Of a stretch of 64,000 bases of DNA, positions 1-64,000 are shown piece by piece (positions within the stretch are counted from its first letter, which is position 1; the number at the start of each line of letters is the position of its first letter). The notes beneath the pieces are model-generated. The model was not told the DNA's origin, did no database searches, and saw only the letters and a program-made list of their open reading frames with translations. The stretch comes from Streptococcus pneumoniae (lineage in GTDB: Bacteria; Bacillota; Bacilli; Lactobacillales; Streptococcaceae), in contig NZ_CRPU01000009.1 of assembly GCF_001096185.1 (NCBI RefSeq), positions 1 through 64,000 of the forward strand, written 5' to 3'. Both the position numbers and the translations under genes were made by a program.

Positions 1-82
1 CCCATGCCGAACACAGAAGTTAAGCCCTAGAACGCCGGAAGTAGTTGGGGGTTGCCCCCTGTGAGATATGGAAGTCGCTTAG
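1..82 (+). rRNA. rrf: 5S ribosomal RNA, 3' part
   Basis: The window opens inside a 5S rRNA. The conserved CCCATGCCGAACACAGAAGTTAAG stretch is at the very start, and the closing helix strand ends near base 82. The 5' end lies outside the window. tRNA-Asn follows after six bases, the normal end of a streptococcal rRNA operon. Confidence 0.93.
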
Positions 83-88
83 CTTTAT

Positions 89-162
89 TCCGCCATAGCT
101 CAGTTGGTAGTAGCGCATGACTGTTAATCATGATGTCGTAGGTTCGAGTCCTACTGGCGGAG
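89..162 (+). tRNA. tRNA-Asn (GTT)
   Basis: A complete cloverleaf can be folded. The acceptor strands are TCCGCCA and TGGCGGA with discriminator G, the D arm contains AGCTCAGTTGGTAG, and the T arm contains GGTTCGAGTCC. The anticodon loop CTGTTAA gives anticodon GTT (asparagine). CCA is not encoded. It is co-transcribed with the upstream rRNA genes. Confidence 0.95.
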
Positions 163-171
163 TAGTTAATT

Positions 172-196
172 AAAAGAGGTTTTGACCTCTTTTTTG
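172..196 (+). terminator. Terminator of the rRNA/tRNA operon
   Basis: Hairpin AAAAGAGGT / ACCTCTTTT followed by a run of T, ten bases after tRNA-Asn. Confidence 0.85.
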
Positions 197-212
197 TTAT
201 ATAATTAATAAT

Positions 213-504
213 CTATCTCGCACCTAATGAAGCGGAATATTTTTCTTGTACCATCATTTTATAGCAATGATAGCACTTGAAACGACGTTTTCTAAGGAGA
301 ATTATAGTAGACATACCAGTAGTTTCAAGGTAAGAAATTTTAGAAGGTTTTTGAAAGTCATATTTCTTCATTTAACTTCTGCAATCAGGGAAAGATGGGG
401 CGTCGTAGTCCAGTTTAGCGATGATTTTCTTATGTGTATCCCTATTGATGATATCCATAATTTAGAAATTAGGGTCTGTAAGCTCTAGTAATTTTGTGAT
501 AAAT
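213..504 (-). pseudogene. ISL3-family transposase, N-terminal remnant
   Basis: Read on the minus strand, this stretch translates to pieces typical of the N-terminus of ISL3/IS1167-type transposases: FITKLLELTDPNF, then MDIINRDTHKKIIAKLDYDAP, then KKYDFQKPSKISYLETTGM, then RKRRFKCYHCYKMM. In-frame stops (TAA, TAA) interrupt it and zinc-finger cysteines are partly lost, so it is dead. The stretch from 163 to 877 holds no live gene, only this fragment and the C-terminal piece upstream of it on the minus strand. Confidence 0.75.
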
Positions 505-568
505 GGAATTTTTTTCTACCCTAAAATAGGTTCCATAATATCCATAGGGGATTTACCCACTACAAATA

Positions 569-780
569 TTATAGAGCCAGAAAAGCTAATCTCGAGAAAG
601 GACAAATTTCGTCCTTTCTTTTTTTGATGTTTAGAGCGATGAAAATCCGTTTTTTGAAGTTTTCAAAGTTCCGAAAACCAAAGTCGTTGCGCTTGATAAG
701 TTTGATGGGATTATTAGTGACTTCTAGTTTGGCGTTAGAATAGGCTAGTTTAAGGATATTGACAATTTTCTTGTTATGCT
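569..780 (-). pseudogene. ISL3-family transposase, C-terminal remnant
   Basis: The minus strand encodes NKKIVNILKLAYSNAKLE followed by NNPIKLIKRNDFGFRN and FENFKKRIFIALNIKK, the characteristic end of ISL3/IS1167 transposases. It then runs in a shifted frame to a stop. It lies upstream, in the minus-strand sense, of the N-terminal fragment, so the two pieces are in the wrong order for one simple deletion. They probably derive from two adjacent copies or from a rearranged one. Confidence 0.75.
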
Positions 781-790
781 AACTTCTCAA

Positions 791-830
791 AGTAACTTCC
801 ACTTGCCTAACCGAAGTGGAAATTAGTCTA
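791..830. repeat. Copy 1 of a 40-bp imperfect palindromic repeat
   Basis: The pattern TAACTTCCACTTG-N7-GTGGAAnTTAGT is found here and again at 2261-2299, on either side of the IS30 element. It looks like a terminal scar of an older insertion sequence. The exact parent element is unknown. Confidence 0.5.
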
Positions 831-841
831 AAACGGATTTT

Positions 842-2105
842 TATGGTGGAATTAAGTGTGAGACGTTTGAGTTAGAAATGAGGTACACTATGACAAAACA
901 TAAACACCTTACCCTTTCAGACCGTAACGATATCCAACTAGGCTTAGAGCGCGGTGAAACCTTCAAAGCTATTGGCCAACTGATTCTAAAAGATCCTACT
1001 ACTGTTTCCAAAGAAGTCAAACGAAACAGACAAGTACGAGAGTCTACATGCCATAACCTTCCTTGCCCTCTACTCGACAAAGCTCCCTTTGTCTATAATG
1101 GATGCCCTAAAAGAAGACAAAATTGTGGATTTAAAAAAATCTTCTACCTAGCTAAACAAGCTCAAAAACAATACGAACAAACTCTTGTCGAAGCTCGCGA
1201 AGGAACTCCCCTCAATTCCAAGACCTTCTGGGAAATGGACAAAGTCATTTCTGATGGGGTTAAAAAGGGACAACACATCTATCATATCCTCAAAACTCAT
1301 AACCTTGATGTTAGCTCCTCGACTGTCTATCGACACATCCGAAAAGGTTACCTGTCTATCGCTCCTATTGACCTAGCCAGAGCCGTTAAATTCAAAGAAA
1401 GACGGAAAAGTAAGCTACCTTCCATCCCTAAAGAAGCTAAGAAAGGCCGCTCCTATGAGGATTTCCAAAACTATTTAGCCCTTAATCAACTAGACTCTTG
1501 GCTGGAAATGGATACAGTTTTGGGTAGAATGGGAGGGAAAGTCCTACTCACCTTCAATCTCTCTTTCTGTAACTTTATCTTCGCTAGTCTTCTGGATAAT
1601 AAAACTGCCCTTGAGGTTACCAAGCACCTCTATGACATCAAGAACACTCTTCACCAAGCTGACAAAGATTTCTTCCAACTCTTTCCTGTCATCCTGACAG
1701 ATAATGGTGGAGAGTTTGCCAGGGTCGATGATATCGAAATGGATGTGCGAGGAGAGAGTAAATTCTTCTTTTGTGACCCTAATCGCTCTGACCAGAAAGG
1801 GAGAATTGAGAAAAATCACACGCTGATTCGCGACATTCTGCCTAAAGGAACTTCTTTTGACAATTTAACTCAAGAGGAAATCAATCTCGTCTGTTCGCAT
1901 GTCAACAGTGTCAAACGCGCTGCTTTGAATGGAAAGTCAGCCTATGAACTCTTTGCCTTTACTTACGGAGAAGAAATTCCTAAACTTCTAGGTATTTCTA
2001 AAATACCTGCAGAAGACGTCTGTCAATCTTCTACATTACTCCAACATAAGTTCTAAAAACTAACCTTTAACCACATTCAAACGTCTCACACTAACTTCCA
2101 CCATA
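842..2105 (+). mobile_element. IS30-family insertion sequence
   Basis: An element of about 1.26 kb bounded by 29-bp terminal inverted repeats at 842-870 and 2077-2105. They begin TATGGTGGAA and end GAGACGTTTGA, with two mismatches between them. It carries one long transposase gene that fills the element. No clear target duplication is visible. It sits between rRNA-linked ISL3 debris and comW, a spot prone to IS accumulation. Confidence 0.85.
878..2056 (+). CDS. IS30-family transposase
   Basis: A 392-residue transposase that catalyses movement of the surrounding element. The N-terminus carries a helix-turn-helix of the IS30 type (HLTLSDRNDIQLGLERGETF...IGQLILKDPTTVSKEVKRN, about residues 9-50). 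A Cys-containing linker follows, then the DDE integrase core: WLEMDTV supplies the first Asp, LTDNGGEF the second, and RSDQKGRIEKNH the final Glu with the K/R-G-x-IEK signature. The frame is open and all three acidic residues are present, so it looks functional. ATG at 890 is an alternative start. Confidence 0.9.
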   Translation: MRYTMTKHKHLTLSDRNDIQLGLERGETFKAIGQLILKDPTTVSKEVKRNRQVRESTCHNLPCPLLDKAPFVYNGCPKRRQNCGFKKIFYLAKQAQKQYEQTLVEAREGTPLNSKTFWEMDKVISDGVKKGQHIYHILKTHNLDVSSSTVYRHIRKGYLSIAPIDLARAVKFKERRKSKLPSIPKEAKKGRSYEDFQNYLALNQLDSWLEMDTVLGRMGGKVLLTFNLSFCNFIFASLLDNKTALEVTKHLYDIKNTLHQADKDFFQLFPVILTDNGGEFARVDDIEMDVRGESKFFFCDPNRSDQKGRIEKNHTLIRDILPKGTSFDNLTQEEINLVCSHVNSVKRAALNGKSAYELFAFTYGEEIPKLLGISKIPAEDVCQSSTLLQHKF

Positions 2106-2260
2106 GCGGAACTTAATCTGAAACGCTTTCAGATAAGGCGATTTTGTGCGCTCTTTTTTTCGATTCATTTTGGTTACAAAAGCTATAAAATCAAACATGA
2201 GTAAAACCAGTGGAAGTTATCCTGACACGGAATTCCACTGGTTTTTAGGATTTTTATCAG

Positions 2261-2299
2261 ACTAACTTCCACTTGGATTAGCGGTGGAAGTTAGTTTGG
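2261..2299. repeat. Copy 2 of the 40-bp palindromic repeat
   Basis: Partner of 791-830. Just upstream, 2204-2246 forms a hairpin (AAACCAGTGGAA / TTCCACTGGTTTTT) that may act as a terminator. Between the IS30 element and comW (2106-2590) I see only these scars and the comW promoter region. Confidence 0.5.
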
Positions 2300-2492
2300 G
2301 AATTAACAATTTTCTCGTTATCTTTGAGAAATGTTTTAAAGATAGTTTGAAAAATTAGATACTATGCGTTTTTCTTATTTTAAGGTTTTTACCTCAGTCT
2401 CTTTTAGTATTTAACGCAGTTAATAAGGTCTATAATAGTCTAATTTAGGTAGTAAATTTGTTTCTATTCTGTCAACTTTTCCTATTTTTTCT

Positions 2493-2522
2493 CTTATTGA
2501 GGTTGGTATTTGTACAATTCAG
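2493..2522 (+). promoter_or_regulatory. ComE-type direct repeat upstream of comW
   Basis: The right half-site ACAATTCAG (2514-2522) fits the ComE consensus. A weaker half ending in TTGAG lies 21 bp upstream (2493-2501). A TAGAAT -10 element follows at 2554-2559. The same 31-bp distance from repeat to -10 occurs at the comA site, which supports a shared early-competence promoter design. Confidence 0.65.
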
Positions 2523-2590
2523 GAATTATTAATAACTTTTTATAATTTTTTGTTAGAATAAGATCATAAAAAGTAAAGGAGTGTATGCTT

Positions 2591-2827
2591 ATGCTACAAA
2601 GTATTTATGATCAGATGACTGATTTCTATGACAGTATCGAAGAAGAGTATGCTACTTTCTTTGATAATAGTTGGGAATGGGAAGATTTTCATTTTAAATT
2701 TTTGATTTATTATTTAGTTAGATATGGCATTGGGTGTCGTAGGGATTTTATCGTTTACCATTATCGTGTTGCTTATCGTTTGTATCTTGAAAAGATGATA
2801 ATGAAACAAGGTTTTATTTCTTGTTGA
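2591..2827 (+). CDS. comW: Competence regulator ComW
   Basis: A 78-residue protein matching pneumococcal ComW in length and in position between the rRNA operon and purA. The C-terminal half, FKFLIYYLVRYGIGCRRDF and onward, is the conserved part I recognise; the first 30 residues are acidic and more variable. ComW is known to stabilise and activate the alternative sigma factor ComX during competence. The start was set at the second ATG (MLQ...), which gives the family length; ATG 2585 is possible. A ComE-type repeat upstream is consistent with early-competence induction. Its presence supports ComX-dependent activity at the cin boxes in this window. Confidence 0.9.
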   Translation: MLQSIYDQMTDFYDSIEEEYATFFDNSWEWEDFHFKFLIYYLVRYGIGCRRDFIVYHYRVAYRLYLEKMIMKQGFISC

Positions 2828-2988
2828 GATAGTCTGAGTTAATTTCCGAACAAACTTACTTTTTTATGGCAATATAACAATAAATAGCTGGTAATTTTTC
2901 TAAATCATTTTTTAATAGTTGGAAATAGCAAATCTTTCTATTGTTTCTTCTTGATAAAAAGGCGATTTTTTCTTATAATAAATTGTAA

Positions 2989-4344
<1,356 letters not shown>

Positions 4345-4350
4345 GAAATT

Positions 4351-4367
4351 TTTAAGATTTGTTTAAG
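4351..4367 (+). promoter_or_regulatory. CiaR binding site TTTAAG-N5-TTTAAG
   Basis: A perfect direct repeat TTTAAG-ATTTG-TTTAAG lies ten bases upstream of a TATACT -10 element (4378-4383). This is the published consensus for the response regulator CiaR. It sits just after the purA stop codon. Confidence 0.88.
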
Positions 4368-4389
4368 ATAGGTCGGGTATACTATAGAC

Positions 4390-4492
4390 AGTTACAAGAA
4401 GACCTCCTAACTTGTTGTAACAAATATCCTAAACTTTTCTTTTTCATAATAATCTCCCTATAGAGTCACCGCATTCGGTGGCTTTTTTTGTG
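4390..4492 (+). ncRNA. Cia-dependent small RNA (csRNA/ccn family)
   Basis: The CiaR site and -10 element are followed by a non-coding stretch of about 100 nt. It contains ACCTCCTAACTT, a sequence complementary to Shine-Dalgarno regions and typical of csRNAs. It ends in the terminator AGTCACCG-CATT-CGGTGGCT plus T run (4464-4490). In pneumococcus, csRNAs base-pair with mRNAs such as comC and restrain competence. This is one of the ccnA-E set; which one cannot be decided from sequence alone. The 5' end is inferred from the -10 position. Confidence 0.85.
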
Positions 4493-4543
4493 TTGGGATT
4501 CATGATATAATAATAAAATCGACAAGTAGAAAAAGGGAAATTG

Positions 4544-5011
4544 ATGAATTATACAGTTGAAGAAAAGGAAAGCTTCATGAGGGAGGCTTTGAAAGAGGCT
4601 GAGATTGCCTTAGAACAGGATGAAATTCCAATTGGTTGTGTGATTGTCAAGGACGGAGAAATCATTGGTCGTGGGCATAATGCGCGTGAGGAGTTGCAAC
4701 GAGCGGTTATGCATGCGGAGATTATGGCTATAGAGAATGCGAACCTGAGTGAGGAGAGCTGGCGCTTGCTGGATTGCACGCTTTTTGTGACCATTGAGCC
4801 TTGTGTCATGTGTAGTGGGGCGATTGGGCTTGCCCGTATTCCAAACGTGGTCTATGGGGCTAAAAACCAGAAATTTGGCGCTGCTGGGAGTTTGTATGAT
4901 ATCTTGACAGATGAGCGTCTCAATCATCGTGTAGAGGTTGAAACGGGAATTTTGGAAGATGAATGTGCAGCTATTATGCAGGATTTTTTTAGAAATAGAC
5001 GGAAAAAATAA
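4544..5011 (+). CDS. tadA: tRNA-specific adenosine deaminase
   Basis: Deaminates adenosine 34 of tRNA-Arg(ACG) to inosine. It is a 155-residue cytidine-deaminase-fold protein. The zinc site is visible: HAE (in MHAEIMAIENA) supplies one ligand and the catalytic Glu, and PCVMC (in EPCVMCSGAI) supplies the two cysteines. The start was set at ATG 4544 after the GGGAAA ribosome site rather than at the adjoining TTG. The SRP RNA gene follows about 40 bases later. Older annotations call this family CMP/dCMP deaminase. Confidence 0.93.
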   Translation: MNYTVEEKESFMREALKEAEIALEQDEIPIGCVIVKDGEIIGRGHNAREELQRAVMHAEIMAIENANLSEESWRLLDCTLFVTIEPCVMCSGAIGLARIPNVVYGAKNQKFGAAGSLYDILTDERLNHRVEVETGILEDECAAIMQDFFRNRRKK

Positions 5012-5054
5012 TTTTGCTTTTAAAATGAATAGGAATGTGATATAATAAATGATG

Positions 5055-5125
5055 GAGCAACAGTTCTGCGTGAAGCGGGTCAGGGGAGGAATCCAGCAGC
5101 CCTAAGCGATTTGAATTGTGTGCTC
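5055..5125 (+). ncRNA. ffs: Signal recognition particle RNA (small 4.5S type)
   Basis: The conserved SRP domain is present: GGTCAGGGGAGGAATCCAGCAGCCCTAAGC, with the GGAA tetraloop region and the asymmetric loop. The ends pair as GAGCA (5055-5059) with TGCTC (5121-5125), and a T run follows. A TATAAT -10 box at 5041-5046 fits its start. The RNA binds Ffh and directs co-translational membrane targeting. Confidence 0.93.
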
Positions 5126-5141
5126 TTTTTTTCGTGCTTTT

Positions 5142-5149
5142 TCCGAATA
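5142..5149 (+). promoter_or_regulatory. ComX (cin) box of the dut-radA operon
   Basis: TCCGAATA preceded by a T-rich tract, a one-base variant of the cin consensus TACGAATA. It stands about 46 bases upstream of dut. The dut-radA operon is a known late-competence unit in pneumococcus. Confidence 0.82.
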
Positions 5150-5197
5150 AATAAGATAGAATAATCTAGAATAAATGATAATAGAAAAGAGAAGATG

Positions 5198-5641
5198 ATG
5201 AAAATTCGTGGTTTTGAATTGGTTTCTAGTTTTACAGATGAAAATTTATTGCCCAAGCGTGAGACAGCGCATGCGGCTGGTTACGACTTAAAGGTTGCTG
5301 TGCGCACAGTTATCGCTCCAGGAGAGATTGTCTTGGTTCCGACAGGGGTTAAGGCTTATATGCAGCCGACTGAGGCTCTCTACCTCTATGATCGTTCTTC
5401 AAATCCTCGTAAGAAGGGATTGGTTTTAATTAATTCAGTTGGGGTTATTGATGGGGATTATTATGGAAATCCTGGGAATGAAGGACATATTTTTGCGCAG
5501 ATGAAGAATATAACAGACCAAGAGGTTGTTCTTGAAGTTGGGGAACGTGTGGTTCAAGCTGTCTTTGCTCCTTTCTTGATTGCAGATGGAGATGCGGCTG
5601 ATGGCGTTCGGACTGGTGGATTTGGATCGACAGGGCACTAG
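5198..5641 (+). CDS. dut: dUTP diphosphatase (dUTPase)
   Basis: Hydrolyses dUTP to dUMP and pyrophosphate, keeping uracil out of DNA and feeding dTMP synthesis. The 147-residue trimeric-type dUTPase shows AGYDLK near residue 29, YDRSSNPRKKGL, the INSVGVIDGDYYGNPGNEG catalytic loop with its Asp, and the C-terminal RTGGFGSTG phosphate-binding tail. ATG 5195 is equally possible. It is first in a late-competence operon with a cin box upstream. The next gene begins two bases after its stop, so the two are coupled. Confidence 0.94.
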   Translation: MKIRGFELVSSFTDENLLPKRETAHAAGYDLKVAVRTVIAPGEIVLVPTGVKAYMQPTEALYLYDRSSNPRKKGLVLINSVGVIDGDYYGNPGNEGHIFAQMKNITDQEVVLEVGERVVQAVFAPFLIADGDAADGVRTGGFGSTGH

Positions 5642-5642
5642 A

Positions 5643-6158
5643 ATGAAGATTATCTTTGTACGTCACGGGGAGCCAGATTACCGTGAGTTAGAGGAGCGTT
5701 CTTATACGGGATTTGGGATAGATTTGGCGCCCTTGTCTGAGAAGGGACGGCAGCAAGCTCAGGAACTGAGCACCAATCCTTTACTCTCTTCAGCTGAAAT
5801 AATTATATCTTCTGCAGTCACAAGAGCTTTAGAAACGGCTTCTTATATGGTTTGTGCTACGGATCTTCCTTTAAGAGTAGAGCCATTATTGCATGAATGG
5901 CAGGTCTATGAAAGTGGCACAGATAATTTTGAAAAAGCTCGTACTATGTTTCTAGAAAACAAGGGGGAGTTGCTTCCTAATAGTCCTATTCAATATGAGA
6001 CAGCTACGGAAATGAAGTCTCGGTTTCTAGAATGTATGTCTAAGTATCGAGAACATCAGACTGTGGTAGTTGTTGCTCATCGAATGCTCATGCGCCAGTT
6101 TGTGCCAAATGAGAAGATTGATTTTTGCCAAGTGATTGAGTGTGAGTTAGAGATATAG
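5643..6158 (+). CDS. Histidine phosphatase family protein
   Basis: A 171-residue member of the phosphoglycerate-mutase-like histidine phosphatase family. The N-terminal RHGEPDY carries the catalytic His. A TRALETA segment follows, and the second catalytic His lies in [13 protein letters not shown] (about residue 140). The substrate is unknown. It is sandwiched between dut and radA with almost no spacing, so it is expressed with the late-competence operon. Confidence 0.85.
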
Positions 6159-6171
6159 AAAGAGGTTTGTC

Positions 6172-7533
6172 ATCGCAAAGAAAAAAGCGACATTTGTATG
6201 TCAAAATTGTGGGTATAATTCCCCTAAATATCTGGGACGTTGCCCCAACTGTGGGTCTTGGTCTTCTTTTGTGGAAGAGGTTGAGGTTGCCGAGGTCAAG
6301 AATGCGCGTGTGTCCTTGACAGGTGAGAAAACCAAGCCCATGAAACTAGCTGAGGTGACTTCCATCAATGTCAATCGAACCAAGACGGAGATGGAGGAAT
6401 TCAACCGTGTGCTTGGAGGCGGAGTGGTACCAGGAAGTCTCGTCCTCATCGGTGGGGATCCTGGGATTGGGAAATCAACTCTTCTCCTACAAGTCTCAAC
6501 CCAGTTGTCCCAAGTGGGGACAGTTCTCTATGTCAGTGGGGAGGAGTCTGCCCAGCAGATTAAACTACGTGCAGAGCGCTTAGGTGATATTGATAGTGAG
6601 TTTTATCTCTATGCAGAGACCAATATGCAGAGTGTTCGTGCAGAAGTGGAGCGTATCCAGCCAGACTTTCTCATTATTGATTCCATCCAGACCATCATGT
6701 CTCCTGAGATTTCAGGGGTGCAGGGGTCTGTTTCTCAGGTGCGTGAAGTGACCGCTGAACTCATGCAGTTGGCCAAGACCAATAACATTGCCATCTTTAT
6801 CGTAGGTCATGTGACCAAAGAAGGAACCTTGGCTGGGCCTCGTATGTTGGAGCATATGGTGGATACAGTGCTTTACTTTGAAGGGGAGCGTCACCACACC
6901 TTTCGTATTTTGAGAGCGGTCAAAAATCGTTTTGGTTCCACTAATGAGATTGGGATTTTTGAGATGCAGTCGGGCGGCTTGGTTGAGGTACTCAATCCGA
7001 GTCAAGTTTTCCTAGAAGAGCGTTTGGATGGGGCGACTGGTTCCTCCATCGTTGTAACCATGGAAGGGACGCGTCCGATTTTGGCGGAGGTTCAGGCTTT
7101 GGTAACACCGACCATGTTTGGAAATGCCAAGCGTACTACGACAGGACTTGATTTTAACCGTGCTAGCTTGATTATGGCTGTTTTGGAAAAACGGGCAGGG
7201 CTTCTCTTGCAAAATCAGGATGCCTATCTCAAATCTGCTGGTGGTGTTAAATTGGATGAACCTGCGATTGACTTGGCTGTTGCAGTTGCTATTGCTTCGA
7301 GCTACAAAGACAAGCCAACTAATCCTCAGGAATGTTTTGTCGGAGAACTGGGCTTGACAGGAGAGATTCGGCGCGTGAATCGTATTGAGCAACGCATCAA
7401 CGAAGCTGCTAAACTGGGCTTTACTAAGATTTATGTACCTAAGAATTCCTTGACAGGAATCACTCCTCCTAAGGAAATTCAGGTTATTGGGGTGACAACG
7501 ATTCAGGAAGTTTTGAAAAAGGTCTTTGCATAA
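6172..7533 (+). CDS. radA: DNA repair and recombination protein RadA
   Basis: A DnaB-like helicase that extends RecA-driven D-loops during transformation and repair. Read from 6172, the 453-residue protein has an N-terminal zinc finger (CQNCG...CPNCG, residues 10-30), a RecA-like ATPase with Walker [10 protein letters not shown], the RadA-specific KNRFG motif, and a C-terminal Lon-like domain. No ATG, GTG or TTG precedes the zinc finger in frame. The only start that keeps it is ATC at 6172, seven bases after AGAAAGAGG. The next canonical start, GTG 6271, would delete the finger. It is the third gene of the cin-box operon. Confidence 0.92.
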
Positions 7534-7605
7534 TCCGTGACAAATCCTCTTAAAAATGATAAGATAGGAGAAATATTTGACTATCAAATTTTCAAGGAGG
7601 GAATC

Positions 7606-8103
7606 GTGTCGTATTTTGAACAGTTTATGCAAGCCAATCAGGCTTATGTTGCCCTACATGGGCAGTTAAATCTGCCACTTAAACCCAAAACCAGAGTAGC
7701 TATTGTGACCTGTATGGACTCTCGTCTGCACGTTGCGCAAGCTTTGGGATTGGCACTTGGGGATGCTCATATCTTGCGGAATGCAGGTGGTCGAGTGACT
7801 GAGGACATGATTCGTTCGCTAGTTATTTCCCAGCAACAAATGGGGACAAGAGAGATTGTGGTATTGCACCATACAGACTGTGGTGCTCAGACCTTTGAAA
7901 ATGGACCTTTTCAGGAGTATCTGAAAGAGGAACTAGGTGTCGATGTGTCAGACCAGGACTTCTTGCCCTTCCAAGATATAGAGGAGAGTGTACGCGAGGA
8001 CATGCAACTCCTTATCGAGTCTCCCCTAATACCAGATGATGTCACTATCTCTGGTGCTATTTACGATGTGGATACAGGAAGTATGACGGTCGTAGAATTG
8101 TAA
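7606..8103 (+). CDS. Beta-class carbonic anhydrase
   Basis: Interconverts CO2 and bicarbonate, which supplies carboxylation reactions including purine and fatty-acid synthesis. The 165-residue beta-type enzyme has zinc ligands in CMDSRLH and HHTDCG, and the NAGGRVTEDMIRSL segment. The start was set at GTG 7606, preceded by a strong AAGGAGG; the open frame extends back to 7537 but without a good ribosome site. It lies 72 bases after radA with no terminator between, so it may be read with the competence operon. Confidence 0.88.
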   Translation: MSYFEQFMQANQAYVALHGQLNLPLKPKTRVAIVTCMDSRLHVAQALGLALGDAHILRNAGGRVTEDMIRSLVISQQQMGTREIVVLHHTDCGAQTFENGPFQEYLKEELGVDVSDQDFLPFQDIEESVREDMQLLIESPLIPDDVTISGAIYDVDTGSMTVVEL

Positions 8104-8127
8104 ATACTTCATTTAGAAAGAAAGTGT

Positions 8128-8931
8128 ATGAAGAAAAACAGTATTTTATTTATTTTTATTTTATTGCTATGTATTGGTTTGCAGTATGAAACCATCTACT
8201 ATACGGATGGCTCGATGTCAGCTGCGGAATATGGACTAATGGGAGTTTCTATCTTTCTAGCTCTCTTTTACATGATTCCAGCTCTTTATTTCCTTTTCCG
8301 GATTGGGAAAAAATGGGAATTGCCAAAGAATGCCTTGATCTTGTCTTTATTGGGTGGGATGTTCCTTTCAGGCTGGTTATCTAGCTTTGCGAATACTTAT
8401 ATCCATGATTTACTGGGTGTTCTTTTCCCAGATAGTGCATTTTTAAATGCTTTTGAAAGTGCTATTGTGGCTCCTTTGGTAGAAGAACCGTTGAAATTAT
8501 TGCCACTTGTTTTTGTTTTGGCTTTGATTCCTGTGCGAAAATTAAAATCTTTGTTCTTACTAGGGATTGCTTCTGGTTTGGGATTCCAAATGATTGAGGA
8601 TATTGGTTACATTCGTACGGATTTGCCAGAGGGATTTGACTTTACTATTTCGAGGATTTTAGAGCGTATCATCTCAGGAATTGCCTCTCACTGGACTTTT
8701 TCAGGTCTGGCGGTAGTAGGTGTTTACTTGCTTTACAGAGCCTATAAAGGACAGAAGGTTGGCAAGAAACAAGGGCTTCTTTTCCTAGCTTTAGCCTTGG
8801 GAACTCACTTCTTGTTTAACTCTCCTTTTGTAGAATTGGAGACAGAGTTGCCTTTAGCGATTCCAGTGGTTACGGCTATTACTCTCTATGGTTTTTATCA
8901 GGCTTATCGCTTTGTTGAGAAAATGAACTAG
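8128..8931 (+). CDS. PrsW-family intramembrane metalloprotease
   Basis: A 267-residue protein with about seven to eight membrane segments. The PrsW-type signature EEPLKLLP (about residues 121-128), further acidic/His positions in GLGFQMIEDIGY, and late His residues (SHWTFSGLA, THFLFN) place it in the PrsW/CPBP-like membrane protease superfamily. The natural substrate is unknown. It follows the carbonic anhydrase by 24 bases and precedes a terminator. Confidence 0.78.
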   Translation: MKKNSILFIFILLLCIGLQYETIYYTDGSMSAAEYGLMGVSIFLALFYMIPALYFLFRIGKKWELPKNALILSLLGGMFLSGWLSSFANTYIHDLLGVLFPDSAFLNAFESAIVAPLVEEPLKLLPLVFVLALIPVRKLKSLFLLGIASGLGFQMIEDIGYIRTDLPEGFDFTISRILERIISGIASHWTFSGLAVVGVYLLYRAYKGQKVGKKQGLLFLALALGTHFLFNSPFVELETELPLAIPVVTAITLYGFYQAYRFVEKMN

Positions 8932-8952
8932 AATATTTTTCAAAAGAATGAT

Positions 8953-8985
8953 GCAAGGGTACAAATATGGTGCCCTTCTTTTATT
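8953..8985 (+). terminator. Terminator after the PrsW-like gene
   Basis: Hairpin AAGGGTAC / GTGCCCTT followed by a T-rich tail. Confidence 0.7.
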
Positions 8986-9076
8986 TTTGATTGAAAAATA
9001 GTGTAAAAAGCGCTACAATGGTAGATGGAAAAATCTTGTGAAAAACACAAGCGATACATATATACCGGAGGAAATC

Positions 9077-10045
9077 ATGTCTTTTTCTGATTTAAAGCTG
9101 TTTGCCCTTTCTTCTAATCAAGAATTGGCAGAACGTGTGGCGCAGGAGATTGGGATAGAGTTGGGGAAATCAAGTGTTCGCCAATTTTCAGATGGAGAGA
9201 TTCAGGTCAACATCGAAGAATCAATCCGTGGGAAACACGTCTTTATCCTACAATCAACTAGCTCGCCTGTAAATGACAATCTGCTTGAAATTTTGATTAT
9301 GGTGGATGCTTTGAAGCGTGCGAGTGCAGAATCTGTCAATGTTGTCATGCCTTACTATGGGTATGCACGTCAGGATAGAAAGGCGAGAGCGCGTGAGCCA
9401 ATCACTTCAAAACTTGTCGCAAATATGCTTGAAGTAGCTGGAGTGGATCGTTTATTGACCATTGACTTGCATGCTGCGCAGATTCAAGGATTCTTTGATA
9501 TTCCTGTGGATCACTTGATGGGTGCTCCTCTGATTGCGGATTATTTTGAGCGTCGTGGCATGGTTGGTTCTGACTATGTGGTTGTCAGCCCAGACCATGG
9601 AGGGGTGACTCGTGCTCGTAAGTTGGCAGAATTTTTGAAAACATCTATCGCTATCATTGACAAACGTCGTAGTGTTGATAAGATGAATACCAGTGAAGTC
9701 ATGAACATCATCGGTAAGGTAGAAGGCAAGACTTGTATCTTGATTGATGATATGATTGATACGGCTGGAACGATTTGTCATGCGGCAGATGCTCTTGCAG
9801 AAGCTGGTGCTGTTGAAGTCTATGCGAGCTGTACGCACCCAGTTCTTTCTGGTCCTGCTATGAATAATATCCAAAAATCAGCTATTAAGAAATTGGTTGT
9901 TTTGGATACCATCTATCTGCCAGAAGAGCGTTTGATTGACAAGATTGAGCAGATTTCAATCGCTCATCTTTTGGGAGATGCTATCGTGCGTATCCATGAA
10001 AAACGCCCACTTTCTCCACTTTTCAGTATTGAGAAAAAGATTTAA
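9077..10045 (+). CDS. prs: Ribose-phosphate pyrophosphokinase
   Basis: Makes PRPP from ribose 5-phosphate and ATP, the common precursor of the purine pathway encoded at 38.6-51.9 kb. The 322-residue protein shows the [16 protein letters not shown] opening region, the metal-binding [11 protein letters not shown], and the PRPP loop [12 protein letters not shown]-type sequence (here [14 protein letters not shown]). The start is ATG 9077 after CGGAGGAAATC. A TACAAT -10 box lies at about 9015. A strong terminator follows. Confidence 0.95.
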
Positions 10046-10053
10046 TGACCAAG

Positions 10054-10077
10054 CCTGAGATAATTCTCAGGTTTTTT
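10054..10077 (+). terminator. Terminator of prs
   Basis: Perfect stem CCTGAGA-TAAT-TCTCAGG with six T. Its T tract directly abuts the downstream cin box. Confidence 0.88.
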
Positions 10078-10086
10078 CGTCTCTTT

Positions 10087-10094
10087 TTCGAATA
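10087..10094 (+). promoter_or_regulatory. ComX (cin) box upstream of Rpn gene 1
   Basis: TTCGAATA preceded by a T-rich stretch. A separate extended -10 (TGCTATAAT, -10 at 10142-10147) lies only 15 bases before the start codon, so a sigma-A transcript would begin in or near the ribosome site. Confidence 0.75.
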
Positions 10095-10162
10095 AATAGA
10101 TAGAAGCAGTGAATCTAGTAAACCTAGATTTAAAAATGTGCTATAATGAAAGGAGAAGAAAT

Positions 10163-11098
10163 ATGACTGTACGTCATCCGGGCATTAGCCCGACCAATGA
10201 TTTGGTTGCTAAGAAAATCTTTAGCAATCCAGAAATCACTTGTCAATTTATCCGTGATATGTTGGATTTACCAGCCAAAAATGTAACCATTTTGGAGGGG
10301 AGCAATATTCATGTCTTGCCTTCCCTGCCGTACTCGGCTCAGGATTTCTATACCAGCATAGACGTTTTAGCTGAACTAGACAATGGGACACAGGTTATCA
10401 TTGAGATTCAGGTGCATCATCAGAATTTTTTCATCAATCGCCTGTGGGCTTACTTGTGCAGTCAAGTCAATCAAAATCTTGAAAAAATTCGCCAACGTGA
10501 AGGTGATACCCACCAGAGTTACAAGCATATCGCACCTGTTTACGCTATTGCTATCGTGGATAGTAATTATTTCTCAGATGACTTGGCTTTTCATAGCTTT
10601 AGCATGCGAGAGGACACGACAGGTGAAGTTTTAACCATCACAAATAATGGACAGGAAAACCATCTGGTCAAGATGGCGTTCTTAGAATTAAGAAAATACA
10701 GAGAAACCAGCAAGGACGAGGTTCGTAAACCGTGGTTGGAGTTTTTCGGGAACAAACCCTTTACCCAACAACCCGAGCGAGCTATCAGCCAAGCAGACCA
10801 ACTGCTAGATTACAAGAGCTGGTCCGAGGAGGACAGGAAAATGTTTAGTCAACTACGTATGCGCGAAGAACAAGCCTTGTTAGCACATGACTATGCCTTG
10901 GAACAAGCTGAGGAAAAGGGCTTAGAACGTGGTCGTGCAGAAGGTATTGAACAAGGTTTAGAGCGTGGGAAAGTTGAAGGAAGGGAAGAAGGGAAACTTT
11001 TTGCCTTCTTAGACATGGTTCGTCAAGATTTTCTGACTTCCGAGGTTGCCAGCCAGCAGTTGGGCATGTCAGTCGCTGAGTTTGAGTCCTTGCTATGA
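10163..11098 (+). CDS. Rpn/PDDEXK-family putative recombination nuclease 1
   Basis: A 311-residue protein of the Rpn family (PD-(D/E)XK nuclease or transposase-like). The N-terminus PTNDLVAKKIFSNPE and the core ID...LDNGTQVIIEIQVHH give the D...EIQ nuclease signature (about residues 65-85). The C-terminal third has a charged repeat rich in ERG and EGxEQG, with a short EF-hand-like leucine tail. E. coli relatives cut DNA and promote RecA-independent recombination. The start is ATG 10163 after AAAGGAGAAG. It is nearly identical to the gene at 18463-19410. A cin box suggests late-competence expression. Confidence 0.85.
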   Translation: MTVRHPGISPTNDLVAKKIFSNPEITCQFIRDMLDLPAKNVTILEGSNIHVLPSLPYSAQDFYTSIDVLAELDNGTQVIIEIQVHHQNFFINRLWAYLCSQVNQNLEKIRQREGDTHQSYKHIAPVYAIAIVDSNYFSDDLAFHSFSMREDTTGEVLTITNNGQENHLVKMAFLELRKYRETSKDEVRKPWLEFFGNKPFTQQPERAISQADQLLDYKSWSEEDRKMFSQLRMREEQALLAHDYALEQAEEKGLERGRAEGIEQGLERGKVEGREEGKLFAFLDMVRQDFLTSEVASQQLGMSVAEFESLL

Positions 11099-11463
11099 GG
11101 TCACATTTTAAATAGTAGAAAGTTAATGAAATGGCGAGTTATTTCTAAAATACTTGTCATTTTTGCTTGACATTTGGAAGGGGTTATAGGATAATATCAT
11201 GGAAGTGAGTTCTATCCAACTATCGATATGGATTAGATATGTGAGGTTTGACTCAGGGTTTAAGAAATTTGTGAGATTTTCACTTGGGAGATACGGTATT
11301 TGAAGGGTATTTCATCTCACAAAGACGTTTTTTCACCTTTTTTGAAAAAATAGGTAAAAAGTTAAAGAAAACCCTTGACAAATCCTGCAAATATTTATAT
11401 ACTGTATGGTAGTAAGATAGTCTTACGAAAAAATTTTTAAAGAAAAACAAAGGAGATAAAACG
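11099..11463 (+). other. Intergenic region with two promoters
   Basis: No gene seen. A first promoter-like TTGACA (about 11168) has no ORF behind it and may be left from a lost gene. Between the two promoters lies an imperfect inverted repeat with GTGAGAT and ATCTCAC arms. The second promoter drives the choline-binding protein gene. Confidence 0.5.
11375..11403 (+). promoter_or_regulatory. Sigma-A promoter of choline-binding protein 1
   Basis: TTGACA (11375-11380), 17-bp spacer, TATACT (11398-11403); AAAGGAGA ribosome site before ATG 11464. Confidence 0.85.
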
Positions 11464-12531
11464 ATGAAAAAAGTTTTATTGACAAGCGCAGTCGCTCTTG
11501 CAGCATTTGGTGCTGTACAAGCTGTTTCAGCTGAAAGACAATTGACACCTGAAGAAGCAGCATCAGTTAGAAAAGTTGAAAAAACTTACGATCCTTCTCA
11601 AGTGGAAAAAGCAACGGAAACTAACCGTGCTGAACAAGTTCTAGCAAATGGAGATAAAGTAGTATCTGTTCAATATAAAGATGGTTCTACTTATACTTAT
11701 TTGGTAATTAATCCTAAAAATCAATATAAGGATAAAGTATCTAATCCATATGATAGTCAATTTAATCTTAAAGATGGTAAAGTTCAAAAGGTTGTACCAT
11801 TTACAAATGGAACACATGGACGTATCAACGTTAAAGATAAACAAGGTGCACCAGTTGCAGGTGTTGAATTTGAGCTATTAGTTTACAAAACTACTGAAGA
11901 TTTCTTGAATGCTCAAGGTGGAAAACCTGTTAAAGATGCCCCAGCTCTTGTAAGTGCTAAGACAAATGAAGCAGGTGATGCTGAATTTAAATTAGACGAG
12001 GGTGGAGTAGCTGTTTACCGTATTTTGACAGTACCAAAAGGTTACTTTTTACCTGAGCGCCTAACAAAATCTTCACTATTTACAGCAGATGCAGTTGGAC
12101 GTAACGAAAATAATGATATGTATGTAAACGCATCAGTTGAAATTGAAAAAACTGACAGCTACAATGTTGTTCGTAATGAGTGGGTTCAAGGTGAAAACGG
12201 ATGGCACTACTATGACAACAACAAACAAGTTACTGGTTGGAAACAAATCGACGGTAAATGGTACTTCTTTAACGCTGAAGGCGTAATGCAAAAATGGTGG
12301 GTTAAAGATGGTAACACTTGGTACTACCTAAACGGTTCAGGTGCTATGGAAACTGGTTGGTTGCAAGACGGTGGCAAATGGTACTTCCTTGAAGCATCAG
12401 GTGCTATGAAAGCTAGCCAATGGTTTGAAGTTGCTGGTAAATGGTACTACGTTGACGGTTCAGGTGCCCTTGCAGTTAATACTACTGTAGGTGGATACAC
12501 TGTAAACGGAAACGGTGAATGGGTTAAATAA
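11464..12531 (+). CDS. Choline-binding surface protein with Cna-B-like domain
   Basis: A 355-residue exported protein. A signal peptide (residues 1-23, ending AVSA) is followed by about 80 residues of unknown charged sequence. A prealbumin-like SpaA/Cna-B type domain follows (GRINVKDKQGAPVAGVEFEL through PKGYFLPE, about residues 118-200). The C-terminus is about five choline-binding repeats of the GWxxxxGxWYYL type ending NGNGEWVK. The repeats anchor proteins to teichoic-acid phosphocholine. The N-terminal part suggests a pilin-like adhesive or structural role, which is inference. It has its own promoter and terminator. Confidence 0.85.
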   Translation: MKKVLLTSAVALAAFGAVQAVSAERQLTPEEAASVRKVEKTYDPSQVEKATETNRAEQVLANGDKVVSVQYKDGSTYTYLVINPKNQYKDKVSNPYDSQFNLKDGKVQKVVPFTNGTHGRINVKDKQGAPVAGVEFELLVYKTTEDFLNAQGGKPVKDAPALVSAKTNEAGDAEFKLDEGGVAVYRILTVPKGYFLPERLTKSSLFTADAVGRNENNDMYVNASVEIEKTDSYNVVRNEWVQGENGWHYYDNNKQVTGWKQIDGKWYFFNAEGVMQKWWVKDGNTWYYLNGSGAMETGWLQDGGKWYFLEASGAMKASQWFEVAGKWYYVDGSGALAVNTTVGGYTVNGNGEWVK

Positions 12532-12547
12532 TCTAGTTTAATCACAT

Positions 12548-12577
12548 AAAGCAGGAGATTTCTTCTGCTTTTTATTT
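12548..12577 (+). terminator. Terminator after choline-binding protein 1
   Basis: Stem AAAGCAGGAGA / TCTTCTGCTTT with a following T-rich tail. Confidence 0.8.
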
Positions 12578-12677
12578 TTTCCATAAAAAGTTCAGTTTTT
12601 TTTAGAATTTTTTTAAAAAATAAGATACAATAAAATTAGGTTTATTACCTAAAATTTTAAACATGGAGAATGCTCAT

Positions 12678-14003
12678 ATGAAAAATAAAAAAGCTTTAGC
12701 CCTAGCAGTAGCTAGCTTGACAATGGCAAGTGCAGCAGTTTTAACCAGTTACTCTGCAATTACAGCTCGTCCAGTAAGTGCGGAAGAAGTTGTTTATAGA
12801 ACTGAGTGGATCACAGTGATTAATGGTCGTTCACAAGAACGTAAGACAGTATTTTTTGAAGATGGGAATCAGCCGATCTCTAAACATTCGACAATTGAAG
12901 GATTTGAATTTCAACGTGCCTATGTTGAAGGGGGAAGAAAATACTACTTATTCGTTGAGAAAGGGACAAAGATTGATGATTATGTAAATGATCCCGATGC
13001 GTCTGTCAGTGAGTTAAATACTCAAGGCTATAAAACTTCTGATAAAGATGTAAAATGGCGTGTGTCTGCTGGTAATCGTTATCTTTACTATAAAGGAAAT
13101 CCTGTAAAAGGTTGGGCTAATGTTGATGGAAAAACTTACTATTTTGATAGTGAAGGTGTTATGGCTCACGGAGTTCTTGAGAACACATCTGAACGTTACT
13201 ATCTAGACGGACAAGGTGTTAAGAAAACTGGTTTCATTAAAGTAGGAGAAAAAACCTATTATTTTGTGTCAGATGGAGCTCGTAAGACAGAGATTATCTC
13301 TGAAAATGGAAAAACTTATTTTGTCAAAGATGGTGTTGTGACAATTGGAGCGCATAAGGTAGGTGCTAAATGGTACTTCTTTGCTGAAGACGGTACAACC
13401 AAGTCAGGTATTGTAAAAGATAGTGCTGGAAAATGGTATTACATTACTACAGAAGGTGAGCGTAAGACAGGTCTTATCAAGGGTGCTGGCGATAAGTATT
13501 ACTATGTCACTGAAGAAGGTGAACGTAAGTTTGGGGAAATTACCGTTGATGGTAAAACATATTTCTTAACAGATGAATCTAATACAAAAGCTGGCTGGAA
13601 TAAAGTTGATAGTAACTGGATTTATGTAAATAAAGAAGGTAAACGTCAAGTTGGCTGGTTACAGGATGGTGGTAAGTGGTATTACTTTAACGCTGAAGGT
13701 ATCATGCAGAAATGGTGGGTTAAAGATGGTAGCACTTGGTACTACCTAAATGGTTCAGGCGAAATGCAAACAGGCTGGTTGCAAGATGGTAGCACTTGGT
13801 ACTATTTAAACAGTTCAGGTGCTATGCAAACAGGTTGGGCTAAAGTAGGTGATTCATGGTACTACCTTAAAGGTTCAGGTGCTATGGTAACTGGCTGGTT
13901 CCAAGTTGGTGGTAAATGGTACTATGCTTATAGTTCAGGTGCCCTTGCAGTAAGCACTACAGTCGATGGTTACTATGTAAATGCCAACGGTGAATGGGTA
14001 TAA
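12678..14003 (+). CDS. Choline-binding surface protein 2
   Basis: A 441-residue exported protein with a long signal peptide (residues 1 to about 35). A short N-terminal domain follows, of about 85 residues beginning VVYRTEWITVINGRSQERK, that I do not recognise. About 15 choline-binding repeats then run to the end, the first ones divergent (TYYFDSEGVMAHG) and the last ones canonical (TWYYLNGSG). The start was set at ATG 12678; the upstream ATG 12663 overlaps its own Shine-Dalgarno GGAGA. The high repeat count suggests tight wall attachment of a small functional head. Confidence 0.83.
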   Translation: MKNKKALALAVASLTMASAAVLTSYSAITARPVSAEEVVYRTEWITVINGRSQERKTVFFEDGNQPISKHSTIEGFEFQRAYVEGGRKYYLFVEKGTKIDDYVNDPDASVSELNTQGYKTSDKDVKWRVSAGNRYLYYKGNPVKGWANVDGKTYYFDSEGVMAHGVLENTSERYYLDGQGVKKTGFIKVGEKTYYFVSDGARKTEIISENGKTYFVKDGVVTIGAHKVGAKWYFFAEDGTTKSGIVKDSAGKWYYITTEGERKTGLIKGAGDKYYYVTEEGERKFGEITVDGKTYFLTDESNTKAGWNKVDSNWIYVNKEGKRQVGWLQDGGKWYYFNAEGIMQKWWVKDGSTWYYLNGSGEMQTGWLQDGSTWYYLNSSGAMQTGWAKVGDSWYYLKGSGAMVTGWFQVGGKWYYAYSSGALAVSTTVDGYYVNANGEWV

Positions 14004-14145
14004 AATAACAAAGAAAGTGGTTCAAACTGCTCTCTTTCTGTTATTGTTAAATATTTCTACACTTTTTATGTTTTTTATTGCATTTATTATAGGAAAGAGA
14101 TATAATCTATATAAATTTAACCATTTAATAAAGGAGGTTCTTCTC

Positions 14146-15768
14146 ATGAAGAAAACACTAACAGGTATCTTGCTAGCTACTTCTGTGCTAGCTATGGCTG
14201 CAGTTCATCCAGCACAAGCTGCCGAAACAGGGGCAACAACGGCTACAACAACTTCTACGGTTAAAGAAGTCCACTATGCAACATTTAAAAATGGTGGACC
14301 TGTAGATATTAAAGATGCACTTACAGGTGCTGCTGTGACAGCTGCATCTATTGAGAATCACCCTGAAATTGCAAATTATATCTATACTTCTAGTAGAGAA
14401 GAAGATGGTATTATGTATCATATGTATGCACCTACTGCTACGACAGGTACTACGAATTCTGGTACTCAGACCAATCCATACCATAGAGATAACAACCAAA
14501 ACAATGGTAGTACTAGTAATGCTAATGGGAATAATAACCAAAATGGTACTGGTGCAAACAATAATAATGGCTCAACAACAAATTCTAATTCTCCAGTAAA
14601 AAAAGTTCGTTTTGTAGAATATAAACCTGGTAGTGATGTTCCAGTTGATATTAAAGATCCACGTACAGGCTCTGCAGCTTCTGATACCAGTCGTCTGGAT
14701 ATTGCCAACTATACTTATGTTACTGGTGAATTAAAAGGTGATACACTTTACCATATCTATCGCTCAAATTCAACGACTAATACTAACCAAAATAATAATC
14801 AGAACCAGTCTAATTCTGCAGGTCAATTCAAAACGGAGAATGGGAAGGTCTACTATATTAAGGACGGCAAAAAAGTTACTGGTTGGCAAAAAATTGATGG
14901 TAAGAATTACTACTTTGAAGCTGATGGAGCTATGAAAAAAGGTCTATTGACTTCAGGTGATAAGCAATACTATTTAGATGAAAAAGATGGTGTTAAAAAG
15001 CTAGGCTTTGTAAAAGTTGCTGATAAGGTTTACTATTTTGTTGAAAATGGTGATAAGAAAACTGGCTTTATCAAAATTGATGATAAAACTTACTATCTAA
15101 AAGAAGGTGTTCGTCTAACAGGGGATATTACAGTAGACGGGAAACATTATTTCTTAGATGAGGAAGGTGTCCTTAAACCAGGTATTGTTTTAATTGATGG
15201 TAAAAAATTCTTCATTGATGATGAGGGAAATCGTCATGTTGGATGGAAGAAAATTGGACTGGATTGGTATTATTTCTCTAAAGAAGATGGAATGAAGACT
15301 GGTTGGGTCAAAGATGGGTCATGGTATTACTTGGATGAAACTGGTGTGATGAAAACTGGTTGGAAACAAGTTGATGGTAATTGGTACTATCTTAACGGCT
15401 CAGGTGCTATGCAGACAGGCTGGCAATTTATAAATGGTAGTTGGTACCATTTTGACAGTTTAGGTAAAATGGGTACTAGATGGATAAAAGACAATGGTAC
15501 ATGGTATTACCTTGACGGTTCAGGTGCTATGCAGACTGGTTGGAAGCTTTTAGATGGCAATTGGTATTACCTCAATGCTTCAGGTGCTATGCAAACAGGT
15601 TGGCTCAAGCAAGGTGGTACATGGTATTATCTTGCTGGCTCAGGTGCTATGAAGACAGGTTGGTACCAAGTTAGCGGTAAATGGTATTACTCATATTCAT
15701 CAGGTGCATTGGCTGTGAACACAACTATCGATGGTTACACAGTAAATGCCAACGGTGAGTGGGTGTAA
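14146..15768 (+). CDS. Choline-binding surface protein 3 with duplicated head domain
   Basis: A 540-residue exported protein. The signal peptide (residues 1-28, ending AQA) is followed by two copies of a domain of about 60 residues: KEVHYATFKNGGPVDIKDALTG... and KKVRFVEYKPGSDVPVDIKDPRTG.... They share PVDIKD and an IANY motif and are separated by an Asn/Thr/Gly-rich linker. About 13 choline-binding repeats fill the C-terminal half. The head domain is not one I can name. The start is ATG 14146 behind AAAGGAGG; the open frame extends upstream into the previous gene without meaning. Confidence 0.85.
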   Translation: MKKTLTGILLATSVLAMAAVHPAQAAETGATTATTTSTVKEVHYATFKNGGPVDIKDALTGAAVTAASIENHPEIANYIYTSSREEDGIMYHMYAPTATTGTTNSGTQTNPYHRDNNQNNGSTSNANGNNNQNGTGANNNNGSTTNSNSPVKKVRFVEYKPGSDVPVDIKDPRTGSAASDTSRLDIANYTYVTGELKGDTLYHIYRSNSTTNTNQNNNQNQSNSAGQFKTENGKVYYIKDGKKVTGWQKIDGKNYYFEADGAMKKGLLTSGDKQYYLDEKDGVKKLGFVKVADKVYYFVENGDKKTGFIKIDDKTYYLKEGVRLTGDITVDGKHYFLDEEGVLKPGIVLIDGKKFFIDDEGNRHVGWKKIGLDWYYFSKEDGMKTGWVKDGSWYYLDETGVMKTGWKQVDGNWYYLNGSGAMQTGWQFINGSWYHFDSLGKMGTRWIKDNGTWYYLDGSGAMQTGWKLLDGNWYYLNASGAMQTGWLKQGGTWYYLAGSGAMKTGWYQVSGKWYYSYSSGALAVNTTIDGYTVNANGEWV

Positions 15769-15783
15769 TGGATATAATAAAGA

Positions 15784-15811
15784 AATAAGGGGAAATTCCT
15801 CTTATTTTTTG
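15784..15811 (+). terminator. Terminator after choline-binding protein 3
   Basis: AATAAGGGGAAATTCCTCTTATTTTTT: the stem AATAAGgGGAA / TTCCtCTTATT followed by T. Confidence 0.75.
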
Positions 15812-15864
15812 TCAATAAGGAGGTTATTTTTTGTAAAAAAATTGAAAAAGTGTTGACAAAGGTG

Positions 15865-15893
15865 TTGACAAAATATCAAAAGATTACTATACT
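15865..15893 (+). promoter_or_regulatory. Promoter of the two small membrane-protein genes
   Basis: TTGACA (15865-15870), 17-bp spacer, TATACT (15888-15893). A second TTGACA sits 12 bases upstream (from 15853). Confidence 0.8.
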
Positions 15894-15943
15894 AGTGATA
15901 GGGATTATATTTAGTCTCATATTTTTTGAATAGGATTAAATAA

Positions 15944-16183
15944 ATGAATATAATTGAGCCATTAAAAGAATTTTTTGGGTATGATGTTCCATTGGGAGTC
16001 TGTATCATAGTAGCGTTAGGTGCTTATTATTTTGTTTTTAAATTACAAGAAGAAAGACGGAAAGATTATGAGACGACCTTTAACAGTCAAGCCAAGGTGA
16101 TTGAAGAGCTCAATAAAATAATTGTTAATAGAGATAAGAGAATTAACGATTTAGAAAAAATGTTTCATAATAAAAGGAGGTAG
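15944..16183 (+). CDS. Small membrane-anchored coiled-coil protein, unknown
   Basis: A 79-residue protein of unknown function. One membrane segment (VPLGVCIIVALGAYYFVFKL, about residues 15-34) is followed by a charged tail predicted as coiled coil (LQEERRKDYETTF...VIEELNKIIVNRDKRINDLEKM). The layout resembles phage holin-like or membrane-scaffold peptides, but no family can be named. The next gene starts six bases after its stop behind AAAGGAGG, and the pair shares one promoter. Both sit inside the choline-binding protein cassette. Confidence 0.6.
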   Translation: MNIIEPLKEFFGYDVPLGVCIIVALGAYYFVFKLQEERRKDYETTFNSQAKVIEELNKIIVNRDKRINDLEKMFHNKRR

Positions 16184-16189
16184 AATAAT

Positions 16190-16660
16190 ATGGGTACAAT
16201 TTTATTTTTAATTATTGTTGTATTACTTGGTTTCTTTTTCTATCTACAAGATACAAAAAAACATAAGAAAATGTTTGTATATAATCTTCTATACACACTT
16301 TTCCAAGAAAAATATATAATAAAAGACATGATTTATGAATACGAAGACAAATATCCAGCTTTAGCTAAAGTTGTATTGTCTTTTGTAGAGACACAGTCAG
16401 ATGTTTCAACGATAGTGAAAAATTCGAAAAAAGTTGAGGGTTCTCTGAAGCAACAGTTAGATAAAGAAATAGATGAAATAATTGAATCCCAAAATAATCT
16501 TGAATTATTGCGAGTAACTCATTGGTATTTCTTAGCTTGTATGACAATCTCAACTCTTCGAACTCACGATAATATAGACATAATCAAGAAAGATTCTATC
16601 GATTTCGAAGAAGGGGCAATATCTAAATCCGACTTAAAAGGTAATTATTGTTTTGCTTAA
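16190..16660 (+). CDS. Membrane-anchored protein of unknown function
   Basis: A 156-residue protein with an N-terminal membrane helix (GTILFLIIVVLLGFFFYL, residues 2-19) and a largely helical cytoplasmic or external part with no motif I recognise. It is co-transcribed with the 79-residue gene upstream, and a terminator follows at 16737-16763. Codon use is AT-rich, like the rest of this cassette. It may be an accessory factor for the neighbouring wall proteins or an unrelated cargo gene. The sequence does not decide between these. Confidence 0.6.
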   Translation: MGTILFLIIVVLLGFFFYLQDTKKHKKMFVYNLLYTLFQEKYIIKDMIYEYEDKYPALAKVVLSFVETQSDVSTIVKNSKKVEGSLKQQLDKEIDEIIESQNNLELLRVTHWYFLACMTISTLRTHDNIDIIKKDSIDFEEGAISKSDLKGNYCFA

Positions 16661-16736
16661 TTACATAGAGGCTGGTCAAAAATTCACTTCTAAATATCAA
16701 AAAATAAAGATTGATATAGTAGATTCATCAAATAAA

Positions 16737-16763
16737 AATAAGGGGAGTTTCCTCTTATTTTTT
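16737..16763 (+). terminator. Terminator after the membrane-protein pair
   Basis: AATAAGGGGAGTTTCCTCTTATTTTTT, closely similar to the hairpin at 15784-15811. Confidence 0.72.
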
Positions 16764-16837
16764 ATCATTTTGGAGTGTGATTTCTTGAATTTTTAGGAAA
16801 AAAATGGTAAAATAGTACCAAAGGTGGTCGATATTTT

Positions 16838-18310
16838 ATGGATAAGAAAAAATTTCTCACTGCTAGCTTGGCTAGTGTTGCTGTTTTAGGATCAGCATTT
16901 GTTGTATCTCAACCGTCGGTTGTAAAAGCGGAAGGTCAACCTGTAGCTAGTAGTCAACCAGCTGAAAATAAAGAATCAGCACAAAAAGAATTTTTAGCTA
17001 ATTTTGATAAAGCTGTAGAAGCTACAATTAAAGAATTAAAAGAATATTTAGACAATGCAAAAGAAGATCCAGAATTACAAAAACAAATTCAAGGGTTTAT
17101 TGATGAATTTGAAAAACGAACTAAAGACCAGAAGGCTGACTATGAAAAACGCTTCAAAGCAGGTTTAACTGTAGAAGAAGCTGAAAAAGAAGTAGAAGGA
17201 ATTGCTAAAGAAGAGGAAATTGCAGAGGAAAAAGAAGCTAAGGAAGAGGAAGACGCACAAGTAGCATTTTTAGCTAATTTTGACAAGGCATTAAAGGATA
17301 CGATTGCAAAATTAGAAGAAGATGCAAAAAATAATCCTGAAATAGAAGAACAAATTCGAGATACGATTGCAAAATTAAAAGCAGAAGCAGAGAAAACAAA
17401 AGCTAAAATCGTAGAAGGTTTCAAACAAGGCTTAACTGCAGAAGAAGCTGAAAAAGCAATCGATGATGCAAATAAAAAGTCAGCAGAAGAAGCGGCAGAA
17501 AAAGCTAAAGCGGAAGAAGCTGAAAAATTTATCGATGAATTAAATAAGAAAGCTGCAGAAGAAGATAAAGCTAAAGAAAAACCGGCAGAAAAACCGGCAG
17601 AGAAACCAGCTGAAGAGCCATCTCAACCAGCGCCAGCTCCAGCTCCAAAACCAGAGCAACCAGCACAACCTTCTGTTCCTGCAAGACCAGCTAATCCTAC
17701 ATATGTCCCTTCATATGTTCCATCATACAGCTCATATTCTGTAGTAGAACCAGCTAAACCAGCTTCTCCAAAAACAGGCTGGAAACAAGAAAACGGTATG
17801 TGGTACTTCTACAATACTGATGGTTCAATGGCGACAGGATGGCTACAAGACAACGGTTCATGGTACTACCTAAACGCTAATGGTGCTATGGTAACAGGTT
17901 GGCTACAAAACAACGGTTCATGGTACTACCTCAACAGCAATGGCGCTATGGCGACAGGATGGCTACAGTACAATGGTTCATGGTACTACCTAAACGCTAA
18001 CGGTGCGATGGCAACAGGTTGGGTTAAAGATAATGGTACATGGTACTATCTAAATGCAAACGGTGCAATGGCAACAGGTTGGGTTAAAGATAATGGTACA
18101 TGGTACTATCTAAATGCAAACGGTGCAATGGCAACAGGTTGGGTTAAAGATGGTGATACATGGTACTATCTTGAAGCATCAGGGGCTATGAAAGTAAGTC
18201 AATGGTTTAAAGTTTCAGACAAATGGTACTATGTTGACGGTTCAGGTGCCCTTGCAGTAAATACTACTGTAAATGGTTACACTGTAAACGGAAACGGTGA
18301 ATGGGTTTAA
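16838..18310 (+). CDS. PspA/PspC-like choline-binding protein
   Basis: A 490-residue surface protein. A signal peptide (residues 1-31) is followed by a helical region made of two related blocks. Block 1 starts EFLANFDKAVEATIKELKE and block 2 AFLANFDKALKDTIAKLEE; each ends near GLT(V/A)EEAEK. A coiled-coil Ala/Glu/Lys stretch follows, then a Pro-rich segment (EKPAEKPAEKPAEEP, PAPAPAP) that would span the wall, then about nine choline-binding repeats. The order coiled coil, proline-rich, repeats is that of PspA and PspC. The ligand is unknown. Several repeats are identical at DNA level over about 60 bp. Confidence 0.85.
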   Translation: MDKKKFLTASLASVAVLGSAFVVSQPSVVKAEGQPVASSQPAENKESAQKEFLANFDKAVEATIKELKEYLDNAKEDPELQKQIQGFIDEFEKRTKDQKADYEKRFKAGLTVEEAEKEVEGIAKEEEIAEEKEAKEEEDAQVAFLANFDKALKDTIAKLEEDAKNNPEIEEQIRDTIAKLKAEAEKTKAKIVEGFKQGLTAEEAEKAIDDANKKSAEEAAEKAKAEEAEKFIDELNKKAAEEDKAKEKPAEKPAEKPAEEPSQPAPAPAPKPEQPAQPSVPARPANPTYVPSYVPSYSSYSVVEPAKPASPKTGWKQENGMWYFYNTDGSMATGWLQDNGSWYYLNANGAMVTGWLQNNGSWYYLNSNGAMATGWLQYNGSWYYLNANGAMATGWVKDNGTWYYLNANGAMATGWVKDNGTWYYLNANGAMATGWVKDGDTWYYLEASGAMKVSQWFKVSDKWYYVDGSGALAVNTTVNGYTVNGNGEWV

Positions 18311-18330
18311 TTTTAGATAGTTGAATCATG

Positions 18331-18356
18331 ACAGGAGAGAAATCTCCTGTTTTTTT
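18331..18356 (+). terminator. Terminator after the PspA-like gene
   Basis: ACAGGAGAGAAATCTCCTGT hairpin followed by six T. Confidence 0.85.
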
Positions 18357-18400
18357 GTGGTATATAATCGAGTGAGGACTTTGTTGGATAGTAGAAAATA

Positions 18401-18439
18401 AAAAGTGAACAAGATAATATTTCATTCTTGTTCGCTTTT
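18401..18439. terminator. Bidirectional terminator between the PspA-like gene and Rpn gene 2
   Basis: Stem AAAAGTGAACAAGA / TCTTGTTCGCTTTT with T on both strands. It can end both convergent transcripts. Confidence 0.75.
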
Positions 18440-18462
18440 ATGTTATTAGTGATTGTATAATC

Positions 18463-19410
18463 TTATAACAATGCTTCAAACTCAGCGACAGTCATGCTCA
18501 ACTGCTGGCTGGCAACCTCGGAAGTCAGGAGACCTTGGCGGACCATGTCTAAGAAGGCAAAAAGTTTCCCTTCTTCCCTTCCTTCAACTTTCCCACGCTC
18601 CAGTCCCTGTTCAAGACCTTCTGCTCGCCCACGTTCAAGACCACGTTCTAAGCCCTTTTCCTCCGCTTGTTCCAAGGCATAGTCCTGTGCTAACAAGGCT
18701 TGTTCTTCTCGCATACGTAGTTGGCTAAACATTTTCCTGTCCTCCTCGGACCAGCTCTTATAGTCCAGCAGTTGATCTGCTTGGCTGATGGCTCGCTCGG
18801 GTTTCTGGGTAAAGGGCTTGTTCCCAAAAAACTCCAACCATGGCTTGCGAACCTTATCTTTGCTGGTTTCTCTATATTTTTTTAATTCCAAGAACGCCAT
18901 CTTGACCAGATGGTTTTCCTGTCCATTATTTGTGATGGTTAAAACTTCACCTGTAGTATCCTCGCGCATGTTAAAACTGTGAAAGGCCAAATCATCTGAG
19001 AAGTAATTACTATCTACGATGGCAATAGCATAAACTGGTGCGATATGCTTGTAACTCTGATGAGTATTGCCCTCTTGCTGGCGAATTTTTTCTAGGTTTT
19101 GATTGACCTGACTGCACAAGTAAGCCCACAGGCGATTGATGAAAAAATTTTGATGATGAACTTGGATTTCAATAATTACTTGCGTTCCATTATCTAGCTC
19201 CACCAAAACGTCTATACTGGTATAGAAATCCTGGGCCGAGTATGGCATGGAAGGTAAGACATGAATATTGCTTCCCTCCAAAATGGTTACATTTTTGGCT
19301 GGTAAATCCAGCATATCGCGGATAAATTGACAAGTGATTTCTGGGTTGCTAAAGATTTTTTTAGCTACCAAATCATTGGTTGGGCTGATGCCCGGATGAC
19401 GTAATGTCAT
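18463..19410 (-). CDS. Rpn/PDDEXK-family putative recombination nuclease 2
   Basis: A 315-residue near-duplicate of the gene at 10163-11098 in inverted orientation. It has the same PTNDLVAKKIFSNPE opening and the D...IIEIQVHH nuclease core. Differences are scattered substitutions, such as GLLTSEVASQQLSMTVAEFEALL at the end, and one extra ERGL tetrapeptide in the C-terminal charged repeat. Both copies keep intact frames and the same leader, which suggests recent duplication or ongoing gene conversion. The start is the ATG at 19410 behind AAAGGAG. Confidence 0.85.
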   Translation of the reverse strand: MTLRHPGISPTNDLVAKKIFSNPEITCQFIRDMLDLPAKNVTILEGSNIHVLPSMPYSAQDFYTSIDVLVELDNGTQVIIEIQVHHQNFFINRLWAYLCSQVNQNLEKIRQQEGNTHQSYKHIAPVYAIAIVDSNYFSDDLAFHSFNMREDTTGEVLTITNNGQENHLVKMAFLELKKYRETSKDKVRKPWLEFFGNKPFTQKPERAISQADQLLDYKSWSEEDRKMFSQLRMREEQALLAQDYALEQAEEKGLERGLERGRAEGLEQGLERGKVEGREEGKLFAFLDMVRQGLLTSEVASQQLSMTVAEFEALL

Positions 19411-19478
19411 ATTCTTTCTCCTTTCATTATAGCACATTTTTTAATCTAGGTTTACTAGATTCTCTGGCTCTATCTATT

Positions 19479-19486
19479 TATTCGGA
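19479..19486 (-). promoter_or_regulatory. ComX (cin) box upstream of Rpn gene 2
   Basis: The minus strand reads TCCGAATA after a T-rich tract, the same variant as at dut. It lies 69 bases before the start codon, the same layout as copy 1. Confidence 0.75.
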
Positions 19487-19557
19487 AAAAGTATGAAAAA
19501 TACTCGGTCTGGCTCTTCCCAATGGTATTTTTTGGTGCTTTCCTTTATAATGGGTGT

Positions 19558-22191
19558 ATGGATAAGAAAAAATTATTATTGATTGATGGGTCTTCTGTTG
19601 CTTTTCGGGCGTTTTTTGCGCTCTATCAGCAGTTGGACCGTTTTAAGAATGCGGCTGGTTTGCATACCAATGCGATTTATGGCTTTCAGTTGATGTTGAG
19701 CCATTTATTGGAACGGGTTGAGCCGAGTCATATTTTGGTGGCTTTTGATGCGGGAAAGACGACCTTCCGTACAGAGATGTATGCGGACTATAAGGGTGGT
19801 CGGGCTAAGACTCCTGATGAGTTTCGTGAGCAATTTCCTTTCATTCGTGAGTTGTTGGATCATATGGGGATTCGTCACTATGAGTTGGCTCAGTATGAGG
19901 CGGATGACATTATTGGGACACTGGATAAACTAGCAGAGCAGGATGGTTTTGATATTACCATTGTCAGTGGGGACAAGGATTTAATTCAGCTGACGGATGA
20001 GCATACGGTGGTTGAAATTTCCAAGAAAGGTGTGGCTGAGTTTGAGGCCTTTACACCAGAATATCTTATGGAAAAAATGGGCATTACACCGACGCAGTTT
20101 ATCGATCTCAAGGCGCTCATGGGTGATAAGTCGGATAATATCCCTGGGGTGACTAAAATCGGTGAAAAGACAGGTATCAAGCTTTTGTTGGAGCATGGTT
20201 CGCTCGAGGGAATTTATGAAAATATTGATGGGATGAAGACTTCTAAGATGAAGGAAAATCTCATCAATGATAAGGAACAGGCTTTTTTGTCTAAAACACT
20301 AGCGACCATTGATATCAAGGCACCGATTGAGATTGGTTTGGATGATGTGGTCTATAGCGGTCCAGATGTGGAAAATCTTGGGAAATTCTACGATGAGATG
20401 GGCTTCAAACATCTCAAACAGGCTTTAAATGTGTCGTCAGCTGATGTGGCTGAGAGTTTGGACTTTACTATTGTTGACCAAATCAGTCAAGATATGCTGA
20501 GTAAAGAGTCTATCTTCCATTTTGAGCTTTTTGGTGAGAATTACCATACGGATGATTTGGTTGGTTTTGCTTGGTCTTGTGGGGATAAGCTCTATGCTAC
20601 AGACAAGCTTGAGCTGTTGCAAGAGCCGATTTTCAAGGATTTTCTAGAAAAAACACCTTTGAGAGTTTATGACTTTAAGAAGGCTAAAGTTCTCTTGCAT
20701 CGTTTGGGTGTGGATTTGCAGGCACCTGCTTTTGACAGCCGTTTGGCTAAATACCTCCTTTCGACTGTGGAGGACAATGAAATTGCGACCATCGCTAGTC
20801 TTTATGGTCAGACTTACTTGGTCGATGATGAGACTTTCTATGGTAAGGGAGTCAAGAAGGCCCTTCCTGAACGTGAGAAATTCTTAGAACACTTGGCTCG
20901 TAAGCTTGCTGTTTTGGTTGAGACTGAGCCTGTTTTGCTTGAAAAACTTAGCGAAAATGGACAATTAGAGCTTCTTTATGAGATGGAGCAACCTCTTGCC
21001 TTTGTTCTTGCCAAGATGGAAATTGCTGGGATTACGGTTAAGAAAGAGACCTTGCTTGAGATGCAGGCTGAAAATGAGCTTGTCATTGAAAAACTCACTC
21101 AGGAGATTTACGAACTGGCTGGTGAGGAGTTTAATATCAACTCGCCTAAGCAGCTAGGTGTACTTCTTTTTGAAAAATTGGGGTTACCTTTAGAATACAC
21201 TAAGAAAACCAAAACTGGATACTCGACAGCGGTGGATGTATTGGAGCGTCTGGCTCCTATTGCTCCGATTGTTAAGAAAATTCTTGACTACCGTCAGATT
21301 GCTAAGATTCAATCCACTTATGTAATTGGCTTGCAGGACTGGATTTTGGCGGATGGCAAGATTCATACTCGCTATGTGCAGGATTTGACTCAGACTGGGC
21401 GTTTGTCTAGTGTGGATCCAAACTTGCAAAATATTCCTGTGCGTTTGGAGCAGGGGCGTCTCATTCGTAAGGCCTTTGTACCTGAGTGGGAGGATAGTGT
21501 GCTACTCAGCTCGGACTACTCGCAGATTGAATTGCGCGTTTTGGCGCATATTTCTAAGGATGAGCACTTGATTAAGGCTTTCCAAGAGGGGGCAGATATC
21601 CATACTTCGACAGCCATGCGGGTCTTTGGCATTGAGCGTCCTGAGGATGTGACTGCAAACGACCGTCGCAATGCCAAGGCGGTCAACTTTGGAGTGGTTT
21701 ACGGGATTTCAGACTTTGGCTTGTCTAATAATCTGGGCATTAGCCGTAAGGAGGCCAAGACCTACATTGATACCTACTTTGAACGCTTCCCAGGTATTAA
21801 AAACTACATGGATGAAGTGGTGCGTGAGGCGCGTGATAAGGGCTATGTAGAAACTCTCTTTAAGCGTCGTCGTGAGTTGCCAGATATCAATTCGCGCAAC
21901 TTTAACATTCGTGGTTTTGCGGAGCGGACAGCTATCAACTCGCCTATTCAGGGTTCGGCAGCAGATATTCTCAAGATTGCCATGATTCAGTTAGATAAAG
22001 CCTTGGTTGCCGGTGGTTATCAGACTAAGATGCTTCTGCAAGTGCACGATGAAATCGTCCTTGAAGTGCCTAAATCTGAATTGGCAGAGATGAAAAAATT
22101 GGTCAAACAAACCATGGAAGAAGCCATTCAACTCAGTGTTCCCCTCATCGCAGATGAAAATGAAGGGGAAACCTGGTACGAGGCTAAATAA
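19558..22191 (+). CDS. polA: DNA polymerase I
   Basis: An 877-residue polymerase for repair and Okazaki-fragment maturation. The N-terminal 5' nuclease domain (residues 1 to about 290) keeps AFDAGKTTFR, YEADDIIGT and the SGDKDLIQL and LMGDKSDNIPG metal-site motifs. The middle exonuclease-like domain lacks the usual acidic residues, which agrees with pneumococcal Pol I having no 3'-5' proofreading. The polymerase domain shows motif A DYSQIELRVLAHIS, motif B RRNAKAVNFGVVYG and motif C LQVHDEI. The start is ATG 19558 (MDKKKLLLIDGSS), giving the family length. Confidence 0.96.
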   Translation: MDKKKLLLIDGSSVAFRAFFALYQQLDRFKNAAGLHTNAIYGFQLMLSHLLERVEPSHILVAFDAGKTTFRTEMYADYKGGRAKTPDEFREQFPFIRELLDHMGIRHYELAQYEADDIIGTLDKLAEQDGFDITIVSGDKDLIQLTDEHTVVEISKKGVAEFEAFTPEYLMEKMGITPTQFIDLKALMGDKSDNIPGVTKIGEKTGIKLLLEHGSLEGIYENIDGMKTSKMKENLINDKEQAFLSKTLATIDIKAPIEIGLDDVVYSGPDVENLGKFYDEMGFKHLKQALNVSSADVAESLDFTIVDQISQDMLSKESIFHFELFGENYHTDDLVGFAWSCGDKLYATDKLELLQEPIFKDFLEKTPLRVYDFKKAKVLLHRLGVDLQAPAFDSRLAKYLLSTVEDNEIATIASLYGQTYLVDDETFYGKGVKKALPEREKFLEHLARKLAVLVETEPVLLEKLSENGQLELLYEMEQPLAFVLAKMEIAGITVKKETLLEMQAENELVIEKLTQEIYELAGEEFNINSPKQLGVLLFEKLGLPLEYTKKTKTGYSTAVDVLERLAPIAPIVKKILDYRQIAKIQSTYVIGLQDWILADGKIHTRYVQDLTQTGRLSSVDPNLQNIPVRLEQGRLIRKAFVPEWEDSVLLSSDYSQIELRVLAHISKDEHLIKAFQEGADIHTSTAMRVFGIERPEDVTANDRRNAKAVNFGVVYGISDFGLSNNLGISRKEAKTYIDTYFERFPGIKNYMDEVVREARDKGYVETLFKRRRELPDINSRNFNIRGFAERTAINSPIQGSAADILKIAMIQLDKALVAGGYQTKMLLQVHDEIVLEVPKSELAEMKKLVKQTMEEAIQLSVPLIADENEGETWYEAK

Positions 22192-22215
22192 AAAGGAGGC
22201 TAGTCCTCCTTTTTT
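22191..22215 (+). terminator. Terminator of polA
   Basis: AAAAGGAGGCTAGTCCTCCTTTTTT hairpin directly after the stop codon. Confidence 0.88.
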
Positions 22216-22275
22216 GTAGTAGAATTCTGCAAGCCTTTTCAAAATGTGCTATACTGATGAAAAAGGAGGATTTCT

Positions 22276-22713
22276 ATGAGTCAAGAATTTATCAATCCAA
22301 GTGATGGCGTGATTCGTCAGTATCTCGCAACGAGTAAAACCCTTGCTGTGGTGGGCTTGTCAGACCGTGAAGAAACAACTAGCAATCGAGTGACCAAGGA
22401 AATGCAGGCTCGAGGTTATAAAATTATCCCTGTCAATCCTAAGGCGGCAGGTGGCGAAATCTTGGGTGAAAAGGCTTATGCTAGTCTAGCTGAGATTCCT
22501 TTTCCTGTAGATATTGTCAATGTTTACCGTCGCAGCGAGTTTCTGCCTGATGTGGCGCGTGATTTTCTCAAAGCTGATGCCAAGATTTTTTGGGCACAGC
22601 TAGGACTTGAAAGTCTAGAGGCGGAAGAGATCTTGCGTGCTGGTGGATGTGATGACATCGTGATGAATCGTTGCATCAAGAGAGAACATACTCGCTTGAT
22701 TGAGGAAGCATAA
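22276..22713 (+). CDS. CoA-binding protein (YccU-like)
   Basis: A 145-residue protein of the CoA-binding, Rossmann-fold family. Motifs seen are LAVVGLSDREETTSNRVTKEM, the KIIPVNPKA strand and a C-terminal VMNRCIKREHTRL. The family resembles the N-terminal domain of succinyl-CoA synthetase alpha, but its physiological role is not established. It is monocistronic with an AAAAAGGAGG ribosome site, and a hairpin follows at 22715-22741. Confidence 0.85.
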   Translation: MSQEFINPSDGVIRQYLATSKTLAVVGLSDREETTSNRVTKEMQARGYKIIPVNPKAAGGEILGEKAYASLAEIPFPVDIVNVYRRSEFLPDVARDFLKADAKIFWAQLGLESLEAEEILRAGGCDDIVMNRCIKREHTRLIEEA

Positions 22714-22714
22714 G

Positions 22715-22741
22715 AAAAAGGTAGCTGGTGGGCTACCTTTT
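22715..22741. terminator. Terminator between convergent genes
   Basis: AAAAAGGTAGC / GGCTACCTTTT hairpin that serves the CoA-binding gene and possibly the convergent permease gene. Confidence 0.78.
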
Positions 22742-22744
22742 GTG

Positions 22745-23755
22745 TTAGAAAATACCGATAAGGGTTTGCATACCAAGACTAGTGAGGATGATGGCTATCC
22801 AGCAAATGGCTCCGAGAATAATGGATTTTCCGCTGGATTTGACCATAGCTACTAGATTGGTTTTAAGCCCGATAGCACTCATGGCCATGATAATGAGAAA
22901 TTTGGAGAGTTGTTTGAGAGGGGTAAAGAAACTACTGGACACACCGAGAGAGGTCAGTAGTGTAGTGAGGAGAGATGCAAGGATAAAGTAAAGGATAAAA
23001 AGTGGGAAGACTTTTTTCAGTTGTAAGCCTTGCTTATTTTTTTGCTCGCGACTTTGCCAGTAGGAGAGAAAGAGAGTGATGGGGATGATAGCTAGGGTAC
23101 GCGTGAGTTTGACAATGGTTGCGGATTCGAGGGTATTGGTCTGGTAGAGACTGTCCCAGGCGCTGGCGGTAGCCGTTACAGAGGAAGTGTCATTGACCGC
23201 AGTTCCTGCAAAGAGGGCGAAGCCTTCATTGGATAGATGAAGCCAGGTACCTAGCGTTGGAAAGATGAGCGCAGCCAAGACATTGAAGAAAAAGATAACG
23301 GAGATGGCTTGGGCGACTTCCTTTTCCTTGGCGTGAATAACGGGCGCTGTAGCCGCAATGGCAGAGCCCCCACAGATAGAAGAACCAACTCCAATCAAGG
23401 TAGCCAGTTTTGTGTCCAGTGCAAAGAAACGCTGGAAGAGGTAGGCAACAATCAAGGCTATTGAAATGGTGGACAGGATGACAGGGAGTGAAGATTGCCC
23501 AACTGCGAAGACTTGCGAGATATTGAGACCAAAACCAAGCAAGATAACGGCATACTGGAGTAATTTCTTAGAACTAAAGGTCAATCCCGCATCCAGTTGT
23601 TTATGGGATGAGAGAAAGGGATGGAGAAGCATACCTATGAAAATGGCAAAGACAGGTGCGCCAATCACAGGGAAGAATCCGCCTAGATACCAAGCAAGTA
23701 GTGAAATCAGAAGGCAGGCCAAGATGCCTGCTCCATTTTTTGATAGAAATGACAT
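22745..23755 (-). CDS. YeiH/UPF0324-family membrane permease
   Basis: A 336-residue membrane protein with about ten hydrophobic segments and the family motif [17 protein letters not shown] in the middle, followed by [12 protein letters not shown]. Members are called putative sulfate exporters, but transport substrates are largely unproven. The start is the ATG at 23755 behind a GGAGG. It stands alone, convergent with the CoA-binding gene and divergent from the aminotransferase gene. Confidence 0.83.
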
Positions 23756-23903
23756 AAAAACCTCCAAATAGAATCTGTTACCATTATAGACCTGTAAACA
23801 GGAAAAGTAAAATGGAAAGTGGAAAGCTATTCTATCATGTATTTTTGCGGTCGGGGGGCTTTTGTAGTATAATAGAGATACGTTTTGAAAGTAGGAGGTA
23901 TCT

Positions 23904-25073
23904 ATGGACTTAACTAAGCGCTTTAATAAACAGTTAGATAAGATTCAAGTTTCGTTGATTCGTCAGTTTGACCAGGCTATTTCTGAGATTCCTGGGGTCT
24001 TGCGTTTGACCTTGGGGGAACCTGATTTTACAACGCCAGACCATGTTAAGGAGGCGGCTAAGCGAGCGATTGACCAGAACCAATCCTACTATACAGGGAT
24101 GAGTGGTCTGCTGACTCTACGTCAGGCGGCCAGTGACTTTGTTAAGGAAAAGTATCAACTGGACTATGCTCCTGAGAATGAAATTTTGGTTACAATTGGG
24201 GCGACAGAGGCTTTATCTGCTACTTTGACGGCTATTTTGGAAGAGGGAGACAAGGTACTCTTGCCAGCTCCTGCTTATCCGGGTTATGAACCGATTGTCA
24301 ATCTAGTTGGGGCAGAGATTGTCGAGATTGACACAACTGAAAATGGTTTTGTCTTGACTCCTGAGATGTTGGAGAAGGCCATTTTGAAGCAGGGTGACAA
24401 GCTCAAGGCGGTTATTCTCAACTATCCAGCAAATCCGACAGGAATTACCTACAGTCGGGAGCAGTTGGAGGCCTTGGCAGCTGTTTTACGCAAGTATGAA
24501 ATTTTTGTTGTCTGTGATGAGGTTTACTCAGAATTGACCTATACAGGGGAAGCCCATGTATCTCTGGGAACCATGTTGAGAGATCAGGCTATTATTATCA
24601 ATGGTCTATCTAAATCACATGCTATGACAGGTTGGCGTTTGGGTCTGATTTTCGCTCCTGCAGCCTTTACAGCTCAGTTAATCAAGAGTCACCAGTACTT
24701 GGTAACTGCCGCAAATACCATGGCTCAACACGCTGCAGTGGAAGCCTTGACGGCTGGTAAAAATGATGCGGAACCTATGAAGAAGGAATACATCCAGCGT
24801 CGGGACTATATTATCGAGAAAATGACTGCTCTTGGTTTTGAGATTATCAAACCAGACGGTGCCTTCTATATCTTTGCTAAGATTCCAGCGGGCTACAATC
24901 AAGATTCCTTTGCTTTTCTGAAGGATTTTGCTCAGAAGCAGGCCGTTGCCTTTATCCCTGGAGCTGCCTTTGGGCGTTACGGAGAAGGCTATGTGCGTCT
25001 GTCTTATGCAGCCAGTATGGAGACGATCAAAGAAGCCATGAAACGACTTGAGGAGTATATGAGAGAAGCATGA
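23904..25073 (+). CDS. PLP-dependent aminotransferase, class I/II
   Basis: A 389-residue fold-type I aminotransferase. Evidence: [13 protein letters not shown] near the start, the substrate-side [18 protein letters not shown], the catalytic lysine in [12 protein letters not shown] and the arginine in VRLSYAAS. By position (before recO) and sequence it is the aromatic/broad-specificity aminotransferase (AraT- or PatA-like) of streptococci; the exact amino acid is not readable. A TATAAT promoter lies near 23868. The stop overlaps the recO start by four bases (ATGA). Confidence 0.88.
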
Positions 25074-25840
25074 TTCAGTCTATCACGAGTCAAGGCTTGG
25101 TGCTCTACAATCGCAATTTTCGTGAGGATGATAAGCTCGTCAAAATCTTTACAGAGCAGGCTGGTAAGCGGATGTTTTTCGTCAAACATGCTGGTCAATC
25201 CAAACTGGCGCCGGTTATTCAGCCCTTGGTGCTGGCTCGATTTCTCTTACGAATCAATGATGACGGGCTTAGCTACATTGAGGATTATCACGAGGTGATG
25301 ACCTTTCCAAAGATTAATAGTGATCTTTTTGTCATGGCCTATGCAACCTATGTGGCGGCTCTTGCAGATGCTAGTTTGCAGGACAATCAGCAGGATGCTC
25401 CCTTGTTTGCTTTTTTACAAAAGACTTTGGAGTTGATGGAAGCGGGCTTGGATTATCAGGTTTTGACCAATATTTTTGAAATCCAAATCTTGACTCGATT
25501 TGGAATCAGCCTCAATTTTAATGAGTGTGTCTTCTGCCATCGGGTTGGTCAGGCTTTTGACTTTTCTTTCAAATATGGAGCCTGCCTCTGTCCAGAGCAT
25601 TATCATGAAGATGAGAGACGTTGCCATCTCAATCCCAATATCCCTTATCTGCTCAATCAATTTCAAGCTATTGATTTTGAGACCTTGGAGACCATTTCGC
25701 TCAAGCCTGAAATCAAGCAAGAGCTACGCCAATTTATGGATCAACTCTACGAAGAGTACGTTGGGATTCACCTAAAATCAAAGAAATTTATTGATTCCCT
25801 ATCCGACTGGGGACAATTACTAAAAGAGGAAAAGAAATGA
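25070..25840 (+). CDS. recO: DNA repair protein RecO
   Basis: A 256-residue mediator that loads RecA on SSB-coated single strands together with RecR. The N-terminal OB fold begins [23 protein letters not shown]. The central helical domain carries a Cys cluster (CVFCHRV and CLCPEH, about residues 149-177) of zinc-binding type. Translational coupling is seen on both sides: ATGA overlap with the aminotransferase gene upstream and with plsX downstream. Confidence 0.93.
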
Positions 25841-26829
25841 AAAAAATCGCAGTAGATGCCATGGGAGGCGATTACGCACCTCAGGCCATCGTTGAGGGTG
25901 TCAATCAAGCCCTTGCTGACTTTTCAGATATTGAAGTTCAACTCTACGGAGATGAACGTAAAATCAAGCAATATCTGACAGCGACAGAGCGCGTCAGCAT
26001 TATCCATACGGATGAGAAGATTGATTCAGACGATGAACCTACGAGAGCTATTCGGAAGAAGAAAAATGCCAGTATGGTCTTGGCGGCCAAGGCTGTCAAA
26101 GAGGGTGAAGCAGATGCTGTCCTATCGGCTGGGAATACAGGTGCTTTACTAGCAGCAGGATTTTTCATCGTGGGTCGTATCAAGAACATCGATCGTCCTG
26201 GGCTTATGTCAACCTTGCCGACTGTAGATGGGAAAGGTTTTGACATGCTTGACCTTGGTGCTAATGCGGAAAATACAGCTCAGCACCTCCATCAATACGC
26301 GGTTCTAGGTTCCTTCTATGCTAAAAATGTCCGTGGAATTGCAAAACCACGTGTTGGCTTGCTCAACAACGGAACAGAGAGTAGTAAGGGCGACCCGCTT
26401 CGTAAGGAAACCTATGAATTACTAGTGGCTGATGAAAGTTTAAACTTTATCGGAAATGTGGAAGCGCGTGATTTGATGAATGGCGTTGCAGATGTTGTCG
26501 TGGCAGATGGTTTCACGGGAAACGCTGTGCTCAAATCCATTGAAGGGACAGCCATGGGAATCATGGGCTTGCTCAAGACTGCTATTACAGGTGGTGGTCT
26601 TCGAGCGAAACTAGGCGCCCTCCTTCTCAAGGACAGCCTCAGAGGTTTGAAAAAACAGCTCAACTACTCAGATGTTGGTGGAGCGGTCTTGTTTGGTGTT
26701 AAGGCACCTGTTGTCAAGACTCATGGCTCAAGCGATGCCAAGGCTGTCTATAGTACGATTCGCCAGATTCGTACCATGCTAGAAACAGACGTAGTTGCCC
26801 AGACTGCGCGTGAATTTTCAGGAGAATAA
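25837..26829 (+). CDS. plsX: Phosphate acyltransferase PlsX
   Basis: Converts acyl-ACP to acyl-phosphate, the first step of PlsX/PlsY-type phosphatidic acid synthesis. The 330-residue protein begins [18 protein letters not shown] and holds the conserved [12 protein letters not shown] and [20 protein letters not shown] motifs plus [14 protein letters not shown]. It overlaps recO by four bases and is followed five bases later by an acyl carrier protein gene, its likely substrate carrier. Confidence 0.95.
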
Positions 26830-26834
26830 AAGAG

Positions 26835-27068
26835 ATGACAGAAAAAGAAATTTTTAACCGTATTGTGACCATTATCCAAGAGCGACAGGGAGAGGACTTT
26901 GTAGTGACCGAAGCTTTGAGTCTGAAAGACGATTTGGATGCTGACTCAGTTGACTTGATGGAGTTTATCTTGACACTGGAAGATGAATTTAATATCGAGA
27001 TCAGCGACGAGGAAATTGACCAACTGCAGAGCGTAGGGGATGTGGTTAAGATTATTCAAGCAAAATAG
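26835..27068 (+). CDS. Acyl carrier protein
   Basis: A 77-residue acidic acyl carrier protein. The phosphopantetheine serine is Ser38 in LDADSVDLMEF; the usual DSL motif reads DSV. Helix II, EFNIEISDEEIDQLQSVGDVV, is well conserved. It lies directly downstream of plsX, and a terminator follows. A separate main AcpP in the fatty-acid operon would be expected elsewhere, so this may be a dedicated second carrier. That is inference from context. Confidence 0.9.
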   Translation: MTEKEIFNRIVTIIQERQGEDFVVTEALSLKDDLDADSVDLMEFILTLEDEFNIEISDEEIDQLQSVGDVVKIIQAK

Positions 27069-27075
27069 AAATCGG

Positions 27076-27107
27076 AATTCCAAGGTATTTGCTTTGGAAT
27101 TTTTTAT
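27076..27107 (+). terminator. Terminator of the recO-plsX-acp operon
   Basis: AATTCCAA / TTTGGAATT stem followed by a T run. Confidence 0.83.
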
Positions 27108-27239
27108 TTGCTTTAAATGACCGTTTAGGAACAGATTTAGTCTTTCTAGGGACAGGAGAAATCTGAGGACAAATAGGGGATATAATGGAGTTAGAAAAAA
27201 TTAATCTCCAAAAAGGAGAAAAAAGAAAGGATTTTTATG

Positions 27240-28091
27240 ATGAAAAAATATCTTTATTCTAGTTTGTTAGTTCTTGCAGGAGGCGTTCTCCTAGCAAATA
27301 CTACGGTAGCCTATGCTGATTCCCCATCAGCAAGTGAGAAAGAAGCGATTGCTCAATTAGTTAATCAAGGCAAGATAAAAGCTGAAGAAGCTGATCAAGT
27401 AAAATTGATTGGTTTTGAAGATAAAGAAACTCAAGCAGAGGGCAATCAAGAGAAGAAAGCTTTCAATCAATATCGTGATCCGAAAGGAACATGGATGCAA
27501 ACCAATAGTAAATGGTGGTTTAAATACGGTTCAGGTGGGTATGCTAAAAATTGGGAACAATTAGATGGCAAGTGGTACTATTTTGATGACCAAGGATGGA
27601 TGAAAGAAAATACTTGGATTCAACCTGATGGCAATTATTACTACTTATCTGCTAGTGGTGCTATGGTCACTGGTTATCAACGTGTGAATGGTACACCATA
27701 TTTCTTTAGAGAAAGTGGTGTATGGGTAGAAAATCGTGGGCAAGCTCTTGGTGAATACGCAGAGACATTTGTAGGAAGAATTCCATATGTTTGGGGTGGG
27801 GCAGATTTGAATAGTGGCGTAGATTGCTCAGGATTTACGATGGCTATTCATGCTAAGTTTGATATTAGTATTCCTAGAGTAACCTATGGTCAAGCAACAG
27901 GAGGAAGTTATGTAAGTAATGGTTCTCAACAAGCTGGAGATTTGATTTTGTATAATAGTGAAGAGACAAATGACCATGTAGGTATTTATGTTGGTGGTGG
28001 AAAGGTAGTTCATGCTCCATATCCGGGTCAATATGTTTCTTATATGAATCAATACGGTATTACTCAAAATACAATTCGTAGATATTGGTAA
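27240..28091 (+). CDS. Choline-binding NlpC/P60 peptidoglycan hydrolase
   Basis: A 283-residue secreted enzyme. The signal peptide (residues 1-26) and a short charged linker precede about four choline-binding repeats in the middle (TWMQTNSKWWFKYGSGG to TPYFFRESG). A C-terminal NlpC/P60 domain follows (about residues 168-283), with catalytic Cys in VDCSGFTMA and His in NDHVGIYVGGG, and the entry motif VGRIPYVWGG. Such enzymes cut between D-Glu and the third residue or cross-links of the stem peptide. The order repeats-then-catalytic domain differs from LytA. It has its own TATAAT promoter near 27180. Confidence 0.85.
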   Translation: MKKYLYSSLLVLAGGVLLANTTVAYADSPSASEKEAIAQLVNQGKIKAEEADQVKLIGFEDKETQAEGNQEKKAFNQYRDPKGTWMQTNSKWWFKYGSGGYAKNWEQLDGKWYYFDDQGWMKENTWIQPDGNYYYLSASGAMVTGYQRVNGTPYFFRESGVWVENRGQALGEYAETFVGRIPYVWGGADLNSGVDCSGFTMAIHAKFDISIPRVTYGQATGGSYVSNGSQQAGDLILYNSEETNDHVGIYVGGGKVVHAPYPGQYVSYMNQYGITQNTIRRYW

Positions 28092-28203
28092 TATTGTCTA
28101 ATTTTTCACAATATTATTGACTTTGACTATGAAAAGTATTAGAATATAGCTAAATAAAGAGGGGAAGCCCTCCTATAGCTATTCAATAAAGGAGGAAATG
28201 GCT

Positions 28204-29373
28204 ATGAAAAAATCTAAACTACTTACACTTGGTTTGCTTGCAGGTGCTGGTCTACTTTTGTCTATCAACCAAGCACAGGCTGCAGATACTTGGGTTAAAA
28301 ATGGTGCTGACTGGAATCTTTCTCAAGATGGCAGTCTAGCTAAGGATAAATGGGTACAAAATGCTGGGTCATGGTATCACTTCGACAGCACTGGTAAAAT
28401 GCAGACAGGCTGGTTCAAAGATGGGAACACTTGGTATTCACTAGCAAATAGTGGCGCCATGCGTACTGGCTGGTACAAGGAAGATGGCACATGGTACTCC
28501 CTAGCAGATAGTGGCGCCATGCGTACAGGTTGGTACAAAGAAGGGTCTACATGGTATTACCTCAAAGACAGTGGCGCTATGGCAACAGGATGGGCGACTG
28601 CAAATGGTCAATGGTCTTACTTTGAAAAATCAGGTGCAATGGTCGCAGACAGAGCTGTTCCAGCCAGTGATGGGGAAAGTTATGTCATTGGTAAGGATGG
28701 CTATCTAGCAAATAGAAAAGATGCTGGATACAGTATTCATGATATTGTCAAACTTGGAGATGGGCAAGAATATTTGCTAAATGCTAAAGGTGACGATGTT
28801 ATTATTGAAAAAAATGCTTGGTATATCAGACCAGAGTTCAAGAAGTTTTCTAATAAATATGGGGATGAGGTTGCAAATACTACCTTAGCTTTAGTGGATA
28901 ATAAAGAAGAAGGACAAGAAATTGATCCTAAGGCAGTTGTACAGAACTTCCAAAACTTACCAAATCGCTACTACTTTGATGAAAATGGACATCGTGTGAT
29001 TAATATCCCAGCAATGACAACCTATTCAGAGATTAAAAAAGTTGGCAATGATGTCTATTTAGAAAATCCAGGTGCACGACTTCGTCTTGGAGCTACCCAC
29101 TTTACAATCAATAACAATAAACTATACTATTTAGAAAATGAGCAAGGTAAGCTCAAAACAGGTTACTTTGTATTGATTGATGATGGTATGGCTACAACCC
29201 ACTATCACATCCTAGCCTATGCGGATCAATCTGGTGAAATTCTTAAGATGAAACGCTTGCCATCAGGAGTTTCAGATTATCTGGATAAAGAAATCGATGG
29301 TTTATATGGTGAAAAAATTAAAATTGAATCTCCACACTCAAACGAATATTATAAAGTGGTTGTGGTTAAATAA
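28204..29373 (+). CDS. Choline-binding surface protein 6, unknown head domain
   Basis: A 389-residue exported protein. The signal peptide (MKKSKLLTLGLLAGAGLLL..., to AQAAD) is followed at once by about six N-terminal choline-binding repeats (residues 25-160). A C-terminal domain of about 220 residues that I do not recognise follows (from ASDGESYVIGKDGYLANR to the end). Repeats first, function second is the reverse of the four proteins at 11-18 kb. The start is ATG 28204 (8 bases after AAAGGAGG); ATG 28198 is too close. A terminator follows at 29430-29472. Confidence 0.83.
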   Translation: MKKSKLLTLGLLAGAGLLLSINQAQAADTWVKNGADWNLSQDGSLAKDKWVQNAGSWYHFDSTGKMQTGWFKDGNTWYSLANSGAMRTGWYKEDGTWYSLADSGAMRTGWYKEGSTWYYLKDSGAMATGWATANGQWSYFEKSGAMVADRAVPASDGESYVIGKDGYLANRKDAGYSIHDIVKLGDGQEYLLNAKGDDVIIEKNAWYIRPEFKKFSNKYGDEVANTTLALVDNKEEGQEIDPKAVVQNFQNLPNRYYFDENGHRVINIPAMTTYSEIKKVGNDVYLENPGARLRLGATHFTINNNKLYYLENEQGKLKTGYFVLIDDGMATTHYHILAYADQSGEILKMKRLPSGVSDYLDKEIDGLYGEKIKIESPHSNEYYKVVVVK

Positions 29374-29429
29374 AAATAACATCTTCACAACTAATCGTTA
29401 ACGCTCTAACCAATATACCATTTTCAGGA

Positions 29430-29472
29430 GGCTTTAGATTTCTTGTATTTTAAAAGGAAACTAAAGCCTTTT
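29430..29472 (+). terminator. Terminator between CBP 6 and the pheromone gene
   Basis: GGCTTTAG-ATTTC / GAAA-CTAAAGCC stem followed by TTTT. It separates the following signalling unit from read-through. Confidence 0.78.
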
Positions 29473-29525
29473 GTAGATGGAGCAGGGGATAGAGTTATCT
29501 ATAAAATAATGAAAAGGAGTCTGTC

Positions 29526-29687
29526 ATGGAAATGAAAAATACATTTGTAGAATTGGAACAATTTGAAGAGTTAACCCCAGAGGTTTTGAAGGAAGTGAAT
29601 GGTGGAGGGAATTTCTTTTGTTCTTTGTTTGGGCTTTGCCAACCTCGGTATTGCAGTCCAGCACCAACTAACACTGTGATTGGATAG
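29526..29687 (+). CDS. Double-glycine leader peptide, putative pheromone
   Basis: A 53-residue peptide. The leader MEMKNTFVELEQFEELTPEVLKEVNGG (27 residues) has the hydrophobic spacing and terminal Gly-Gly of ComA/BlpA-type substrates. The predicted mature part is 26 residues, GNFFCSLFGLCQP...TVIG, with three cysteines. AAAGGAGT precedes the ATG, and the histidine kinase gene starts two bases after the stop. Position and size suggest the autoinducing signal of the kinase, in the manner of ComC or BlpC. Three Cys are unusual for such pheromones and might mean disulfide formation or modification. A bacteriocin is the alternative. Confidence 0.7.
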   Translation: MEMKNTFVELEQFEELTPEVLKEVNGGGNFFCSLFGLCQPRYCSPAPTNTVIG

Positions 29688-29688
29688 T

Positions 29689-31023
29689 ATGGTTTTGACT
29701 TTTATTAAGGAGATTCTATTTGCTTTATTGCTGATGGTTTCCATTATAGTTCCTCCAATTTATCTAGGTTACCAAATTATACCGGAATTTCGTAAAAAGA
29801 GATACATAGTCTATTTATTAATGATGCAAGTAATAGCTGGTAAAACTTTTTTTGAAATTATGTATTTGGAAGTTTTAATCTTTTTTTACCTTATTTTCTA
29901 TATGAATAGGAAGAAAAAGGGGGAATCGTTATTTCTTTCATTCTATCTTTTTAGTTTTTATCAGAGTATTCGCTATTTATTGGTATTGTTCTATATTCGG
30001 ATGTTAGATATAGATATGCTATCAGAAGTAGGAAATGGTATTGTTAATTCTTCTTTTTCTCTACTAGCTCTTGTACTGACAGTAGTTATGATGAAGCGTT
30101 GTTCTTTGGATTTGGATTTATTCTTTTCAGATACTTTCAAAACCCACTATTATAAGAGTTTTTTCATTATCCTACCTCTGACTGGATTTAGGATATTCTC
30201 TTCGTTTATGACCAATAGAAATTGTTCTTTCTACGTTCGATTTGATACGACCATTTCTCTCTTGATTTTCATTCTCTTTTTCTCTTGGCTCTTTTACATC
30301 AAGCATTTGGAGCAGGCTTATCGTGATGAGCAGACCATTCAGAGACAGGAAGAAGAAAATCGTTCTTTGCAAGGAATGGTGGATAAGCTAGGTAATCTCT
30401 ATGATGAAGTTCGAGGTTTCCGTCATGATTTTGCGGGGATTGTCGCCAGCATGGAGCCTGCCATAGCCAATCAAGACATGACTGAGGTTTCTACTATTTA
30501 TCAAGATGTCTTTCTAAAGACCAATGAAAAGCTGAGAAAGGCGGACTACACGGCCTTTAATCTTCATAATATCCAAGATATAGCCATTCGTAATACCTTG
30601 GCAAAATCCATGATTGTGGCAGATAATCAGGGAATTCATTTTAGTTTGGAGACGGTGGGGGTTGTCGAAGAGCTGGCTTTGCCGATGTTGGAGGCTATTC
30701 GTATCCTCTCTATCCTCACGACAAATGCCTTAGAGGCAGCTAGTGAGGCAGAAAATCCGCAGATTCGGGTTGCTTTATTGGCAAGTGATAGGAGTGTCCG
30801 TTTTATCATTGAAAACACTCGTAAGAAAGAAGAACTGAATCCCAGCATTCTCAGTCAAAAGGGGTATTCTACCAAGGGTAACCACAGTGGACTGGGCTTA
30901 GCGACCTTGGAAGATATGGTTTTCCATTATGATTTAAACTTAGATACCCAGCTAGGAGAGACGACTTTTAGACAAGATTTAGAATTGCCGTTTAAGGATG
31001 AGAAACGAGGGGGAGAGGAATGA
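29689..31023 (+). CDS. HPK10-type sensor histidine kinase (ComD/BlpH-like)
   Basis: A 444-residue sensor. The first about 200 residues hold six or so membrane segments, the peptide-sensing part in this family. A coiled region follows, then the phospho-acceptor His246 in GFRHDFAGIV. The GHKL ATPase has an N box (ILTTNALEAASEAE) and a G box (KGNHSGLGLATLEDM). The His-Asp-Phe order is typical of HPK10 kinases responding to peptides. The true start is ATG 29689, just after the pheromone gene; an in-frame TTG at 29680 would overlap it. The stop overlaps the regulator start (ATGA). Confidence 0.88.
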   Translation: MVLTFIKEILFALLLMVSIIVPPIYLGYQIIPEFRKKRYIVYLLMMQVIAGKTFFEIMYLEVLIFFYLIFYMNRKKKGESLFLSFYLFSFYQSIRYLLVLFYIRMLDIDMLSEVGNGIVNSSFSLLALVLTVVMMKRCSLDLDLFFSDTFKTHYYKSFFIILPLTGFRIFSSFMTNRNCSFYVRFDTTISLLIFILFFSWLFYIKHLEQAYRDEQTIQRQEEENRSLQGMVDKLGNLYDEVRGFRHDFAGIVASMEPAIANQDMTEVSTIYQDVFLKTNEKLRKADYTAFNLHNIQDIAIRNTLAKSMIVADNQGIHFSLETVGVVEELALPMLEAIRILSILTTNALEAASEAENPQIRVALLASDRSVRFIIENTRKKEELNPSILSQKGYSTKGNHSGLGLATLEDMVFHYDLNLDTQLGETTFRQDLELPFKDEKRGGEE

Positions 31024-31751
31024 GAATTTTAGTTTTGGAAGACGATAGAGTCCAGCAAGGACGGATAGAGCAGACGTTACTAGATATTGGTCGCTCTCGC
31101 AATTTAAGATTGGAAATTGATATTGCCAAAAACTATGGAGATGTTGAAAAGTATTCTCAGTATTTTGACCATTACCAGCTCTATTTATTGGATTTAGAGG
31201 TTGATGGAGAGCGTGAACGGGGCTTTCAGGTTGCTCAACAGGTTCGGGAGCGGGATCCTTTTACAAGCATTGTCTTTGTGTCCACGCACTCGGAGGCCTT
31301 GCCTCTAGCTTTTCGCTACCACTTGTCTGCCTTGGATTTTATTTCCAAGGATCAGCCAGAGGCGGACTACTGTCATCAGCTGGAGCGCTGTCTGGACTAT
31401 GTACTGGCAGTGGATAAGAGGGAAAATATGCGTCTCTTTACCTATAGTTTTGAGGGAAGACGGGGCTTTACTCTGCCCTACCATGAGATTTTAGCCTTTG
31501 AAACCTCAGTGGAATCCCATCGTATCAAGGTCTATTATGCCAATCATTCTATCAAGACCATTTACGGCAGTCTCAAGGATATCGCTGCCAAGGCTGAAAA
31601 AGATTACTTTGTTTATGCCAATCGCAATACTTTAGTCAGTTTACAGGCCATTGAAGAGATGACTGCGACAGAAGTGACCTTGTTAGAAGGCTTGCACTTC
31701 CCCGTATCACGAACAGCCAGAAGAACCCTTAAAAAACATCTCAACGTCTAA
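31020..31751 (+). CDS. LytTR response regulator (ComE/BlpR-like)
   Basis: A 243-residue regulator. The receiver domain (1 to about 125) has acidic Asp9-Asp10 (VLEDDR) and the phospho-acceptor Asp58 in YLLDLEVDG, with a conserved Ser/Thr-Lys (THSEALPL, ISKDQ). The C-terminal LytTR DNA-binding domain runs from about residue 140 (YSFEGRRGFTLPYHEILAFE) to the end (FPVSRTARRTLKKHL). It is partner of the kinase upstream. Its targets are not identified: I see no convincing pair of ComE/BlpR-type repeats in front of the pheromone or bacteriocin genes. Confidence 0.88.
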   Translation: MRILVLEDDRVQQGRIEQTLLDIGRSRNLRLEIDIAKNYGDVEKYSQYFDHYQLYLLDLEVDGERERGFQVAQQVRERDPFTSIVFVSTHSEALPLAFRYHLSALDFISKDQPEADYCHQLERCLDYVLAVDKRENMRLFTYSFEGRRGFTLPYHEILAFETSVESHRIKVYYANHSIKTIYGSLKDIAAKAEKDYFVYANRNTLVSLQAIEEMTATEVTLLEGLHFPVSRTARRTLKKHLNV

Positions 31752-31778
31752 TATCTGTTAGACTTGAATAAATTTATC

Positions 31779-31819
31779 AATAAGAATGTCGGAAAATTTT
31801 CTGATATTCTTATTTTTTT
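31779..31819 (+). terminator. Terminator of the pheromone-kinase-regulator unit
   Basis: AATAAGAAT...ATTCTTATT stem with a long T run. The micro-ORF array begins directly after, so the array needs its own promoters; the T run contributes to the T-rich tract before the first cin box. Confidence 0.82.
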
Positions 31820-31828
31820 GACTTCTTT

Positions 31829-31836
31829 TTCGAATA
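31829..31836 (+). promoter_or_regulatory. cin box, array unit 1
   Basis: TTCGAATA preceded by TTTTTTTGACTTCTTT. It differs from consensus TACGAATA by one base. Confidence 0.78.
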
Positions 31837-31870
31837 GATAAGTAAGAGGAAAAAGAAAGGAGTCTAATTC

Positions 31871-31921
31871 ATGTATCTACCAATTTTTTATCCGTGGTTT
31901 GCTAAATTATTTTTTAAATAA
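31871..31921 (+). CDS. Micro-ORF 1, aromatic cationic peptide (type A)
   Basis: Encodes MYLPIFYPWFAKLFFK, 16 residues. Seven residues are aromatic and two are lysines; there are no acidic residues, no signal peptide and no Gly-Gly leader. The ribosome site AAAGGAGT lies eight bases before the ATG. The peptide is too short for known leaderless bacteriocins (usually 30-60 residues) and does not match XIP, SHP or PapR pheromones that I know. Possible roles are membrane-active peptide, intracellular signal or small toxin. Expression should follow ComX, so it would appear in late competence. Function unknown. Confidence 0.72.
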   Translation: MYLPIFYPWFAKLFFK

Positions 31922-31953
31922 ATTTAATTTAGTTGTACGTTTTCGAAATTTTT

Positions 31954-31961
31954 TTCGAATA
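31954..31961 (+). promoter_or_regulatory. cin box, array unit 2
   Basis: TTCGAATA after TTTTCGAAATTTTT. A second partial box (TTTCGAAAT) lies 14-15 bases upstream, as in units 3 and 5. Confidence 0.78.
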
Positions 31962-31996
31962 GATAAGTGAGAAGGAAAAGGAAAGGAGTTTGCTTC

Positions 31997-32047
31997 ATGT
32001 ATCTACCGATTTTCTATTCATGGTACATTAAATTATTTTTTAAATAA
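31997..32047 (+). CDS. Micro-ORF 2, aromatic peptide (type B)
   Basis: Encodes MYLPIFYSWYIKLFFK. Relative to type A, Pro8 becomes Ser, Phe10 Tyr and Ala11 Ile; all other positions are kept, some through synonymous codons (CCG for CCA, TTC for TTT). The ribosome site AAAGGAGT lies nine bases from the ATG. Confidence 0.7.
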   Translation: MYLPIFYSWYIKLFFK

Positions 32048-32080
32048 AATTTAATTTAGTTGTACATTTTCGAAATTTTT

Positions 32081-32088
32081 TTCGAATA
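32081..32088 (+). promoter_or_regulatory. cin box, array unit 3
   Basis: TTCGAATA followed by AATAAGTGAGAAGG. Confidence 0.78.
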
Positions 32089-32122
32089 AATAAGTGAGAA
32101 GGAAAAGGAAGGAGTTTACTTC

Positions 32123-32173
32123 ATGTATCTACCAATTTTTTATCCGTGGTTTACTAAATTATTTTTCAAATAA
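32123..32173 (+). CDS. Micro-ORF 3, aromatic peptide (type A)
   Basis: Encodes MYLPIFYPWFTKLFFK, differing from unit 1 only at residue 11 (Thr for Ala). GAAGGAGT ribosome site. Confidence 0.7.
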   Translation: MYLPIFYPWFTKLFFK

Positions 32174-32205
32174 ATTTAATTTAGTTGTACATTTTCGAAT
32201 TATTT

Positions 32206-32213
32206 TTCGAATA
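32206..32213 (+). promoter_or_regulatory. cin box, array unit 4
   Basis: TTCGAATA after TTTTCGAATTATTTT. The promoter is intact although the ORF start is lost. Confidence 0.76.
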
Positions 32214-32247
32214 GATAAGTAAGAGGAAACAGAAAGGAGTCTGGCTT

Positions 32248-32298
32248 ACGTATCTACCAATTTTCTATTCATGGTACATTAAATTATTTTTCAAATAA
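32248..32298 (+). pseudogene. Micro-ORF 4, start codon ATG changed to ACG
   Basis: The frame would read xYLPIFYSWYIKLFFK (type B) and is otherwise intact, with cin box and AAAGGAGT, but the first codon is ACG. No ATG, GTG or TTG lies in frame upstream. Either it is silent or it is translated poorly from a near-cognate start. Confidence 0.7.
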
Positions 32299-32330
32299 AT
32301 TTAATTTAGTTGTACATTTTCGAAATTTTT

Positions 32331-32338
32331 TTCGAATA
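32331..32338 (+). promoter_or_regulatory. cin box, array unit 5
   Basis: TTCGAATA after TTTTCGAAATTTTT. Confidence 0.78.
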
Positions 32339-32372
32339 GATAAGTGAGAGAAAAAAGAAAGGAGTCTGGTTT

Positions 32373-32423
32373 ATGTATCTACCGATTTTCTATTCATGGT
32401 ACATTAAATTATTTTTTAAATAA
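32373..32423 (+). CDS. Micro-ORF 5, aromatic peptide (type B)
   Basis: Encodes MYLPIFYSWYIKLFFK, the same peptide as unit 2. AAAGGAGT ribosome site ten bases before the ATG. Confidence 0.7.
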   Translation: MYLPIFYSWYIKLFFK

Positions 32424-32456
32424 AATTTAATTTAGTTGTTCATTTTCGAATTATTT

Positions 32457-32464
32457 TTCGAATA
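32457..32464 (+). promoter_or_regulatory. cin box, array unit 6
   Basis: TTCGAATA after CGAATTATTTT. Confidence 0.78.
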
Positions 32465-32497
32465 AATAAGTGAGACGAAAAGGAAGGAGACTACGCG

Positions 32498-32548
32498 ATG
32501 TATTTACCAATCTTATTGCCATGGTTTATCAAATGGTATTTGAAATAA
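32498..32548 (+). CDS. Micro-ORF 6, diverged peptide (type C)
   Basis: Encodes MYLPILLPWFIKWYLK. Length, both lysines, Pro4, Pro8 and Trp9 are kept, while six other positions change to other hydrophobic residues. This conservative pattern supports selection on the peptide. GAAGGAGA ribosome site nine bases before the ATG. Confidence 0.7.
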   Translation: MYLPILLPWFIKWYLK

Positions 32549-32615
32549 ATGAAATTTACCTGTTCATTTTAAATCACTTCTCAAATAGATAAGTGAGACG
32601 AAAAGGAATTCAGTA

Positions 32616-32663
32616 ATTTATCTATTCTGGTTTTTAAAATGGTTTAAGAGCCAGAAATCGTAA
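32616..32663 (+). pseudogene. Relic of a seventh micro-ORF
   Basis: The sequence reads IYLFWFLKWFKSQKS then TAA, with ATT in place of ATG. The preceding box has decayed to TCTCAAATA, while the spacer AGATAAGTGAGACGAAAAGG is still recognisable. It marks the ancestral end of the array. Confidence 0.55.
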
Positions 32664-32693
32664 ACTAAAAAATAGAAATAAAGGAGAAAAAAG

Positions 32694-32891
32694 ATGACAA
32701 ATTTTGACAAAATGGAACAGAACTTTGTAGCTCTTACAGAAGAAGAGTTGATGAATGTAGATGGGGGAATTGCACCAATTATTATTGGTGGTGTAGTTAT
32801 TGGTTGGAAATTAATTGGAGGTGTAGCTGCGCTTGTTACAGTTTCAGCAGGTGCGGGCATAGCTGCAGGATATTATGCTAATCGACCATAA
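32694..32891 (+). CDS. Class II bacteriocin, double-glycine leader (CibA/Blp type)
   Basis: A 65-residue prepeptide. The leader MTNFDKMEQNFVALTEEELMNVDGG (25 residues) is followed by a mature peptide IAPIIIGGVVIGW... rich in Gly, Ala and Val, with GxxxG-like spacings suited to a membrane helix. ComAB or BlpAB would cut after Gly-Gly. There is no terminator or obvious separate promoter between the micro-ORF array and this gene, so ComX-driven read-through is likely. AAAGGAGA ribosome site. It is probably one half of a two-peptide pair with 33105-33260. Confidence 0.82.
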   Translation: MTNFDKMEQNFVALTEEELMNVDGGIAPIIIGGVVIGWKLIGGVAALVTVSAGAGIAAGYYANRP

Positions 32892-32905
32892 TTTTGTAGA
32901 TATAT

Positions 32906-33112
32906 ATGAAATTTGTTAAATTAATGTTGAAGATTTGGCCTGAGCTTATGGTATTACTTAGTTCAATATCTTATACAATTATCAGGTTGGTAGCTGATGT
33001 GAATAAGCTACCCTTACCTACATGGTTTGATGATTTTAATATACCAACAATTTCATTGTTTTTAATGGTATTCATTTTATTATATAGAAGTAAAGGAGAA
33101 AAGAATGGATAA
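32906..33112 (+). CDS. Small membrane protein, putative bacteriocin immunity 1
   Basis: A 68-residue protein with two membrane segments (ELMVLLSSISYTIIRLVAD and PTISLFLMVFILLY) and a basic tail. It lies between two double-glycine peptide genes and overlaps the second by eight bases, so an immunity role is likely. A close paralogue is at 33818-34024. No strong ribosome site is seen, which suggests translation coupled to the upstream bacteriocin gene 14 bases away. Confidence 0.7.
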   Translation: MKFVKLMLKIWPELMVLLSSISYTIIRLVADVNKLPLPTWFDDFNIPTISLFLMVFILLYRSKGEKNG

Positions 33113-33260
33113 ATTTCAAGTAGTTGATGAGAAAGATTTGCAAGTAATTGAAGGAGGAATTGAACCTATTTCGATTATATTTGGCCTAAGTGCTATTGCA
33201 TTTGGCGCATTTGGGGCTGGTTACACATTCGGTTCAGATTTGGCTCGTCGTGGGCGTTAG
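33105..33260 (+). CDS. Class II bacteriocin, second peptide
   Basis: A 51-residue prepeptide not marked by long ORF length. The leader MDKFQVVDEKDLQVIEGG (18 residues) precedes the mature part IEPISIIFGLSAIAFGAFGAGY..., ending LARRGR. AFGAFGAG contains the GxxxG type spacing of two-peptide class IIb bacteriocins. AAAGGAGAA precedes the ATG, which overlaps the end of the immunity gene. A decayed copy of the same gene start is at 34017. Confidence 0.8.
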   Translation: MDKFQVVDEKDLQVIEGGIEPISIIFGLSAIAFGAFGAGYTFGSDLARRGR

Positions 33261-33263
33261 ATA

Positions 33264-33479
33264 ATGAACAACCGCAACCTTAATCTTAATACATTGTTAC
33301 CTAAACTAGCCACTATATTTCCTTTATTGGGAATAACTCTTAATCTCTCGCTTCATGTGATTCGTACAGGTTCGTTAGTATCCTTTAATTGGCAATGGAC
33401 TTTAGTTGGGTTGCTTTTCGCAGGATATTTTGGTATTTTTCGCAAAGATTTGTCAAAAAATAATCAAAATTATAAATGA
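33264..33479 (+). CDS. Small membrane protein, putative immunity 2
   Basis: A 71-residue protein with two membrane segments (LATIFPLLGITLNLSLHVI and WTLVGLLFAGYFGIF) and a charged C-terminus. It starts three bases after the second bacteriocin gene, so it is translationally coupled and probably confers self-protection or aids export. No family is recognised. A 21-codon ORF at 33485-33550 follows without a convincing ribosome site. Confidence 0.65.
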   Translation: MNNRNLNLNTLLPKLATIFPLLGITLNLSLHVIRTGSLVSFNWQWTLVGLLFAGYFGIFRKDLSKNNQNYK

Positions 33480-33559
33480 AGAACATGAATCAAAAGGATT
33501 TTGTGTATATGAATGGTAGCGTTTTTCCGTCATTCTTGTCAGGCAAATAGGAGTTTCTT

Positions 33560-33739
33560 ATGAAAACATTTTTATTAGGTTTTGCTGAAGGTTATTTTAT
33601 CGTATCGATCATAATCTACATCGCAACGTATTTGATTTTGAGAAATCCAATCAATACCCTATTTTATCCAGAAATTTACCCCGTTTTATTTGGGCTCTTT
33701 TATCTAGGATATAAGGTCAATAAAAAGCGAGTAGAGTAA
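33560..33739 (+). CDS. Small membrane protein, putative immunity 3
   Basis: A 59-residue protein, MKTFLLGFAEGYFIVSIII..., with two hydrophobic segments (residues 4-27 and 39-51) and a basic tail KVNKKRVE. The ribosome site is AATAGGAG nine bases upstream. It sits among bacteriocin and immunity genes. Its function is inferred from context only. Confidence 0.6.
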   Translation: MKTFLLGFAEGYFIVSIIIYIATYLILRNPINTLFYPEIYPVLFGLFYLGYKVNKKRVE

Positions 33740-33817
33740 ACAGTTAAGAATGACTTGTTAGTCTGCGCTGAAAATAGCTAGGCTAGGATCTCAGAATGCA
33801 TCACATTGGAGTTTAAT

Positions 33818-34024
33818 ATGAAATTTGTTAAATCAATACTGAAAGTTTGGCCTGAAATCATGGTATTACTTAGTTCAATGTCTTATATCATCATCAGATT
33901 AGTAGCTGATATGAATAAAGTATCTTTACCTACTTGGTTTGATAGTTTCAATATACCAACGATTGCATTATTTGTGATGGTCTTCATTCTTTTATACAGA
34001 AGTAAAGAAAAAAAGAATGGATAA
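33818..34024 (+). CDS. Small membrane protein, paralogue of immunity 1
   Basis: A 68-residue protein about 80% identical by eye to the gene at 32906-33112 (MKFVKSILKVWPEIMVLLSS, ..., FNIPTIALFVMVFILLY). The repeated block includes the overlap with a following bacteriocin start, so a cassette duplication took place. The start is ATG 33818 behind TTGGAG. It has outlived its own bacteriocin, which is broken, and may protect against a sibling strain's peptide. Confidence 0.7.
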   Translation: MKFVKSILKVWPEIMVLLSSMSYIIIRLVADMNKVSLPTWFDSFNIPTIALFVMVFILLYRSKEKKNG

Positions 34025-34091
34025 ATTTGAGGTAGTAGACAATCTATGGGTAAATAGGAGTCTTATAGTAACGAATCAAAAAAAGGAGTAA
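34017..34091 (+). pseudogene. Decayed bacteriocin gene start
   Basis: It begins MDKFEVVD like the leader of the peptide at 33105. It then loses homology (NLWVNRSLIVTNQKKE) and stops at 24 codons without a Gly-Gly site. It overlaps the paralogous immunity gene in the same way as the intact copy. Confidence 0.65.
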
Positions 34092-34093
34092 CT

Positions 34094-34207
34094 ATGAATC
34101 GTAATTTAGAACGGTGTTATCTATTCTGACTATGAATAGATCATACCATAGGTGGCTTAGAAATAGCAGGGACATTAGTAATTGAAGTAATAAATAGGAT
34201 GTCATAA
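34094..34207 (+). pseudogene. Remnant of another double-glycine peptide
   Basis: An ATG behind AAAGGAGT opens MNRNLERCYLF and stops. In a continuing frame the sequence HTIGGLEIAGTLVIEVINRMS follows, which looks like a leader end with Gly-Gly and a short hydrophobic mature part. Probably a bacteriocin relic. From 34208 to 34431 I see only a 27-codon ORF without support and a terminator. Confidence 0.5.
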
Positions 34208-34289
34208 ATGTTACTATCAATGATTTATTTGTCCCAAGCTTGCCTAGGGTGTCAGAAAAAAATCATTTTCCTTTCAATAGCATATTTTT

Positions 34290-34320
34290 AGTAGGTAGGA
34301 CATTTGTTCTGCCTATTTTT
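34290..34320 (+). terminator. Terminator ending the bacteriocin cluster
   Basis: TAGGTAGGAC-ATTT-GTTCTGCCTA stem followed by T. A near-identical hairpin recurs at 34632-34661. Confidence 0.8.
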
Positions 34321-34431
34321 GCTAAAAAATTCAGTTGAGGTGTTTATTTATATAGTTTGGAGTTTATTTGTATTGTTGTTCGTGCTTTTTTGATAAAATA
34401 GTTATAGAAATTGGGAAAGTGGAAGAAAAAA

Positions 34432-34620
34432 ATGAAGAAGGTTTTAAGATATTTTTTAGTATTTGTTTTTCTATTTTTAATGAATATTTTCATCTTTAAG
34501 ATACTAGCAACTCTGGGATTTCAGCTGACAATGAGTGAAAAGAGTTATATTGTACCACCGTTGTTTTCGATTATAGTTTTATATATGATTGACAAAAGAA
34601 TTAGGAAGAAAAAGAAATAA
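34432..34620 (+). CDS. Small membrane protein, possible immunity protein
   Basis: A 62-residue protein with two membrane segments (YFLVFVFLFLMNIFIFKIL and YIVPPLFSIIVLYMI) and a very basic tail (DKRIRKKKK). The start was set at ATG 34432 behind GGAAG; a TTG at 34411 would add a basic extension. It is flanked by twin terminators, so it is a separate transcription unit just before the comAB promoter. Immunity is suggested only by location. Confidence 0.6.
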   Translation: MKKVLRYFLVFVFLFLMNIFIFKILATLGFQLTMSEKSYIVPPLFSIIVLYMIDKRIRKKKK

Positions 34621-34631
34621 ATATATATTTT

Positions 34632-34661
34632 GGGTAGGACGTTTGTTCTGCCTATTTTTTT
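34632..34661 (+). terminator. Second copy of the TAGGAC terminator
   Basis: GGTAGGACGTTTGTTCTGCC stem and T run, nearly identical to 34290-34320. Confidence 0.8.
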
Positions 34662-34673
34662 ATCCCAAAAGTG

Positions 34674-34703
34674 CATTTGGGAGGTAGATAGGCGCATTTG
34701 GGA
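34674..34703 (+). promoter_or_regulatory. ComE binding site of comAB
   Basis: Two GCATTTGGG half-sites 21 bp apart (34674 and 34695), as in pneumococcal comAB. A TAAGAT -10 element lies at 34735-34740. Early-competence activation by phosphorylated ComE is expected. Confidence 0.85.
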
Positions 34704-34759
34704 AGGAAGTCCAGTTTTTGTTTGGGAATTGGGGTAAGATAGTTGTTATCAGATGAGTT

Positions 34760-34911
34760 TATACTCTTCGAAAATCAAATTCAAACCACGTCAACGTCGC
34801 CTTGCCGTATATATGTGACTGACTTCGTCAGTCCTATCTACAACCTCAAAACAGTGTTTTGAGCAACCTGCGGCTAGTTTCCTAGTTTGCTCTTTGATTT
34901 TCATTGAGTAT
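34760..34911 (+). repeat. BOX element in the comAB leader
   Basis: A complete BOX of about 152 bp. boxA begins ATACTCTTCGAAAATC and includes CGTCGCCTTGCCGTA. A boxB-like middle (GACTTCGTCAGTC) follows. boxC ends CTCTTTGATTTTCATTGAGTAT. It lies between the ComE promoter and comA. In pneumococcus a BOX in this position has been reported to tune comAB expression. The gap 34621-34929 holds this element, the ComE site and the second TAGGAC terminator. Confidence 0.92.
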
Positions 34912-34929
34912 TAGGAAAAGGAGATGGAT

Positions 34930-37083
34930 ATGAAATTTGGGAAACGTCACTATCGTCCGCAGGTGGATCAGATGGACTGCGGTGTAGCTTCATTAGCCAT
35001 GGTTTTTGGCTACTATGGTAGTTATTATTCTTTGGCTCACTTGCGAGAATTGGCTAAGACGACCATGGATGGGACGACGGCTTTGGGCTTGGTCAAGGTG
35101 GCAGAGGAGATTGGCTTTGAGACGCGAGCAATTAAGGCGGATATGACGCTCTTTGACTTGCCAGATTTGACTTTTCCTTTTGTTGCCCATGTGCTTAAGG
35201 AAGGAAAATTGCTCCACTACTATGTGGTGACTGGGCAGGATAAGGATAGCATTCATATTGCCGATCCAGATCCTGGGGTAAAATTGACCAAACTGCCACG
35301 TGAGCGTTTTGCGGAAGAATGGACAGGAGTGACTCTTTTTATGGCACCTAGTCCAGACTACAAGCCTCATAAGGATCAAAAGAATGGTCTGCTCTCTTTT
35401 ATCCCTATATTAGTGAAGCAGCGTGGCTTGATTGCCAATATCGTTTTGGCAACACTCTTGGTAACCTTGATTAACATTGTGGGTTCTTATTATTTGCAGT
35501 CTATCATTGATACCTATGTGCCAGATCAGATGCGTTCGACGCTTGGGATTATTTCTATTGGGCTGGTTATCGTCTATATTCTCCAGCAGATCTTGTCTTA
35601 TGCTCAGGAGTATCTCTTACTTGTTTTGGGGCAACGCTTGTCGATTGATGTGATTTTGTCCTATATCAAGCATGTTTTTCACTTGCCTATGTCCTTTTTT
35701 GCGACACGTCGGACAGGGGAAATCGTGTCTCGTTTCACGGATGCTAACAGTATTATCGATGCGCTGGCTTCGACCATTCTTTCGATTTTCCTAGATGTGT
35801 CAACGGTTGTCATTATTTCCCTTGTTTTATTTTCACAAAATACCAATCTCTTTTTCATGACCTTATTGGCACTTCCTATCTATACAGTGATTATCTTTGC
35901 TTTTATGAAGCCGTTTGAAAAGATGAATCGGGATACCATGGAAGCCAATGCGGTTCTGTCTTCCTCTATCATCGAGGATATCAACGGTATTGAGACTATC
36001 AAGTCCTTGACCAGTGAGAGTCAGCGCTACCAAAAAATTGACAAGGAATTTGTGGATTATCTGAAAAAATCCTTTACCTATAGTCGAGCAGAGAGTCAGC
36101 AAAAGGCTCTGAAAAAAGTTGCCCATCTCTTGCTCAATGTCGGTATTCTATGGATGGGGGCTGTTCTGGTCATGGATGGCAAGATGAGTTTGGGGCAGTT
36201 GATTACCTATAATACCTTACTGGTTTACTTTACCAATCCTCTGGAAAATATCATCAATCTGCAAACTAAACTTCAGACAGCGCAGGTTGCCAATAACCGT
36301 CTGAATGAGGTTTATCTGGTAGCTTCTGAGTTTGAGGAGAAGAAAACGGTCGAGGATTTGAGCTTGATGAAGGGAGATATGGACTTCAAGCAGGTTTACT
36401 ATAAGTATGGCTATGGTCGAGATGTCTTGTCGGATATCAATTTGACTATTCCCCAAGGTTCTAAGGTGGCTTTTGTGGGGATTTCAGGGTCAGGTAAGAC
36501 GACCTTGGCCAAGATGATGGTTAATTTTTACGACCCTAGTCAGGGAGAGATTAGTCTGGGTGGTGTCAATCTCAATCAGATTGATAAAAAGGCTCTGCGC
36601 CAGTACATCAACTACCTGCCTCAACAGCCCTATGTCTTTAACGGAACGATTTTGGAGAATCTTCTTTTGGGAGCCAAGGAGGGGACGACTCAGGAGGATA
36701 TTTTACGGGCGGTCGAATTGGCAGAGATTCGGGAGGATATCGAACGCATGCCATTGAATTATCAGACAGAATTGACTTCGGATGGAGCGGGGATCTCAGG
36801 TGGTCAACGTCAGAGAATCGCTCTAGCGCGTGCTCTCTTGACAGATGCGCCGGTTTTGATTTTGGATGAGGCGACCAGCAGTTTGGATATTTTGACAGAG
36901 AAGCGGATTGTAGATAATCTTATGGCTTTAGACAAGACCTTGATTTTCATCGCCCACCGCTTGACCATTGCAGAGCGGACAGAGAAGGTTGTTGTCTTGG
37001 ATCAGGGCAAGATTGTCGAAGAAGGAAAGCATGCTGATTTGCTTGCACAGGGTGGCTTTTACGCCCATTTGGTGAATAGCTAG
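34930..37083 (+). CDS. comA: Competence peptide/bacteriocin ABC exporter with peptidase ComA
   Basis: A 717-residue exporter that cleaves double-glycine leaders and exports CSP, and in pneumococcus also Blp-type peptides. The C39 peptidase domain (1 to about 140) has the catalytic Cys in QMDCGVASLAM and the His in HYYVVTGQD. Six membrane helices span about 165-440. The ATPase has Walker A GISGSGKTT, signature ISGGQRQR and Walker B VLILDEA. The start was set at ATG 34930 (MKFGKRHYRPQ), the family length; ATG 34924 is in frame. Adjacent double-glycine peptides are plausible clients. Confidence 0.96.
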   Translation: MKFGKRHYRPQVDQMDCGVASLAMVFGYYGSYYSLAHLRELAKTTMDGTTALGLVKVAEEIGFETRAIKADMTLFDLPDLTFPFVAHVLKEGKLLHYYVVTGQDKDSIHIADPDPGVKLTKLPRERFAEEWTGVTLFMAPSPDYKPHKDQKNGLLSFIPILVKQRGLIANIVLATLLVTLINIVGSYYLQSIIDTYVPDQMRSTLGIISIGLVIVYILQQILSYAQEYLLLVLGQRLSIDVILSYIKHVFHLPMSFFATRRTGEIVSRFTDANSIIDALASTILSIFLDVSTVVIISLVLFSQNTNLFFMTLLALPIYTVIIFAFMKPFEKMNRDTMEANAVLSSSIIEDINGIETIKSLTSESQRYQKIDKEFVDYLKKSFTYSRAESQQKALKKVAHLLLNVGILWMGAVLVMDGKMSLGQLITYNTLLVYFTNPLENIINLQTKLQTAQVANNRLNEVYLVASEFEEKKTVEDLSLMKGDMDFKQVYYKYGYGRDVLSDINLTIPQGSKVAFVGISGSGKTTLAKMMVNFYDPSQGEISLGGVNLNQIDKKALRQYINYLPQQPYVFNGTILENLLLGAKEGTTQEDILRAVELAEIREDIERMPLNYQTELTSDGAGISGGQRQRIALARALLTDAPVLILDEATSSLDILTEKRIVDNLMALDKTLIFIAHRLTIAERTEKVVVLDQGKIVEEGKHADLLAQGGFYAHLVNS

Positions 37084-37095
37084 AAAGAGGAGAGG

Positions 37096-38445
37096 ATGAA
37101 ACCAGAATTTTTAGAAAGTGCGGAGTTTTATAACCGTCGTTACCATAATTTTTCCAGTCGGGTGATTGTCCCCATGTCCCTTCTGCTCGTGTTTTTGCTT
37201 GGATTTGCAACATTGGCAGAGAAGGAGCTGAGTTTGTCTACTAGAGCGACTGTCGAGCCTAGTCGTATTCTTGCAAATATCCAATCAACTAGCAACAATC
37301 GTATTCTTGTCAATCATTTGGAAGAAAATAAGCTGGTTAAAAAGGGAGAACTGTTGGTTCAATACCAAGAAGGGGCAGAGGGTGTCCAAGCGGAGTCCTA
37401 TGCCAGTCAGTTGGACATGCTTAAGGATCAAAAAAAGCAATTGGAGTATTTGCAGAAGAGCTTGCAAGAAGGGGAGAACCACTTTCCAGAGGAGGATAAG
37501 TTTGGCTACCAAGCCACCTTTCGCGACTACCTCAGTCAAGCGGGTAGTCTTAGGGCTAGTACATCGCAACAAAATGAGACCATTGCGTCCCAGAATGCAG
37601 CAGCTAGCCAAACCCAAGCCGAAATCGGCAACCTCATCAGCCAAACAGAGACTAAAATTCGCGATTACCAGACAGCTAAGTCAGCTATTGAAACAGGTGC
37701 TTCCTTGGCCAGTCAGAATCTAGCTTACTCTCTCTACCAGTCCTATAAGTCTCAGGGCGAGGAAAATCAGCAAGCTAAGGCTCAGGCAGTGGCGCAGGTT
37801 GAAGCGCAGCTTTCTCAGTTAGAATCCAGTCTTGCTACTTATCGTGTCCAGTATGCAGGTTCAGGTACCCAGCAAGCCTATGCGTCAGGTTTAAGCAGCC
37901 AATTGGAATCACTCAAATCCCAACACTTGGCTAAGATTGGTCAGGAATTGACCCTTCTAGACCAGAAAATCTTGGAGGTGGAGTCAGGTAAGAAAGTACA
38001 GGGAAATCTTTTAGACAAGGGGAAGATTATGGCCAGTGAGGATGGGGTACTTCATCTCAATCCTGAGACCAGTGATTCTACCATGGTAGCAGAAGGTGCC
38101 TTACTAGCCCAACTCTATCCGTCCTTGGAAAAAGAAGGGAAAGCCAAACTTACAGCTTATCTAAGTTCAAAGGATGTAGCAAGGATCAAGGTCGGTGATT
38201 CTGTTCGCTATACGACGACTCATGATGCCAAGAATCAAATTTTCTTGGATTCTACGATTACAAGTATTGATGCTACAGCTACTAAGACTGAGAAAGGGAA
38301 TTTCTTTAAAATTGAGGCGGAGATTAATCTAACTTCGGAGCAGGCTGAAAAACTTCGGTACGGGGTGGAAGGTCGTCTGCAGATGATTACGGGCAAGAAA
38401 AGTTACCTACGTTATTATTTGGATCAATTTTTGAACAAAGAGTAA
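37096..38445 (+). CDS. comB: Competence factor transport accessory protein ComB
   Basis: A 449-residue HlyD-like partner of ComA. A short cytoplasmic N-terminus and one membrane helix ([19 protein letters not shown], residues 22-40) are followed by a beta-barrel/lipoyl-like segment. A long coiled coil rich in Gln/Ala/Ser (about 90-300) and a C-terminal beta domain complete it. It starts 12 bases after comA behind GAGGAGAGG, in the same operon. A terminator follows. Confidence 0.95.
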
Positions 38446-38476
38446 TGTTCGTGTTTTTAGAGTTAAATGATTTTTA

Positions 38477-38509
38477 AACCGTGAGAAAGCTTCTTCTTGC
38501 GGTTTTTTC
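38477..38509 (+). terminator. Terminator of comAB
   Basis: AAACCGTGAGAAAGC...TTCTTGCGGTTTTTT hairpin. Confidence 0.82.
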
Positions 38510-38614
38510 TTTACGATTCTTGAGGTTACTATGTTATTTATTCGGCTGAATTCTTGTAATTTTAGGTTTTTTATGGTAGAATGTGCTCAAGTAATACGAA
38601 AGGCGAACTTTAAA

Positions 38615-39322
38615 ATGTCAAAACAATTGATCTATTCGGGAAAAGCTAAAGATATCTATACAACTGAGGATGAAAATCTTATTATTTCAACTTACAAGGA
38701 CCAGGCGACTGCTTTCAATGGTGTCAAGAAAGAGCAGATTGCGGGCAAGGGAGTGTTGAATAATCGGATTTCATCTTTTATTTTTGAGAAATTAAATGCG
38801 GCTGGTGTGGCGACTCACTTTGTGGAGAAACTTTCAGATACGGAACAACTCAATAAAAAGGTTAAGATTATTCCTTTGGAAGTCGTGCTCCGCAACTATA
38901 CAGCTGGTTCCTTTTCAAAACGTTTTGGTGTGGATGAGGGAATCGCCTTGGAGACTCCGATTGTTGAATTTTACTATAAAAATGATGATTTGGATGATCC
39001 ATTTATCAATGATGAGCATGTGAAATTCCTACAGATTGCGGATGACCAGCAAATTGCCTACTTGAAGGAAGAAACTCGTCGTATCAATGAACTGTTGAAG
39101 GTCTGGTTTGCTGAGATTGGGCTTAAGTTGATTGACTTTAAGCTGGAGTTTGGTTTTGACAAGGATGGCAAGATTATCTTAGCAGATGAATTTTCACCAG
39201 ATAACTGCCGTTTGTGGGATGCGGATGGTAACCACATGGATAAGGATGTTTTCCGTAGAGGACTGGGAGAACTAACCGACGTTTATGAGATTGTTTGGGA
39301 AAAGTTGCAAGAACTAAAATAA
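38615..39322 (+). CDS. purC: SAICAR synthetase
   Basis: Joins aspartate to CAIR with ATP (step eight of IMP synthesis). The 235-residue protein has YSGKAKDIY, the TAFNG motif, [11 protein letters not shown] and [13 protein letters not shown]. The start is ATG 38615 (MSKQLIYSG); the open frame extends upstream without conservation. It is first in the pur cluster, with a TAGAAT -10 near 38577. Shortly after the stop an imperfect repeat of the gene's last codons occurs (TTGCAAGAGCTGAAATAA, about 39346-39363). Confidence 0.94.
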
Positions 39323-39378
39323 CAACCTAGAGGTCGTTTGGAAACATTGCAAGAGCTGAAATAAAGGAATAAGAATTG

Positions 39379-42300
39379 ATGGATAAACGTATTTTTGTTG
39401 AAAAAAAGGCTGATTTTCAGGTCAAGTCAGAGAGTTTGGTGAGAGAACTCCAGCATAACTTGGGACTTTCAAGCTTGAAAAGTATTCGTATTGTGCAAGT
39501 TTATGATGTATTTGACTTGGCAGAGGGCTTGTTTGCGCCTGCAGAGAAACACATCTTCTCTGAGCAGGTGACAGACCATGTCTTGGATGAAGCTGCTGTG
39601 CAGGCGGATCTTGCTAACTATGCTTTTTTTGCCATTGAAAGCCTGCCAGGTCAATTTGACCAGCGTGCAGCATCTTCACAGGAAGCCTTGCTCTTGCTAG
39701 GTAGCTCGAGTGATGTAACGGTCAATACCGCTCAACTTTACTTAGTCAATAAAGACATTAATGCGACTGAGTTAGAGGCGGTCAAGAACTACTTGCTCAA
39801 TCCAGTTGATTCTCGTTTCAAGGACATCACGACAGGGATTGCCAAGCAGGAATTTTCAGAGTCAGACAAGACTATTCCTAAATTGACTTTCTTTGAAAGC
39901 TATACAGCAGAAGACTTTGCCCGCTACAAGGCCGAGCAGGGCATGGCAATGGAAGTGGATGATTTGCTCTTTATCCAAGACTATTTCAAATCAATCGGGC
40001 GCGTGCCAACTGAGACTGAACTCAAGGTTTTGGACACTTACTGGTCTGACCACTGCCGTCACACGACTTTTGAGACAGAGTTGAAGCAGATTGATTTCTC
40101 AGCTTCTAAATTCCAAAAACAATTACAGGCAACCTATGACAAGTATATTGCCATGCGTGATGAGTTGGGGCGTTCTGAAAAACCGCAAACCTTGATGGAT
40201 ATGGCCACTATTTTCGGTCGTTATGAGCGTGCTAATGGACGTTTGGACGACATGGAAGTGTCAGACGAAATCAATGCTTGCTCAGTCGAAATTGAAGTGG
40301 ATGTTGATGGTGTGAAAGAGCCATGGCTCCTAATGTTCAAGAACGAAACCCACAACCATCCAACTGAGATTGAGCCATTTGGTGGGGCTGCTACCTGTAT
40401 CGGTGGTGCCATTCGTGACCCATTGTCAGGTCGTTCCTACGTTTATCAAGCCATGCGTATTTCAGGTGCGGGTGATATTACAGCACCGATTTCGGAAACT
40501 CGTGCTGGTAAGCTGCCACAACAAGTCATTTCTAAAACAGCGGCCCATGGCTATTCTTCATATGGTAACCAGATTGGGCTTGCGACGACCTACGTTCGTG
40601 AGTATTTTCACCCAGGTTTCGTTGCTAAGCGTATGGAGCTAGGTGCTGTTGTCGGTGCTGCTCCCAAGGGCAATGTTGTCCGTGAAAAACCGGAAGCGGG
40701 TGATGTCATTATCCTCCTTGGAGGTAAGACTGGACGTGATGGTGTCGGTGGTGCGACAGGTTCTTCTAAGGTTCAAACAGTTGAGTCTGTGGAAACTGCT
40801 GGAGCTGAAGTTCAAAAAGGGAATGCCATCGAAGAACGTAAGATTCAACGTCTCTTCCGTAATGGCGAGGTGACACGTCTGATCAAAAAATCAAATGATT
40901 TTGGCGCTGGTGGTGTCTGTGTGGCTATCGGTGAATTAGCAGACGGTCTTGAAATCGACCTCAACAAGGTTCCTCTTAAATACCAGGGATTGAATGGTAC
41001 AGAAATTGCCATCTCTGAATCTCAAGAACGGATGGCAGTCGTGATTCGTCCTGAGGATGTAGATGCCTTCGTTGCGGAATGTAACAAAGAGAATATTGAT
41101 GCTGTTGTGGTTGCGACAGTGACGGAAAAACCAAATCTGGTTATGCACTGGAATGGTGAAACCATCGTCGACTTGGAGCGTCGCTTCCTTGATACCAATG
41201 GTGTGCGCGTGGTCGTTGATGCTAAGGTTGTGGATAAGGATGTCAAACTCCCAGAAGAGCGTCAAACATCTGCTGAAACACTGGAAGCAGATACTCTTGA
41301 GGTTTTATCTGATTTGAACCATGCTAGTCAAAAAGGCTTACAAACCATCTTTGACTGTTCGGTAGGTCGTTCAACAATCAATCACCCACTTGGTGGTCGT
41401 TACCAACTCACACCAACTGAGGCATCTGTTCAGAAATTGCCAGTTCAACACGGTGTGACTCATACTGCCTCAGTCATGGCTCAAGGATTTAACCCTTATC
41501 TGGCAGAATGGTCTCCATACCACGGCGCTGCTTATGCGGTTATCGAAGCAACTGCTCGTTTAGTTGCTGTGGGTGCCAACTGGTCTAAGGCTCGCTTCTC
41601 TTATCAAGAGTATTTCGAGCGTATGGACAAACAAGCAGAGCGTTTTGGTCAGCCAGTAGCAGCTCTTCTAGGCTCTATCGAGGCACAAATTCAGCTTGGC
41701 TTGCCATCTATCGGTGGGAAGGACTCCATGTCTGGTACCTTTGAAGAATTGACAGTACCGCCAACCTTGGTCGCTTTTGGGGTGACAACGGCAGATAGCC
41801 GTAAAGTGCTCTCTCCAGAATTTAAAACTGCTGGGGAAAATATCTACTACATTCCAGGCCAAGCACTCTCAGCAGAGATTGATTTTGCCTTGATTAAGAA
41901 AAACTTTGCTCAGTTTGAAGACATCCAAGCTGGTCACAAAGTGACATCTGCATCAGCGGTCAAATATGGTGGTGTGCTTGAAAGTTTGTCTCTTGCTACC
42001 TTTGGAAATCATATCGGTGCAGAGGTGATCTTGCCTGAACTTGAAACAGCTTTGACAGCTCAATTAGGCGGCTTTGTCTTCACATCTCCTGAAGAAGTCG
42101 CTGGAGTAGAGAAGATTGGACAAACGAAAGCAGACTTTACACTGACTGTCAACGGTGTGAAGCTAGATGGACACAAGCTTGACAGTGCCTTCCAAGGCAA
42201 ATTGGAAGAAGTTTACCCAACAGAATTTACTCAAGCCAAAGAACTAGAAGAAATTCCAGCTGTCGCTACTAACACAGTCATCCAAGCTAAAGAAAAGGTT

Positions 42301-43104
42301 GAAAAACCTGTGATTTACATCCCAGTCTTTCCAGGAACCAACTCAGAATATGACTCAGCTAAGGCCTTTGAAAAAGAAGGTGCAGAGGTCAACTTGGTGC
42401 CATTTGTGACCTTGAATGAAGAAGCCATTGTCAAGTCGGTTGAAACCATGGTTGACAACATCGGCAAGGCTAACATCCTCTTCTTTGCAGGTGGTTTCTC
42501 AGCTGCGGACGAGCCAGATGGTTCAGCTAAGTTTATCGTCAACATCCTGCTCAATGAAAAAGTGCGTGCAGCTATTGATAGCTTTATTGCCCGTGGTGGC
42601 TTGATTATCGGTATCTGTAATGGATTCCAGGCCTTGGTAAAATCAGGTCTTCTTCCATACGGAAACTTTGAAGATGCAAGCAGTACGAGCCCAACCCTCT
42701 TCTACAATGATGCCAACCAACACGTGGCCAAGATGGTGGAAACCCGTATTGCCAATACCAACTCACCATGGTTAGCTGGTGTGCAAGTAGGCGATATCCA
42801 CGCTATTCCTGTTTCGCACGGTGAAGGGAAGTTTGTCGTGACGGCTGAGGAATTTGCGGAGCTCCGTGACAATGGACAAATTTTCAGCCAATATGTTGAC
42901 TTTGATGGAAAACCAAGTATGGATTCTAAGTACAATCCAAATGGTTCTGTCCATGCCATCGAAGGAATTACCAGCAAGAACGGCCAAATCATTGGGAAGA
43001 TGGGACACTCAGAACGTTATGAAGACGGTCTTTTCCAAAATATCCCAGGAAATAAAGACCAGCACCTGTTCGCGTCGGCGGTTAAATATTTTACTGGAAA
43101 ATAA
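39379..43104 (+). CDS. purL: FGAM synthase, fused large form
   Basis: A 1241-residue enzyme converting FGAR and glutamine to FGAM. It is the long single-chain type, fusing the synthase and the glutaminase, rather than the separate PurL/PurQ/PurS of Bacillus. Synthase motifs include SDHCRHTTFETEL, KNETHNHPTEIEPFGGAATC and GGKTGRDGVGGATGSS. The C-terminal class I glutaminase (from about residue 970) has the nucleophile in GICNGFQALVKSGLLP and the His in VSHGEGKF. The start is ATG 39379; TTG 39376 adjoins. Confidence 0.96.
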   Translation: MDKRIFVEKKADFQVKSESLVRELQHNLGLSSLKSIRIVQVYDVFDLAEGLFAPAEKHIFSEQVTDHVLDEAAVQADLANYAFFAIESLPGQFDQRAASSQEALLLLGSSSDVTVNTAQLYLVNKDINATELEAVKNYLLNPVDSRFKDITTGIAKQEFSESDKTIPKLTFFESYTAEDFARYKAEQGMAMEVDDLLFIQDYFKSIGRVPTETELKVLDTYWSDHCRHTTFETELKQIDFSASKFQKQLQATYDKYIAMRDELGRSEKPQTLMDMATIFGRYERANGRLDDMEVSDEINACSVEIEVDVDGVKEPWLLMFKNETHNHPTEIEPFGGAATCIGGAIRDPLSGRSYVYQAMRISGAGDITAPISETRAGKLPQQVISKTAAHGYSSYGNQIGLATTYVREYFHPGFVAKRMELGAVVGAAPKGNVVREKPEAGDVIILLGGKTGRDGVGGATGSSKVQTVESVETAGAEVQKGNAIEERKIQRLFRNGEVTRLIKKSNDFGAGGVCVAIGELADGLEIDLNKVPLKYQGLNGTEIAISESQERMAVVIRPEDVDAFVAECNKENIDAVVVATVTEKPNLVMHWNGETIVDLERRFLDTNGVRVVVDAKVVDKDVKLPEERQTSAETLEADTLEVLSDLNHASQKGLQTIFDCSVGRSTINHPLGGRYQLTPTEASVQKLPVQHGVTHTASVMAQGFNPYLAEWSPYHGAAYAVIEATARLVAVGANWSKARFSYQEYFERMDKQAERFGQPVAALLGSIEAQIQLGLPSIGGKDSMSGTFEELTVPPTLVAFGVTTADSRKVLSPEFKTAGENIYYIPGQALSAEIDFALIKKNFAQFEDIQAGHKVTSASAVKYGGVLESLSLATFGNHIGAEVILPELETALTAQLGGFVFTSPEEVAGVEKIGQTKADFTLTVNGVKLDGHKLDSAFQGKLEEVYPTEFTQAKELEEIPAVATNTVIQAKEKVEKPVIYIPVFPGTNSEYDSAKAFEKEGAEVNLVPFVTLNEEAIVKSVETMVDNIGKANILFFAGGFSAADEPDGSAKFIVNILLNEKVRAAIDSFIARGGLIIGICNGFQALVKSGLLPYGNFEDASSTSPTLFYNDANQHVAKMVETRIANTNSPWLAGVQVGDIHAIPVSHGEGKFVVTAEEFAELRDNGQIFSQYVDFDGKPSMDSKYNPNGSVHAIEGITSKNGQIIGKMGHSERYEDGLFQNIPGNKDQHLFASAVKYFTGK

Positions 43105-43197
43105 GACTTACAGATTTTCTAATAGATAGTATAAGTAATGTAAAAGTCATGTAGATTTATCTCTTGGTGCTACACAAATAAAAATTAGGTATAAAAA

Positions 43198-44640
43198 ATG
43201 ACATACGAAGTAAAATCTCTTAATGAAGAATGTGGTGTTTTCGGTATCTGGGGACATCCAGATGCTGCTAAATTGACCTATTTTGGTCTCCACAGTCTTC
43301 AGCACCGTGGTCAGGAGGGGGCAGGAATCCTCTCCAATGATCAGGGACAATTGAAGCGCCATCGTGACATGGGGCTTTTGTCAGAAGTGTTCAGAAATCC
43401 AGCTAATTTGGATAAATTGACAGGAACTAGTGCGATTGGTCACGTGCGTTATGCGACTGCTGGCGAAGCTTCTGTAGATAATATCCAGCCTTTCCTCTTC
43501 CGTTTTCACGATATGCAGTTTGGTTTGGCTCATAATGGGAACCTGACCAATGCAACCTCTCTTAAGAAAGAGTTAGAAGAAAGAGGAGCCATTTTTAGTG
43601 CGACTTCTGATTCAGAAATCTTGGCTCACCTCATTCGTCGCAGTCACAATCCGAACTTGATGGGAAAAATCAAGGAAGCGCTCAGCCTTGTCAAAGGTGG
43701 TTTTGCCTATATCTTGCTGTTTGAAGATAAGTTGATTGCGGCTCTTGACCCCAATGGTTTCCGTCCGCTTTCTATCGGGAAAATGGCTAACGGAGCTGTC
43801 GTAGTGTCATCTGAAACCTGTGCTTTTGAGGTCATTGGTGCAGAGTGGATTCGTGATTTGAAGCCAGGTGAGATTGTGATCATTGATGACGAGGGCATTC
43901 AGTATGACAGTTATACAGATGATACCCAGCTGGCAATCTGTTCTATGGAGTATATCTATTTTGCTCGCCCTGATTCTAACATTCATGGTGTCAATGTCCA
44001 TACGGCTCGTAAACGTATGGGTGCCCAATTGGCGCGAGAATTCAAGCATGAGGCGGATATAGTGGTAGGTGTGCCCAATTCTTCCCTCAGCGCGGCTATG
44101 GGATTTGCGGAAGAATCAGGTTTACCAAACGAAATGGGCCTCATCAAGAACCAATACACCCAACGTACCTTTATCCAACCGACTCAAGAATTGCGGGAGC
44201 AAGGGGTGCGGATGAAACTGTCTGCAGTTTCTGGTGTTGTCAAAGGCAAGCGTGTGGTTATGATTGATGACTCTATTGTACGTGGAACAACCTCTCGTCG
44301 TATCGTTCAGCTCTTGAAAGAAGCGGGTGCAACTGAGGTTCACGTTGCTATTGGCAGTCCAGCGCTAGCTTATCCATGCTTCTATGGAATTGATATTCAG
44401 ACCCGTCAGGAGCTGATTGCAGCTAATCATACGGTCGAAGAAACTCGCCAAATCATTGGTGCGGACAGTCTGACTTATCTTTCTGTTGAGGGGTTGATTG
44501 ATTCGATTGGGATTGAAACAGATGCGCCAAATGGTGGTCTATGTGTCGCTTACTTTGATGGTGACTACCCAACTCCTCTCTACGACTACGAAGAAGACTA
44601 TCGTCGAAGTTTGGAAGAAAAGACCAGTTTTTACAAATAG
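43198..44640 (+). CDS. purF: Amidophosphoribosyltransferase
   Basis: The first committed step of purine synthesis: PRPP plus glutamine to phosphoribosylamine. The 480-residue precursor has an 11-residue propeptide, so Cys12 (EECGVFGIWG) becomes the N-terminal nucleophile. The PRPP loop is RVVMIDDSIVRGTTS-like (about residue 355). Glutaminase-side motifs SLQHRGQEGAG and AHNGNLTN are present. Probably co-transcribed with purL 93 bases upstream. In Bacillus relatives nucleotides inhibit it. Confidence 0.95.
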   Translation: MTYEVKSLNEECGVFGIWGHPDAAKLTYFGLHSLQHRGQEGAGILSNDQGQLKRHRDMGLLSEVFRNPANLDKLTGTSAIGHVRYATAGEASVDNIQPFLFRFHDMQFGLAHNGNLTNATSLKKELEERGAIFSATSDSEILAHLIRRSHNPNLMGKIKEALSLVKGGFAYILLFEDKLIAALDPNGFRPLSIGKMANGAVVVSSETCAFEVIGAEWIRDLKPGEIVIIDDEGIQYDSYTDDTQLAICSMEYIYFARPDSNIHGVNVHTARKRMGAQLAREFKHEADIVVGVPNSSLSAAMGFAEESGLPNEMGLIKNQYTQRTFIQPTQELREQGVRMKLSAVSGVVKGKRVVMIDDSIVRGTTSRRIVQLLKEAGATEVHVAIGSPALAYPCFYGIDIQTRQELIAANHTVEETRQIIGADSLTYLSVEGLIDSIGIETDAPNGGLCVAYFDGDYPTPLYDYEEDYRRSLEEKTSFYK

Positions 44641-44676
44641 ACAATAGATCCTCCATTAAAGAAAAGGAATATAAAA

Positions 44677-44718
44677 ATGACAAAAAATGCTTATGCCCCA
44701 CGTCTCACTACTGACTAA
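44677..44718 (+). pseudogene. Ghost of a second purM start
   Basis: Behind AAAGGAATATAAAA an ATG opens MTKNAYAPRLTTD and stops after 13 codons. This resembles the first codons of purM ([10 protein letters not shown]) and its ribosome site at 44942-44960. It looks like the old purM 5' end, separated from the gene by sequence containing a BOX. The gap 44641-44959 otherwise holds only that BOX. Confidence 0.6.
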
Positions 44719-44785
44719 AAGCTAAAGCATTTGTCAGTAGACGCTTTCTCCTATGGGACAAAGCTAGAACCCTGACTAGTATTTT

Positions 44786-44893
44786 TATACTCTTCGAAAA
44801 TCAAATTCAAACCACGTCAGCTTCACCTTGCCGTACTCAAGTACAGCCTGCGGCTAGCTTCCTAGTTTGCTCTTTGATTTTCATTGAGTATTA
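44786..44893 (+). repeat. BOX element (boxA-boxC, no boxB) between purF and purM
   Basis: TATACTCTTCGAAAATC start, CACCTTGCCGTACTC, then GCGGCTAGCTTCCTAG and CTTTGATTTTCATTGAGTAT. It lies inside the pur operon leader of purM. Confidence 0.9.
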
Positions 44894-44959
44894 GATAAAA
44901 TAATTGTTTATCTAAAAATACGTCGCAGTCTTTCCCAAAAAAAGAAAAGGAAAAATAAA

Positions 44960-45982
44960 ATGGCAAATAAAAATGCGTACGCTCAATCTGGTGTGGATGT
45001 TGAAGCGGGTTATGAAGTTGTTGAACGGATCAAAAAGCACGTGGCTCGTACGGAGCGTGCAGGTGTCATGGGAGCTCTTGGTGGCTTTGGTGGTATGTTT
45101 GACCTTTCAAAGACTGGGGTTAAAGAGCCTGTCTTGATTTCAGGAACTGACGGTGTCGGAACCAAGCTCATGTTGGCTATCAAGTACGACAAGCATGACA
45201 CGATTGGGCAGGACTGTGTAGCCATGTGTGTCAATGACATTATCGCTGTGGGTGCGGAGCCCCTCTATTTCCTTGACTACGTAGCGACAGGGAAGAATGA
45301 ACCAGCTAAGCTAGAACAAGTTGTCGCTGGTGTGGCAGAAGGTTGTGTGCAGGCAGGCGCTGCCCTCATTGGTGGGGAAACGGCTGAAATGCCTGGCATG
45401 TACGGCGAAGATGACTATGATTTGGCTGGTTTTGCGGTCGGTGTGGCCGAAAAATCTCAAATCATTGACGGTTCAAAAGTGGCAGAGGGAGATGTTCTTC
45501 TCGGACTTGCTTCAAGTGGGATTCATTCCAATGGGTACTCTCTCGTCCGTCGTGTCTTTGAGGATTACACAGGTGAGGAAATCTTGCCAGAATTGGAAGG
45601 CAAGCAACTCAAGGAAGTTCTTCTTGAGCCGACTCGTATCTATGTCAAGGCTGTTTTGCCACTCATCAAGGAAGAGTTGGTCAACGGCATTGCCCACATC
45701 ACTGGTGGTGGCTTTATCGAAAATGTCCCTCGTATGTTTGCAGCTGACTTGGCTGCTGAGATTGAAGAAGACAAGGTTCCCGTGCTTCCAATTTTCAAAG
45801 CTCTTGAGAAATACGGTCAGATCAAACACGAAGAAATGTTTGAAATCTTCAATATGGGTGTGGGGCTTATGCTAGCAGTTAGCCCTAAAAATGTAGGTCG
45901 TGTCAAGGAATTGTTGGATGAACCAGTCTATGAAATTGGTCGTATCGTCAAGAAAGAAAGCGAAAGTGTCATCATCAAATGA
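44960..45982 (+). CDS. purM: AIR synthetase
   Basis: Closes the imidazole ring: FGAM plus ATP to AIR. The 340-residue protein has the ATP-binding [14 protein letters not shown], the [18 protein letters not shown] region and [22 protein letters not shown] ribosome site. Its stop overlaps purN by four bases (ATGA). The long BOX-containing leader distinguishes it from the other, tightly packed genes. Confidence 0.95.
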
Positions 45983-46524
45983 AAAAAATAGCGGTTTTTG
46001 CCTCTGGTAATGGCTCAAATTTTCAGGTGATAGCGGAACAATTTCCAGTGGAGTTTGTTTTTTCAGACCATCGTGACGCCTATGTGCTCGAGCGTGCAGA
46101 CAAGCTCGGCGTTTTGTCCTATGCTTTTGAACTCAAGGAGTTTGAGAGCAAGGCAGACTACGAAGCAGCCCTTGTCGAGCTTTTGGAAGAACACCAGATT
46201 GACTTGGTTTGTCTAGCAGGCTACATGAAAATTGTTGGGCCGACTTTATTAGCAGCTTATGAGGGCCGAATTGTCAACATTCATCCAGCCTACTTGCCAG
46301 AATTTCCAGGAGCTCATGGGATTGAAGATGCTTGGAATGCTGGTGTGGGTCAGTCTGGTGTGACCATTCACTGGGTGGATTCGGGTGTGGACACAGGCCA
46401 GGTCATCAAACAGGTTCGTGTGCCACGCTTAGCCGATGATACGATTGAAAGCTTTGAAACTCGCATTCATGAGGCAGAGTACAAGCTCTATCCGGAAGTA
46501 GTGAAGGTTCTATTTACAGATTGA
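45979..46524 (+). CDS. purN: GAR formyltransferase
   Basis: Transfers formyl from 10-formyl-tetrahydrofolate to GAR. The 181-residue protein has the N-terminal [22 protein letters not shown], and the catalytic core [20 protein letters not shown] (Asn-His) plus [13 protein letters not shown] (Asp). Translation is coupled to purM by an ATGA overlap. Confidence 0.94.
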
Positions 46525-46607
46525 CTTTTTGATGATTCATATGGTATCTTTGATTTAAAATTGGAGTCAGTGCTTGTTGAAGACGGCTTCAAACGGAGGT
46601 ATTTGTG

Positions 46608-47117
46608 ATGTTAGAATCTAAAAAAACAACTCGATATGTATTTTATGTCTATCTGATGTTATTAACTTGGGGAATCTTATTTAAGTTTGAAACAAATCCT
46701 GAATTTATAGCATTTTTCTTAGCTCCAAGGTACATCAATTGGATTCCATTTTCAGAACCACTAATAGTAGATGGAAAAATTGTTTTTGCTGAAATGTTAT
46801 TTAATCTGATTTCCTTTATTCCATTAGGTGTTTGTTTCCCTCTGATAAAAACTAGTTTATCTAGTTTAAGAATAGTCGGGACAGGTTTCTTGATTAGTTT
46901 ATTGTTTGAGTGCTTACAGTATATTTTAGCAATAGGTATAACAGATATAACGGATTTGGCTTTAAATACGCTAGGTGTTTGTGTAGGCTTATTGATTTAT
47001 CAAATTTTTATAAGAGTGTTCAAATCACAGACTAGAAAATGGGTCAATATCTTAGGTATGCTTAGCCTTGGTTTTGCTTATCTTGTTTTACTGTTACTGC
47101 ATTTAATTGGTGTTTAA
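46608..47117 (+). CDS. VanZ-family membrane protein
   Basis: A 169-residue membrane protein with about four to five hydrophobic segments and the VanZ-like signature NWIPFSEP followed by FNLISFIPLGV and LLFECLQYIL. VanZ in enterococci gives low teicoplanin resistance; the role of streptococcal members in the pur operon is unknown. The start is ATG 46608 behind CGGAGGTATTTGTG. It sits between purN and purH with moderate spacing, so it is very likely transcribed with them. Confidence 0.82.
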   Translation: MLESKKTTRYVFYVYLMLLTWGILFKFETNPEFIAFFLAPRYINWIPFSEPLIVDGKIVFAEMLFNLISFIPLGVCFPLIKTSLSSLRIVGTGFLISLLFECLQYILAIGITDITDLALNTLGVCVGLLIYQIFIRVFKSQTRKWVNILGMLSLGFAYLVLLLLHLIGV

Positions 47118-47141
47118 CTAATGATTAAAAAGGAGAATATA

Positions 47142-48689
47142 ATGACTAAACGCGCCTTAATCAGCGTCTCAGACAAAGCGGGCATTGTTGAATTTGCCCA
47201 AGAACTTAAAAAACTTGGTTGGGATATTATCTCGACAGGTGGGACAAAGGTTGCCCTTGACAATGCTGGGGTGGAGACCATTGCGATCGATGATGTGACG
47301 GGCTTCCCAGAGATGATGGATGGCCGTGTTAAGACCCTTCATCCAAATATCCACGGTGGGCTCCTCGCTCGGCGCGACTTGGATAGTCACCTGGGAGCAG
47401 CTAAAGATAATAACATCGAACTTATTGACCTTGTAGTGGTCAATCTCTATCCCTTTAAAGAAACGATTCTCAAACCAGACGTAACTTACGCTGATGCAGT
47501 TGAAAACATCGATATCGGTGGGCCATCTATGCTTCGCTCGGCAGCGAAGAATCATGCCAGCGTTACAGTTGTGGTAGACCCAGAGGATTATGCTGTAGTT
47601 CTTGACGAATTGTCATCCAACGGCGAAACCTCTTATGAAACTCGCCAACGTTTGGCAGCCAAGGTTTTCCGTCACACAGCAGCTTATGATGCCTTGATTG
47701 CAGAGTATTTTACAACTCAAGTGGGTGAAAGTAAGCCTGAAAAGTTGACTTTGACCTATGATCTCAAACAGGCTATGCGTTACGGTGAAAATCCTCAACA
47801 AGATGCAGACTTTTACCAAAAAGCCTTGCCAACAGATTACTCCATTGCTTCAGCCAAACAGCTTAACGGTAAGGAATTGTCCTTCAACAATATCCGTGAC
47901 GCTGATGCGGCCATTCGTATTATCCGTGACTTCAAAGACCGTCCAACCGTTGTGGCTCTCAAACACATGAACCCATGTGGAATCGGTCAGGCTGATGACA
48001 TCGAGACTGCTTGGGACTACGCTTATGAGTCTGACCCAGTGTCTATCTTTGGTGGAATTATCGTTCTCAACCGTGAGGTGGATGCTGCGACAGCTGAGAA
48101 GATGCATGGTGTTTTCCTTGAAATCATCATTGCACCATGCTATACGGATGAAGCGCTAGCCATTTTGACTAACAAAAAGAAAAACTTGCGTATCCTTGCC
48201 TTGCCATTCGATGCTCAAGATGCCAGTGAAGTGGAAGCAGAATACACAGGTGTAGTTGGTGGTCTCCTTGTGCAAAATCAAGACGTAGTCAAAGAAAGCC
48301 CAGCTGACTGGCAAGTGGTGACCAAACGCCAGCCAACCGAGACAGAGGCGACTGCTCTTGAGTTCGCTTGGAAGGCTATCAAGTATGTAAAATCAAACGG
48401 TATCATCGTAACCAACGACCACATGACACTTGGTGTTGGTCCAGGTCAAACTAACCGTGTTGCCTCTGTTCGTATCGCTATTGACCAAGCTAAAGACCGC
48501 CTTGACGGTGCTGTACTTGCTTCGGATGCCTTCTTCCCATTTGCGGATAATGTGGAAGAAATCGCCAAAGCAGGGATCAGGGCCATCATCCAGCCGGGTG
48601 GATCCGTCCGTGACCAAGAATCCATCGAAGCTGCTGACAAATATGGCTTGACAATGGTCTTTACAGGTGTGAGACATTTTAGACATTAA
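47142..48689 (+). CDS. purH: AICAR transformylase/IMP cyclohydrolase
   Basis: The bifunctional last two steps to IMP. The 515-residue protein has an N-terminal IMP cyclohydrolase ([33 protein letters not shown]). The C-terminal transformylase includes KYGENPQQ-like sequence ([14 protein letters not shown]), KHMNPCGIG and the terminal [10 protein letters not shown] and FTGVRHFRH. The start is ATG 47142 (MTKRALISV) behind AAAGGAG; the frame is open from 47121. A terminator follows, ending this part of the cluster. Confidence 0.95.
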
Positions 48690-48696
48690 GAACGTT

Positions 48697-48727
48697 AAAG
48701 GGAAGAAAACAGTTTCTTTCCTTTTTT
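48697..48727 (+). terminator. Terminator of purH
   Basis: AAAGGGAAGAAA-ACAG-TTTCTTTCCTTTTTT hairpin. Confidence 0.85.
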
Positions 48728-48810
48728 GCGTAAAAATGCGGAGTGAAACAAGATTAAAACGAACATTTGTGATATAATGTTAGTAAATAATTCGTAAAAG
48801 AGGTTGTGAG

Positions 48811-50073
48811 ATGAAGCTGTTAGTTGTCGGATCGGGTGGTCGTGAACATGCTATTGCTAAGAAGTTGCTTGAATCAAAAGATGTTGAAAAAGTCTTTGTA
48901 GCTCCTGGGAATGACGGGATGACTCTGGATGGTCTGGAATTGGTAAATATCTCTATTTCCGAACATTCTAAATTGATTGACTTCGCAAAAGCTAACGATA
49001 TTGCTTGGACCTTCATTGGTCCAGATGATGCCCTTGCGGCTGGTATCGTGGATGATTTCAATGCAGCTGGTCTCAAAGCCTTTGGTCCGACCAGATTGGC
49101 AGCGGAGCTGGAATGGTCCAAGGATTTTGCCAAGGAAATCATGGTCAAATACGGCGTTTCGACAGCAGCCTATGGCACATTTTCCGACTTTGAGGAAGCC
49201 AAGGCCTATATCGAAAAGCAGGGAGCTCCTATCGTAGTTAAAGCGGATGGCTTGGCGCTTGGGAAGGGCGTCGTCGTTGCTGAGACGGTTGAGCAAGCGG
49301 TCGAAGCAGCTCACGAGATGCTTTTGGACAATAAATTTGGTGACTCAGGTGCGCGTGTGGTCATCGAGGAATTCCTCGACGGTGAGGAATTCTCTCTCTT
49401 TGCCTTTGTCAATGGGGACAAGTTCTACATTATGCCAACGGCTCAGGACCACAAACGTGCCTATGATGGCGACAAGGGCCCTAACACGGGCGGTATGGGT
49501 GCCTATGCGCCAGTTCCTCACTTGCCAGAGAGTGTAGTTGCCACAGCGGTTGAGACTATTGTCAAACCAGTCCTAGAAGGGATGATTAAAGAAGGGCGCC
49601 CCTATCTTGGTGTCCTTTACGCAGGGCTTATCCTGACAGCAGATGGACCTAAAGTTATCGAATTCAATGCTCGTTTCGGAGATCCAGAAACGCAAATTAT
49701 CCTGCCTCGTTTAACATCTGACCTTGCACAAAATATTACGGATATTCTGGATGGCAAGGAGCCAACCATTACCTGGACAGACAAGGGTGTGACTCTGGGT
49801 GTGGTTGTCGCATCCAAGGGCTACCCACTAGATTATGAAAAGGGTGTTGAATTGCCAGCAAAAACTAATGGCGAAATCATCACCTACTATGCAGGTGCTA
49901 AGTTTGCTGAAAATAGCAGAGCACTGCTGTCAAACGGTGGACGGGTCTATATGCTCGTCACCACAGCAGATACTGTCAAAGAAACTCAAGACACCATCTA
50001 CCAAGAACTCGCCCAACAAAAAACAGAAGGCCTCTTTTACCGAACGGATATCGGAAGCAAGGCAATTAGATAA
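48811..50073 (+). CDS. purD: GAR synthetase
   Basis: Joins glycine to phosphoribosylamine. The 420-residue ATP-grasp enzyme has the N-terminal VVGSGGREHAIAKK, GPDDALAAGI, the ATP-grasp VVKADGLALGKGV and the metal site VIEFNARFGDPETQ. A separate promoter is likely: TATAAT at 48773-48778. A sequence TAAAACGAACATT upstream (48755-48767) weakly resembles a PurR PurBox (two mismatches). A structured RNA follows the gene. Confidence 0.94.
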   Translation: MKLLVVGSGGREHAIAKKLLESKDVEKVFVAPGNDGMTLDGLELVNISISEHSKLIDFAKANDIAWTFIGPDDALAAGIVDDFNAAGLKAFGPTRLAAELEWSKDFAKEIMVKYGVSTAAYGTFSDFEEAKAYIEKQGAPIVVKADGLALGKGVVVAETVEQAVEAAHEMLLDNKFGDSGARVVIEEFLDGEEFSLFAFVNGDKFYIMPTAQDHKRAYDGDKGPNTGGMGAYAPVPHLPESVVATAVETIVKPVLEGMIKEGRPYLGVLYAGLILTADGPKVIEFNARFGDPETQIILPRLTSDLAQNITDILDGKEPTITWTDKGVTLGVVVASKGYPLDYEKGVELPAKTNGEIITYYAGAKFAENSRALLSNGGRVYMLVTTADTVKETQDTIYQELAQQKTEGLFYRTDIGSKAIR

Positions 50074-50153
50074 AGATATAAAAGAATAACGCGACGTAGT
50101 CGTCAAACACGCTAATGGTCGCATAACTTGCGAGCGTTAGCGAGCTAATATAG

Positions 50154-50291
50154 AACAATCACCGCCGTTGTGAAAGAACGATTGAATGATAATCCAATCG
50201 TTCAGGGAAATTGGAAGACCTTGGGCTTCCAATTTAGGCATGAGACACCTTTGGTGGCTGCTGCCGTCCCTCACAACCTAAGGTGATTGTT
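50154..50291 (+). ncRNA. Structured RNA between purD and purE, family unknown
   Basis: A 138-nt region closed by a perfect 10-bp helix, AACAATCACC (50154-50163) with GGTGATTGTT (50282-50291). Inside are a 9-bp hairpin GAACGATTG/CAATCGTTC (50176-50203) and a 10-bp hairpin AAATTGGAAG/CTTCCAATTT (50208-50235). A third, weaker arm follows with TGAG/CTCA and GGC/GCC (50241-50273). This multi-branch fold is too regular for chance. The loop GGTGGCTGCTGCCGTCCC may be a conserved core. It lies upstream of purE, so it is either a cis-regulator or a processed small RNA. Confidence 0.6.
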
Positions 50292-50315
50292 GAAAAAGAG
50301 GAAAAAGGAGAAGAA

Positions 50316-50804
50316 ATGAAACCAGTAATTTCCATCATCATGGGCTCAAAATCAGACTGGGCAACCATGCAAAAAACTGCCGAACTCCTAGACCGCTTCG
50401 GTATAGCATATGAAAAGAAAGTTGTCTCTGCCCACCGTACGCCAGACCTCATGTTCAGACATGCGGAGGAAGCACGTAGTCGTGGTATCAAGGTTATCAT
50501 CGCAGGTGCTGGAGGTGCAGCCCATTTGCCAGGCATGGTCGCAGCTAAAACAACCCTTCCAGTCATTGGGGTGCCCGTCAAATCACGTGCCCTTAGTGGC
50601 GTGGACTCGCTCTACTCTATCGTTCAGATGCCGGGTGGGGTGCCTGTTGCGACAATGGCTATCGGTGAAGCTGGTGCGACAAATGCGGCTCTCTTCGGCC
50701 TCCGTCTTCTTTCAGTAGAGGATCAGGCTATCGCGACAGCTTTGGCAGATTTCGCAGAAGAACAAGGAAAAATCGCAGAGGAGTCGACAAATGAGCTCAT
50801 CTAA
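50316..50804 (+). CDS. purE: N5-CAIR mutase, catalytic subunit PurE
   Basis: Rearranges N5-CAIR to CAIR. The 162-residue class I PurE has [14 protein letters not shown] at the N-terminus, the His-containing VSAHRTPD and the [11 protein letters not shown] loop. The start is ATG 50316 behind AAAGGAGAAGAA. It overlaps purK by 14 bases, so the pair are made together, as fits their consecutive reactions. Confidence 0.95.
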
Positions 50805-51882
50805 AACAATAGGAATTATCGGTGGTGGCCAGCTGGGTCAAATGATGGCTATTTCTGCTATCTACATGGGGCACAAGGTTATCGCGCTGGATCCTGCGGC
50901 TGATTGCCCTGCCTCTCGCGTGGCGGAAATCATTGTGGCACCTTATAACGATGTGGACGCCCTCCGTCAGTTGGCTGAGCGATGCGATGTCCTTACCTAT
51001 GAATTTGAAAATGTCGATGCTGACGGTCTGGATGCTGTCATTAAGGAGGGACAACTTCCTCAAGGGACAGACCTACTTCGCATTTCCCAAAATCGTATTT
51101 TTGAAAAGGACTTCCTATCAAACAAGGCTCAAGTCACTGTAGCACCCTACAAGGTTGTGACTTCTAGCCAAGACTTGGCGGAGATTGACCTGTCCCAAAA
51201 CTATGTCCTCAAGACTGCAACAGGTGGCTACGATGGGCATGGACAAAAGGTCATTCGCTCAGAAGCAGACTTGGAAGAAGCCTATGCGCTAGCTGACTCA
51301 GCAGCCTGCGTTTTAGAGGAATTCGTCAACTTTGACCTTGAAATTTCTGTCATCGTGTCAGGAAATGGTAAGGAAGTGACAGTTTTCCCAGTTCAGGAAA
51401 ATATCCACCGCAACAACATCCTTTCAAAAACTATTGTGCCTGCTCGCATTTCTGAAAGTTTAGCTGAGAAAGCCAAAGCTATGGCAGTGAGAATCGCTGA
51501 GCAGCTGAACTTGTCTGGAACTCTTTGCGTGGAGATGTTTGCGACAGCTGATGATATCATTGTTAACGAGATTGCACCGCGTCCACATAACTCTGGGCAC
51601 TATTCAATCGAAGCCTGCGACTTCTCCCAGTTTGACACTCATATTCTGGGAGCTCTGGGAGCACCATTGCCAGCTATCAAACTGCATGCGCCAGCCGTTA
51701 TGCTTAATGTACTCGGCCAACACGTCGAGGCTGCTGAAAAATATGTCACAGAAAATCCAAGCGCCCACCTCCACATGTATGGTAAAATAGAGGCGAAGCA
51801 CAACCGCAAGATGGGGCATGTGACTTTGTTTAGTGATGTTCCAGATAGTGTGGCTGAGTTTGGGAAAGGGATAGATTTTTAG
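50791..51882 (+). CDS. purK: N5-CAIR synthetase
   Basis: The ATP-grasp enzyme that carboxylates AIR with bicarbonate. The 363-residue protein has [13 protein letters not shown], the ATP-grasp [27 protein letters not shown] and [13 protein letters not shown]. It overlaps purE. The bicarbonate substrate links it loosely to the carbonic anhydrase upstream at 7.6 kb. A small unknown gene follows nine bases later. Confidence 0.94.
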
Positions 51883-51891
51883 GAGAAACCT

Positions 51892-52122
51892 ATGATTCAA
51901 ATCATCGTTAATGCATTTATTGAAAAGGATAAGACTGGAGCAGTCGTGGAAGTCTTGTATGCTAGTGCTGATCAAGATAAGGTACAGGCTAAATATAAAG
52001 AACTAACTGTACAATACCCTGAAAACTATTTAGCCATTTATGATTTACCATTGGATACTGATCTCAATGAATTACCACATTATCCGTCTGTGTTTATTGG
52101 GAAAGAGGAGTTTGAACAGTGA
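51892..52122 (+). CDS. Small conserved-looking protein, unknown
   Basis: A 76-residue soluble acidic protein (MIQIIVNAFIEKDKTGAVV... to GKEEFEQ) with no membrane segment or motif I know. The ribosome site is TAGGAGAAA eight bases upstream, and it begins nine bases after purK, so it belongs to the end of that transcript. Composition matches the core genes rather than the AT-rich block that follows. Confidence 0.65.
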   Translation: MIQIIVNAFIEKDKTGAVVEVLYASADQDKVQAKYKELTVQYPENYLAIYDLPLDTDLNELPHYPSVFIGKEEFEQ

Positions 52123-52231
52123 ATTAAGTTTTGATTATATCTTTCTTATCTGAGGACGAATATATCTGTTATAAATATTGAAATAAGTAACATAAGAATA
52201 AATCAATTATTGAAAGTGAGTGATAATTAGA

Positions 52232-52807
52232 ATGAATGAGCTTAGTCAGTTTATTCCACAAAACATAGTGACTAAATTTAAACAATTCGAAGCTAAGATG
52301 AAAGATAATCTTCAAGAGTATGTAATGTTAAACAAAGCAATGAGGGGGTATAATCTTGAGAATACTCCTTATCCGAGTATATATTCTGGTGAGTTAATTT
52401 ATTCTAAGGCGATATTTTATTCTGGCAAGAAATCTCATTTATAGATTTTAAAAATGCAAAGCTTCACTTTATTGAAGCCATCACAATGTTTGAGAGTTAT
52501 ATTAACTATTTAGCTGAAATTAGGTTAGTCACCTTAAAATATTTTTTAAAAGGATCTATGTAAGTTGGAATTAAAAAATTATTTTAATGATAATTATAGA
52601 GAAGAAATTACATATTTTTCGAATATAATTGCTAGAAGAAATACCATAATTCACAATAATTCACTAGTTGATACAAAATTTTTAAAAGAATGTAAAAATT
52701 CAAATTATAATATAAATGAAAAAATTATTATAAGCGAAGAGTATTTATTGGCGACAACCTCCCTTCTTGTTGGTTTAGCTGGAGAAGTTACATCAATATA
52801 TTTATAA
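52232..52807 (+). pseudogene. Frameshifted HEPN-like gene
   Basis: Three frames carry pieces of one protein. Frame 1 reads MNELSQFIPQNIVTKF... to IFYSGKKSHL at 52444. Frame 2 continues from FIDFKNAKLHFIEAITM through NYLAEIRLVTLKYFLKGSM. Frame 3 resumes at LELKNYFNDNYREEITYF and ends GLAGEVTSIYL at 52807. The third part has ARRNTIIHNNSLVD, whose R-x4-H matches the HEPN ribonuclease motif. The whole would be about 190 residues and broken twice. AT content is clearly above that of the pur genes. Family assignment is tentative. Confidence 0.55.
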
Positions 52808-52900
52808 ATTTATTCCGAGAAAAACTTCGATTCTATATGATAGTACAAAAAAATTTAGAACTCTATGTAGAATAGGTAATTTGTTAAAGGTTTTATAGTT

Positions 52901-53302
52901 ATGGAAATAGAAATTATAGATTCTTCTTTATCCGGTTACTCTGAGGATGCGAAGAATAATATTAAGGAAGCGATTGAAGAGTATTCAGAAATACTCGTTG
53001 AAGAAACTGATAAGGTAGAAAAAACTCATAGGAGTAGAACATCTTCGAGCGTTAAAGAAGTAGTTGGAAGTCATGTTTTAGAGGCGAATTCTAATCTTAA
53101 AGAGAATTTTAAACAATCCAAACGAGATAAAATAATTATAGGAATACTTCAAATACTTGCATCAATATTATTGGTCGTAGTAGGATGGATGTGGGATAGT
53201 GATGCTAATAAAATTAATTTACCAATGTTTATTATTATAATAGCGATCACTTTACTTATTTTATTTGCACAGTTTTATTACACTGTGTTAAAGGAGAGAT
53301 AA
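52901..53302 (+). CDS. Two-helix membrane protein, unknown
   Basis: A 133-residue protein. An acidic, helical N-terminal part with SGYSEDAKNNIKEAIEEYSEILVEE (residues 9-33) precedes two adjacent membrane segments near the C-terminus (IIIGILQILASILLVVVGW and LPMFIIIIAITLLILFAQF). It overlaps the next gene by one base, and both are AT-rich insertions between purK and purB. The pair resembles a membrane-linked accessory or toxin-antitoxin-like module, which is inference. Confidence 0.6.
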   Translation: MEIEIIDSSLSGYSEDAKNNIKEAIEEYSEILVEETDKVEKTHRSRTSSSVKEVVGSHVLEANSNLKENFKQSKRDKIIIGILQILASILLVVVGWMWDSDANKINLPMFIIIIAITLLILFAQFYYTVLKER

Positions 53303-53976
53303 TGCTTATGAATAATAAAATATTTGATTACTTAGATGATGCGGCAGAGGAATATAAAGAATTATTATTGAAAAAACTTATGGAAGATTCTAGAGATGTA
53401 GGTGACATTACGGTAAATAACTTAGTAATTATAGATGAAAAAATAAAGGTTTCTTTACGTAATAAACTGGAGAATCGTTACAGTAGATTTCAACTATTAG
53501 GTCTATTATATGCTTTTAGTGGCTTAATGCTACTGTTAATTTCTTTTGTTTACAACTCGGATTATTTATATTCTAGAGATAGCATTTTTGTTATAACATC
53601 AATAGTATTAATATTTTTAGGAGTATATATATATTTGTTTACACTTCTTTCTAAAAATTTAAAGCTAAGAAGAAGATATAATTTGGAGAAAAGTGATGTT
53701 TCCCTTGATAGTCTTATTATTTCTCAGTATAGAAGATTAGAATATATTTTGAAAAAGTGCATTTCGAATGCTACAGAAAAATCAATACAAATAGCTTTGA
53801 TGGAACTTAAGGATAAAAAAATCATTACGGAAGAGGAATTAATTTTTCTGAGAGATTTTATAGGCCTTAGGAATCATTTTGTACATTATAGAAACGATGC
53901 AGTAGATTATTATAATAGTTTCAAGGTGATTTTTCGTGCTGAGGAAGTAATTAATAGATTAGAAAAAGAGATTTAA
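53302..53976 (+). CDS. Membrane protein with C-terminal HEPN-like motif
   Basis: A 224-residue protein. Two membrane segments lie at about 72-92 and 102-120 (LGLLYAFSGLMLLLISFVY and FVITSIVLIFLGVYIYLFTLL). The cytoplasmic C-terminal helical domain ends in EELIFLRDFIGLRNHFVHYRNDA, with R-N-H-F-V-H giving the R-x4-H motif of HEPN domains (about residue 193). Such domains act as RNases in some defence and toxin systems, but others are inactive or structural. The start is ATG 53302 after AAGGAG. No antitoxin of known family is visible beside it. Confidence 0.6.
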   Translation: MLMNNKIFDYLDDAAEEYKELLLKKLMEDSRDVGDITVNNLVIIDEKIKVSLRNKLENRYSRFQLLGLLYAFSGLMLLLISFVYNSDYLYSRDSIFVITSIVLIFLGVYIYLFTLLSKNLKLRRRYNLEKSDVSLDSLIISQYRRLEYILKKCISNATEKSIQIALMELKDKKIITEEELIFLRDFIGLRNHFVHYRNDAVDYYNSFKVIFRAEEVINRLEKEI

Positions 53977-54051
53977 ACTAGTCTTTTAATTGATTCTTTG
54001 TTATTCTTGGTAACAAATTTGAAGTAGAAAAAGAAAGGAAAAATGAACAAC

Positions 54052-55347
54052 ATGATCAACCGTTACTCTCGCCCTGAGATGGCGAACATTTGGAGTGAAG
54101 AAAATAAATACCGTGCTTGGCTTGAGGTGGAAATCTTGGCTGACGAGGCATGGGCTGAGTTGGGGGAAATCCCTAAGGAAGATGTGGCTTTGATTCGCGA
54201 GAAAGCGGATTTTGACATCGACCGTATTTTGGAAATTGAGCAGGAGACTCGCCACGATGTGGTGGCTTTCACGCGTGCGGTTTCTGAGACTCTTGGTGAA
54301 GAGCGCAAGTGGGTCCATTACGGCTTGACATCAACTGACGTGGTGGATACGGCTTACGGTTACCTCTACAAGCAGGCCAACGACATTATCCGTCGTGACC
54401 TTGAAAATTTTACCAACATCATCGCTGATAAGGCTAAGGAGCACAAGTTCACCATCATGATGGGGCGTACCCACGGTGTGCACGCTGAGCCTACAACCTT
54501 TGGTCTTAAATTGGCGACTTGGTACAGCGAAATGAAGCGCAACATCGAGCGTTTCGAGCATGCGGCTGCTGGTGTGGAAGCTGGTAAGATTTCTGGTGCG
54601 GTTGGAAACTTTGCCAACATCCCACCATTCGTTGAGCAATACGTCTGCGACAAGCTTGGCATCAGTGCTCAGGAAATCTCTACACAGGTCCTTCCTCGTG
54701 ACCTTCACGCTGAGTACTTTGCGGTTCTTGCTAGCATTGCGACTTCAATCGAGCGTATGGCAACAGAAATTCGTGGTCTGCAAAAATCTGAGCAACGCGA
54801 AGTGGAAGAGTTCTTTGCCAAAGGTCAAAAAGGATCTTCAGCAATGCCTCACAAACGCAACCCAATCGGTTCTGAAAATATGACTGGGCTTGCGCGTGTT
54901 ATCCGTGGCCACATGATTACAGCTTATGAAAACGTGGCTCTCTGGCACGAACGTGACATTTCACACTCATCAGCTGAGCGCATCATCACACCAGATACAA
55001 CCATTTTGATTGACTACATGCTCAACCGTTTTGGAAATATCGTCAAGAACTTGACAGTCTTTCCAGAAAACATGATCCGCAACATGAACTCGACTTTTGG
55101 TCTAATCTTCAGCCAACGTGCCATGTTGACCTTGATTGAAAAAGGCATGACTCGTGAGCAGGCTTATGACTTGGTACAACCAAAAACGGCCTACTCTTGG
55201 GACAATCAAGTGGACTTCAAACCACTTCTTGAATCAGATCCAGAAGTAACCTCACGTCTGACACAAGAGGAAATCGACGAGATCTTCAACCCTCTTTACT
55301 ATACCAAACGGGTGGATGATATTTTTGAACGTCTTGGATTAGGATAA
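54052..55347 (+). CDS. purB: Adenylosuccinate lyase
   Basis: Acts twice: SAICAR to AICAR, and adenylosuccinate to AMP after PurA. The 431-residue protein shows [11 protein letters not shown], the [10 protein letters not shown] and [11 protein letters not shown] regions, [14 protein letters not shown] with the catalytic His, and the signature [16 protein letters not shown] with the active serine loop. The start was set at ATG 54052 ([10 protein letters not shown]) by homology; ATG 54043, closer to AAAGGAAA, is possible. A terminator follows. Confidence 0.95.
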
Positions 55348-55354
55348 TTAGAAT

Positions 55355-55409
55355 AAAAATCGAATTTCTATTACTCCATTTATAGGAGTAGAAGAACTTC
55401 GATTTTTCT
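55355..55409 (+). terminator. Terminator of purB
   Basis: AAAAATCGAA / TTCGATTTTT with an inner TACTCC / GGAGTA pairing. Confidence 0.75.
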
Positions 55410-55568
55410 TGTTTATTAAAGTGTTTTTGAAAAAATAACCAATATTTTATAATCTGTTGAATATAGTATACTGTGACTTCTAAAATATTACTAGAAATTC
55501 CTTTAAATTTCCTAATCGATTTGTCCATATTCTATTTCAATCTGCTATATCATATAATAAGCATAGAA

Positions 55569-55600
55569 AAAGCCCAAGCGATTAGGCTCAGGCTTTCTTC
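55569..55600 (-). terminator. Terminator of the GntR gene
   Basis: On the minus strand AAGCCTGAGCC-TAATC-GCTTGGGCTTTTTC forms a stem with T run, directly after the stop codon. In the region between purB and here no strH-like gene is present. Confidence 0.8.
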
Positions 55601-56317
55601 TTAGTGATCACGGTCACATGAGATGAATTTAATCTTGTAATAATCAGATCGTTTGTAAGTTTCACTGTATCCCAAAACTTGACCAGTTGATTCGAGTTTG
55701 GTGATTTTAGTTTGTAGGACAGTAGGGAATTGTTCATCGACTCCGAGGACTGAAGCCGCATGTTCTGGAGTTGGAAAGACTATTTCATTGATTTCTTCAA
55801 AGTGTTCATCATTCATGTGAATGTGGTAGTCTAACTTGAAACGGTTATAGATGGAACTATAGTATTCAAGGTTTGGATAATTTGCGTTGATATATTGTTC
55901 TGGGATGTAGGATGTATGGTAGATATAAACGACACCGTTTGATTCGCGGATACGTTCAATCTTGTAGTAGAATTGATCGCCGCGTAGACCCAATTTTTCC
56001 AAGTAAGCGAGCTTGTTTCCGCGTTCAATTGAAAGAACAGTTACCTTATCATCTTTAGCATTAAAGAGTTCAATATCTGAAAACTCTACAAGCTTGTGTT
56101 TGCGTGCACGTGAAACGAAGGTTCCTTTTCCTTGTTGGCGGACAATATAGCCATCTTTAGCAAGGTCGTTTAAGGCGCGGACAACTGTGATAGAACTGAC
56201 ATCGTACATTGAAATGAGCTCTGCTTCAGTGTAAAATTTATCTCCACTGCTAAACTGCCCAGAGATGATTTTATTTTTTAATTCGTCTTTTATGTATTGA
56301 TATTTGGGAATTGCCAT
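55601..56317 (-). CDS. GntR/HutC-family transcriptional regulator
   Basis: A 238-residue regulator. The N-terminal winged helix (residues 1 to about 70) has YQYIKDELKNKIISG, the FYTEAELISMYDVSSITVVRALNDL recognition helix and GYIVRQQGKGTFV. The C-terminal UTRA effector domain has RESNGVVYIYHTSYIPEQ. It is divergent from bgaC across a 347-bp spacer, so it likely controls the bgaC-PTS-agaS-galM operon, with a sugar phosphate (perhaps galactosamine- or galactose-type) as effector. The start is the ATG at 56317 (MAIPKYQYIK). Confidence 0.88.
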   Translation of the reverse strand: MAIPKYQYIKDELKNKIISGQFSSGDKFYTEAELISMYDVSSITVVRALNDLAKDGYIVRQQGKGTFVSRARKHKLVEFSDIELFNAKDDKVTVLSIERGNKLAYLEKLGLRGDQFYYKIERIRESNGVVYIYHTSYIPEQYINANYPNLEYYSSIYNRFKLDYHIHMNDEHFEEINEIVFPTPEHAASVLGVDEQFPTVLQTKITKLESTGQVLGYSETYKRSDYYKIKFISCDRDH

Positions 56318-56584
56318 ATTTTTACCTCTATTTTCCTTCTCCACAGAAAATTTTACCATAAAAGCGAAAAAAATAGTAGTCTTTTGAATAAAAAATTAGA
56401 AAAATAGTTTGAAAAATTAAGCTACATAAGCATTACTCATATTTTATAAATGTATTTTATACAAAATTATTTTAGGTTCTCTATTCTGAATGTAAAGAGC
56501 GTTTGAAATGGGTCTGAAAATGTTTGAAACTAATTGAACGTGTGTATAATAGTAAAATTCCAGCAAATATTCCGACAATTTCTA

Positions 56585-56613
56585 TTGACAATTCAAACAG
56601 ACTGGTTTATAAT
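56585..56613 (+). promoter_or_regulatory. Promoter of the bgaC operon
   Basis: TTGACA (56585-56590), 17-bp spacer, TATAAT (56608-56613). The near-palindrome GGTTTATAATTAGTATAAC overlaps the -10 and is a candidate GntR operator. The rest of the 56318-56664 gap is AT-rich without a gene. Confidence 0.85.
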
Positions 56614-56637
56614 TAGTATAACAACAAATGAAAGCGT

Positions 56638-56651
56638 AAACTTTCGCGGTC
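56638..56651 (+). promoter_or_regulatory. Candidate CcpA cre site
   Basis: ATGAAAGCGTAAAC fits the cre pattern WTGNAANCGNWWNC. It lies just downstream of the -10, where CcpA would block elongation. The last bases deviate from consensus. Confidence 0.6.
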
Positions 56652-56664
56652 AGAAGGTAGTTTT

Positions 56665-58452
56665 ATGACACGATTTGAGATACGGGATGATTTCTATCTC
56701 GATGGAAAATCATTTAAGATTTTATCTGGCGCCATTCATTATTTTAGGGTTCCTCCAGAGGATTGGTATCATTCGCTCTATAACTTGAAGGCTCTTGGTT
56801 TTAATACGGTAGAGACTTATGTTGCTTGGAATTTACACGAGCCTCGTGAGGGTGAGTTTCACTTTGAAGGAGCTCTGGATTTGGAGCGATTTCTCCAGAC
56901 AGCACAAGATTTGGGTCTCTACGCTATCGTTCGTCCATCACCCTTTATCTGTGCGGAGTGGGAATTTGGTGGCTTACCAGCTTGGCTTTTAACCAAAGAT
57001 ATGAGGATTCGTTCCTCAGATCCAGCCTATATTGAGGCTGTCGGTCGCTATTATGACCAGCTCTTGCCACGATTGGTTCCACATCTGTTGGACAAGGGTG
57101 GCAATATCCTCATGATGCAGGTTGAAAATGAGTATGGTTCTTATGGAGAAGATAAGGCTTATCTGAGAGCGATTCGACAGCTGATGGAAGAGCGTGGCGT
57201 AACCTGTCCCCTCTTTACATCAGATGGTCCTTGGAGAGCTACTTTGAAAGCGGGAACCTTAATTGAAGAGGACCTCTTTGTAACAGGAAACTTTGGTTCT
57301 AAGGCACTTTACAACTTTTCACAGATGCAGGAATTCTTTGATGAACATGGCAAGAAATGGCCGCTCATGTGTATGGAGTTCTGGGATGGCTGGTTCAATC
57401 GCTGGAAAGAACCGATTATCACACGGGATCCTAAGGAATTGGCAGATGCAGTTCGAGAGGTTTTGGAGCAAGGTTCTATCAATCTATACATGTTTCATGG
57501 TGGGACAAACTTTGGTTTCATGAATGGTTGTTCGGCTCGAGGGACTTTGGACTTGCCACAAGTCACATCCTATGATTACGATGCTCTTCTTGATGAAGAA
57601 GGAAATCCAACTGCCAAATATCTGGCAGTCAAGAAGATGATGGCGACACATTTCCCAGAGTATCCGCAGTTGGAACCCCTCTACAAAGAGAGTATGGAGT
57701 TGGATGCTATTCCACTAGTTGAAAAAGTTTCCTTGTTTGAAACCTTGGATAGTCTGTCAAGTCCTGTAGAAAGTCTCTATCCTAAAAAGATGGAGGAGTT
57801 GGGACAAAGCTATGGCTACCTACTCTATCGAACAGAAACAAACTGGGATGCAGAAGAAGAAAGACTTCGTATCATTGATGGTCGGGATAGGGCTCAGTTT
57901 TATGTCGATGGTCAGTGGATTAAAACCCAATATCAGACAGAGATTGGGGAAGATATTTTTTATCGAGGCGAAAAGAAAGCGTTATCTAGGATTGACATAT
58001 TGATAGAAAATATGGGGCGTGTCAACTATGGGCATAAGTTCTTAGCGGATACGCAACGTAAGGGAATTCGGACAGGAGTTTGTAAGGATTTGCATTTCTT
58101 ACTGAACTGGAAACACTATCCACTCCCACTAGATAATCCTGAGAAAATTGATTTTTCAAAAGGATGGACTCAAGGACAACCAGCCTTTTACGCTTATGAC
58201 TTTACAGTCCAAGAGCCAAAAGATACTTACCTAGACTTGTCTGAGTTTGGTAAGGGAGTTGCCTTTGTCAATGGGCAGAATCTAGGACGTTTTTGGAACG
58301 TTGGTCCAACTCTCTCACTTTATATCCCTCATAGCTATCTTAAGGAAGGTGCAAACCGCATCATTATCTTTGAGACAGAGGGCCAATATAAAGAAGAGAT
58401 TCATTTAACTCGTAAACCTACACTAAAACACATAAAGGGGGAAAACTTATGA
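56665..58452 (+). CDS. bgaC: Beta-galactosidase, GH35 (BgaC type)
   Basis: A 595-residue glycoside hydrolase. Family 35 acid/base and nucleophile glutamates lie in MMQVENEYGSYG and CMEFWDGWFNRW. FFRVPPEDW-type sequence (HYFRVPPEDWYHSL) and GGTNFGFMNG complete the barrel. C-terminal jelly-roll parts follow (GVAFVNGQNLGRFWNVGP). No classical signal peptide is present, although the pneumococcal BgaC acts on beta-1,3-galactosides and has been found at the surface. It is first in an operon with a PTS; its stop overlaps the IIB start by four bases. Confidence 0.94.
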   Translation: MTRFEIRDDFYLDGKSFKILSGAIHYFRVPPEDWYHSLYNLKALGFNTVETYVAWNLHEPREGEFHFEGALDLERFLQTAQDLGLYAIVRPSPFICAEWEFGGLPAWLLTKDMRIRSSDPAYIEAVGRYYDQLLPRLVPHLLDKGGNILMMQVENEYGSYGEDKAYLRAIRQLMEERGVTCPLFTSDGPWRATLKAGTLIEEDLFVTGNFGSKALYNFSQMQEFFDEHGKKWPLMCMEFWDGWFNRWKEPIITRDPKELADAVREVLEQGSINLYMFHGGTNFGFMNGCSARGTLDLPQVTSYDYDALLDEEGNPTAKYLAVKKMMATHFPEYPQLEPLYKESMELDAIPLVEKVSLFETLDSLSSPVESLYPKKMEELGQSYGYLLYRTETNWDAEEERLRIIDGRDRAQFYVDGQWIKTQYQTEIGEDIFYRGEKKALSRIDILIENMGRVNYGHKFLADTQRKGIRTGVCKDLHFLLNWKHYPLPLDNPEKIDFSKGWTQGQPAFYAYDFTVQEPKDTYLDLSEFGKGVAFVNGQNLGRFWNVGPTLSLYIPHSYLKEGANRIIIFETEGQYKEEIHLTRKPTLKHIKGENL

Positions 58453-58925
58453 CAATTGTAGGATGCCGTATTGATGGACGTTTGATCCACGGACAAGTAG
58501 CCAATCTTTGGGCTGGAAAACTAAATGTTTCACGCATTATGGTTGTAGATGATGAAGTTGTCAACAACGACGTTGAAAAGAGTGGTTTGAAACTTGCGAC
58601 ACCACCAGGTGTGAAATTGAGTATTTTGCCAATTGAGAAAGCTGCAGCCAATATTCTTGCTGGTAAATATGATAGCCAACGTCTCTTTATCGTGGCTCGT
58701 AAACCAGACCGCTTCCTTGGTTTGGTAGAAGCAGGTGTACCACTTGAAACCCTTAATGTTGGGAATATGTCTCAAACACCAGAAACTCGCGCTATCACAC
58801 GTTCTATCAACGTAGTAGACAAGGATGTGGAAGACTTCCGCAAACTAGCAGAAAAAGGTGTTAAACTTACTGCTCAAATGGTTCCAAATGATCCAATTTC
58901 AGACTTTTTGAGCTTATTAAAATAG
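58449..58925 (+). CDS. PTS system mannose-family IIB component
   Basis: A 158-residue phosphocarrier. The active His15 lies in CRIDGRLIHGQVANLW, typical of mannose/sorbose-class IIB domains. It receives phosphate from IIA (60665-61069) and passes it to the sugar in the IIC-IID channel. It is translationally coupled to bgaC. The gene set IIB-IIC-IID-IIA with agaS matches the N-acetylgalactosamine/galactosamine type (Gad/Aga), probably importing the galactose-type sugar released by BgaC. Confidence 0.9.
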   Translation: MTIVGCRIDGRLIHGQVANLWAGKLNVSRIMVVDDEVVNNDVEKSGLKLATPPGVKLSILPIEKAAANILAGKYDSQRLFIVARKPDRFLGLVEAGVPLETLNVGNMSQTPETRAITRSINVVDKDVEDFRKLAEKGVKLTAQMVPNDPISDFLSLLK

Positions 58926-58951
58926 GAAAAAATTTTTAGGAGGTCATTGTT

Positions 58952-59857
58952 ATGATACAATGGTGGCAAATTTTACTTCTCACTTTGTACTCAGCTTATC
59001 AAATCTGTGATGAGTTGACGATCGTTTCATCTGCAGGTTCCCCTGTATTTGCTGGTTTCATTACTGGTTTAATTATGGGAGATGTGACTACTGGTTTACT
59101 TATCGGTGGCAACTTGCAACTGTTCGTTCTTGGGGTTGGTACCTTCGGTGGTGCTTCTCGTATCGACGCAACTTCTGGTGCGGTTCTTGCGACAGCCTTC
59201 TCTGTTTCACAAGGAATTGATGCACCGCTTGCAATTACTACAATCGCTGTACCAGTAGCAGCTCTCTTGACTTACTTCGACGTTCTTGGACGTATGACTA
59301 CTACCTTCTTCGCTCACCGTGTGGATGCTGCCATCGAACGCTTTGACTATAAAGGTATTGAACGCAACTACTTGCTTGGTGCGATTCCTTGGGCTCTATC
59401 TCGTGCCCTTCCAGTCTTCTTTGCCCTTGCTTTTGGTGGTGAATTTGTACAAGGCGTAGTAGACTTCGTTACAGAATACCAATGGATTGCAGATGGTTTG
59501 ACACTTGCAGGACGTATGCTTCCAGGTCTTGGATTTGCAATCTTGCTTCGTTACCTTCCAGTTAAACGTAACCTTCACTACCTTGCTATGGGATTTGGTT
59601 TGACAGCTATGTTGACTGTTCTTTACTCATATGTAACAGGTCTGGGTGGCGCTGTTGCTGGTATCGTAGGTACTCTTCCTGCTGAAGTTGCTGAAAAAAT
59701 TGGTTTCGTGAACAACTTCAAAGGTTTGTCTATGATTGGTATCTCTATCGTAGGTATTTTCCTTGCAGTGCTTCACTTCAAAAATAGCCAGAAAGTAGCT
59801 GTAGCAGCACCTTCTACACCATCAGAAAGTGGGGAAATCGAAGATGACGAATTCTAA
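58952..59857 (+). CDS. PTS system mannose-family IIC component
   Basis: A 301-residue membrane protein with about seven hydrophobic segments, including GFITGLIMGDVTTGLLIGGNLQL and the GGASRIDATSGAVLATAF region typical of IIC subunits. AGGAGGTC ribosome site. It forms the sugar channel with IID, whose start overlaps its end by 14 bases. The C-terminal tail is acidic (SESGEIEDDEF). Confidence 0.9.
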   Translation: MIQWWQILLLTLYSAYQICDELTIVSSAGSPVFAGFITGLIMGDVTTGLLIGGNLQLFVLGVGTFGGASRIDATSGAVLATAFSVSQGIDAPLAITTIAVPVAALLTYFDVLGRMTTTFFAHRVDAAIERFDYKGIERNYLLGAIPWALSRALPVFFALAFGGEFVQGVVDFVTEYQWIADGLTLAGRMLPGLGFAILLRYLPVKRNLHYLAMGFGLTAMLTVLYSYVTGLGGAVAGIVGTLPAEVAEKIGFVNNFKGLSMIGISIVGIFLAVLHFKNSQKVAVAAPSTPSESGEIEDDEF

Positions 59858-60659
59858 TTACAAACTTACAAAAGAAGATTTTAATCAAATCAACAAACGT
59901 AGCTTGTTTACTTTCCAATTAGGTTGGAACTACGAACGTATGCAAGCTTCTGGTTACCTTTACATGATCTTGCCTCAATTGCGTAAAATGTATGGGGATG
60001 GCACTCCTGAATTGAAAGAAATGATGAAAGTTCATACTCAATTCTTCAACACTTCACCATTCTTCCATACCATTATCGCTGGTTTTGACCTTGCCATGGA
60101 AGAAAAAGATGGTGTGGGTTCAAAAGACGCCGTTAACGGTATCAAGACAGGTTTGATGGGGCCATTCGCTCCTCTTGGGGATACAATCTTTGGTTCACTT
60201 GTACCTGCTATCATGGGGTCAGTCGCAGCAACTATGGCGATCGCTGGTCAACCTTGGGGTATCTTCCTTTGGATTGCAGTTGCAGTAGCCTATGACATCT
60301 TCCGTTGGAAACAGTTGGAATTTGCTTACAAAGAAGGGGTTAACCTTATCAACAACATGCAAAGTACTTTGACAGCTTTGATTGATGCTGCATCTGTGCT
60401 TGGTGTCTTCATGATGGGTGCTCTTGTAGCAACATTGATTAACTTTGAAATTTCTTATAAATTGCCAATCGGTGAAAAGATGATTGACTTCCAAGACATC
60501 TTGAACTCAATCTTCCCACGCTTGCTTCCAGCAATCTTTACTGCCTTTATCTTCTGGTTGCTTGGTAAGAAAGGTATGAACTCTACTAAAGCTATCTTTA
60601 TTATTATCGTACTTGCTTTGGTTCTTTCTGCCCTTGGTCACTTTGCATTTGGAATGTAA
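59844..60659 (+). CDS. PTS system mannose-family IID component
   Basis: A 271-residue membrane subunit. The N-terminal LTKEDFNQINKRSLFTFQLGWNYERMQASGY is the IID signature, and the middle has GIKTGLMGPFAPLGDTIFGSLVPAIMGS. Membrane helices lie in the C-terminal half. The start was set at ATG 59844 (MTNSNYKLT) within the IIC gene; an upstream in-frame GTG at 59829 lacks support. The overlap gives equimolar IIC and IID. Confidence 0.9.
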   Translation: MTNSNYKLTKEDFNQINKRSLFTFQLGWNYERMQASGYLYMILPQLRKMYGDGTPELKEMMKVHTQFFNTSPFFHTIIAGFDLAMEEKDGVGSKDAVNGIKTGLMGPFAPLGDTIFGSLVPAIMGSVAATMAIAGQPWGIFLWIAVAVAYDIFRWKQLEFAYKEGVNLINNMQSTLTALIDAASVLGVFMMGALVATLINFEISYKLPIGEKMIDFQDILNSIFPRLLPAIFTAFIFWLLGKKGMNSTKAIFIIIVLALVLSALGHFAFGM

Positions 60660-60664
60660 TTTTT

Positions 60665-61069
60665 ATGACGAAATCATTGATTTTGGTGAGCCATGGTCGC
60701 TTCTGTGAAGAGCTTAAAGGCAGCACAGAAATGATTATGGGCCCACAAGACAACATTTACACAGTAGCTCTTCTTCCAGAAGATGGCCCAGAAGACTTTA
60801 CTGCAAAATTTGAAGCTGCTATTGAAGGATTGGATGATTTCTTAGTCTTTGCGGATCTTCTCGGTGGGACACCTTGTAACGTGGTCAGTCGTTTGATCAT
60901 GGAAGGTCGTGACATCGAACTTTACGCAGGGATGAATCTTCCAATGGTGATTGAATTTATCAATGCGAGCCTTACAGGCGCAGATGCGGACTACAAGAGC
61001 CGTGCTGCAGAAAGCATTGTGAAAGTCAATGACCTGTTAGCGGGCTTCGATGATGACGAAGATGAATAA
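60665..61069 (+). CDS. PTS system mannose-family IIA component
   Basis: A 134-residue phosphocarrier. The active His9 (VSHGRFCEEL) accepts phosphate from HPr. The GPQDNIYTVALLPEDGPEDF region and FADLLGGTPCNVVSRL are typical of EIIA-Man domains. It starts six bases after IID. The last codon and stop are formed where a BOX element begins, so the gene's 3' end abuts the repeat exactly. Confidence 0.9.
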   Translation: MTKSLILVSHGRFCEELKGSTEMIMGPQDNIYTVALLPEDGPEDFTAKFEAAIEGLDDFLVFADLLGGTPCNVVSRLIMEGRDIELYAGMNLPMVIEFINASLTGADADYKSRAAESIVKVNDLLAGFDDDEDE

Positions 61070-61220
61070 TACTCTTCGAAAATCTCTTTAAACCATACTA
61101 GTGTTGCCTTGCCGTAGGTATGGTTACTGACTTCGTCAGTTCTATCCGGCAACCTCAAAGCAGTGCTTTGAGCAGCCTGCGGCTAGTTTCCTAGTTTACT
61201 CTTTGATTTTCATTGAGTAT
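61068..61220 (+). repeat. BOX element after the PTS genes
   Basis: A full BOX: AATACTCTTCGAAAATCTC, TTGCCTTGCCGTAGG, GACTTCGTCAGTTC, then GCGGCTAGTTTCC and CTTTGATTTTCATTGAGTAT. It overlaps the IIA stop codon and lies inside the operon before agaS. Confidence 0.92.
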
Positions 61221-61431
61221 ACGATGTGACAACGTGAAAATCACAGGGAAAATAGGCGATAGGAGGATGGAGCGATGCTCCGACGATAATCGGTCTTTTT
61301 CCCACAGATTTTAGTTGGAACTTGATTCAACTCATGTGACAATGTGAAAATCGTTAGAGCATTTTATATAGAATATACATGGGAATGGGGCTTACTCCCA
61401 TTCCCATATTTAATAGAAAAAGAGGAACTCA
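61221..61431 (+). other. Operon spacer with direct repeat and strong hairpin
   Basis: No gene seen. A 19-bp direct repeat ATGTGACAAYGTGAAAATC occurs at 61224-61242 and 61334-61352. A perfect 11-bp hairpin ATGGGAATGGG / CCCATTCCCAT lies at 61379-61407, 25 bases before agaS and without a T run. It may act on mRNA stability or as a weak attenuator. Confidence 0.6.
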
Positions 61432-62598
61432 ATGCTACATTATACAAAAGAAGACTTAATTGAATTGGGTGCAGAAATCACTACACGTGAAATCTACCAA
61501 CAGCCTGATGTATGGAAAGAAGCTTTTGAATCTTATCAAGCAAAACGTGAAGAAATTGCAGCCTTCCTACAAGGAATTGCTGATAAACATGACTATATCA
61601 AGGTTATCTTGACAGGTGCTGGGACTTCTGCTTATGTAGGAGACACCTTGCTACCTTACTTTAAGGAAGTCTATGACGAACGCAAATGGAATTTCAATGC
61701 CATTGCGACAACAGATATCGTTGCCAATCCAGAAACTTATTTGAAAAAAGATGTGGCGACTGTCCTTGTGTCTTTTGCTCGTAGTGGGAACTCGCCTGAA
61801 AGTGTAGCGACTGTTGATTTGGCCAAAGCCTTGGTGGATGAGCTTTATCAAGTGACGATTACTTGTGCAGCGGACGGTAAGTTGGCTCTTCAAGCCCATG
61901 GAGATGACCGCAATCTCTTGCTTTTGCAACCAGCTGCTTCTAATGATGCTGGATTTGCCATGACTTCTAGCTTTACGTCTATGATGTTGACAGCTCTCTT
62001 GGTCTTTGATCCTACAGAATTTGCTGTTAAAGCTGAACGTTTTGAAGTTGTATCTAGTCTTGCCCGTAAAGTTTTAGACAATGCAGAAGATGTCAAAGAA
62101 CTTGTTGACCTAGACTTTAACCGTGTCATCTACCTTGGTGCGGGTCCTTTCTTTGGACTTGCTCATGAAGCTCAGCTCAAGATTTTGGAATTGACAGCTG
62201 GTCAAGTTGCGACTATGTATGAAAGCCCAGTCGGCTTCCGTCACGGTCCAAAATCTCTTATCAACGAAAATACAGTTGTCTTGGTCTTTGGGACAACGAC
62301 AGACTACACTCGCAAGTACGACTTGGACTTAGTTCGTGAAGTTGCAGGTGATCAGATTGCTCGTCGGGTTGTGCTTTTGAGTGATCAAGCCTTTGGTCTT
62401 GAAGATGTCAAAGAAGTTGCCCTTGGTTGTGGCGGTGTCTTGAATGATATTTACCGTGTCTTCCCTTACATCGTTTATGCCCAACTCTTTGCCCTATTGA
62501 CTTCACTCAAGGTAGAAAATAAACCAGATACACCGTCTCCTACAGGTACAGTAAACCGTGTGGTACAAGGTGTTATCATCCACGAATATCAAAAATAA
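61432..62598 (+). CDS. agaS: Galactosamine-6-phosphate deaminase/isomerase-type AgaS
   Basis: A 388-residue SIS-domain protein. The first SIS domain includes ILTGAGTSAYVGDTLLPYF and VSFARSGNSPESVATVD; the second includes YLGAGPFFGLAHEAQLKILELTAG and YESPVGFRHGPKSLI. Family members act on galactosamine 6-phosphate or N-acetylgalactosamine 6-phosphate pathways, as ketose-aldose isomerase/deaminase. Its place after the PTS genes agrees with processing of the imported sugar phosphate. The ribosome site is AAAGAGG, and a long spacer with BOX precedes it. Confidence 0.9.
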   Translation: MLHYTKEDLIELGAEITTREIYQQPDVWKEAFESYQAKREEIAAFLQGIADKHDYIKVILTGAGTSAYVGDTLLPYFKEVYDERKWNFNAIATTDIVANPETYLKKDVATVLVSFARSGNSPESVATVDLAKALVDELYQVTITCAADGKLALQAHGDDRNLLLLQPAASNDAGFAMTSSFTSMMLTALLVFDPTEFAVKAERFEVVSSLARKVLDNAEDVKELVDLDFNRVIYLGAGPFFGLAHEAQLKILELTAGQVATMYESPVGFRHGPKSLINENTVVLVFGTTTDYTRKYDLDLVREVAGDQIARRVVLLSDQAFGLEDVKEVALGCGGVLNDIYRVFPYIVYAQLFALLTSLKVENKPDTPSPTGTVNRVVQGVIIHEYQK

Positions 62599-62645
62599 GA
62601 CAGTGTTTATGAATTCTTGACAAGAGGATTTGTACATCATCAGGC

Positions 62646-62684
62646 AAACCATAGATTGTCAGTAGGCTTTCTATGGTTTGTTTG
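62646..62684 (+). terminator. Hairpin between agaS and galM
   Basis: AAACCATAGA / TCTATGGTTT stem with a 14-base loop and TGTTTG tail. Likely a partial terminator or processing site. Confidence 0.55.
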
Positions 62685-62713
62685 CTTGAGAGAAATAGTA
62701 AAAGGAGAATAGA

Positions 62714-63751
62714 ATGAAAGCATACACAGAGCGTGTATTTGGAAATGTTGAGGGCAAGGATGTCTTGGCCTATCGATTTGAGACAGACAGTGGCTACCAG
62801 CTTGAGATTATGACTTATGGTGCGACCATCTTGCGCTATGTCACACCTGATAAGGCTGGAAATTTTGCCAATGTTATCTTGGGATTTGATGATTTTGATA
62901 GCTATGTAGGCAATAGTCCCAAACATGGAGCTAGTGTAGGTCCTGTGGCAGGCCGTATTGCTGGTGCGACTTTTGAGCTCAATGGTAAGACCTATGACCT
63001 TGAAGTCAACAATGCTAGCAACTGTAACCACAGTGGTTCAACTGGTTGGGATTCTAGCTTGTTTGAACTAGTTGAAGTGAGCGACCATGGTCTGACCCTC
63101 TATACAGAGCGTACAGATGGGACAGGGGGATTTCCTGGAAATCTCAAGATTTGGATCAGTTATCACTTGGAAGAAACTGGTGCCTATGAAATCAGCTACA
63201 AGGTAACAACAGATCAGGATACGCTGGTCAATCCAACCAACCACAGCTATTTCAACTTGTCTGGTGATTTCACAAAGACGATTGACCGCCATGTCTTCCA
63301 GCTAAACACAGAGGGGATTTACCCAATCGCTCCCGACGGTGTTCCTGACAAAACTCCAGATGCCAATCGTGATGTGGTCAAACACATCTACAATGGTGCC
63401 TTGTTGAAGGATATCTTTGCAGAAGAAGATGAGCAAATCCAGCTGGTATCTGGTTTGGATCATCCATTTGCCCTTCCTGCAGGTCATGATAATGCTGGTT
63501 TCCTTTATGACCAAAACTCAGGTCGCTTCCTGCTCTTCAAGACAGAGGCTCCTTGCTTTGTAGTCTACACAGCAAACTTTGTGGATGAGAGTGTCATCAT
63601 AAGAGGTCAGCCAATGGTACAGCACAATGGGATTGCTCTTGAAGCGCAAGCTTTACCAGATGCCATTCACAGTAACCTCAAAGACCAAGTCATTCTCAAA
63701 GCCGGTCAAACCTTCACCAGTAAGACACGTTATGAACTTGTTGTGAAGTGA
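62714..63751 (+). CDS. galM: Aldose 1-epimerase (galactose mutarotase)
   Basis: Interconverts alpha and beta anomers of galactose, feeding galactokinase. The 345-residue protein has GYQLEIMTYGATILRY, PVAGRIAGATFELNG, the catalytic NHSGST and NHSYFNLSG histidines, and EAQALPDAIH with the catalytic Glu near the C-terminus. Free beta-galactose set free by BgaC is a natural substrate source. AAAGGAGAA ribosome site. Confidence 0.94.
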   Translation: MKAYTERVFGNVEGKDVLAYRFETDSGYQLEIMTYGATILRYVTPDKAGNFANVILGFDDFDSYVGNSPKHGASVGPVAGRIAGATFELNGKTYDLEVNNASNCNHSGSTGWDSSLFELVEVSDHGLTLYTERTDGTGGFPGNLKIWISYHLEETGAYEISYKVTTDQDTLVNPTNHSYFNLSGDFTKTIDRHVFQLNTEGIYPIAPDGVPDKTPDANRDVVKHIYNGALLKDIFAEEDEQIQLVSGLDHPFALPAGHDNAGFLYDQNSGRFLLFKTEAPCFVVYTANFVDESVIIRGQPMVQHNGIALEAQALPDAIHSNLKDQVILKAGQTFTSKTRYELVVK

Positions 63752-63884
63752 AGAATTATTGCGCCTACTTTTGGGATTTAAGAATAGGTAAGCAAAGACA
63801 AATAGTAGGAAAATATGATATAATTAAACGTTGAAAGGTATCTGTTAAGATAATATTCAAACTACAATAAGGAGTAAGAAAGAA

Positions 63885-64000
63885 ATGAAGAAAATTGTAT
63901 TTGCTAGCGCCTTGGCCTTGACCTTGGCAGGAGCAGTTTTGACAAATGATGTTTTTGCCAATGACAGATTGGTGGCAACACAATCTACTGATGGTAATGT
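63885..64000 (+). CDS. Secreted protein, N-terminus only
   Basis: The window ends 38 codons into this gene. MKKIVFASALALTLAGAVL is a clear signal peptide core, with cleavage probably after VFA at residue 25, and the mature start is NDRLVATQST. A TATAAT box near 63818 and AAGGAG precede the ATG. Too little remains to name the product; a surface or choline-binding protein is one possibility given the species. Confidence 0.7.
   Translation, partial: MKKIVFASALALTLAGAVLTNDVFANDRLVATQSTDGN

What the first reader, a model, noticed from the sequence alone, without database searches (positions are those of the whole stretch)
31822..32663. Tandem array of ComX-box-driven 16-residue peptides
Six 125/126-bp units each hold a TTCGAATA cin box after a T-rich tract, a strong ribosome site, and a 16-codon ORF for an aromatic, lysine-bearing peptide (MYLPIFYPWFAKLFFK and variants). 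ORF length, both lysines and Trp9 are constant in the five intact copies, while synonymous positions and a few hydrophobic positions vary. A terminator separates the array from the upstream kinase/regulator unit, so each unit appears to be its own competence-induced transcript start. I know of no described peptide family like this. It could be a membrane-active fratricide peptide, a dosage-amplified signal, or a toxin. Function is unknown; the promoter and coding reading is inference from pattern.
Basis: partly seen in the sequence, partly recalled or inferred. Interest (0 to 1): 0.92.

Follow-up and report, generated by a model that had tools for sequence, protein, structure and literature searches.

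The report
Hidden 16-residue peptide genes in competence promoters
In mouth and throat streptococci, a row of repeated switches already known to turn on killing peptides while the cell takes up DNA also appears to be a row of tiny protein genes, each for a conserved 16-residue membrane-seeking peptide of unknown function.

Summary
The array is real: six 125-127 bp units, five intact 16-codon ORFs, one copy with ATG changed to ACG, and a dead seventh unit. It is not an orphan. It is the leader of a competence-associated bacteriocin ("cab") operon upstream of comAB in a Streptococcus mitis-like genome. Published work on relatives already shows that such loci carry tandem TTCGAATA SigX boxes, are induced by CSP through SigX, and that extra boxes raise expression (PMC6001120, PMC13059744).

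In the passages I read, neither paper mentions an ORF inside the units; the later one scanned ORFs of 100-300 nt with a GG motif. The new part is that each box looks like the promoter of a mini-gene. Such ORFs occur in 76 of 284 held Streptococcus genomes (reversed-pattern control 0 of 284). The commonest layout is an ordered trio P1-P2-P3 between acpP and the bacteriocin. Start, stop, length and ribosome site are mostly kept, and P1 changes mainly at third codon positions (p about 0.001). Evidence is weaker for P2; P3 shows no significant constraint and 15 of 59 copies are broken.

Most likely these are leaderless membrane peptides made with the Cab bacteriocins. Coding is well supported; function is inference.

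The parts
31779..31814 (+). terminator-like hairpin after the response-regulator gene; the T-rich stretch after it is also the T-rich tract of the first SigX box
31829..31836 (+). SigX box 1 (TTCGAATA)
31871..31921 (+). sORF 1, A-type, MYLPIFYPWFAKLFFK
31954..31961 (+). SigX box 2
31997..32047 (+). sORF 2, A-type, MYLPIFYSWYIKLFFK
32081..32088 (+). SigX box 3
32123..32173 (+). sORF 3, A-type, MYLPIFYPWFTKLFFK
32206..32213 (+). SigX box 4
32248..32298 (+). sORF 4, A-type, begins ACG where the others have ATG; rest of frame open
32331..32338 (+). SigX box 5
32373..32423 (+). sORF 5, A-type, MYLPIFYSWYIKLFFK
32457..32464 (+). SigX box 6; 229 nt lie between it and the bacteriocin ATG, the distance published for S. 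mitis SK321
32498..32548 (+). sORF 6, P2-type, MYLPILLPWFIKWYLK, the same peptide in 21 of 36 distinct P2 units
32580..32660 (+). dead seventh unit: box mutated to CTCAAATA, P3-type peptide frame without start codon
32694..32891 (+). GG-leader class IIb bacteriocin (cab gene), the first gene the array leads into
34924..37083 (+). comA, peptide cleavage/export ABC transporter (TIGR01193), the conserved downstream flank of the locus
29680..31751 (+). AgrC-like histidine kinase and LytTR response regulator; seen at 25 of 85 sORF loci, so not an obligate partner

Best explanation
Each unit is a complete mini-gene: a SigX promoter, a strong ribosome site and a 16-17-codon ORF. The likely ancestral layout is an ordered trio of different peptides (P1, P2, P3), each with its own SigX box, lying between acpP and the cab bacteriocin operon upstream of comAB. 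In S. mitis-like strains the units have been multiplied into arrays (A type), probably by unequal exchange. When the cell becomes competent, SigX starts transcripts at the boxes; these read through the array into the bacteriocin genes, so the array both boosts cab expression in cis (shown by others in strain G22) and should yield many copies of the peptides (inferred). The peptides have no leader, are rich in F/W/Y, mostly carry two positive charges and are calculated to partition strongly to membrane interfaces. The most likely role is as leaderless, membrane-active accessory peptides of competence-time predation, acting in or delivered from the competent cell alongside Cab bacteriocins. Shown here: anatomy, spread, order and coding-type conservation. 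Shown by others in relatives: CSP/SigX control and the cis effect. Inferred: translation, membrane action, role in predation. My confidence is about 0.85 for the ORFs being real genes; the figure below is for the whole statement.
For: Promoter: and PMC6001120/PMC13059744. Spread: 76 of 284 genus genomes match the P1/A/P2 pattern and 24 of 284 the P3 pattern, reversed controls 0 of 284 each; all 27 named stretches that share the box-leader DNA hold at least one such ORF; a pattern without the box gave 14 matches in 9 of 59 relatives, all units of this family, and none in the 23 genomes outside the genus. Coding: pN/pS 0.17 (P1), 0.29 (A), 0.29 (P2), 0.34 (P3); P1 parsimony changes 23/13/67 at codon positions 1/2/3, p 0.0012, 36 amino-acid among 83 codon changes where about 83% would be expected without constraint; P2 p 0.022; P1-P3 combined p 0.0004. 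Intactness, found by profile whatever the ORF state: A 88 intact and 2 not, P1 44 and 2, P2 33 and 0 (one P1 and one P2 with N set aside). GGAG before the start in 199 of 204 distinct units, spacing 8 in 163. Order exactly 1-2-3 in 18 loci, 1-2 in 8, 1-3 in 7. A GG-leader ORF follows the last sORF in 78 of 84 loci with sORFs (4 stretches too short, 2 without). Membrane: Wimley-White interface sums -5.4 to -7.5 kcal/mol for ten peptides, each within the lowest 1% of 3634 16-mers from long window ORFs.
Against: No transcript start, ribosome footprint or peptide has been measured. Synthetic CabA plus CabB alone kill pneumococci (PMC13059744, section 9), so the 16-mers are not needed for that activity. 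A common variant, MFISMFYPWFTELFFK, has net charge 0, which fits a cationic lytic peptide poorly. P3 constraint is not significant (p 0.13; 43 of 58 codon changes alter the residue) and 15 of 59 distinct P3 copies are not intact. The window's own array holds one copy without ATG and a dead P3. The A type was tested by pN/pS only. No exporter for leaderless peptides was seen among ten neighbouring proteins scanned.
Confidence: 0.42

Rival explanations
1. The sORFs are translated leader ORFs whose act of translation tunes stability or translation of the long cab mRNA; the peptide itself matters little.
For: They lie upstream of a GG-leader ORF in 78 of 84 loci with sORFs, have a mostly uniform pitch of 122-127 bp, and P3 stops 32-44 nt before the next ORF of over 40 codons in 42 of 43 units.
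Against: Amino-acid sequence is constrained more than a mere translated spacer needs (P1). No stop-start overlap at P3, no terminator-like site within the array on the scan, and no marked structure common to the units folded (units 1, 2, 3, 5, 6 and the dead unit; z-scores -0.1 to -3.4, one of six below -3; unit 4 was not folded).
Confidence: 0.2
2. Self-acting membrane toxin: the peptides act inside the competent cell, as in type I toxin-antitoxin systems, to stall division or release DNA and bacteriocin.
For: Tiny hydrophobic peptides in tandem copies resemble Ldr/Ibs-type arrays (recalled). Strong calculated membrane partition.
Against: No sigma-70-like promoter on the opposite strand within the array (a crude scan). 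Tandem multiplication of an uncontrolled toxin gene would be costly (argument, not tested).
Confidence: 0.15
3. Signal peptides: the short hydrophobic peptides are exported and sensed, dosage being raised by copy number.
For: Size and hydrophobicity recall SHP/ComS pheromones (recalled); an AgrC-like kinase lies next to the window's array.
Against: Kinase/regulator genes were seen at only 25 of 85 sORF loci; no Rgg-like gene among the ten neighbouring proteins scanned; the peptides lack the charged N-terminus of SHPs (recalled).
Confidence: 0.12
4. Only the promoters matter: the array is a cis-acting SigX-box amplifier and the ORFs are hitch-hikers of the duplicated DNA.
For: Removing four of five boxes lowers cab expression (PMC13059744, section 6); the authors suggest repeats accumulate by recombination. 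P3 behaves much as this predicts (15 of 59 copies broken, no significant constraint).
Against: Third-position bias in P1 and P2, intact starts and stops in 165 of 169 distinct P1, A and P2 copies, P1-P3 kept as distinct paralogues in order. By simulation only 42% of such ORFs would stay intact at 10% neutral divergence.
Confidence: 0.11

Closest known systems
cab / cib-like competence-associated bacteriocin locus of S. mitis (PMC6001120; PMC13059744)
   Same: Same place (plsX-acpP to comAB), same tandem TTCGAATA SigX boxes, same GG-leader bacteriocins. The published SK321 box-to-ATG distance of 229 equals the window's P2 box to bacteriocin ATG; NCTC12261's box -33- ATG with a 20-residue mature peptide fits the GG-peptide unit seen in relatives (inference from distances; I did not hold those two genomes by name).
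   Different: The passages read treat the repeats as promoter copies only; the ORF search in the later paper required 100-300 nt and a GG motif, so 51-nt ORFs were outside it.
rio3/rio4 small ORFs of S. pneumoniae D39 (PMC9426450)
   Same: Small ORFs found by Ribo-RET in the pneumococcal interval sp_0041-sp_0042, just upstream of comA; translation of rio3 was also shown there by a fusion.
   Different: Different sequences and length (11 and 28 aa); no YPW, PWF, IWLF or KWF string occurs in that paper's main text.
Type I toxin arrays such as Ldr/Ibs (recalled)
   Same: Tandem copies of very short hydrophobic peptides.
   Different: Here each copy has a competence promoter and no antisense promoter was found on the scan.
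Leaderless bacteriocins and phenol-soluble modulins (recalled)
   Same: No leader, membrane-seeking, often several related peptides side by side.
   Different: Those are about 20-50 residues with dedicated exporters and immunity (recalled); these are 16-17 residues with neither identified.

Membership tests
SigX (ComX) late-competence promoter | NNCGAATA box after a T-rich tract, shared with late competence genes | tested here: met
   published sites in PMC6001120 Table 4
SigX (ComX) late-competence promoter | CSP-induced, SigX-dependent transcript from these boxes | not testable with these tools
   Shown by others for NCTC12261 and G22 at the orthologous locus, not for this strain
Cab/Cib class IIb bacteriocin | double-glycine leader for ComAB processing | tested here: not met
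   The family ORFs found are 16-17 codons without a GG motif (lists of peptides); the gene downstream (32694) meets it
Type I toxin-antitoxin | antisense RNA transcribed against the toxin mRNA | tested here: inconclusive
   No sigma-70-like promoter on the minus strand inside 31822-32663; consensus scan only
Rgg/SHP or ComRS pheromone | adjacent Rgg-type receptor gene | tested here: not met
   None among ten neighbouring proteins scanned against Pfam and NCBIfam
Ligand of the adjacent AgrC-like kinase | kinase present wherever the peptides are | tested here: not met
   HK/RR seen at 25 of 85 sORF loci. Many stretches had short flanks, so 25 is a lower bound; among 51 loci where acpP was in view 42 begin with P1 and carry no HK/RR
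Leaderless bacteriocin / membrane-active peptide | membrane partition | tested here: met
Leaderless bacteriocin / membrane-active peptide | killing activity, export and immunity | not testable with these tools
   needs synthetic peptide and mutants
Protein-coding gene | codon-phase constraint, conserved start, stop and ribosome site | tested here: met
   P1 strong, P2 moderate, A by pN/pS and intactness only; P3 alone would not meet it

The most novel reading that the evidence does not exclude
The tandem SigX boxes of cab loci are not just promoter repeats but the promoters of a hidden, ordered set of three paralogous 16-17-residue peptide genes, shared by S. mitis, S. oralis, S. infantis and S. 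pseudopneumoniae relatives. Together they would form a leaderless multi-peptide membrane system of competence, one of the shortest gene-encoded effector sets known, amplified by copy number in some strains.
Probability: 0.27. Interest if true: 0.85.

Novelty: new variant of a known kind. Interest (0 to 1): 0.66.

Why it matters
The cab locus is an active topic: in S. mitis G22 it drives contact-dependent killing of pneumococci and gene transfer (PMC13059744). Its repeated SigX boxes were reported without a clear explanation in 2018 and as expression amplifiers in 2026. If each box also serves a conserved peptide gene, then reporter and deletion constructs at this locus may remove or keep a second product unnoticed, and a family of 16-residue competence peptides becomes directly testable with start-codon mutants and synthetic peptides. 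It also shows how ORF length cut-offs hide genes inside what looks like promoter DNA.

Tried and rejected
Considered and set aside: chance repeats; incidental ORFs in duplicated promoter DNA (P3 is the exception and looks largely relaxed); ligand of the neighbouring kinase; an intrinsic terminator or attenuator within units (AU-rich pairing around the stop of the A-type units folded, absent in the P2 unit). RNA families: the five Rfam matches in the window are all elsewhere. Peptides are shorter than the lower limits of the protein-family, solved-structure and structure-prediction tools, so none was run on them. Print: searches; none of the listings showed a description of these peptides, but subscription papers are largely absent from that library. 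Papers: PMC6001120 passages plus sections 8 (part 1 of 2) and 10; PMC13059744 outline with abstract, passages and sections 5, 6, 8, 9, 12 and 23; PMC11921387, PMC9426450 and PMC6328492 passages only; the rest as search listings.

Limits of the counts: loci were chosen by DNA similarity to this array, and the 85 sORF loci (of 86 examined) overlap and are not independent (some genomes gave two). The output was cut, so the rows L040-L043 were not seen in full there. The list of matches was capped; the tallies are complete. Pairwise pN/pS values are not independent; one off-frame control (P2, +2) could not be computed, and for P3 the +1 frame (0.40) is hardly above the true frame (0.34). Units were typed by simple rules; a few A rows resemble P1. 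An earlier census (201 intact, 17 GG peptide, 8 broken, 16 other of 242 unit-like boxes) used a motif that misfiled some units; I replaced it by the profile census. A P1 start in L027 that runs into other sequence is too short for that profile and is not counted. The permutation test treats columns as independent, and the sORFs may recombine relative to the plsX-acpP tree. After the recount of P3 (15 of 59 not intact) I lowered the novel-case probability from 0.30 to 0.27.

Full report
What is there. The array is at 31829-32548 with a dead seventh unit from 32580 to about 32660. Six exact TTCGAATA boxes at 125-127 bp pitch are each followed by GGAG and, 8 nt on, a start position; five ORFs of 16 codons are intact and the fourth begins ACG. 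Upstream is a terminator-like hairpin (31779-31814) after an AgrC-like kinase and a LytTR regulator (the AgrC match is below the curated cut-off). Downstream, with no terminator-like site in between on the scan, is a class IIb GG-leader bacteriocin gene (32694), small ORFs and comA (34924).

What locus it is. Gene order plsX, acpP..., bacteriocin..., comAB identifies the competence-associated bacteriocin (cab) locus of S. mitis. PMC6001120 reported TTCGAATA boxes there, two in NCTC12261 and three in SK321, CSP induction in both strains, and SigX dependence by RT-PCR in the type strain, and said there was no clear explanation for the multiple boxes. Its SK321 box lies 229 nt before the bacteriocin ATG, exactly the distance between box 6 and the bacteriocin ATG here, that is, spanning the P2 ORF and the P3 unit. 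PMC13059744 showed that a five-box cab promoter in strain G22 needs comE and sigX, that cutting it to one box lowers expression, that loci carry up to 38 boxes, and that CabAB inhibits pneumococci on contact and lyses them. Its ORF scan took 100-300 nt with a GG motif, so 51-nt ORFs were outside it. A term search of its main text found no uORF, short peptide or leaderless.

Promoter identity. Apart from the array itself the only match in the window's genome is the promoter of a gene whose product reads as the competence single-strand-binding protein (ssbB), TACGAATAGATAAGTAGGAGG. Of 13 short-match stretches fetched from other streptococcal genomes, several show TTCGAATA boxes before genes that read as dprA, comGA, cinA and ssbB (names recalled from N-termini; the stretches were chosen because they matched the array).

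The ORFs as a family. Of 284 held Streptococcus genomes 155 match the array DNA at E<=0.001, many only at the promoter. A box-plus-ORF pattern finds P1/A/P2 ORFs in 76 of 284 and P3 ORFs in 24 of 284, with the reversed pattern in none. In the named collection the box-leader pattern gave 27 stretches, labelled S. mitis, S. pseudopneumoniae, S. infantis, S. oralis, S. thalassemiae, Streptococcus sp. and one S. pneumoniae 19F whose label I could not check; each of the 27 holds at least one family ORF. The S. infantis stretches and the S. oralis one show the trio; the S. mitis and S. pseudopneumoniae ones mostly show A-type rows. A pattern without the box gave 14 matches in 9 of 59 relatives, all in units of this family, and 0 of 23 genomes from outside the genus. 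Four sequence types recur: P1 (MYVTGFYPWFIKWFLK and kin; box TACGAATA or TGCGAATA), A (MYLPIFYPWFTKLFFK and kin), P2 (MYLPILLPWFIKWYLK and kin) and P3 (MISVIYPIWFLKWFKA, MIISAIYPTWLFKWLRG and kin), 204 distinct units in all. The commonest order is P1-P2-P3: 18 loci, with exactly 1-2 in 8 and 1-3 in 7; of 51 loci with acpP in view 42 begin with P1. A GG-leader ORF follows the last sORF in 78 of 84 loci with sORFs; four stretches were too short and two (L077, L086) showed none. A-type peptides look like P2 at the N-terminus and P1 at the C-terminus, which suggests origin by unequal exchange (inference). In this window no box follows acpP, so P1 is missing there.

Coding evidence. Pairwise pN/pS is 0.17 for P1 (26 distinct ORFs), 0.29 for A (31), 0.29 for P2 (9) and 0.34 for P3 (15); the off-frame ratios that could be computed are higher, though only slightly for P3 at +1 (0.40). 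On a tree from the neighbouring plsX-acpP DNA, P1 changes fall 23, 13 and 67 on codon positions 1, 2 and 3 (43 loci, p 0.0012), P2 3, 2 and 12 (25 loci, p 0.022), P3 18, 21 and 34 (29 loci, p 0.13, not significant); combined p 0.0004 (P1 alone). Amino-acid changes are 36 of 83 codon changes in P1 and 6 of 15 in P2, but 43 of 58 in P3, against about 80-83% expected without constraint. Y2, Y7, W9, I11, F14 and K16 never vary among 43 P1 loci. GGAG stands before the start in 199 of 204 units. A profile search that ignores the ORF state found A 88 intact and 2 not, P1 44 and 2, P2 33 and 0, P3 44 and 15, with one P1 and one P2 holding N set aside (112 loci). So 165 of 169 P1, A and P2 copies are intact, while a substitution-only simulation leaves 42% intact at 10% divergence and 19% at 20%. 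P3 is decaying in a quarter of copies, the window's among them; its lesion is shared with several relatives.

What the peptides may do. They lack leaders; the ten examined carry 4-7 aromatic residues, nine have net charge +2 and one common variant 0, and their calculated interface free energies of -5.4 to -7.5 kcal/mol lie in the lowest 1% of 3634 background 16-mers. I therefore favour a membrane-acting accessory peptide of competence predation. The case is not closed: synthetic CabAB works without them, and whether they leave the cell is unknown. The array's cis effect on cab expression is established by others and can coexist with a peptide role.

Verdict. The promoter reading is right and, for relatives, already shown. 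The locus is known; the embedded peptide genes appear to be unreported in the library searched. I file this as a new variant of a known kind: a competence bacteriocin locus whose promoter repeats double as mini-genes.

Noticed in passing
27237-31751: Two choline-binding protein genes (27237, 28198), an AgrC-like histidine kinase (TTG start) and a LytTR regulator sit between acpP and the array; in 42 of 51 loci with acpP in view the first thing of this family after acpP is P1 instead.
   Followed up: partly
32906-33112 and 33818-34024: Two similar small membrane-protein-like ORFs (about 68-69 aa) with no Pfam or NCBIfam match, probably bacteriocin immunity genes (inference).
   Followed up: no
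L010, L014, L057, L063 and others: A 42-aa GG-leader peptide (MKEHYYGF...GG, 20-residue mature part) often stands behind the last box of the array at the same 33-35 nt spacing; it fits the 20-residue mature peptide published for NCTC12261.
   Followed up: partly
5142-5156: TCCGAATA-type SigX box before the ORF at 5195 that reads as dUTPase, as published for dut.
   Followed up: no
2585-2827: 80-aa ORF upstream of purA that looks like ComW (recalled, by position and sequence).
   Followed up: no
31901-31933 and the like in other A units: AU-rich complementary arms straddle the stop codon of A-type ORFs; absent in the P2 unit; meaning unknown.
   Followed up: partly
878-2056: Transposase-like ORF (resembles the IS30 family, recalled) between the rRNA/tRNA end and the competence genes.
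   Followed up: no
32580-32660; L003, L004, L006, L007, L017: P3 units share a start-codon lesion (leader reading GGAATTCAG), in several cases together with a box mutated to CTCAAATA, suggesting one old loss spread by descent or exchange.
   Followed up: no
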